Below are positions 1 through 26,738 of a stretch of DNA of 26,738 nucleotides, piece by piece. The notes below the pieces were generated by a model. That model did no database searches. It was not told the DNA's origin and was given only the letters and a program-made list of their open reading frames with translations. The stretch spans positions 1 through 26,738 of IMG/VR virus record IMGVR_UViG_3300038416_000176; one strand, given 5' to 3'. This stretch comes from a virus. How positions within the stretch are numbered: position 1 is the first letter of the stretch; every line of letters begins with the position of its first letter. The translations under genes and the position numbers were made by a program.

Positions 1-69
1 CGGCAGGCGCGTCGCCGCCGCTATTGGAAGTTGCGCCAGAAACTTGGGGATGCGCGTTGCTCTTCGTAA
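1..69 (+). CDS. 3' end of a truncated gene, unknown function
   Basis: An open frame runs from the window edge to a TAA at 67-69 and encodes 22 residues, very rich in arginine and lysine near its start (RQARRRRYWKLRQKLGD). Only the C-terminus is visible, so no function can be given. The basic composition would fit a nucleic-acid-binding tail, but this is inference. It could also be a chance open frame, because there is no upstream sequence to test it. Confidence 0.4.
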   Translation, partial: RQARRRRYWKLRQKLGDARCSS

Positions 70-106
70 TCAGGGAGACGGATGGCGGATTTGGAGGATT
101 ACTTAA

Positions 107-328
107 ATGCCATCCAATTCCACGGCTCCCGAAATTTATCGGGTATCGCTATCGGATAGGGCTACCGAGGCGATGGTTCCATCACCATTCTCAGCTTCGA
201 TCTCCGAGGGTGCGGAAATAAATGAGGCCGTTTGGGCATTTTATCAGGATGCCAAAAAGAAAGCGGCGCGGCGCGATTTTGCGGTGGCCTACATTATCGG
301 CAAGCGGCTGGCGTTAAAATCTCCATGA
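107..328 (+). CDS. small hypothetical protein, 73 aa
   Basis: Seventy-three residues, family not recognised. The N-terminal half is Ser/Pro-rich and the C-terminal half is helical and basic (AVWAFYQDAKKKAARRDF, then AYIIGKRLALKSP). The start at 107 has a good GGAGG nine bases upstream, one of very few clear Shine-Dalgarno motifs in the window. The stop overlaps the next ATG as ATGA. A second possible start at 82, with GGGAG five bases upstream, opens a 25-codon frame ending at a TAG at 157-159, but only the 107 frame reads through to the coupled junction. No function is inferred. Confidence 0.6.
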   Translation: MPSNSTAPEIYRVSLSDRATEAMVPSPFSASISEGAEINEAVWAFYQDAKKKAARRDFAVAYIIGKRLALKSP

Positions 329-477
329 CCCTCTCGATCAAATCCTCAAAAGGCGTCTCCGCTTCCGGCGTTCGCCTTCTCAACCGCGCGCTCTCTGCCG
401 GTCTCGTACCTCACCGGCACTCGCCTGGTCCTGCTCACTATCTGCGCTACCGCGCACAACTGAAGGCACGCCGATGA
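325..477 (+). CDS. small hypothetical basic protein, 50 aa
   Basis: Fifty residues starting at the ATG that overlaps the previous stop (ATGA), and ending in another ATGA overlap with the next gene. The sequence is basic (MTLSIKSSKGVSASGVRLLN at the start, LRYRAQLKARR at the end), with no transmembrane segment and no motif I recognise. The two coupled junctions are the main reason to call it a gene. Without them a 50-codon frame in G+C-rich DNA would be weak evidence. Confidence 0.55.
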   Translation: MTLSIKSSKGVSASGVRLLNRALSAGLVPHRHSPGPAHYLRYRAQLKARR

Positions 478-638
478 AATACCTTCTCGCCGCCCTGCTC
501 AGCTTTGCGACCGCGGCTTTCAATCTGATGCTTTGCATCGTCGTCGCTGCAATCGCGTGCCTCGTTGTGCTGGTGCTCTGCGCTTGGTGCGGGCTGTGGA
601 AAGACGTGCGGGATGAACAGAGAAAGGAACTCGCGTGA
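474..638 (+). CDS. small membrane protein, 54 aa
   Basis: Residues 3-42 are almost continuously hydrophobic, enough for one long or two short membrane helices. They contain three Cys (residues 21, 29, 36) plus one at 39. A short charged tail follows (WKDVRDEQRKELA). The gene is coupled on both sides by ATGA/GTGA overlaps. Together with the next membrane peptide and the RlpA-like gene it could form a small envelope or lysis group, with this protein in a holin-like role. That is an inference from topology and neighbours only, and no holin family is recognised. Confidence 0.6.
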   Translation: MKYLLAALLSFATAAFNLMLCIVVAAIACLVVLVLCAWCGLWKDVRDEQRKELA

Positions 639-751
639 TCTGGCTAATCATCCTCGGTGTGTTGGCTCTCTTGGTCGTAGCGGCAGCCTGCCTCGGCGGT
701 ATCGCGGATCACGCGATACGCAAGGAAGACGAAAACGACCCCATCGCATGA
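635..751 (+). CDS. single-pass membrane peptide, 38 aa
   Basis: A GTG start overlaps the previous stop (GTGA). Residues 2-24 form one hydrophobic helix (starting WLIILGVLALLVVAAACLGG), followed by a short polar tail with KEDENDP. Cys19 followed by Gly-Gly is not a convincing lipobox. The stop overlaps the ATG of the RlpA-like gene. Small one-helix peptides in this position are often accessory to host lysis or envelope interaction, but no homologous family is identified. Confidence 0.55.
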   Translation: MIWLIILGVLALLVVAAACLGGIADHAIRKEDENDPIA

Positions 752-1584
752 GCGCCGCCGTTGTCACATTCGCGATCCTCGGCCTCGCCTCCTGGTATGG
801 TGAGCAAGAGCGCGGCAAGCTCATGGCGAACGGTCAGCCGTTCGATCCTGATGCGCTGACGTGCGCAGTGCAGGGTTACGCCTTTGGAACGCAGCTACGG
901 ATTGAACATGGCGGTCGCACTGTTGTTGTCACTGTGACTGACCGGCTCGGGCCTGCGGCGCTGAAGCTGGGTCGTGAGCTGGACCTGTCGCGCACTGCGT
1001 TCGCACAGTTGGCTGACATTGGCCGCGGCGTGATCGAGGTCAGGTATTCAATTTCCGCTGCGACCGGCGCAGTGCCGGTATCATTGACGCAGCAAAAGCC
1101 GAAAGCCTGCCAGGGTGCGCCAACATTCGGCGTCCTGCCTTTCGGAAATAGAAAGCAGGGGCACTCGGGAGAGACCGGGGCAATTTGCACCGTCGCGGTT
1201 GGTTCGCGGGCAGGGTCTAGGGGTGACTGCAGCTCGCTGGTAGCTGGCCGCGACGGTGTCTTTTTCTCCGGTGCCTGTGCTGGCCGAGTCGTGGGCGGTG
1301 AAAGTCCGCAGCAGCCCGATAGGGTGCGACAAACCATAGATGAAGCGCGAGAGGGCACCAAGCTAATAGTCGCTGAAGCTAACGGCGGACTCTCGCGACC
1401 GGGGGATTCATTTCGAGCGGTTCGCCCGCATTGGGCCGCGCTGGTAAATGCCGCAACAGCCATCGCCCGCAACGGGGTTAAGAAGTGCCTGTCGTGGCTC
1501 TTACCCGCCGAGGGGCAGCGCTGCCTGCTGCTAGTAGCTAAAAACGCGAGGGAAAATCCCGCCGCTCGAATCTTTTTCGCATGA
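748..1584 (+). CDS. RlpA-like double-psi beta-barrel protein with a long unrecognised C-terminal region
   Basis: The predicted protein has 278 residues. Residues 13-102 match the RlpA-type double-psi beta-barrel: ASWYG at 14-18, ANGQPF at 27-32, FGT at 46-48, VVVTVTDRLGP at 59-69 and ELDLSRTAF at 77-85. Authentic RlpA is a lytic transglycosylase acting on denuded peptidoglycan strands, with a conserved Glu, His and Asp. Here the Glu position is Gln30 and the His position is Val41, while Asp65 is kept, so catalysis is doubtful. No signal peptide is seen in front of the barrel. The last 175 residues look unlike the barrel, are low in recognisable structure and overlie several inverted repeats. 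The start and stop both sit in ATGA overlaps, which supports the full frame. A role in cell-wall binding or lysis is inferred. Confidence 0.75.
   Translation: MSAAVVTFAILGLASWYGEQERGKLMANGQPFDPDALTCAVQGYAFGTQLRIEHGGRTVVVTVTDRLGPAALKLGRELDLSRTAFAQLADIGRGVIEVRYSISAATGAVPVSLTQQKPKACQGAPTFGVLPFGNRKQGHSGETGAICTVAVGSRAGSRGDCSSLVAGRDGVFFSGACAGRVVGGESPQQPDRVRQTIDEAREGTKLIVAEANGGLSRPGDSFRAVRPHWAALVNAATAIARNGVKKCLSWLLPAEGQRCLLLVAKNARENPAARIFFA
1188..1397. repeat. cluster of inverted repeats inside the 3' part of the RlpA-like gene
   Basis: A perfect 11-base inverted repeat (CACCGTCGCGG at 1188-1198, CCGCGACGGTG at 1248-1258) encloses 49 bases that include a smaller CAGCT/AGCTG stem, and a TCTTTTT run follows it. 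Further along, CGCGAGAG (1346-1353) pairs with CTCTCGCG (1390-1397), and there is a compact GCGG-TGAAAGT-CCGC hairpin in between. The region could fold as RNA, for example as a terminator or a structured transcript. G+C-rich coding DNA also yields such pairs by chance, so this is only suggestive. Confidence 0.35.
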
Positions 1585-1748
1585 AACCCGCGCGTCGCAA
1601 GCGTCGCCGCCTGACCAATCGCGAGCCGCGCAACTGGGTCTGCCCTGACTGCGGAATGGTTAACTTCTCAACCGAGAAGACCTGCTACCAGTGCAGCGCT
1701 GGTCGCCCGAAATCCCTCAACTCACACCCCCATGAAAATCGAAATTAA
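1581..1748 (+). CDS. RanBP2-type zinc-finger peptide, 55 aa
   Basis: A very basic N-terminus (MKPARRKRRR) is followed by one zinc finger, residues 19-38. It fits the RanBP2 consensus W-x-C-x2-C-x3-N-x6-C-x2-C exactly: W19, C21, C24, N28, C35, C38. RanBP2-type fingers bind ubiquitin or single-stranded RNA in eukaryotes, and small versions occur in bacteria and phages, where their ligands are mostly unknown. The start overlaps the RlpA-like stop (ATGA). The end overlaps the start of the pentapeptide gene by 17 bases in another frame. A role in nucleic-acid or protein binding is inferred from the finger and the basic tail. Confidence 0.75.
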   Translation: MKPARRKRRRLTNREPRNWVCPDCGMVNFSTEKTCYQCSAGRPKSLNSHPHENRN

Positions 1749-2379
1749 ATCCCTCGCTGGATCGCTCCTGTTTGAAGGCGATTTCAGCTCGCTTGCTGAA
1801 GCCTTGGTGGCCGCAGTTAAGAAAGGCGCGAACCTCACCCGCGCGAACCTCGACGGCGCGAACCTCACCCGCGCGAACCTCTACGGCGCGAACCTCACCG
1901 GCGCGGACCTCGACGGCGCGAACCTCACCGGCGCGAACCTCACCCGCGCGAACCTCACCGGCGCGAACCTCGACGGCGCGAACCTCACCCGCGCGAACCT
2001 CGACGGCGCGAACCTCACCCGCGCGAACCTCTACGGCGCGAAAATACCAGAGAAAGACTTTTCTTCGCTCTATGCCCATCGGACCATCACGCCAGAGGGC
2101 AACCTGATCGGCTGGAAAAAGCTGAGAAATGGCACGATCTGCCGGTTGCTTATTCCAACCGATGCGAAGCGGGTCGGTGGACTCATTGGCCGCAAGTGCC
2201 GGGCTGAATTTGCGCGGGTGCTAGATGGCTCCGGTATTTCGTGGACCACCGAACACGACGCTATCGCGTATGCGCCCGGCAAGATTGTCCGGCCTGACAG
2301 GTTCGACCCTGATCCGCGTGTCGAATGCTCGAACGGCGTCCATTTCTTCCTCACCCGGCAGGAAGCCGAGGAATTTTAA
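1732..2379 (+). CDS. pentapeptide-repeat protein with phage-type C-terminal domain
   Basis: The protein has 215 residues. Residues 1-31 form the short lead-in often seen in this phage family, and residues 33-102 are fourteen A(N/D)LxX pentapeptides, which fold as a right-handed quadrilateral beta-helix. Residues 105-215 form a separate domain (LYAHRTITPEGNLIGWKK at 113-130) that I recall as the DUF5758-type domain commonly found behind pentapeptide repeats in phages. Its biochemical role is not established to my knowledge. Some pentapeptide proteins mimic DNA and inhibit gyrase, but nothing here shows that. The start lies 17 bases inside the zinc-finger gene and has no Shine-Dalgarno motif. 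Confidence 0.85.
   Translation: MKIEIKSLAGSLLFEGDFSSLAEALVAAVKKGANLTRANLDGANLTRANLYGANLTGADLDGANLTGANLTRANLTGANLDGANLTRANLDGANLTRANLYGAKIPEKDFSSLYAHRTITPEGNLIGWKKLRNGTICRLLIPTDAKRVGGLIGRKCRAEFARVLDGSGISWTTEHDAIAYAPGKIVRPDRFDPDPRVECSNGVHFFLTRQEAEEF
1828..2037 (+). repeat. fourteen tandem 15-bp units encoding pentapeptides
   Basis: Fourteen consecutive 15-base units, each beginning GCGAACCTC (one unit has GCGGACCTC), differ only in the last six bases (ACCCGC, GACGGC, TACGGC, ACCGGC). Synonymous positions are the same in all copies. The alternation ACCCGC/GACGGC gives a 30-base higher-order period. Such uniformity indicates recent duplication or gene conversion rather than selection on protein sequence alone, and predicts length variation by slippage or recombination. 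Confidence 0.95.
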
Positions 2380-2390
2380 CTCATAAACTC

Positions 2391-3449
2391 ATGGCACTTC
2401 AAATCACTAAAGGCAAAACTCCCGGCGCCGTTCGCGCCGTCATCTACGGAACTGAGGGCATCGGCAAAAGTACGCTCGCCGCACAGATTCCCGGCGCGCT
2501 GTTTCTTGATGTCGAAGGCGGCGCCGATCAAATCGGGATCGACCGGCTGCGTGACCTGGACTGGCGCGGCATCGAGGCTGCCGTGCGTGACCTTACTGCC
2601 AATGCGCAGGGCTACTCAGCGCTAGTCATTGACACTGCTGATTGGTGCGAGAAAGCACTGATCGAAAACCTACTCAAGCGGAAGGGACAGGATTCCATCG
2701 AGGGGTTTGGTTACGGCAAGGGCTACACGATGATTCAGGAGGAATTTGCCCGTTTCCTCGGCACGCTCGATGAGCTGATCGCCAAGGGAATCCACGTCGT
2801 TTTTGTCGCTCACTCGACGGTCAAGCGCCTCAGCCCGCCCGACCAGACGGACGGTTACGACCGCTACGAAATGAAGCTCACTAAGCAGGTCTCACCGTTA
2901 CTGAAGGAGTGGGCTGACGTAGTGCTGTTCTGTAACTACAAGATTCAAATTGTCGAAGGCACAGACGGGCGGACCAAGGCTCAGGGTGGCAAGGATCGGC
3001 TCATCTTCACGGCGCATTCGCCGGCATGGGATGCTAAGAATCGCTTTGGGCTGCCTGAAGAGATGCCCATGAAGTTCGACGGCATCGCACACCTTTTCGG
3101 CGGCGCTGCAACGCTGCCGATGTCCCGCGCGGTTCCTGAAATAGCCGCTGCTGGTAGCACTGTAGCGACGGCTACGGTCACGCCGGCAGCGGCTACCGCC
3201 GCGCCTGCTGACGAGATTCCCGGCCTTGAGGAACCTGCTGACCCTACCAAGGCGCTCAAGGTCCCTGCCAACGTCGCTACGTGGCTCGATGCGAATAAGG
3301 ACAAGGTCAATGCCTACCTCGTTCGCGTCAACTGGATCGCCACCGGCAGGACCTGGCGCGACCTGCCTGAAGACAAGATGGCATCGGTTGTCGCCAAGAC
3401 TGACAAGTTCGCCCGTGCTGCCGGCATTCCGGTTCTATCCTCTAAATGA
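2391..3449 (+). CDS. Sak4-like / AAA_24 ATPase, probable recombination mediator
   Basis: The protein has 352 residues. A P-loop GTEGIGKST lies at 20-28 and a Walker B-like strand, SALVIDTADW, follows near 76-85. The sequence resembles the AAA_24 / Sak4 group of RecA-fold phage ATPases, which bind single-stranded DNA and promote annealing. They are normally encoded beside a phage SSB, as here (4480-4941). The C-terminal third contains a long Ala/Thr/Pro linker and then a helical tail. The ATG at 2391 is chosen because residues after it begin the conserved lead-in to the P-loop, and upstream residues would overlap the preceding gene. No Shine-Dalgarno motif is present. Family assignment is good. 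The exact activity is inferred from the family. Confidence 0.85.
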   Translation: MALQITKGKTPGAVRAVIYGTEGIGKSTLAAQIPGALFLDVEGGADQIGIDRLRDLDWRGIEAAVRDLTANAQGYSALVIDTADWCEKALIENLLKRKGQDSIEGFGYGKGYTMIQEEFARFLGTLDELIAKGIHVVFVAHSTVKRLSPPDQTDGYDRYEMKLTKQVSPLLKEWADVVLFCNYKIQIVEGTDGRTKAQGGKDRLIFTAHSPAWDAKNRFGLPEEMPMKFDGIAHLFGGAATLPMSRAVPEIAAAGSTVATATVTPAAATAAPADEIPGLEEPADPTKALKVPANVATWLDANKDKVNAYLVRVNWIATGRTWRDLPEDKMASVVAKTDKFARAAGIPVLSSK

Positions 3450-3766
3450 AAACCGCGTACATCATCGAATATGATAATGGGCAGTCCTATGAGGATCACA
3501 GCAGTTCTGTGATCTCAGTAGCTATGACTCAGCCCGATGCCACGCGGGAGGTTGCTCGTCTTAGCACGTGGATTGAAAACAAGATCAAGCAAGCTCCCCC
3601 AAGTCCCGACATGGATTTACCTGATGAGGAGTATTTGCGCCAGCACGATCTGCGCAACGAATGGCTCGCTAAACTCAAGTGTCCCCACGGAGCAAACTGC
3701 CTTCGAGATGCCGTGCGTGAGAGGTGTGGCAGTGTGCGTTTCTATAGCGTCCCCCTACTCCCATGA
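3446..3766 (+). CDS. hypothetical protein, 106 aa
   Basis: One hundred and six residues, coupled by ATGA overlaps to the ATPase upstream and the coiled-coil protein downstream, so it belongs to the recombination operon. The central part is charged (WIENKIKQ, then DLPDEEYLRQHDLRNEWLAK). The C-terminus has Cys at 79, 85 and 93, too irregular for a named zinc motif. The family is not recognised. A hairpin-forming palindrome with two GATC sites lies near the start of the gene. Confidence 0.7.
   Translation: MKTAYIIEYDNGQSYEDHSSSVISVAMTQPDATREVARLSTWIENKIKQAPPSPDMDLPDEEYLRQHDLRNEWLAKLKCPHGANCLRDAVRERCGSVRFYSVPLLP
3494..3514. repeat. perfect 8-bp inverted repeat with 5-base loop
   Basis: GATCACAG (3494-3501), loop CAGTT, then CTGTGATC (3507-3514). 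Both arms carry a GATC tetranucleotide, the target of Dam-type methylases such as the one encoded at 13842-14684. It lies about 50 bases inside a coding region, so it could be an operator-like site, an RNA hairpin or coincidence. Confidence 0.5.
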
Positions 3767-4476
3767 ACGCTAACCTAGTCATTACGCCATCCGCTGAACC
3801 GGTCGTGTCAGTGGCAGCGGAAGCCAGGGCGAGACGAGACCAACTGCTTACTGAGGCCGGCACGGTCACAACGATAACCGACCGTCTCGATGCTGACGCT
3901 GCTTTGCCGGTCCTGCGCGAGCTGAAGGCGTTCCTCACTGAAGTCGAAGACCAGCGCGAGTCAGTCAAGGCGCCAGTCCTGAATGTCGGGAGAAAAATCG
4001 ATGCACTCGCGAAGGAACTTGTTGCTGACCTCAAGGCGCAGGAAAACCGCATCGCTCGGGCGCTCGGCGCCTTTGAAGCTGAGGAACGTCGCAAGGCTGA
4101 GGATGCACGCCGCGCGGCTGACGCTGAGGCGGCGCGGATCGCTTACGAGGCAGCCTGTGCCACTCGGAAGGCTGTCATTGCTGCACCGACACCTGAAGCT
4201 GCAGCCCGCGCGAGTGATGACATCTCAGGCAAGGCGCGAACAGAGATTGCGACAGTCAAGGCTGCCGCGATCACAGCGCCGAAGCCAGCCGCAAGCCAAC
4301 TGCGCAGTGAAATCTGCTTCGAAGTGACTGACATCAAGGCGCTCTACGTAGCGGAGCCAAACCTTGTCACGCTGGAGCCTAACGGCACAGCCATTCGCGC
4401 GATCCTGCGCGCTAATCCTGATTTGAAAGTGCCAGGTCTGCGGCACTGGACAGAACAGAAACTCAACCTCAGATAA
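3763..4476 (+). CDS. coiled-coil protein of the Sak4 recombination cluster
   Basis: The protein has 237 residues. Residues 15-165 are strongly helical and Ala/Glu/Lys/Arg-rich, consistent with a long coiled coil. The last 45 residues form a small compact end with PGLRHWTEQKLNLR. Proteins of this build, coiled coil plus a final PG-x-x-x-W/E-x-K-x-x-x-R strand, are common next to annealing ATPases in phages (DUF1351-like in layout). A role as a structural partner in recombination is likely but unproven. Its start overlaps the previous stop (ATGA), and a three-base gap separates it from the SSB-like gene. Confidence 0.7.
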   Translation: MNANLVITPSAEPVVSVAAEARARRDQLLTEAGTVTTITDRLDADAALPVLRELKAFLTEVEDQRESVKAPVLNVGRKIDALAKELVADLKAQENRIARALGAFEAEERRKAEDARRAADAEAARIAYEAACATRKAVIAAPTPEAAARASDDISGKARTEIATVKAAAITAPKPAASQLRSEICFEVTDIKALYVAEPNLVTLEPNGTAIRAILRANPDLKVPGLRHWTEQKLNLR

Positions 4477-4479
4477 TCC

Positions 4480-4941
4480 ATGCCTAAAATCGCAACAGCC
4501 GACCGCCATGAAGTGACGGTCAAAGACGCCGTGTTTGGCGAGTCGCCAAACGGCACACCCTTTGTCGAACTCGCATTCGAGAATGACAAGGGCGAATCAA
4601 TCACCGGTTGGCTTTACCTCTCGGAAGCCGCCTTCAAAAACTCCCTGAAAACGCTGCGCATGGCGTTTGGTTTCAACGGCGATTTCGAGACGCTGCCCAC
4701 GCAGGTCGCGAACAAGCGGTGCTCGATCACGACTGAGTTTGAGGAATACAACGGCGAAGAGCGCCTGAAGGTAAAGTGGATCAACGCGATTCGCGCAGTC
4801 ATCCCGCTCAAGGAGGGGGCGTCATTTCTGAAGAAGCTGACCGCGATGGCCGCGCGTGTGCCGGTTGAGCAGCGTGTGAAGGCTCCAGTGACGCCGAAAG
4901 CTGCCAAGCCAGGCGAGACCAAGGACGGCGATCCGTTTTGA
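4480..4941 (+). CDS. single-strand DNA-binding-like protein (DUF669-like)
   Basis: The protein has 153 residues. A beta-rich body (residues 1-110) carries GTPFVELAFENDKGESITGW at 27-46 and an ITTEFEEYNG-x-x-RLKVKW strand pair near 84-100. A basic, Pro/Ala-rich linker follows, and the protein ends in DGDPF. The terminal acidic-Pro-Phe tail mimics the tip of bacterial SSB that recruits partner proteins. The layout matches phage DUF669-type proteins thought to be single-strand binders working with Sak4-like ATPases. The stop TGA overlaps the next ATG by one base. There is no Shine-Dalgarno motif at the start. Confidence 0.75.
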   Translation: MPKIATADRHEVTVKDAVFGESPNGTPFVELAFENDKGESITGWLYLSEAAFKNSLKTLRMAFGFNGDFETLPTQVANKRCSITTEFEEYNGEERLKVKWINAIRAVIPLKEGASFLKKLTAMAARVPVEQRVKAPVTPKAAKPGETKDGDPF

Positions 4942-5300
4942 TGAAGAAGTGTCTTCACGTTCCAATTTACGACGCCGTCGTTTGGCTGGTCGTATCGGAT
5001 GAAATCCACGCTACTCGCAAAAGCCGATCAATGGTCAAGCTATTCGGAGAACCGCCACCGGCTGAAGTGGATTGGGCAGCTCTCTGTGACTATAACGGGC
5101 GCGGCATATTCGGCATCTTTGTAGGCAGCGAGAGCCTGACGGTTGATGTCATCGCGCATGAAGTGTTCCACCTGACGTACCGCATCCTTGAATGGGCGAG
5201 CGCCGGGGTTGACAAAGGAAACCACGAGGCCGGAGCGCTGCTGCACGGCTATCTGATGAACCTCATTTCCGGCATTCTCGGGCCGTTGGCGAAGCGCTGA
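4941..5300 (+). CDS. HExxH-motif protein, putative small metallohydrolase
   Basis: The protein has 119 residues. The helix VIAHEVFHLTYRILEW (about 73-88) carries HEVFH, the zinc-metallopeptidase signature HExxH. A second acidic histidine stretch (NHEAGALLHGYL) follows about 17 residues later and could supply the third ligand. Small HExxH proteins like this are frequent in phage recombination or replication clusters, but their substrates are not known to me. The ATG at 4941 is used because the stop of the SSB-like gene overlaps it as TGATG. An in-frame TTG precedes it by one codon. Its own stop overlaps the helicase ATG in the same way. Confidence 0.75.
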   Translation: MKKCLHVPIYDAVVWLVVSDEIHATRKSRSMVKLFGEPPPAEVDWAALCDYNGRGIFGIFVGSESLTVDVIAHEVFHLTYRILEWASAGVDKGNHEAGALLHGYLMNLISGILGPLAKR

Positions 5301-6841
5301 TGGACTTCCGCCCATACCAGCACGAGTTTGTCGACGCTACGTTCGCCGCCCTGGTCGAGTTCAACCGGGTGCTTGGCGTGGCACCAACCGGCTCCGGCAA
5401 AACCTGCATGGCGGGCGAACTGATCCGCCGTGCAGGTTGTCCTGTGCTGTTTCTGGCAGACGCTAAAGAGCTGGTCTATCAGGCAGCCGACAAGCTCTGC
5501 AAATGGTCGGGCATCATTGCCGACGTTGAGATGGCAGACAGTCACGCAACACCGGGTTCGCCGCTGATCGTTGCCACAACGCAGAGCATCGCGCGCCGGC
5601 TGGACAAGTATCCAAAGGATGCTTTCGGGCTGATCTTTGTTGATGAGGCGCACCGCAACACGCTTGGCGACATGGCGCGGCGTGTGCTCGATTACTTTGC
5701 CGGCGCTCAGGTCGTTGGGATCACCGCGACGCCGTTCCGCTCCGACAAGCGCAAGCTCGGGAGCTTTTACGAGCATATCGCCGTCGAGATTCCACTTGTG
5801 CGCCTGATCCGCGAGGGGTGGCTATCAAAAATCACCATCAAGTCCATTCCGTGCGGTATCGATTTGTCGAGTGTGCGCACGGTGGCAGGCGATTTCAACG
5901 AGGCTGATCTAGGCGCGGTCGTGACGCCTCACCTTGACGCCCTTGCGCGCATCCTGAAAGAGCATGCGGGCGAACGGCGCACAGTGGCATTTCTGCCACT
6001 CATCGAGACCTCGCGCCAGTTCGCGGCCTGCTGTGTTCAGCACGGCCTGAAAGCGGTTCACGTCGATGGCGTCGACCGTACACAGTTGGCGCGCTTTCGA
6101 GCTGGTGAAGCCAGCGTGATTTGCAACTGTGCGCTGCTGACTACCGGATGGGATGAGCCAAGCGTCGACTGCGTCTACATCCTGCGCCCGACAAAGTCGT
6201 TTGTCCTTTACTCGCAAATGGTCGGTCGCGGCACGCGCATTCACCCCGGCAAGGAAAACCTGCTGGTGCTCGATCCGCTGTTCTTGTCTGATACGATGGG
6301 CTTGATCCGGCCTGCGCGCCTGATCGCCAAGACTGAAGAAGAAGAGAAGCGCGTCACCAAGCTTCTGACTGAAGCTGGCGGGCGCGGTCTCGATCTATTT
6401 GAGGCGCAGGAGAAGGCTGATTCTGGCATTGAGGCAGACCGGCATGCCGCGCTGATTGCGCGTCTGAAGGAATGCGCGAAGCGCAAGGCGCGAACGGTTG
6501 ACGCTGTCGAGTTTGCCTACGCTCTAGGTGATGATGACCTGGCCGAGTACGAACCCGAGACTGATGCTGAGGCAGCGCGCGTGACGGTGCGCCAGGCCGA
6601 GACCCTTGAGCGCGCCGGCTTCGATGTAGCCGCGCTGAAGGGCAAGGGTCACGCGACACAAATCATTGACCGGATTTTCCGGCGTCGAGCAGCAGGGCTG
6701 GCAACACCTAAGCAGCTCAAATGGCTCATCAAGTTTAAGCATCCATCGCCGCAGACTGCCACTTTTGAAGAAGCGTCAGCGTTTCTCGACCTAAAATTCA
6801 ACGTTAGAAAGGCCGCACCAGCAGCGGCAATCGCAGCATGA
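5300..6841 (+). CDS. DEAH-box superfamily 2 helicase
   Basis: The protein has 513 residues and a complete SF2 core: RPYQHEF near the N-terminus, Walker A APTGSGKT at 28-35, DEAH at 115-118, TATPFR at 142-147, and motif VI QMVGRGTR at 306-313. It resembles the ResIII/RecG-like phage helicases that remodel forks and recombination intermediates. Downstream of the core, residues 330-500 hold a charged helical region with a small C-terminal domain. The ATG overlaps the previous TGA by one base and the stop overlaps the next ATG (ATGA). Nuclease motifs are absent, so it acts by unwinding or translocation. Confidence 0.93.
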   Translation: MDFRPYQHEFVDATFAALVEFNRVLGVAPTGSGKTCMAGELIRRAGCPVLFLADAKELVYQAADKLCKWSGIIADVEMADSHATPGSPLIVATTQSIARRLDKYPKDAFGLIFVDEAHRNTLGDMARRVLDYFAGAQVVGITATPFRSDKRKLGSFYEHIAVEIPLVRLIREGWLSKITIKSIPCGIDLSSVRTVAGDFNEADLGAVVTPHLDALARILKEHAGERRTVAFLPLIETSRQFAACCVQHGLKAVHVDGVDRTQLARFRAGEASVICNCALLTTGWDEPSVDCVYILRPTKSFVLYSQMVGRGTRIHPGKENLLVLDPLFLSDTMGLIRPARLIAKTEEEEKRVTKLLTEAGGRGLDLFEAQEKADSGIEADRHAALIARLKECAKRKARTVDAVEFAYALGDDDLAEYEPETDAEAARVTVRQAETLERAGFDVAALKGKGHATQIIDRIFRRRAAGLATPKQLKWLIKFKHPSPQTATFEEASAFLDLKFNVRKAAPAAAIAA

Positions 6842-7104
6842 GACACAACCTAAGAGAATTATCGCGTAAGCAAACGACCGGTGAAGCCGATTCCCAGGGG
6901 CGCTTGCCGTGGGAGGCGTTTAAGCTCGGCTGCCTTCAGCGGATCGCTGATGCCTGTGAGAAGATGGCAGGCAATTGGTCGGAGCTGATTGCGGAACTCG
7001 CGCGCTCGAAGCGTGCGATAGAAACCCTGCAACAGTCGCACCGTTATCTGCGACACAGCAACCGCGGGCTGCGCGGCGCCATCACGCGGCTAAAACGCCA
7101 ATGA
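6838..7104 (+). CDS. hypothetical helical protein, 88 aa
   Basis: Eighty-eight residues, with a probable helical or coiled-coil C-terminal half rich in Arg, Leu and Ser (SELIAELARSKRAIETLQQS). The N-terminus is polar, with one Trp followed by EAFKLGCLQRIADACEKMAG. Both ends are 4-base coupled overlaps. No family is recognised. Position after the helicase suggests an accessory replication or recombination role, without direct evidence. Confidence 0.6.
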   Translation: MRHNLRELSRKQTTGEADSQGRLPWEAFKLGCLQRIADACEKMAGNWSELIAELARSKRAIETLQQSHRYLRHSNRGLRGAITRLKRQ

Positions 7105-7370
7105 CTCTCCAACGCCTCACCTACCTGCTCTGTTGCACCGGAGATGGTCGATACTCAGCGCAGCGTGAAATTCTGCCAAACTACATTTGGTCTGAGGAGG
7201 CTGAAGCTTGGCTCGATGACGCTTTCGCGGATGTCGGCCGCCTGCGCCGGCAGCGAGACGAACCCTCAAAGCTCATTCCTCAAAACGCCACAAAGTACGA
7301 CCTGCAATTCAGGAACACCGTCGAGCAGGTCGCGCGCGACTTGGCAGAGAAGCTGGAAATCACTCTATGA
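7101..7370 (+). CDS. hypothetical protein, 89 aa
   Basis: Eighty-nine residues from the ATG that overlaps the previous stop. An acidic stretch (SEEAEAWLDDAFADVGRLRR) is followed by a polar linker and a helix ending in EKLEITL. There is a CC pair at residues 11-12. I recognise no family. The gene is kept because of coupling on both sides and ordinary codon use. Confidence 0.55.
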   Translation: MTLQRLTYLLCCTGDGRYSAQREILPNYIWSEEAEAWLDDAFADVGRLRRQRDEPSKLIPQNATKYDLQFRNTVEQVARDLAEKLEITL

Positions 7371-7618
7371 TAAAAACCGAAGTAAAAATAACTCAAAACC
7401 CGGATGCTCCGGTGGCTGTCGAAGTGTTGGCAGAAGCCATCAGCGCGATTTCACGCGGGACACAAAAAATGCTTGCCGGGCCACTCAACGAAAAGGCGAT
7501 TGTCCTACTGATTACTCACGCAACCCCGGCAGTTGCCGGCTGGAAACCAAGCGCGTCAACTGTGCGGGCTGTTCTCCGGGGCATGGAGTCGCTTGAGCGC
7601 GAATATCTGAAGAAGTGA
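7367..7618 (+). CDS. hypothetical protein, 83 aa
   Basis: Eighty-three residues with a mixed alpha/beta appearance (IKTEVKITQNPDAPVAVEVL, then helices ending in MESLEREYLKK). ATGA overlaps the upstream gene, and the stop overlaps the GTG of the nuclease gene as GTGA. No motif is recognised. Tight coupling to the VRR-NUC gene suggests co-expression. Confidence 0.6.
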   Translation: MIKTEVKITQNPDAPVAVEVLAEAISAISRGTQKMLAGPLNEKAIVLLITHATPAVAGWKPSASTVRAVLRGMESLEREYLKK

Positions 7619-7995
7619 CTGCCGCCGATCTTCCCATCGCTACTGAATCCGCCGAGCAGAAGTCCGTCATTAGCTGGTGGGCTATCATGCACAGGAACTT
7701 CGCGCTCCCTGAGTGCATTCTGATGGCCTGCCCTGCTCAGGCCGCGCGCACACCGCAAGGCGGCGCACGGATCAAGGCTGAGGGCTATCGAGCCGGAACG
7801 CCTGATCTGTTCCTAGCGACCTCGCGCCGCGGTTGTCATGGGTTGTTTGTCGAAATGAAGCGGCGTGACGGCGGCACGCTTTCTGAGAACCAAAAGCAAA
7901 TGCTCTTTGAACTCGGCGCTCAGGGTTACGCCAAGGCTGTAGCTTGCGGAGCGAGCGAGGCAATCAAGGTGATCTCTGAGTATCTGAACCCATGA
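7615..7995 (+). CDS. VRR-NUC domain nuclease
   Basis: The protein has 126 residues and starts at GTG (GTGA overlap). The PD-(D/E)xK core of the VRR-NUC family is visible: an early Glu (E14 in SAEQKSV), GTPDLFL with D64, the catalytic pair E80-x-K82 in FVEMKRR, and the GTLSENQKQ helix at 87-95. Standalone phage VRR-NUC proteins are structure-selective endonucleases, thought to process branched DNA during replication, recombination or packaging. Length matches the minimal single-domain form. The stop overlaps the next ATG. Confidence 0.9.
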   Translation: MTAADLPIATESAEQKSVISWWAIMHRNFALPECILMACPAQAARTPQGGARIKAEGYRAGTPDLFLATSRRGCHGLFVEMKRRDGGTLSENQKQMLFELGAQGYAKAVACGASEAIKVISEYLNP

Positions 7996-8360
7996 ACGGC
8001 AAAGGTGACTCACCCCGCAACTGTTTCAGTCCGCAGTTCAGGGAAAATTACGATCAGATCAACTGGCATCATGCCGTTAAAAACACGAGAACGCCGGACA
8101 CCTACCACGCGGCAGTAAATTCCGCCAATCAGGGCGCCGGCGCCGGCACTGCGGGGTGGGATGATCGGTTTAGGGCGGCTCTTGCGGTCAATGGCTTAAA
8201 GCCCGTCGAGAAATACGACCATCCGGCTGATCCAAGTTATCCTGGTGGTTTTCCGTACCTCGCACCGCGGCCATTAGATGATCCGTCAGCATGGGGACAC
8301 TCCGCGTTTATCGTGTGGGCATTCACCGCAACCATCGGACAGCGCAATCCACCTTTATGA
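7992..8360 (+). CDS. hypothetical protein with NGKGDSPR motif, 122 aa
   Basis: The N-terminus MNGKGDSPRNCFSPQFREN followed by YDQINW is a recurrent motif in small phage proteins of unknown function. The remaining residues are Gly/Pro/Asp-rich (PVEKYDHPADPSYPGGFPYL) with few helices. No catalytic motif is visible. It is coupled on both sides (ATGA). The conserved N-terminus supports it being a real gene, and the function remains unknown. Confidence 0.7.
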   Translation: MNGKGDSPRNCFSPQFRENYDQINWHHAVKNTRTPDTYHAAVNSANQGAGAGTAGWDDRFRAALAVNGLKPVEKYDHPADPSYPGGFPYLAPRPLDDPSAWGHSAFIVWAFTATIGQRNPPL

Positions 8361-8926
8361 GACCCGACATTTGTAGTCTATACTGCCCTGTTGCGCCGCC
8401 TCACCGCTCCGGTCAGTGGATGCAGACTCACACCGGACGCAGATTCTATCCGCTCGATCCGCGCCGGGAAGACATCTGCATCGAAGACATCGCGCACGCG
8501 CTGTCTAACATCTGCCGGTTTGGAGGGCATGTCCGCGACTTCTATTCAGTCGCGCAGCATTCTGTGATCGTCGCCAGCCTGTTGCCGCCACATCTGCAGC
8601 TCGCCGGCCTGCTGCATGACGCCTCAGAAGCATACCTGGTCGACATTCCGAAGCCGTTGAAGGTGGTTCTTCCCGATTACCAGCGGATCGAGCGTCGGCT
8701 TGAGTCTATCATCGCGGAAGTCTTCAGCGTCAGCTTCTCAGACCCAGCCATCAAGCGAGCTGACAGCGTTGCGCTTGTGTCTGAAGCTCGCGACCTGCTC
8801 GGCGTCGTGCCGGTCGAGTGGGATTGCTTTGAGGATGGCATCGCCCTGGTCGACCCAATTTTCCCAATAGCGCCGCATCATGCGCGCCGCGCGTTCCTTT
8901 ACGCTTTCAAGAAATACACTCAATGA
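8357..8926 (+). CDS. HD-domain phosphohydrolase (YfbR-like nucleotidase)
   Basis: The protein has 189 residues. HD-superfamily metal ligands are in order: H58 (FGGH), H68 (VAQHSV), the H87-D88 pair in LLHDASEAYLVDIPKPLK, and a later acidic residue D157 in KRAD. The DIEDIAHALS-like lead-in is typical of phage HD proteins related to the 5'-deoxynucleotidase YfbR. These dephosphorylate nucleoside monophosphates and would shape the dNTP pool. An alternative start at 8420 (MQTHTGRRF) would remove 21 residues that look unconserved. The ATGA overlap favours 8357. It is followed immediately by the dNMP-kinase-like gene. Confidence 0.88.
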   Translation: MRPDICSLYCPVAPPHRSGQWMQTHTGRRFYPLDPRREDICIEDIAHALSNICRFGGHVRDFYSVAQHSVIVASLLPPHLQLAGLLHDASEAYLVDIPKPLKVVLPDYQRIERRLESIIAEVFSVSFSDPAIKRADSVALVSEARDLLGVVPVEWDCFEDGIALVDPIFPIAPHHARRAFLYAFKKYTQ

Positions 8927-9462
8927 CACGCACACTTATAGGCTTCACCGGGTTTGCCGGAGCTGGCAAATCCACCGCGTCTGCTGCGCTCGTTAAACAT
9001 CGCGGCTTCACTCAGCTCAGTTTCGCAACGCCGTTGCGCGCCATGCTGGTAGCAACGGGCATCGAACCCGAATGGCTTTTGGAGCGCAAAGATGAGATAA
9101 TCCCCTGGCTTGGTGTCACTGGTCGCCATCTCATGCAGACCGCGGGCACCGAATGGGGACGAAATCTAGTGCATCCTGACTTTTGGGTACGCCTCGCACA
9201 GCGCCGCGTTCAGACACAGCCCGACAAGAGAATTGTTTTCGACGATGTTCGCTTCGACAATGAAGCCCGCATGATTTGCGGGCTTGGCGGTGTCATTATC
9301 GGCATCCGCCGCGACTTTCCAACGCTTCGCGGGCAAATGAATCACGCGAGCGAAGCCGGAGTCAGTGAAGGCCTGGTCGACCGGTGGATCGGCAACTTTG
9401 GCGCAGACAAAGACCTGTTCAGCAAACTTGTGCTCGCGATCCATGACAAGGGGGCGACATGA
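8923..9462 (+). CDS. deoxynucleoside monophosphate kinase-like P-loop protein
   Basis: The protein has 179 residues. It begins with a P-loop, GFAGAGKST at 10-18, followed by an LSFATPLRAML helix, a GRHLMQTAGTEWGR segment (107-120 region) and a Walker B-like IVFDDVRFDNEA. This arrangement is that of the phage dNMP kinase group related to T4 gp1 and T5 dNMP kinase, which phosphorylate deoxynucleoside monophosphates. It pairs naturally with the HD nucleotidase upstream. The start is the ATGA overlap. The substrate range cannot be read from sequence. Confidence 0.85.
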   Translation: MTRTLIGFTGFAGAGKSTASAALVKHRGFTQLSFATPLRAMLVATGIEPEWLLERKDEIIPWLGVTGRHLMQTAGTEWGRNLVHPDFWVRLAQRRVQTQPDKRIVFDDVRFDNEARMICGLGGVIIGIRRDFPTLRGQMNHASEAGVSEGLVDRWIGNFGADKDLFSKLVLAIHDKGAT

Positions 9463-9835
9463 CAAATGCTGCACGCCTTACTGTCGGAATCGCCGCCGTC
9501 ATAATCGGCGCTTCTGCCATAAGTGCCGGTCTCGAAAGTATCGCGCAGCGCACCCGTTGACCGCACTCTTTCACTGCGTCAAGGCACACGCCAAGGCGCG
9601 CGGGATCGGGTTTCAGCTCACGCTCGAACAGTTCAAAGCGTTCTGCACTGAGACTGGCTACCATCTCACCAAGGGTCGCCGTGCAGACAGCGCCTCAATT
9701 GACCGCATCCGCGGTGACCTGCCCTACATGGCCGGAAACCTTCAACTGAAAACCGTCTCTCTCAACTCAATCAAAAGCTGGCTCGACGGATCGCGCGACG
9801 AACCTACCGGCACAGATGACAACTACCCATTCTGA
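9443..9835 (+). CDS. small HNH-like endonuclease with zinc-binding N-terminus
   Basis: The protein has 130 residues. A Cys cluster (C9, C10, C14, C25, C28) looks like a zinc ribbon, then a basic helix, then LTLEQFKAF, and a C-terminal SIDRIRGDLPYMAGNLQ (85-101) with N108 in SLNSIKSW. That final element matches the degenerate HNH family in which SIDRI replaces the classical VDH. The start chosen, ATG 9443, lies 20 bases inside the kinase gene, because the Cys cluster begins seven residues later. No Shine-Dalgarno motif is present. It may be a homing-type nuclease or a DNA-repair accessory. Confidence 0.75.
   Translation: MTRGRHDKCCTPYCRNRRRHNRRFCHKCRSRKYRAAHPLTALFHCVKAHAKARGIGFQLTLEQFKAFCTETGYHLTKGRRADSASIDRIRGDLPYMAGNLQLKTVSLNSIKSWLDGSRDEPTGTDDNYPF
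9459..9560 (+). CDS. possible 33-aa membrane peptide overlapping the HNH-like gene
   Basis: An ATG overlapping the kinase stop (ATGA, as at most junctions here) opens a 33-residue frame with one hydrophobic helix (LTVGIAAVIIGASAISAGL) and a charged end. It lies wholly inside the N-terminal part of the HNH-like gene in a different frame. Either this is a chance reading or the segment is dual-coding. The coupled start and the clean helix favour it. Its short length and the strong Cys pattern of the other frame argue for caution. Confidence 0.3.
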   Translation: MTNAARLTVGIAAVIIGASAISAGLESIAQRTR

Positions 9836-9837
9836 CC

Positions 9838-10059
9838 ATGATTGAACCTGGCACGCCGGTTCGCTTCATCGGCGGCAAGCTCAGCGGATTTCAAGGCGTC
9901 TGCACAAAGGCGTGCGAGGTCGTTTACGCCGTCGCTATCGTATTTGAGGGCAAGCCCGTCGAAGTAGTCGAAGAGATTCAGAACCTCGCGCCGCTCGCTG
10001 AATGGCTGGCAGCAAAATCCGAGACTGAGAAGGCGCTGAAAGGCAATCCAACGCTGTGA
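9838..10059 (+). CDS. stand-alone KOW-like domain protein, 73 aa
   Basis: Residues 1-50 read like a KOW / SH3-like barrel as in the NusG C-terminus: EPGTPVRFIGGKLSGFQGVC (3-22), a turn, then a VAIVFEGKPVEVV strand pair and a NLAPL close. The remainder is a short helix (LAEWLAAKSETEKALKG). NusG KOW domains contact Rho and ribosomal protein S10. Isolated KOW domains in phages are unassigned and may bind RNA polymerase, ribosomal protein or nucleic acid. It starts two bases after the HNH-like stop and ends in a GTGA overlap. Confidence 0.6.
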   Translation: MIEPGTPVRFIGGKLSGFQGVCTKACEVVYAVAIVFEGKPVEVVEEIQNLAPLAEWLAAKSETEKALKGNPTL

Positions 10060-10244
10060 CTGCTATTCCTACATCCCTGCGCCGCGTGCTCGATGCTCAA
10101 AAGCGCAACGCTGAGCCGCCCGGTGACAAAACCTGGATTTGGCGCGATGGCACGGTCATTCGCGAGCGTGCCAATGGCAAGGTCGAGCGTTGGCCGTCGA
10201 TTGATCCGGTGGGCATGCAAAGCGCTCGGAAATTAGGCCGATGA
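10056..10244 (+). CDS. small hypothetical protein, 62 aa
   Basis: Sixty-two residues from a GTG overlapping the KOW gene stop. Basic overall, with a TWIWRDGTVIRERANGKVER beta-hairpin-like centre and a short C-terminal tail. ATGA couples it to the primase-helicase gene. No family is recognised. Position just upstream of the replicative enzyme might indicate a replication accessory factor, but nothing else supports this. Confidence 0.6.
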   Translation: MTAIPTSLRRVLDAQKRNAEPPGDKTWIWRDGTVIRERANGKVERWPSIDPVGMQSARKLGR

Positions 10245-12235
10245 TCCTCACCCTTCAGACAGCTCAAGTCCTGCACGCCAGCGGCGTCGCCTGCATTCCC
10301 TGCAACGCCGACAAGCGCCCGCGCGTGCCGTCTTGGTCGGAGTATCGGACCAGCCTGCCCAAAATCGAAGAGCTTGAGCGGTGGTTTTCCAAGGATGCGC
10401 GAATCGCGCTTATCGCCGGCAAAGTTCAGTGTCTCGACTTTGATGAGAAATACAGCACCGGCATCTTTGACCGCTTCACCAAGCGAGCTGAAGAGGTCGG
10501 GCTAGATAAGCTGCTTGGTCAACTGATCCTGCAGCAGACGCCGTCAGGCGGTTATCATCTGGTGTGGCAGTGCGACGGTGAGCGGATCGGCAATCTAAAG
10601 CTGGCGCAGAAAGCAAATCTCGATTCCCTGATCGAGACGCGCGGTGATGGCGGTTATTTCCTGATTTCGCCGTCTGATGGTTACAAGCTGATCGCTGGCG
10701 ATTGGTCGAGTATTCCTGCCATCAACGCTGATGACCGTGATGCGCTGCTCAATCTGGCGCGCACGTTCGATGAGCGACCGCCCGTTGAGGCGCATGAGGC
10801 GGCGCCAGTCCAACCGGGCGGCGAAGCAACACCGGGCGATGATTTCGACTTTCGCGCCAACCTGCCCGAGATCCTTAAGTCTCACGGCTGGAAACCGGCA
10901 GGCGGCAAGTATTGGACGCGACCGGGAAAGGCTCGCGGCATTTCGGCGTCATGGGATGTTATACCTGGACGATTTTTCGTGTTCAGCAGCTCGACACAGT
11001 TTGAACCAAACCACGTTTATCGACCCTGGCATGTCTACACTGTGCTTGAGTGCGGTGGCGACTATTCGCGCGCTGCTGCTGAGCTTCGCCGGCAGGGGTT
11101 TGGCGGCGAGGTACCATCAAAGCACACACAGCAGACTCAGCCTGTGCCGGCTGATTGGTTCCCGCCGATTGAACCGTCACACGAAGGAATCGATCCAACC
11201 GGAGCTGTTCCGACCGTCGAGACCGAAGATGAGAAGGCACGCCGCTTATTCAGGGCGCGGCAGTTTGATCCAGCATGCAAGCCGCCTGATTTGCGCGTGC
11301 GCTTCACTCTTGGCGGCGTTGTAGTCAGCACGCCTGGCAACCTAACGGCTATCACAGCACAAGCCAAGGTCGGCAAATCGGCTTTGATTCAGGGCTTTGT
11401 TGCGGCGTCCATGACGCAGTCAGGCGATGCCGACTGCCTCGGCGTTATCGGCAAGAACACGCATGGCCGCGGCGTTATCTATCTCGACACTGAGCAATCG
11501 CGCGACGATTTCTGGCGGGCAATGGATGCTGCCAAGCGCCGTGCCAAAATAGACGCCTTTCCGCCGTGGTTTCAGGCATTCGGCATTGGCGACTTGCCTG
11601 TTGCCATGCAGCGCCGTGGCTTGGCTGTAAAGATGGCTGACACAGCATCAGCCTTCGGCGGAATGTTCGCAGTCTTTATCGATGGCGTTGCCGATATGGT
11701 GCTGGACGTGAACGACGCCGAGATTTGCAACGCCTTTGTCGCTGAAATCTTCGAACTCGCGACGCGCTACGATTGCCCGATTGTCTGCGTGATCCACAAG
11801 AACCCCGGCAGCGACAAGACGCGCGGGCATCTTGGTAGCCAGCTCGAACGCAAGGCAGAGACGAACCTGACGCTCGAAAAGCAGGACAATGAAACGTTGG
11901 TTTGGTCAGAGAAGCAGCGCAGGGCGCCGATCTTCAAAAGCGAAGGTGTACGGTTCGCTTGGTCTGAAGAAGCAGGAATGCACGTCTTGGTTGTGGGTAG
12001 TGGACAGCCAAAACTCAGCCAATCGCTGGCGGAATGGCGCGATTTCGCCATAACAGTTCTGAATGCCAAGCAACCGCTAACTTATGTAGAACTGCGCGAT
12101 GGACTCGTGAAAGTATCAGGCCGCGCGCTGCCAAGCGCACAGCGTAATATCAAACAACTACGGGCTGCCGAACTTATCACTTACGATCACCTGAAAGGCA
12201 CGTATGAACTTCCGCCGTTGAATCCGTCTCAATAG
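10241..12235 (+). CDS. primase-polymerase / RecA-fold replicative helicase fusion
   Basis: The protein has 664 residues. Residues 1-175 form a prim-pol (AEP) domain: catalytic D66-F-D68 in CLDFDEK, the His motif PSGGYHL (H106), and the RGDGGYFLISP segment at 134-144. Residues 200-290 form a linker domain typical of these fusions (KYWTRPGKARGISASW). Residues 345-600 are an AAA_25 RepA/DnaB-like ATPase: Walker A AQAKVGKSAL (373-382), YLDTEQS (414-420), Walker B FAVFIDGVADM (476-486), a sensor His in VIHKNP and RGHLGSQ. A small winged-helix-like end follows. It would prime and unwind DNA at the phage origin, perhaps the repeat array just downstream. It is one of the two genes in the window that end in TAG. 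Confidence 0.92.
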   Translation: MILTLQTAQVLHASGVACIPCNADKRPRVPSWSEYRTSLPKIEELERWFSKDARIALIAGKVQCLDFDEKYSTGIFDRFTKRAEEVGLDKLLGQLILQQTPSGGYHLVWQCDGERIGNLKLAQKANLDSLIETRGDGGYFLISPSDGYKLIAGDWSSIPAINADDRDALLNLARTFDERPPVEAHEAAPVQPGGEATPGDDFDFRANLPEILKSHGWKPAGGKYWTRPGKARGISASWDVIPGRFFVFSSSTQFEPNHVYRPWHVYTVLECGGDYSRAAAELRRQGFGGEVPSKHTQQTQPVPADWFPPIEPSHEGIDPTGAVPTVETEDEKARRLFRARQFDPACKPPDLRVRFTLGGVVVSTPGNLTAITAQAKVGKSALIQGFVAASMTQSGDADCLGVIGKNTHGRGVIYLDTEQSRDDFWRAMDAAKRRAKIDAFPPWFQAFGIGDLPVAMQRRGLAVKMADTASAFGGMFAVFIDGVADMVLDVNDAEICNAFVAEIFELATRYDCPIVCVIHKNPGSDKTRGHLGSQLERKAETNLTLEKQDNETLVWSEKQRRAPIFKSEGVRFAWSEEAGMHVLVVGSGQPKLSQSLAEWRDFAITVLNAKQPLTYVELRDGLVKVSGRALPSAQRNIKQLRAAELITYDHLKGTYELPPLNPSQ

Positions 12236-12556
12236 CAATATCAATGAGTTATAAAGTTACTATCACGGCGCAAGTCCTTAGACGTAGTCCATGTTGCAGG
12301 TTTAGGTGATAGTAAACCACGGAAATATGCTATTCTCAATTAATATCCTCACTGAGTTACTATCACGACAGTTCCCAAAGAATTAATTCCGTAATCAGTA
12401 CTACGTTCAATGAGTTATGTTCGGTTACTATCACGCTATCACCTACTATCATTTCCACTATCACGATAGGTCTACTATCACGCTATCACCACCCCCCTAC
12501 GTAGTAGGGGGTGGGTGATAGTGAGAACGGAGCAAAATCGACTATCATACTATCAT
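12236..12556. repeat. CTATCA(C/T) repeat array, candidate replication origin or operator cluster
   Basis: This AT-richer stretch has no supported gene up to 12554. It holds twelve copies of CTATCA(C/T): ten direct (12260, 12360, 12428, 12436, 12446, 12458, 12475, 12483, 12542, 12550) and two inverted (12306-12312, 12515-12521). CTATCACGCTATCACC occurs twice exactly (12428-12443, 12475-12490). A longer companion motif TCAATGAGTTAT occurs at 12241 and 12407, with a variant at 12349. Several copies are spaced by exactly 8 bases. Iteron-like repeats directly after a primase-helicase gene fit an initiator-bound origin. An operator array for a phage regulator is the alternative. Confidence 0.75.
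12483..12521. repeat. long near-perfect hairpin within the repeat array
   Basis: Two 18-base arms, CTATCACCACCCCCCTAC (12483-12500) and GTAGGGGGTGGGTGATAG (12504-12521), match at 16 of 18 positions around a 3-base GTA loop, with TACGTA at the tip. Both arms include a copy of the array repeat in opposite orientation. No T-run follows, so an intrinsic terminator is less likely than a cruciform, a protein-binding site or an origin hairpin. Confidence 0.85.
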
Positions 12557-13241
12557 GGCGCGTCCGCCGCCAAAATCTTCAACGCTGCCCATGTGCGTAG
12601 CCTGTCTTTCAAAGATCGGCTGGGGAATCAAGCGTATCTGCCGACAGACGGGCTTTGCCAAGACAACCGTGCATCGCTTCATGCGTGTACATCAGGCAAC
12701 CGACCCGTTCTTGGCGGCAGTCAAACAGCAGACATTCTGCGATGCCAAGAAAGCACGTACTGCAAGGGCTAAGGCAGAACGTAAGGCAAAGCGTGCTGCT
12801 GAACGTGCTACAAAACCAAAGGCAAAGCAGATGACACAGATGGAGCGTTACTACGCCAACCACGAACAGAGCAAGGCATATGCTGCTGCTCAATCTCGCA
12901 AGCGCTGGCTCAAACTATCGAAGGGCAGCGATGAATATATGCGCAAGATCCTTCGTGCCCGTATATCCCACTGCATCAAACGTGATGGTGGCGAGAAGTA
13001 CGCATCAACAGTCGAACTAATTGGTTGCTCAATAGGGCAGTTCAAGGCGCACATGGAGTTGCTGTTCATTGACGGTATGTCGTGGGACAACTACGGCGAC
13101 TGGGAAGTGGATCACCGCAAGCCATGCGCCTCGTTCGATCTATCCGTGCCAGAACAACAGCGCGCCTGCTTTCACTACACCAATCTGCAGCCGCTGTGGC
13201 GCACAGACAACCGACGTAAACATGCAAGGATTGCGGCATAG
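12555..13241 (+). CDS. HNH endonuclease, probable homing enzyme
   Basis: The protein has 228 residues. The N-terminus has C14-x2-C17 and a helix-turn-helix-like segment (IKRICRQTGFAKTTVHRFMR at 25-44). A highly basic Ala/Lys linker follows at 65-92. The C-terminal HNH motif is visible: WEVDHRKPCASFDL (183-196, with D186 and H187), N210 in HYTNLQPLW, N219 and H223. Composition is less G+C-rich than its neighbours and the gene ends in TAG, unlike most others here. It also starts inside the last copy of the repeat array and breaks an otherwise coupled gene series. These signs fit a mobile, free-standing homing endonuclease. The cleavage site is unknown. Confidence 0.85.
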   Translation: MARPPPKSSTLPMCVACLSKIGWGIKRICRQTGFAKTTVHRFMRVHQATDPFLAAVKQQTFCDAKKARTARAKAERKAKRAAERATKPKAKQMTQMERYYANHEQSKAYAAAQSRKRWLKLSKGSDEYMRKILRARISHCIKRDGGEKYASTVELIGCSIGQFKAHMELLFIDGMSWDNYGDWEVDHRKPCASFDLSVPEQQRACFHYTNLQPLWRTDNRRKHARIAA

Positions 13242-13361
13242 CCCCCCCCACCCCGTAGGAAGTCTCCTTGAGACCCGTTGCCTCACAGGGTCCGCGCAGC
13301 CGCGTGTCGTGTTTATGACCGAGATCTCAAAACCTGAATTTCCCTTCCCTAAAGCACTAAA
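13242..13361 (+). other. short intergenic gap with C-tract and possible leader
   Basis: A run of C residues with CACCCC and GTAGG follows directly after the HNH stop, echoing the C-tract and GTAG of the hairpin on the other side of the HNH gene. A weak GTCTC-CTT-GAGAC hairpin lies near 13262-13274. No convincing promoter could be assigned. The second half holds most of a 16-codon frame described separately. Confidence 0.4.
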
Positions 13362-13365
13362 ATGA
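13315..13365 (+). CDS. possible 16-aa leader peptide upstream of the small terminase gene
   Basis: An ATG at 13315 opens a 16-residue frame (MTEISKPEFPFPKALK) whose stop overlaps the terminase small subunit ATG as ATGA. It could serve only to couple or regulate translation of the terminase gene, because the HNH insertion leaves no upstream coupled gene. There is no Shine-Dalgarno motif, and the peptide is too short for homology, so this is tentative. Confidence 0.3.
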   Translation: MTEISKPEFPFPKALK

Positions 13366-13841
13366 CAAGCACCGAACTATCCAACGAATTGGCCGAAATC
13401 GGCCACAAGATCACACCCGAAGTCATCAAAAAGGACTGGCAGAAGGGCGCTCCGCGCAGTTCTGCCGCCGCCTACCTATCCTGGCGAGCCAAGCGGTCAG
13501 AAAAGACAGCCCGCGGAGACCCGGAGTTGCGTGGGTTGAGGGCGGACAAGCTCAAGCAGGAGATTGGCGTGCTGAAGGAGCGCAGGGTGGCCCAGCGCCG
13601 TGAGAATGAGGTGGCGCGCGGCGCTCTGATCGGGCGGGCCTGGATGGCAGAGCGGGTGCACATCGCGGCAGGCAGGGTCGACGCCTACCGCATGAAGTCC
13701 GAAGCAGAGCACCCGCTGTTGTTCGCGGCTGCGGCTGGTGACGTGGCAGCCTGTCGGGAGGTAGTGCGCAAGATTTGGGATGAAATCGCTGTTGCGCTGA
13801 ACGGGATGAAAGAGGCGTTCAGGAATGAAAGGGCCAAGTGA
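13362..13841 (+). CDS. terS: terminase small subunit (DNA-packaging, Nu1-like)
   Basis: The protein has 159 residues. An N-terminal HTH-like part (ITPEVIKKDWQKGAPRSSAA) is followed by a helical, Arg/Glu-rich stretch (LRADKLKQEIGVLKERRVAQ) and a conserved-looking region with GRAWMAERVHIAAGRVDAYR and a final helical segment. This helical layout and size match lambda Nu1 / phage small terminase proteins, which bind the packaging site and hand DNA to the large subunit. It lies two genes upstream of the large subunit. A Dam-type methylase begins directly after its stop. Assignment rests on architecture plus position. Confidence 0.75.
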   Translation: MTSTELSNELAEIGHKITPEVIKKDWQKGAPRSSAAAYLSWRAKRSEKTARGDPELRGLRADKLKQEIGVLKERRVAQRRENEVARGALIGRAWMAERVHIAAGRVDAYRMKSEAEHPLLFAAAAGDVAACREVVRKIWDEIAVALNGMKEAFRNERAK

Positions 13842-14684
13842 GTGACCACCTGCCAGATCATCTGCGGCGATGCACCCACCCGGCCGATCATGCGCTATCA
13901 CGGAGGCAAGTGGATGCTCGCCCCGTGGATCATCAGCCAGTTTCCGCCGCACAAAAACTATGTGGAGCCGTTCGGCGGGGCGGCCTCTGTGTTGTTGCGT
14001 AAGCCAAGATCATTTTCCGAGGTCTACAATGACCTGGATGGTGAGATCGTTCAGGTATTCCGGGTGGCTCGTAATCGCGGAGCCGAATTGGTCCGAGCCT
14101 TGGAATTGACGCCCTTTGCCCGCGAGGAATTTGAAAAAGCCTACGGCGAAACAGACGACGAACTGGAGGCTTCGCGCCGGACAATCGTCCGATCCTTCAT
14201 GGGGTTCGGCGGCGATGGAGTTCACTCAACACACAAAACAGGATTCCGTGGGCGCAGCCAGCGTTCGGGCTCGACGCCGGCGCATGACTGGGCCAACCTT
14301 TCCGAAGCGTTCAAGGCAATCGTTGACCGCCTACAGGGCGTGGTGATTGAGCACCGGCCGGCGCTAGATGTGATCGCCCAGTACGATTTGCCAGAAACGC
14401 TTTTTTATGTGGATCCGCCGTATGTTCACTCAACTCGCACGCGGGTTGATCACGCACGCGGTTACCGATGCGAGATGTCTGACGAAGACCACCGAGAACT
14501 TTCTAGGGCACTCAATCGCACGAAAAATGCCGTCGTTCTTTCGGGTTACCATTGCGCGCTCTACGATGAAATCTACACCGGCTGGGAGTGCATAGAGAAG
14601 ACCGGTCCGTTTGCCGATGGAGCGCGCGAACGCACTGAGGTCTTGTGGTTCCGAAACATTCAACCCGATCTTTTCAAACGATGA
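13842..14684 (+). CDS. dam: DNA adenine methylase, Dam/D12 class
   Basis: The protein has 280 residues from a GTG directly after the small terminase stop. An AAAGGG lies just upstream. The class D12 N6-adenine methylase motifs are present: MRYHGGKWMLAPWI with EPFGGAASVLL (motif I, SAM binding, within 17-50), and FYVDPPY (catalytic motif IV DPPY, near 186-192). A YNDLDGEIVQVF acidic strand lies between them. The family methylates adenine in GATC. A later ATG at 13890 would start right at MRYHGG and is a real alternative. It ends in an ATGA overlap with a micro-gene. GATC sites are common in the window and would be modified. Confidence 0.92.
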   Translation: MTTCQIICGDAPTRPIMRYHGGKWMLAPWIISQFPPHKNYVEPFGGAASVLLRKPRSFSEVYNDLDGEIVQVFRVARNRGAELVRALELTPFAREEFEKAYGETDDELEASRRTIVRSFMGFGGDGVHSTHKTGFRGRSQRSGSTPAHDWANLSEAFKAIVDRLQGVVIEHRPALDVIAQYDLPETLFYVDPPYVHSTRTRVDHARGYRCEMSDEDHRELSRALNRTKNAVVLSGYHCALYDEIYTGWECIEKTGPFADGARERTEVLWFRNIQPDLFKR

Positions 14685-14743
14685 ACTGCGAACAACTCAT
14701 CAAGCGTAGAACGGCGCAGACCGGAATGGTGCTTTCCGCATGA
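14681..14743 (+). CDS. micro-gene, 20 aa, between methylase and large terminase
   Basis: Twenty residues (MNCEQLIKRRTAQTGMVLSA), with both ends in 4-base overlaps: its ATG overlaps the methylase stop, and its stop overlaps the large terminase ATG. The double coupling makes a role as a translational bridge likely. Whether the peptide itself does anything is unknown. Phage gpW-like proteins also lie near terminase genes but are about 68 residues, so this is not one. Confidence 0.5.
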   Translation: MNCEQLIKRRTAQTGMVLSA

Positions 14744-16593
14744 TCTCCCCTTACGACGTTTTCGACTCGGCGTTCCACTTGCTCGACCGCCGTTCTATTC
14801 AGGATTGGGCTGCAGAAAACATAACCCTGCCGCCTGTCCTGACACGCTCTGGCAGCTTCAGTATCGAGACCAGCCGCCAGCTCTCCGGCCCGCTCGATGC
14901 TTTGCGTTCTGACCGGGTTCGCGGTGTTCGAGTGCTCAAGCCCGTCCGCGGCGGTGGCACTCTGATCGCTGACGTTGCGGTGCCGTGGGCTATCGAGAAC
15001 GATCACGCCTCAGTGCTGTACTTGTTGCAGGATGACAAGATCGCGGAAGCTCACGCAGAGACGCGCCTGATGCCGACTCTGATGTCAGTTCGCGCGATCC
15101 GGTCGCTACTGTCGACTGATCGCCACAAGACCCGCAAGGCCGACATTTTGTTCGCGAACGGACTGCCCCTCGTGATAACCGGTCCTGCGCTTGGCAACCT
15201 TCAGTCGCGAGGTTTCAAGTGGGTCGTGTGCGATGAGCCGTGGCTGTACAAGCCCGGCGTGCTCGGGCAGGCGAAGTCTCGGCTTGGCGATTTCGTCAAA
15301 ATGTCATCATCGAAGTTCCTCGCGATAAGCCAGGGCGGAGAAGAAAACAGCGATTGGGACTTTGAGGTACGCGCTGGCGTGCTGTACGTGTGGAATGTGC
15401 CGTGCGCGGGCTGCGGCAAGCTGATCGCCCCTGAATGGTCAATCCATCTGCCGGATAGAAAGTTTGCCGGCGCAGTTTTTGAAACGATGAAGCACACCGA
15501 TGGCAGTTATGACAAGGACGGTTCAGCCGCTACGGTGCGCTTTGTCTGTCCGCTCTGCGGTCATGCGCACCCCAACACCGAAAAGACCCGCGCAGCCTGG
15601 AATGCAGGCGGTCAGTATCTCGACGCCAACGGTGCGCCGTTCGATCCGGCGAACCCGCCCAGCGAAGTTTCATTTCGATGGCATGCGTTGATTGATTATC
15701 CGTGGGCTGAGCTGGTCAAGGAATGGCTCGCTGCTCAGGAGGCGAAGCACGTCGGCAACTTCGCGCCTCTGGTGAATTTCCTGCAGAAGCGGTGCGCTGA
15801 GATGCGCAGCGAGCGCACGGTGCATGATGTCGACCTTCCGTTCGCGCGGGTTAGGATCGATGGCAAATGGCCTGATGAGGCGGTGAGATTCCTGACTGTC
15901 GACCGGCAGACTGAAGACACCTACTGGGCAATGGTGCGCTCATGGTCAAAGACTGGCGAGAGCCGGCGCCTCTGGTATGGTAAGCTGTACGGCGAGGCGG
16001 CGATTGAAGCGAAGCGCATTGAGTTTGGCGTCGTGCCTGACTGCACGGTCGTTGATTCGGGCTTTCAGCCGAAAGGCGATCACGGTGTTTACGCATCCTG
16101 CATCCGTTACGGTTGGATCGCGGGCAAGGGCACCGACGAACCTTACTTCTGGCATATCCAGCAAATGCCGCCACCGCAGCCGCCGCAGCACGTAATGAAA
16201 CCGTGGGCGCCGCTGTCCTTCGGTGATCCCGGCGAGGGCACGAGCGTACAGGGACGCAACCGGGCGCGACTGATCCGCTTTTCATCACCGATAATGAAGG
16301 ATCGCGTCATGGGACTCATCACGCGCGGCCTGTGGGTTGAGCCGGACCTTGCCGACGCTGATGAGATGGATCGCGAATGCGCGCGGCAGATGTCCGCGGA
16401 GTTCAAGCGACCGAAGATCAACAAATTTACGGGAAGAACTGAAATGGTTTGGGTCTGTCCGTCTGGAAATAACCACGCGCTCGACTGTGCAGCGCAGCAA
16501 GTGCTGTGCGCGATGCAACTACGCCTGCTCCCGGCTGGCGTGGAACTGGAGAAGGACAGCCAAGGCGAAAAGCCGGAAGGGAAACATGCGTGA
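14740..16593 (+). CDS. terL: terminase large subunit, lambda gpA type
   Basis: The protein has 617 residues, close to lambda gpA. The ATPase part carries a deviant Walker A, KPVRGGGT at 67-74, with Lys at the front as in the lambda KSARVGYSK loop. Walker B is WVVCDEP at 161-167. A zinc-binding insert typical of the GpA group has C222/C225 and C270/C273. The C-terminal nuclease domain shows FLTVDRQTEDTYW, CTVVDSGFQ and a final NHALDCAAQQV acidic segment. The enzyme packages DNA into proheads and cuts concatemers. It is coupled by ATGA at the start and GTGA at the end. Confidence 0.93.
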   Translation: MISPYDVFDSAFHLLDRRSIQDWAAENITLPPVLTRSGSFSIETSRQLSGPLDALRSDRVRGVRVLKPVRGGGTLIADVAVPWAIENDHASVLYLLQDDKIAEAHAETRLMPTLMSVRAIRSLLSTDRHKTRKADILFANGLPLVITGPALGNLQSRGFKWVVCDEPWLYKPGVLGQAKSRLGDFVKMSSSKFLAISQGGEENSDWDFEVRAGVLYVWNVPCAGCGKLIAPEWSIHLPDRKFAGAVFETMKHTDGSYDKDGSAATVRFVCPLCGHAHPNTEKTRAAWNAGGQYLDANGAPFDPANPPSEVSFRWHALIDYPWAELVKEWLAAQEAKHVGNFAPLVNFLQKRCAEMRSERTVHDVDLPFARVRIDGKWPDEAVRFLTVDRQTEDTYWAMVRSWSKTGESRRLWYGKLYGEAAIEAKRIEFGVVPDCTVVDSGFQPKGDHGVYASCIRYGWIAGKGTDEPYFWHIQQMPPPQPPQHVMKPWAPLSFGDPGEGTSVQGRNRARLIRFSSPIMKDRVMGLITRGLWVEPDLADADEMDRECARQMSAEFKRPKINKFTGRTEMVWVCPSGNNHALDCAAQQVLCAMQLRLLPAGVELEKDSQGEKPEGKHA

Positions 16594-16814
16594 ACGAACG
16601 ACTGCTTTCGATCAAGGAACTCGCTGCAGAACTCGGGCGCGCACGCACCTATGTTCACGCGATGCGCGCTGCCGGCTTCCCGATGCCGGGCGGTCGCGCT
16701 CGGCTCTCGGATGCGCTCGCATGGCTCGAAAAGCATCCAAAACCGCGAGCGCGGAACACTACGGAATGCCGCGGAACACCTGTACGCTTGTTGTCGCCAT
16801 CAAAAGTTCGCTGA
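16590..16814 (+). CDS. small helix-turn-helix protein (excisionase/Nu1-like fold)
   Basis: The protein has 74 residues from a GTG overlapping the terminase stop. Residues 4-45 read as a winged helix-turn-helix: LLSIKELAAELGRARTYVHA, a recognition helix, then GFPMPGGRARLSDALAWLEK. This is the pattern of excisionase or Nu1-like DNA-binding domains. The last 25 residues are basic and disordered. Position between terminase and portal suggests a packaging accessory or a regulator rather than an excisionase, since no integrase is seen. The stop is followed by a nine-base gap and a same-frame TTG. Confidence 0.7.
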   Translation: MNERLLSIKELAAELGRARTYVHAMRAAGFPMPGGRARLSDALAWLEKHPKPRARNTTECRGTPVRLLSPSKVR

Positions 16815-16823
16815 GTTACGCCC

Positions 16824-17243
16824 TTGCCAGCTTCTGTCGAAGTTACACGCCTTGTCCTGCGCAGCGTTTACGCGAACGCGAATGGTGTCTCGACGCTGCT
16901 TGTTGCGCTGAATACAGCGGCACTTGCCACGGCGCCGGCTGTTCTGGCGGGTAAGCAGGTCATCGAAGCGCAGGCGGTTGGGGTTGTTACAAAATATCAG
17001 TTCCCGGCTGGCGCGGCTGGTCTGCAGTTGCAGGACGTGGCCGCGATGTGGTCGCGTCTGCTCGACCTGTACGACCGCGCATTGGTCGCTACGACAGTCA
17101 GCCCTCCCGGTGGGGGGCTTGCCGCGGAATCCGCGAACATTCCCGACGCCAAAGGGGTTGCGATCTACAATTGGATGATGGGTCAACTGACGGTGATCCG
17201 GTCATTTTCGATGGATCACAGTTGGCCGCAAATCCGCATATGA
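16824..17243 (+). CDS. hypothetical protein at the gpW position, 139 aa
   Basis: About 139 residues if TTG 16824 is the start. No ATG or GTG lies between the previous stop (16812-16814) and this codon, so the start is uncertain. The first 45 residues are beta-rich and hydrophobic (SVEVTRLVLRSVYANANGVS). The middle has LQLQDVAAMWSRLLDLYDRA and then a Pro/Gly loop, ending in a helix. In lambda-like order the gene between TerL and portal is gpW, a head completion protein, but no sequence match is visible. The stop overlaps the portal ATG. Confidence 0.65.
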   Translation: MPASVEVTRLVLRSVYANANGVSTLLVALNTAALATAPAVLAGKQVIEAQAVGVVTKYQFPAGAAGLQLQDVAAMWSRLLDLYDRALVATTVSPPGGGLAAESANIPDAKGVAIYNWMMGQLTVIRSFSMDHSWPQIRI

Positions 17244-18802
17244 GCCTTCGAAAGAACGTCGCGAACTTTTTGAGCGGTGGGGCTGTGATTCAGGCTCAGC
17301 GCACCCGGATCGAGATGCGGATGCAGCTTCGCCGCGAGCGAATCAGGGCACGCTACGAAGCGGCTTACTGGAACACGGCGCGCAGCTACCTGCCGAGCTA
17401 CATTCAGTCAGCGCGCGAAGACATCAACACCCTTTCCCGTCAGGAAATTCTGCGCCGGACCCGCTACTTTGAGAAAAACAACGCGGTGATGGACAAGGTC
17501 CTTGACGTTAAGGATGTCAACGTAATCGGCAGTGGCATCCGGCCTGCGCCCGCGGCGAAAGACACCGATTGGGGAAAGCGCGCTCTCGAATGGTGGAACG
17601 AGTGGATTGAGGTCGCCGACATCACTACGCTTTCGAGCTATTACAAGCTTCAGTCAATCAGCTATCGCGCGCAGAACGTCGACGGCGACAATTTCTTTCG
17701 GAAATGTTTTTCTCCGGCTGGTCGACCGGCGCTGGATGTCATCGAGGCGCATCGCTGCGGAACTGGCGGCGTCGATATTGGGGCGATTGAGCGCTCGGGA
17801 TTCAAGGTTGTTGACGGCGTCATAATCGACCTTCAGTTCAAAATTCCGCGCGCCTACCTGATCGCGGATGATTTCGATGGGAGCAAGGTTCAAGCGTATC
17901 CGGCTAGTGAAATCATTCCAGTGTGGAACCGCAGGCGCGCGGGACAGTACCGCGGGCTGACGCTGTTTCATGCCGGCATCCTTGACATCCACGACCTTGA
18001 TGACTTGCAAAAATATGAGATGCGCGCGGCCAAGGACGCCGCTTCGATTTCGCGCATCATCAAAACCCAGGCAGGCGCGGTCACGCCGGACGGAAACGCC
18101 ATCGGTGCTTCGCTTACTGCGCTGCCGAATGCTGACCCTGCAACGCGGGTGGCATATTACAAACAAGCGCTCGGCGGTGAGGTATTGGTGCCGCAGGTCG
18201 GGGATGAAATTACGCAATTCGAGAGCAAGCGCCCGTCTGCAGCGACAACCGGTTTTTGGGATCGGCTCGACGCTAAATTTGCTCAGGGTTCTGGCATTTC
18301 CTACCCGGCGTTGGTCGATTACCGCGTCGCATCGTTGGGCGGCGCCACCCTGCGCGCCTGTCTGGAGTCGGACAACCGGCGATTCGAGTTGGAGACTATC
18401 GATCAAGCCCGCGCCGCGCAGAAGGTTTGGGAATTTGCGATAGGTTGGGCCATCGCGCACGGCGAGGTTCCGAAAAATCCTGATTGGAACAAGGTCAGGT
18501 GGCACCCGCCGCGGCGCACAACGGTCGACGTGGGCAACGATTCTGCGGCCCGCCTGGAGGAACTGAAGGCTGGTCGCACGACCTATCAGGACGAATACGG
18601 CGAGACCGGTGAAGACTGGCGCGAGCGTCTTGACCAGCGTGCGCAAGAAGAAGCCTACATCGATGAACTCGCGGCTAAATACAAGATTCCACGTCAACTT
18701 ATAGCCAGCTTCGCGATGGAGCGGCTTGCCGGACAAGCGCCCGACGCGGTCGGACCAACCCCGGCGCCAGGGGAAGGAGGCGGAAAGGGAGAAACTCAAT
18801 GA
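17240..18802 (+). CDS. portal protein, lambda gpB family
   Basis: The protein has 520 residues from the ATGA overlap. It matches the lambda gpB / Phage_portal_2 pattern: an N-terminal basic helix, then ARYEAAYWNTARSYLPSY, a SRQEILRRTRYFEKNNAVMD segment, VNVIGSGIRPAP, and a C-terminal stretch with WHPPRRTTVDVGNDSAA and a TTYQDEYGETGEDW loop. The portal forms the dodecameric DNA gate at one capsid vertex. An ending rich in Gly/Pro (GPTPAPGEGGGKGETQ) is probably disordered. The stop overlaps the protease-capsid fusion gene. Confidence 0.92.
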   Translation: MSLRKNVANFLSGGAVIQAQRTRIEMRMQLRRERIRARYEAAYWNTARSYLPSYIQSAREDINTLSRQEILRRTRYFEKNNAVMDKVLDVKDVNVIGSGIRPAPAAKDTDWGKRALEWWNEWIEVADITTLSSYYKLQSISYRAQNVDGDNFFRKCFSPAGRPALDVIEAHRCGTGGVDIGAIERSGFKVVDGVIIDLQFKIPRAYLIADDFDGSKVQAYPASEIIPVWNRRRAGQYRGLTLFHAGILDIHDLDDLQKYEMRAAKDAASISRIIKTQAGAVTPDGNAIGASLTALPNADPATRVAYYKQALGGEVLVPQVGDEITQFESKRPSAATTGFWDRLDAKFAQGSGISYPALVDYRVASLGGATLRACLESDNRRFELETIDQARAAQKVWEFAIGWAIAHGEVPKNPDWNKVRWHPPRRTTVDVGNDSAARLEELKAGRTTYQDEYGETGEDWRERLDQRAQEEAYIDELAAKYKIPRQLIASFAMERLAGQAPDAVGPTPAPGEGGGKGETQ

Positions 18803-21045
18803 GCCGGCCCACAGGGGACAAGCTCAAGACCGTAACTGCTATTTTGAATGCCGTGGGAGACCAGGACATCAAGCTTTCATGCCGGGAGATTGAGCGCCTA
18901 GAGGGTGTTCGCAACGGTACTATAGGCAAAATTGAGCGCACGGCGCTCAAGAAGGTGCATGCTGGTCTGGTCGGGTACAGAGTTGGTCGCGTTCAAATTC
19001 AGGCGCGCGATTCAGCGAGTGTCATTGCTTTTTCGGTGCCCTCTGCATTGCCCTCGCTCGCTGCCTCCGACCCGATGCCCGAGGCTATCATTTGGATGCC
19101 GGCTGGCGTCCACGCCATCACAGCCTGCACGCTCGACGGTAAGGGATACAGCGGCACGGTCATTTGTGATGAGCAGGCAGCGCGTGTTGTAGCTTCCCAC
19201 CTTGCTACCCTAAAGGCCAAGGGCAAGCGCACCTGGATCGACTTCAATCACGAGGATGGCGCCGCTTCTGCGGATATTAAGGCGTTCTCGTGGGACCCCG
19301 CCAAGGGAATCATGGCGCATCTCGACTGGACGCCGGGCGGCGAAAAGTCAGTGCGCGACAAAGAATTTATTTCGTTCAGTCCTGCTTTTGAGGCGAACCG
19401 GACTACCGGTCGCATCGAGAGCTTGATTGAGGGACATGCGTTAGGGGGCTTGGTCAACGCACCGGCCTTTGACGCAATGCCAGCTTTAATCGCGGCCCGG
19501 TATGGCCTCGATGCTTCTCACAGAAATCCGCATCCGGAGGATAACCCGGAATCCAAAAACATGAAAGAGACACTGCTCAAGATTCTGGCCGCGCTGAAGG
19601 TTACTCCACCGGCCAACGCTACCGAGGACCAGCTTGTGGACCTCCTTGCCAAGCATATCGATGGCCTCGCGCCAAGCGAGGAGGTCGTTAAACTGAAGGC
19701 TCAGCTTACCGATCTGAAGACCGCCGCCGATGCTGAAAAGACTGCATCAGTGCAGGCCAAGAAGGACGCCGACGTCAAGATCGCGGAAATGGAGCGCAAG
19801 ATGACTGAGACCGCTGCTGTGCTGGCAGGTTTCAAGGCCGGTGCCGATGGCGTGCGCGTGGTCGTGACGCAGGAGGACATGACCGATGTTCTCGCTGCCT
19901 ACGCCTCCAAGGACCCGTCGCAGTTTCCGGCGAATGAGCATTTCGCGCAGCAACGCGCGGAACTCGCCGTTGATCGCGCGCTGATCTATGCGCGTAACAT
20001 CAAGCCGCGCCTGTTCAAGAATCGGGAGCGCGCTTCGATTCGCGCTGCCCTGGCTGACCTGCTCAGTCATGCCGGCGTCCACAGTGCAGACATTGTCAAG
20101 ATCGTCGCGAAGGCTACTACCCGCCTTCAGATTCAGGCCAACACGCTCGGCACGCTGTCCGGTTCGCTCATTGCGCAGCAGGCTCTTTCGCTGCTCAAGG
20201 CTGACCTGCCGGCGCTCAGTATGTTTACGGCCGACTTCAGCAACGCCGCTGCTAAGCTGAATCAGACGGTAATCACCCGCATACGTTCGATTCCTGCGGT
20301 GCAGAGCTACGCTGCGCCTCCGACCGGTTATGCTGCTACGGCCGTCACCGACACTGACGTTCCGGTGACTATCGACCAGCACCGCTACGTGCAGTTCGAC
20401 TACAACGCGAACGAACTCGCTTCGACCAACCGCGACCTGTTCGGAGAGCAGGCCGAGGGTTCGATCTACGCGCTCGGCAAGGATGTTGTCGACTTCATCC
20501 TCGCGCTTGTGACGGTCGGCAACTTCAACATCGGCGGGGGGAAATCGACGGTCGCGCAGAGTGCGTGGACGCGCTCGGCGGTGATCGCACAGCGCGTCGC
20601 GCTCCGTAAACGGAAGGTGATGATTAAGGACGGCTTTGCGATAATGAATGAGGATTACTTTGGTCAGCTCGCGGTTGACCCGGTGATCGCTACCCTCGCG
20701 ACGTTCCAACGGCCTGACCTCATCACGGAATACGTATTGCCCAAGATCGCCGGTTTCATGCCGGTGGGTTACGTCGACCTGCCCACGACCAGCAACCTCG
20801 TTGCTGTCCTTGGTTCCAAGGAAGCGCTCGTGGTTGCGGCCCGCCTGCCTTACGACTACGTTGACGCTCAGATCGGCAGCAACTACGGCGCGGTTTCGCA
20901 GGTCAGTGATCCCGACACCGGGCTGTCAGTGATGCTGACGCAGTACGTCAACCACGACGCCGGCGCCAGCCGCTATCGCGTGGCGCTCATGTACGGTTCT
21001 GCGGTGGGTGACAAGACCCGCGCACAGCTCGTCGTGTCGGCCTGA
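18799..21045 (+). CDS. fusion: sigma4-like HTH, Mu-I-type prohead protease, scaffold-like coiled coil, major capsid protein
   Basis: A single 748-residue frame. Residues 27-56 resemble sigma-70 region 4.2. Residues 93-226 match the Mu protease I fold (WMPAGVHAIT, WIDFNHEDGAASA with H151, DKEFISFSPAF with S194, GLVNAPAF). Residues 255-348 form a charged coiled-coil, scaffold-like segment (KLKAQLTDLKTAADAEKTAS). From about 370 to the end is the HK97-type capsid subunit. Met255 (ATG 19561) could start a separate scaffold-capsid protein, as internal starts do in lambda C/Nu3, but no good Shine-Dalgarno motif precedes it. The protease would cut the scaffold away during maturation. Confidence 0.88.
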   Translation: MSRPTGDKLKTVTAILNAVGDQDIKLSCREIERLEGVRNGTIGKIERTALKKVHAGLVGYRVGRVQIQARDSASVIAFSVPSALPSLAASDPMPEAIIWMPAGVHAITACTLDGKGYSGTVICDEQAARVVASHLATLKAKGKRTWIDFNHEDGAASADIKAFSWDPAKGIMAHLDWTPGGEKSVRDKEFISFSPAFEANRTTGRIESLIEGHALGGLVNAPAFDAMPALIAARYGLDASHRNPHPEDNPESKNMKETLLKILAALKVTPPANATEDQLVDLLAKHIDGLAPSEEVVKLKAQLTDLKTAADAEKTASVQAKKDADVKIAEMERKMTETAAVLAGFKAGADGVRVVVTQEDMTDVLAAYASKDPSQFPANEHFAQQRAELAVDRALIYARNIKPRLFKNRERASIRAALADLLSHAGVHSADIVKIVAKATTRLQIQANTLGTLSGSLIAQQALSLLKADLPALSMFTADFSNAAAKLNQTVITRIRSIPAVQSYAAPPTGYAATAVTDTDVPVTIDQHRYVQFDYNANELASTNRDLFGEQAEGSIYALGKDVVDFILALVTVGNFNIGGGKSTVAQSAWTRSAVIAQRVALRKRKVMIKDGFAIMNEDYFGQLAVDPVIATLATFQRPDLITEYVLPKIAGFMPVGYVDLPTTSNLVAVLGSKEALVVAARLPYDYVDAQIGSNYGAVSQVSDPDTGLSVMLTQYVNHDAGASRYRVALMYGSAVGDKTRAQLVVSA

Positions 21046-21060
21046 TCCTGATTCATCGCA

Positions 21061-21090
21061 GCTACCGGGCGGTTGATTCCGCCCGGTAGC
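21061..21090 (+). terminator. strong hairpin after the capsid gene
   Basis: A perfect 12-bp stem, GCTACCGGGCGG (21061-21072) and CCGCCCGGTAGC (21079-21090), around the loop TTGATT, begins 15 bases after the capsid stop. No T-run follows (CTACTCC), so it may act as a 3' end stabiliser, an RNase-resistant end or an imperfect terminator that lets the capsid transcript dominate. Confidence 0.7.
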
Positions 21091-21097
21091 CTACTCC

Positions 21098-21439
21098 ATG
21101 ACCGCAGGACAGCAGGCAATCGCAGACGGTTTCGCCGCAACGCTCGCAGAGCACGGACAAGCTTGGACGCGAACTGCTGATGGCGCGGTCATCTATGGAG
21201 TAGCCTGCAAACTGAAACCCGACAATCCGCACATGGCCGGCGCGCAGGATGAGGATTTCCCGGTCTTCGTTGCCGACCGCTCATTATCACCGCCACTCCC
21301 TATCGCCTGGGTCATGCCTGCCACCCGACTCAAGAAAGGCGACGAACTCACGAAAAACACCAAAAACTTCCGCGTCGTTCGCGCGGACTATGAGGAAGCG
21401 ACGGCCCTTTGGACCGTTGTTTTCTCACCCACCTTCTAA
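21098..21439 (+). CDS. hypothetical head/neck protein, 113 aa
   Basis: One hundred and thirteen residues starting eight bases after the hairpin, with no Shine-Dalgarno motif. Beta-rich with polar loops (QAWTRTADGAVIYGVACKLK, then PVFVADRSLSPPLPIAWVMP). By position after the capsid gene it may be a head-tail connector or completion protein. Fold and family are not recognisable by eye. It is separated from the next gene by one base. Confidence 0.7.
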   Translation: MTAGQQAIADGFAATLAEHGQAWTRTADGAVIYGVACKLKPDNPHMAGAQDEDFPVFVADRSLSPPLPIAWVMPATRLKKGDELTKNTKNFRVVRADYEEATALWTVVFSPTF

Positions 21440-21440
21440 A

Positions 21441-22271
21441 ATGAAAACTACTCGATTTCTCCTCAGCGCTGTATTCGCAGCCTGTCTCTTCGCTATTCCT
21501 GCCCATGCGCAGCTTATCATGGGCACTGCTGAAACCAGCGGCACGCTTCCCGACAACGACAATGACCATTTCCCGACTGTCGCAGCGATGCTCACATATA
21601 TGTCTGCGCACAGCACAGGCATTGCGCATGGTTCCGCAGGCCAAGTGCAGTACACGGACGGAAGCGGAAACTGGCAGTCGAACTCCGGGTTTACGTCAGA
21701 TTCGTCAGGCAACGTCGTAGTGCTGACACTTAACGGCAATACGATCACTACCGGCTCTGGCACGCTCGCGCTCGGCGCCGGCAAGACGATCACGTTTAAC
21801 CATACGTCGACGTTTACCACGACGGATGCGCAGACCTACACGTTTCCGACTACTTCTGCGACACTTGCCCGCACTGATGCTGGAAATGCGTTCACTGGCA
21901 ATCAGAGTGCGACCGGGTCAATTCTCAGTTCTCACGCAACGGCTGGCGTCGGCTATGCTACTGGCGCGGGAGGCACGGTGACGCAGATCACCAGCCGAAC
22001 GACCGGCGTAACGATCAACAAGGCTAGTGGCGCTATCACGCTCTTTAGCGCGGCGGGGTCTGCCACGCCTGCAACGTTCACCGTAACTGACAGCGCCGTC
22101 GCCGCGACTGACGTTGTGGTTGTTAATCAGAAATCTGGAACTGACACCTATGAGATTTTCGTGACCGCCGTTGGCGCCAGCAGCTTCAACGTGACGTTCT
22201 TCACTACGGGCGGAACCACGACTGAGCAGCCGGTGTTCAGTTTCGCCGTCATCAAGGGCGTTTCCTCGTAA
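21441..22271 (+). CDS. virion structural protein with a Sec-type signal peptide
   Basis: The protein has 276 residues. The first 23 are a classical signal peptide: basic start MKTTR, hydrophobic FLLSAVFAACLFAIP, and AHA-Q as a cleavage site. The rest is Thr/Ser/Gly/Asn-rich beta structure. It holds TYTFPTTSATLARTDAGNAF and a C-terminal GVGYATGAGGTVTQITSRTT to VFSFAVIKGV segment that recurs in phage virion fibre or decoration proteins. Export would place it outside the cytoplasm, which is strange for a virion part. The ATG at 21441 has no Shine-Dalgarno motif. Confidence 0.75.
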   Translation: MKTTRFLLSAVFAACLFAIPAHAQLIMGTAETSGTLPDNDNDHFPTVAAMLTYMSAHSTGIAHGSAGQVQYTDGSGNWQSNSGFTSDSSGNVVVLTLNGNTITTGSGTLALGAGKTITFNHTSTFTTTDAQTYTFPTTSATLARTDAGNAFTGNQSATGSILSSHATAGVGYATGAGGTVTQITSRTTGVTINKASGAITLFSAAGSATPATFTVTDSAVAATDVVVVNQKSGTDTYEIFVTAVGASSFNVTFFTTGGTTTEQPVFSFAVIKGVSS

Positions 22272-22272
22272 C

Positions 22273-22974
22273 GTGGAAGCTTCGATCCAAAGCAATATCG
22301 ACGCCTTCAACGCGGCTTTTGCTGAGTACGTTAAATATACCAGCAAGACACCTCAGGAGGCGCTTGAACACAAGGTAATGCGCTTGGGTTTCGCGCTTTG
22401 GCAAGGGTTTTCCGCGCACGAATTTGGCGGTTATCCCAGGAGACCGGGCATCGCCCGTGCGGAACTAGCCGCGCGCACCATTGCAGGATTGGGGACAAAA
22501 ATTCGCGGTTGGCTGATGGACGTTTATTTAGCCGAGCGGTCTAAGTTACGCAGTGAAACCAAGGCCATTCGAGGCAGGCAATACATGGGCCTTCAATCGG
22601 CAAAGAACGCAGGGGTTGAAAAAACGAACCGTGAAGCGCGCGTGCGATTATGGCAAAAAATCGTCGGCACGGAAGTAGCGTTTCGACAGAGAGGAATTGG
22701 CATGCTTGGGGCTGCGTTTCTTTGGTATCGTTGGCGTCACAATAGCGCAAAGGGAAGATTTTTGCAGCGCAACACAAGCGGCAAGACTCTCGGCAGTGTG
22801 GAGGTTGGAGATGGCGTAGCGACAATCGAGGGCAACGTGGCCGGCCTAGATGTGGTGGGTGTGCGCTACGGCATCGTTAACAAGGCCATCACCGATCAGA
22901 CCGCCGATATGCTTAATTTTGTCAAGGATCGGCAGGACGCCGCCGCCGCTCAGCTTCTCAGGGCATTCGCATGA
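22273..22974 (+). CDS. hypothetical neck or head-tail joining protein, 233 aa
   Basis: The protein has 233 residues from a GTG two bases after the previous stop. The N-terminal half is helical and charged (MEASIQSNIDAFNAAFAEYV, ALEHKVMRLGFALWQGFSAH). A basic middle follows (LRSETKAIRGRQ, NREARVRLWQKI), and then a beta-rich end with GSVEVGDGVATIEGNVAGLD. The pattern and position between the connector and the tail-terminator candidate suggest a minor head or neck role. No family is recognised. It is coupled by ATGA to the next gene. Confidence 0.7.
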   Translation: MEASIQSNIDAFNAAFAEYVKYTSKTPQEALEHKVMRLGFALWQGFSAHEFGGYPRRPGIARAELAARTIAGLGTKIRGWLMDVYLAERSKLRSETKAIRGRQYMGLQSAKNAGVEKTNREARVRLWQKIVGTEVAFRQRGIGMLGAAFLWYRWRHNSAKGRFLQRNTSGKTLGSVEVGDGVATIEGNVAGLDVVGVRYGIVNKAITDQTADMLNFVKDRQDAAAAQLLRAFA

Positions 22975-23411
22975 CTCTCGATAACGTACAAGCTTACTTC
23001 GCGGGTCTGATTACTGCCGATGCACAACTCGGATTGCTCGGCACGCCGATTCAATTTGACCCATATAAAGACCCGGAAGAGGCGAAGTCTGCCATTGCCG
23101 ACCAACTTCGCGCAACGGGTGTTTGTATAGAGATTGAGGAAGCCGAACTTTACAACGCCGAAACGCTCTTAGACGGAACGACGAAGGGCGATGCTCATTG
23201 CAGTGTCTTGGTAGCCGAGAGTGTTTTGAAGGCGCACACGCCAAATCGCTCTGCGCTTAGGACTCGTATAATTCAAACCTGCACCAAGCGGCCCAGTGGC
23301 ACACAAAAGCCGGCGCGTTATGTTCCTGGTGAGGGTGCGGTCAGGACTGAAGGTGGTTACGTCCTTCGCATGTATTCATTTTTCATTCCGCTTAACATCA
23401 AGCCCGCATGA
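22971..23411 (+). CDS. putative tail terminator/completion protein, 146 aa
   Basis: The protein has 146 residues, alpha/beta. The first 50 residues include VQAYFAGLITADAQLGLL and the acidic pair CIEIEEAELYNAET. The C-terminus has RYVPGEGAVRTEGGYVLRMY and a final strand. Size, order after a joining-type gene and before the tail tube, and alpha/beta build fit the tail terminator family (lambda gpU-like), but sequence identity to it is not visible. Both ends are ATGA overlaps. Confidence 0.65.
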   Translation: MTLDNVQAYFAGLITADAQLGLLGTPIQFDPYKDPEEAKSAIADQLRATGVCIEIEEAELYNAETLLDGTTKGDAHCSVLVAESVLKAHTPNRSALRTRIIQTCTKRPSGTQKPARYVPGEGAVRTEGGYVLRMYSFFIPLNIKPA

Positions 23412-23632
23412 AAACCGGAAACCGCAAAGTCATTCTCGCCGCGCTTTATCTGGCGGGCTGTTTCGGAATCGCAGTGCTTGAGGTTCTGAACAAGCCGGAC
23501 GCCGGCCAACTCGCTGCGCTCGGCGGGACGTTCACCGGCATCGCAGCAGGTCTTGGCACGTTCATGTGGGGCAACGCCAAGGAACACGAGCACGACGCAA
23601 AGGCTCCTGCAGTCAACACACCATCTCAATGA
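23408..23632 (+). CDS. small membrane protein, holin-like, 74 aa
   Basis: Two hydrophobic helices, residues 8-27 (VILAALYLAGCFGIAVLEVL) and 35-54, are separated by a short polar loop, with a charged C-terminus (KEHEHDAKAP). This is a class II holin-like topology. It begins a run of four membrane protein genes and is followed by a longer membrane protein with an ATGA overlap. Holin assignment is inferred from topology only. Confidence 0.65.
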   Translation: MKTGNRKVILAALYLAGCFGIAVLEVLNKPDAGQLAALGGTFTGIAAGLGTFMWGNAKEHEHDAKAPAVNTPSQ

Positions 23633-24129
23633 GTATTCTCGATCTAGTCGGTAACGCCGCATCGGGCGGCATTCTCGGAGTCGTCGGCTCCGTTTTTACG
23701 GGAGTCGTCTCGCTGTTTCAGGCAAAGAATCAATTCGCCCATGATGAGGCGATGGCTGACCTGGAAATCAAGCGCATCGCAGCCAACTCTGAGGCGCAAA
23801 AGCAGCTCTCTGCTGACCAACTGAAGATTGTCACTGAGCAAGGGGCGGTGACGGCGTTTCAGTCTTCACAGGTTGCCGCCAGCTCGATCAACAACGTTCC
23901 TCCCATTATCGCCGGGCTGCTGTCGCTCTGGCGCCCGGTCCTGACCGCCCTGCTCCTTGGCCTGACCTACTATTTCTATTTCTCTGAGCAAGGCGCAACT
24001 CGCGATTCCATCGCAGAGGCAATCTGCAATCTCGCTGGCTTGTCGGTCGCATGGTGGTTCGGCTCGCGTCAGATGCAACACCTAGCGCCGGCTAAACCCT
24101 CGTCTGTTCAACCTGAAGATAAATCATAA
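23629..24129 (+). CDS. membrane protein resembling 3TM-type phage holin, 166 aa
   Basis: The protein has 166 residues. An N-terminal Gly/Val-rich hydrophobic stretch (3-30) is followed by a charged helix at 35-68 (MADLEIKRIAANSEAQKQ). A WRPVLTALLLGLTYYFYF helix lies at 101-118, and a further hydrophobic helix at 127-145. The pattern of a long amphipathic region, a WRP motif before a helix, and a final hairpin matches the holin 3TM group I recall for phages. The start overlaps the previous stop (ATGA). It may be the main holin of the cluster. Confidence 0.7.
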   Translation: MSILDLVGNAASGGILGVVGSVFTGVVSLFQAKNQFAHDEAMADLEIKRIAANSEAQKQLSADQLKIVTEQGAVTAFQSSQVAASSINNVPPIIAGLLSLWRPVLTALLLGLTYYFYFSEQGATRDSIAEAICNLAGLSVAWWFGSRQMQHLAPAKPSSVQPEDKS

Positions 24130-24133
24130 AACC

Positions 24134-24286
24134 ATGTATTACGTTATCACTGCAGTCGTTTCGTTCATCGTCGGTGCCGTCGTGAGCTATTTCTACCACG
24201 GTCATATCACCGCCGCAACCAAAGCCCTCGAAGCTAGGGTCACGTCCCTCGAAGCCAAGGGTAAAGCCGAGGTCAAGTCACTCTGA
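24134..24286 (+). CDS. membrane peptide with coiled coil, 50 aa (spanin-like topology)
   Basis: Fifty residues: a hydrophobic helix at 2-20 (YYVITAVVSFIVGAVVSYF) and then a Lys/Glu/Ala-rich coiled coil (ALEARVTSLEAKGKAEVKSL) to the end. A single helix near the N-terminus followed by a coiled coil resembles a small i-spanin or an accessory lysis peptide. It starts four bases after the previous stop, with no Shine-Dalgarno motif. It was found by reading the frame directly and is shorter than most annotated genes. Confidence 0.6.
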   Translation: MYYVITAVVSFIVGAVVSYFYHGHITAATKALEARVTSLEAKGKAEVKSL

Positions 24287-24292
24287 TTCCCT

Positions 24293-24517
24293 GTGTTCCA
24301 ATTTACCTTTGATACCTTCGCCGCCGCTGTCGCTGTCGTTGGTGTCGGCGCATCATTCGCTGTCTGCCGCTGGCGCATTCAGGACCTCGACCGTCGCGTC
24401 GATAAACTGGAGGGCTTTCGCGACGATCACGGCGAGCGCATGGGCGTCGTTGAAACCCGCCTCACAGCCATTGAGGAATGGCTGAAGCGCATAGCCGACA
24501 AACTCGGCGTCTCCTGA
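24293..24517 (+). CDS. membrane protein with coiled coil, 74 aa (spanin-like topology)
   Basis: The protein has 74 residues from a GTG, six bases after the previous stop. One hydrophobic helix at 6-26 (FDTFAAAVAVVGVGASFAV) is followed by a charged coiled coil from 28 to 70 (RIQDLDRRVDKLEG, VETRLTAIEEWLKRIADK). This N-in membrane anchor plus long coiled coil is the i-spanin layout, though the coil is short and no lipoprotein partner is evident. A virion-associated or tail role cannot be excluded because the tail tube gene follows. Confidence 0.6.
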   Translation: MFQFTFDTFAAAVAVVGVGASFAVCRWRIQDLDRRVDKLEGFRDDHGERMGVVETRLTAIEEWLKRIADKLGVS

Positions 24518-24557
24518 TTTTTGCAATCGTCTAAAACAATCGTAATCGCAACCCGCC

Positions 24558-25124
24558 ATGACTACTGAAACAAAGTTACTCGGTTGCCTAGCCCAGTTCG
24601 CTCTGGCGGGCACCATCGAAGCCTCTCCCTCCGCCGGCACGACCGGCGTCGCCTACATCCCTTCCAACGCCGCCGTTGACGGATCTGCCGCCGCCCTATG
24701 GGTGTCGCTCGGCATCATATCGAAATGGGAGCCGAAGGTCAGCTCGAGCAAGGTTGAGGTCTACAAGCCCTCGCCCGGTACGCTGAGCCTGTCCGACATC
24801 AAGCGGTCGAAGTTCAAGCGCGAACTCACCATCACCATCACGGACTGCTCGAACGTGATGTGGCTCGCGGCCAACCGCGCGCTCGCCGTCACGTCGCCGC
24901 GCACCAGCACCGTCGGCCAGTACGTGCCCCTCACGAGTGGCACGCTCAAGGGCTGGCTCAAGGCGCAGTTCTACAACCAGGACACCAACTCGCAGGAGGT
25001 GGCCGAGCAGGTGTGGGGCGAGATGGATGTGGAGGTCACCAACATTGGTGACGACAAGAACATGGAGTTCAAGCTCACCTTCACGCAGCTCTGGTCCGCC
25101 CTCAACTCGGCAACCGGCTCCTAA
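24558..25124 (+). CDS. major tail tube protein
   Basis: The protein has 188 residues. An N-terminal beta strand region leads to SKVEVYKPSPGTLSLSDIKR and KRELTITITDCSNVMWLA, and a beta hairpin (WGEMDVEVTNIGDDKNMEFK) precedes a final strand. This is the pattern of siphophage tube proteins, and the order (terminator-like gene, tube, chaperone with frameshift, tape measure) is standard. No Shine-Dalgarno motif precedes the ATG, and 40 bases separate it from the membrane gene. Codon use is notably C/G-rich at third positions, more than in its neighbours. Confidence 0.85.
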   Translation: MTTETKLLGCLAQFALAGTIEASPSAGTTGVAYIPSNAAVDGSAAALWVSLGIISKWEPKVSSSKVEVYKPSPGTLSLSDIKRSKFKRELTITITDCSNVMWLAANRALAVTSPRTSTVGQYVPLTSGTLKGWLKAQFYNQDTNSQEVAEQVWGEMDVEVTNIGDDKNMEFKLTFTQLWSALNSATGS

Positions 25125-25136
25125 TCCACCATTCCA

Positions 25137-25946
25137 ATGGCCACTCCATTCACACTCCTCGCCTCCGGCACCTGCTGGCTCGGACCGAACTCGGGGAAGC
25201 GCGTCGCCGGGACCAACGCCTTCGACGTCGACAGCGCCTTTGCTACCGTCGAGAGCTTCGTCAATGGGGCTCTCGCGGTGTGGCAAAGGGTGGGGGTTAA
25301 TACTAGGATTTTGGGGGGGCTCACCCAAACGAGGTTCCCCACCACGCCGAACTATTACTCCTTCGACTACGCGATCTATTCCAATCAGAACGGGACAGCC
25401 GAGATTTGGGAGGCCGGCAGCAAGGTCGCCGACGCCGGAACCTATCTGAATGGGAGCGTGTTCAAGATCGTCTACGATGGCGTCCATGTGAAGTATTACA
25501 TCGATGGCGCGCTAAAGCACACGACCAACGCCTCGGCAAACCTCACATTGTACTTCGGCGGATGCATCAATGAGACCTCGGCGGCACTCACCAACCTGGA
25601 GTTCAGCATACCCGAGCCCGTGGCATTCACACCGCTTGATTGTACGCCCGACGCCAGCCCTCCGACTGCGTTCACGCCGCCTTCGTTCGCGACTGACACC
25701 AATCCGCCGGATCAGTTCTTCCCCGGTCCGCAGTTCTATGCGACGACCGCCGAGATGGCGGAGCAACCGACAGTGCTCGTCACGGCGGGAGCAACCATCG
25801 TCGTTTTTGTGGGAACTCCGACCGCATGGTCGACGTATACCCTCACCGCAGGCGCTCACGCCGCTGACTCGACGCATGTGCAGCCGCTCGACTACAACGC
25901 GAGCACCAACGCCAAGACCTGGGTCAAGACAGCAACCTATCCGTAA
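25137..25946 (+). CDS. LamG/concanavalin-like carbohydrate-binding-type protein, 269 aa
   Basis: The protein has 269 residues. Residues 1-155 look like a lectin-type jelly-roll: YSFDYAIYSNQNGTAEIWEA (74-93), then a VFKIVYDGVHVKYYIDGALK hairpin and LTLYFGGCIN. A Pro-rich linker at 155-195 (TPPSFATDTNPPDQF) leads to a beta C-terminal part. Such domains in phages bind glycans. A gene like this between tail tube and chaperone suggests a tube decoration or adsorption protein, though the usual place is the distal tail. The run GGGGGGG near 25312 lies in a frame that reads through. No Shine-Dalgarno motif. Confidence 0.65.
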   Translation: MATPFTLLASGTCWLGPNSGKRVAGTNAFDVDSAFATVESFVNGALAVWQRVGVNTRILGGLTQTRFPTTPNYYSFDYAIYSNQNGTAEIWEAGSKVADAGTYLNGSVFKIVYDGVHVKYYIDGALKHTTNASANLTLYFGGCINETSAALTNLEFSIPEPVAFTPLDCTPDASPPTAFTPPSFATDTNPPDQFFPGPQFYATTAEMAEQPTVLVTAGATIVVFVGTPTAWSTYTLTAGAHAADSTHVQPLDYNASTNAKTWVKTATYP

Positions 25947-26037
25947 TCCTGACAGTGCGGTTGTCTGCGATTCAGGCGCCATCACCGGTAGCCGCAGGGA
26001 GGCCGGTGCAATGCGGTTTTATATCCGCCAATAATCT

Positions 26038-26535
26038 ATGGAAACCAAACCCTCCCCGGCCATCGCGCCGGTTCCGTTCGCGGTCACGCTGCAGGATGGC
26101 AGCGTGTGCCGCTTTCTCATCAAGCCGCTCACGATCACGAAGCTCTACGACTGGCTCTATCTGGCCAAGGATCAGCGCGAGCCGGCGATGGTGGCAATGG
26201 CTTGCGGCAAGGATCTGGCTTGGGTCGATTCGCTTGACGAGGAGCAGTTCGGCAAACTGGCCGGCAAGTGCCATGAGGTGATTTTTCCACAGGCGCTCCG
26301 GCTCTCAAAGGGCGCACCGGCCGCCGCCGCTCTCGTCGCGCCCATTCTGCAGCAAAATCTGCTGGGTCTGCGGGTGATCGCTGCCCTTTCGATTGGGTCT
26401 GGAGACTCGTCACCCACGCCGCTGCCCAGGGAATCTGCGGCGGAGACGCCCAACGCATCGCCGACACCTATTCCATCGACGGACTCTGCGAAGTCCTCGC
26501 CGACCGCCGCCGAGAACAAGCCTGCCGCGAGCTGA
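26038..26535 (+). CDS. tail assembly chaperone (gpG-like), short product
   Basis: The protein has 165 residues. A compact N-terminal part (PFAVTLQDGSVCRFLIKPLT, then LYDWLYLAKDQREP) is followed by a helical body to about 120 and a Ser/Pro/Thr-rich tail that looks like the after-end of a frameshift site. Position between tail tube and tape measure and the presence of an overlapping -1 frame ORF (26277-26636) are the hallmarks of the gpG/gpGT pair, which assemble the tape measure and tube. No Shine-Dalgarno motif is seen at its ATG. Confidence 0.85.
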   Translation: METKPSPAIAPVPFAVTLQDGSVCRFLIKPLTITKLYDWLYLAKDQREPAMVAMACGKDLAWVDSLDEEQFGKLAGKCHEVIFPQALRLSKGAPAAAALVAPILQQNLLGLRVIAALSIGSGDSSPTPLPRESAAETPNASPTPIPSTDSAKSSPTAAENKPAAS

Positions 26536-26636
26536 AGCTCCTGCGAATCGTGAGTGCTCCCAACATGAAGGAGAGCGATTTCAAGAAATTGGCCGACGAA
26601 CTCTATGAGGACGCAACCGACGAAGGGACCGAATGA
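26277..26636 (+). CDS. frameshift extension of the tail chaperone (gpGT-like)
   Basis: The -1 frame is open from just after a TGA (26274-26276) to a TGA at 26634-26636 and contains no ATG, GTG or TTG before its coding-like part. From about 26382 it reads as clear protein: CPFDWVWRLVTHAAAQG, CGGDAQRIADTYSIDGLCEV, LADRRREQACRELKLLRIV and an acidic end. It must therefore be reached by a -1 shift from the frame at 26038, giving a longer gpGT product. No canonical X-XXY-YYZ heptamer was found. GCAAAAT (26352-26358) and the CCCTTT run (26384-26389) are weak candidates. Confidence 0.8.
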   Translation, partial: GDFSTGAPALKGRTGRRRSRRAHSAAKSAGSAGDRCPFDWVWRLVTHAAAQGICGGDAQRIADTYSIDGLCEVLADRRREQACRELKLLRIVSAPNMKESDFKKLADELYEDATDEGTE

Positions 26637-26738
26637 GTGAGCGACCAGACCTCAACCATCCTCATCAAGCTGCTCAGCACGGGCGATCTGTCCGCGCTGA
26701 CCGCCGGGCAGAAGCAGGCCGAGACGCTAACCGCCTCG
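26637..26738 (+). CDS. tape measure protein, 5' end only
   Basis: A GTG directly after the chaperone-extension stop opens the frame that runs off the window (34 codons): MSDQTSTILIKLLSTGDLSA, then helical QKQAETLTAS. Position right after the chaperone, and the polar start with helical Ala/Gln-rich continuation, are typical of tape measure proteins, which set tail length. A GAAGGG lies upstream. An alternative ATG at 26633 gives an unlikely His/Arg-rich reading. Only the N-terminus is present. Confidence 0.8.
   Translation, partial: MSDQTSTILIKLLSTGDLSALTAGQKQAETLTAS

Follow-up and report, generated by a model that had tools for sequence, protein, structure and literature searches.

What are the short repeats that follow the prim-pol/helicase gene of this virus for, and which protein recognises them? 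The window (the whole stretch of DNA analysed here, 26,738 nucleotides) is a 26.7-kb virus record and probably a fragment. An earlier note had read the repeats as an iteron-type replication origin and had left the initiator open between small helix-turn-helix (HTH) proteins and the primase itself. The main genes are carried on the + strand, where recombination and nucleotide genes precede the prim-pol/helicase gene (10241–12235), which is followed by the array. Then come, in order, an HTH+EndoVII-like gene, a weak TerS, Dam, a gpA-type TerL, a portal and protease/capsid.

Several features of this setting can be recorded separately. The gene adjoining the array (12555–13241) encodes an N-terminal helix-turn-helix and a C-terminal EndoVII-like HNH domain, and the HNH half of its product is 53% identical to one beside the terminase of P8625, a Verrucomicrobia phage. 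A 748-aa frame at 18799–21045, with a Mu-like protease domain (residues 113–385) and a major-capsid domain (447–628), is apparently a protease-capsid fusion. A 15/30-bp tandem repeat at 1825–2042, within gene 1732–2379, was interpreted as an assembly breakpoint, because it is where two further contigs of this virus end.

The features of the locus are as follows.

10241–12235, + strand: prim-pol/helicase, 664 aa, proposed self-loading initiator (PF09250, PF13481)
11336–11800, + strand: AAA_25 RecA-fold helicase domain (PF13481, model alignments)
12020–12208, + strand: C-terminal winged helix, residues 594–656, proposed iteron-binding domain (model, covariation)
12236–12554, no strand: non-coding candidate origin region (no frame, GC drop, shuffles)
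12241–12252, 12349–12360 (near copy) and 12407–12418, + strand: companion motif TCAATGAGTTAT
12259–12266, + strand: iteron ACTATCAC
12306–12313, − strand: iteron ACTATCAC
12359–12366, + strand: iteron ACTATCAC
12427–12442, + strand: two iterons, 8-bp spacing
12445–12452, + strand: iteron ACTATCAT
12457–12464, + strand: iteron ACTATCAC
12474–12489, + strand: two iterons, 8-bp spacing; left arm of a large inverted repeat
12490–12513, no strand: GC near-palindrome CACCCCCCTACGTAGTAGGGGGTG, 24 bp
12515–12522, − strand: iteron ACTATCAC; right arm of the large inverted repeat
12541–12556, + strand: two ACTATCAT iterons, 8-bp spacing, overlapping the next start codon

The array described in the earlier note, ten direct and two inverted copies of CTATCA(C/T), was borne out by counting and by shuffling. 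ACTATCAY occurs 12 times at 12259–12556 (10 forward, 2 reverse), and its core CTATCAY 12 times at 12260–12556, with 10 copies on the + strand and 2 on the − strand (12306, 12515). None of the 12 differs from ACTATCAC at more than one position, and three window copies have the form CTATCAT. The whole window holds 18 copies of CTATCAY, against 2.5 ± 1.6 (maximum 8) in whole-window shuffles, while local dinucleotide shuffles of the 321-bp region gave a mean of 0.19 copies and a maximum of 3 in 2000 shuffles. The six stray copies outside the array (7682, 8706, 11349, 13895, 19085 and 22033) are all on the + strand, which may reflect codon bias. A second contig of the same virus carries an identical array.

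The finer description also held. Exact 8-bp spacing is found in three iteron pairs (12427/12435, 12474/12482 and 12541/12549), and the two blocks reported as identical over 16 bases, 12428–12443 and 12475–12490, are in fact identical over 18 nt. The companion motif TCAATGAGTTAT is exact at 12241 and 12407 and has a third copy with two changes at 12349 (TCACTGAGTTAC); every copy begins 10–20 bp ahead of an iteron, and the motif was not noticed in relatives. The array lies directly 3′ of the prim-pol/helicase gene, as claimed, in a non-coding, AT-richer stretch bounded by the stop at 12235 and the next ATG at 12555, with 40% GC versus ~58% around it. Absent from the earlier note was the near-palindrome at 12490–12513, whose flanking repeat copies are in opposite orientation; folding of 12420–12530 as single-stranded DNA gave z = −3.8. 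The region thus has the layout of an iteron origin, with multiple short direct and inverted repeats in a non-coding, AT-richer region adjoining a replication gene.

The adjoining gene encodes a Prim-Pol domain (PF09250, residues 13–146) and an AAA_25 domain (PF13481, residues 366–520), both above cut-off. In a structural model of residues 331–664 (334 residues, pLDDT 88), a RecA fold resembling those of DnaB and RepA precedes a winged helix of three helices and two strands (H264–279, H285–296, H300–312, E317–319, E324–326; model numbering). Folded by itself from one sequence (81 residues), the winged helix gave a poor model, which was left unused. Structural alignment placed the model with DnaB (Z 21.5) and RSF1010 RepA (Z 19.5, rmsd 2.5, 214 aligned). 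A helicase with a C-terminal winged-helix fold, a feature of the plan of SaPI Rep, Cch2 and pRN1, is therefore present in the predicted structure. The SF3 helicase core of the pRN1 type was not found, the core being an AAA_25 RecA fold closest to DnaB/RepA; for this reason the protein is likened to the pRN1 type in its proposed working but not classed with it.

An IMG/VR profile search yielded seven contigs, five of them distinct (L279, L281, L283, L284 and L285; L279/280 and L281/282 were grouped), with prim-pol/helicases 40–56% identical to that of the window. A repeat cluster stands immediately after the equivalent stop codon in 5/5, with four motifs among the five, namely AGTCTCC (L279/280), AGTCTCAT (L281/282), AACCCTCA (L283, L285) and AACCCCGT (L284), although exact copies are few in the L279 and L284 clusters. 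The CCC..TATATA..GGG palindrome, the counterpart of 12490–12513, is also present in all five, and the position of array and structure immediately downstream of the helicase is kept across the relatives. L283 and L285, which have the motif AACCCTCA in common, also have the most similar protein tails. No arrays were found at the loci of more distant AAA_25 proteins (L286–L289). At the loci of gut-phage helicases related to that of the window (L025, L026, L028 and L029), the gene is followed by a short inverted repeat around TATATATAGG in place of a dense array.

The relationship between motif and protein was quantified by Mantel tests over 38 array-bearing loci, uncorrected for phylogeny. Motif similarity correlated with similarity of the last ~95 residues (r 0.29, p 0.0002; partial on the core 0.30, p 0.0002) and not with that of the ATPase core (r 0.03, p 0.23); other protein segments gave weak values (r 0.09–0.13). 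The tail–motif r was 0.39 at loci with at least five copies and 0.30 after removing one of each close pair, and it fell to 0.14 (p 0.007) on thinning the GCGGA group. As far as these sequences go, the covariation is real but moderate. Where the earlier note had left a choice between small HTH proteins and the primase, the evidence points to the prim-pol/helicase, which the model and the covariation suggest binds the iterons through its C-terminal winged helix.

The same layout was then seen well beyond the close relatives. P8625, with which the window has several genes in common, carries repeated CTATCGGC octamers and a hairpin 3′ of its primase-helicase gene, spanning the record ends. A CTATCAC pattern scan of 85,000 genomes returned 102 loci, mostly simple tandem octamers without a helicase, and most of these were set aside as microsatellites; matches in CTATCGG scans were unrelated tandem repeats. 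An Anaerolineae prophage (L082) has 13 CTATCAC copies, in both orientations as in the window, directly 3′ of an AAA_25 helicase whose C-terminal HTH matches HTH_27/MarR_2 below cut-off. This position behind the helicase pointed to the helicase and not to a terminase. An IMG/VR search with the L082 helicase gave no match. A different virus, L012, carries a CTATCACGCTATCAC inverted hairpin at 2193–2237 between two minus-strand frames and further motif copies at 9008–9031 just ahead of a TerS-like gene; no RepA helicase was detected on this 13.6-kb fragment, which has the window's motif.

RepA-like helicases of phages and plasmids picked by protein similarity have dense private motifs directly 3′ of the gene, for example GCGGTACA in an Idiomarina phage, GGCGGAGAT in RHph_N65, and AAGTGCGGCA, TTGCGGAAGT and GCGCAACA in Klebsiella, Caenibius and Methylobacterium plasmids, respectively. 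Across 51 RepA-like helicase loci selected by protein only, an array (one 7-mer at least 5 times in 300 bp) followed the stop codon in 21/51, and none was present in the upstream 300 bp (0/51) or inside the gene (0/51; Fisher 7e-8 for 21/51 vs 0/51). P8625, seen at the homologous position, and L082, found via the motif, were left out of these statistics. The first sample, 30 loci from 398 Pseudomonadota genomes, gave arrays after the stop at 10 loci and none either ahead of the frame or within the genes; two further samples were positive at 4/11 and 7/10 loci, with controls at 0. In the first sample, 7/10 array-positive downstream regions contained a CCC/GGG hairpin whose arms measured 7 bp or more, versus 0/20 control regions.

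At this 7-mer threshold, 30/51 loci were without an array, and none was found with the helicases of Arthrobacter, Mycobacterium, Microcystis, Manatee Spring and Polaromonas. Most AAA_25 genes in a sample from Chloroflexota genomes had none either, and the claim is accordingly restricted to RepA-like helicases of phages and plasmids. Four complete replicons carry, 3′ of the helicase gene, an array that exceeds every other repeat of the genome in density. In the GC-skew check that the earlier note had suggested, the minimum fell within ~2 kb of the array in only 2/4 complete array-bearing replicons; given this result, and as the window is a fragment, skew is uninformative here.

Functions other than replication must be weighed against these observations. 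The repeats could be an operator set through which a phage regulator, or the helicase itself, controls transcription of the downstream operon. They run up to the start codon (12555), the window and P8625 encode two HTH-bearing proteins nearby, and autoregulation is common at iteron origins. However, promoter-like matches are near chance (2 found vs 0.9 expected), the array covaries with a gene that it stands behind, not ahead of, and the gene next in line differs from relative to relative. As the explanation of the array this is unlikely; as a second role of the array it is possible.

A packaging site (cosB or pac), at which the terminase small subunit or the HTH-HNH protein would bind repeats beside the packaging genes, we judge very unlikely. 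The gpA-type (lambda-like) TerL and the HTH+HNH gene do lie within 2.2 kb 3′ of the array, and terminase genes also follow in L281/L282, but the genes 3′ of the array differ among relatives, the RHph_N65 terminase is 8.5 kb away from an array that is still with the helicase, and a partial search recognised no terminase near L082. The record ends of P8625 fall inside its array, although the P8625 paper does not say how they were determined. Moreover, contigs run across the array, and the motif follows the helicase tail. Finally, it is scarcely credible that the repeats are primer start sites for the prim-pol domain (reading a GTG/GTGA template motif, as NrS-1 and pRN1 do) and not initiator sites. 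The reverse complement GTGATAG does start with GTGA, a site that the NrS-1 prim-pol uses efficiently (PMC8718748), but the relatives' motifs AGTCTCC, AACCCTCA and AACCCCGT lack GTG on either strand, on which ground such sites were rejected; the three CTATCAT copies lack it too, and it is the C-terminus that the motif tracks, not the primase at the N-terminus.

The iteron-origin reading was thus supported by comparison, since every close relative found repeats its layout, as do numerous unrelated phages and plasmids, and since the motif covaries with the protein tail. The repeat cluster and hairpin very probably have an origin role, and we consider it likely, on comparative grounds, that 12236–12556 is the phage's replication origin and the prim-pol/helicase its self-loading initiator. 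In the mechanism that we propose, the C-terminal winged helix would bind the 8-bp ACTATCAC sites 3′ of its own gene and the protein would oligomerise on the array. Duplex opening might be aided by the palindrome and AT-rich flanks, after which the DnaB/RepA-like ring would load and the N-terminal prim-pol domain would make the first strands on the exposed template. With related replicons having their own iterons, an initiator would be expected to act at origins of its own kind only.

Parts of this plan are known from other systems. The prim-pol/SF3/winged-helix protein ORF904 of the Sulfolobus plasmid pRN1 has an essential origin just 3′ of its gene, a ~100-nt stem-loop without iterons whose structure has low sequence conservation, and its authors propose the same plan for phage BIP-1 (PMC4234260). 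The window resembles it in having a prim-pol/helicase with a predicted C-terminal winged helix and a candidate origin 3′ of the gene, but differs in its RecA-fold AAA_25 domain, in place of SF3, and its iterons. SaPI Rep and SCCmec Cch2 likewise have iterons directly 3′ of their helicase genes, bound by the C-terminal domain, which for Cch2 is reported to bind in isolation (PMC7581432), although these are other helicases and the primase is unfused. In the alpha protein of phage P4, which acts at origin repeats, a single chain combines a primase and a helicase with origin binding by a winged helix (PMC4234260 and general knowledge), but its primase is of the Toprim type (PMC4234260) and its helicase of another family. 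RSF1010 shares the RepA fold, acting at an iteron origin with hairpins, but divides the work among three separate proteins, RepA, RepC and RepB′, of which the iteron-binding one is RepC and not the helicase (PMC4234260). NrS-1 polymerase is a phage prim-pol with a hexameric C-terminal helicase domain and sequence-specific starts (PMC8718748, PMC7102993), yet it uses two 8-nt genome sites, with no array reported, and the template is recognised by the primase side. The plan is therefore known from pRN1, SaPI Rep, SCCmec Cch2 and P4 alpha, and the window combines a RecA-fold helicase, a fused primase, private iterons and a palindrome, a combination of which we found no description in the open-access literature.

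Ring helicases of the DnaB/RepA type normally depend on a separate initiator or loader for their placement on DNA. We lean slightly towards a widespread and undescribed class of phage and plasmid origins that would dispense with both. In it, a RecA-fold helicase of the RepA/DnaB type, in many cases joined to a prim-pol or Toprim primase, would load itself through its C-terminal winged helix at private iterons that surround a CCC-TWTA-GGG palindrome just 3′ of its gene, and winged helix and iteron would evolve together as a specificity code that can be exchanged. The few dozen paired winged-helix and iteron sequences offer material on how such domains change DNA specificity. For many unannotated phages, prophages and phage-plasmids, the comparison gives a simple rule for locating the origin, which is to look behind the RepA-like helicase; and it suggests that in one phage family origin recognition, ring loading and primer synthesis all fall to a single chain.
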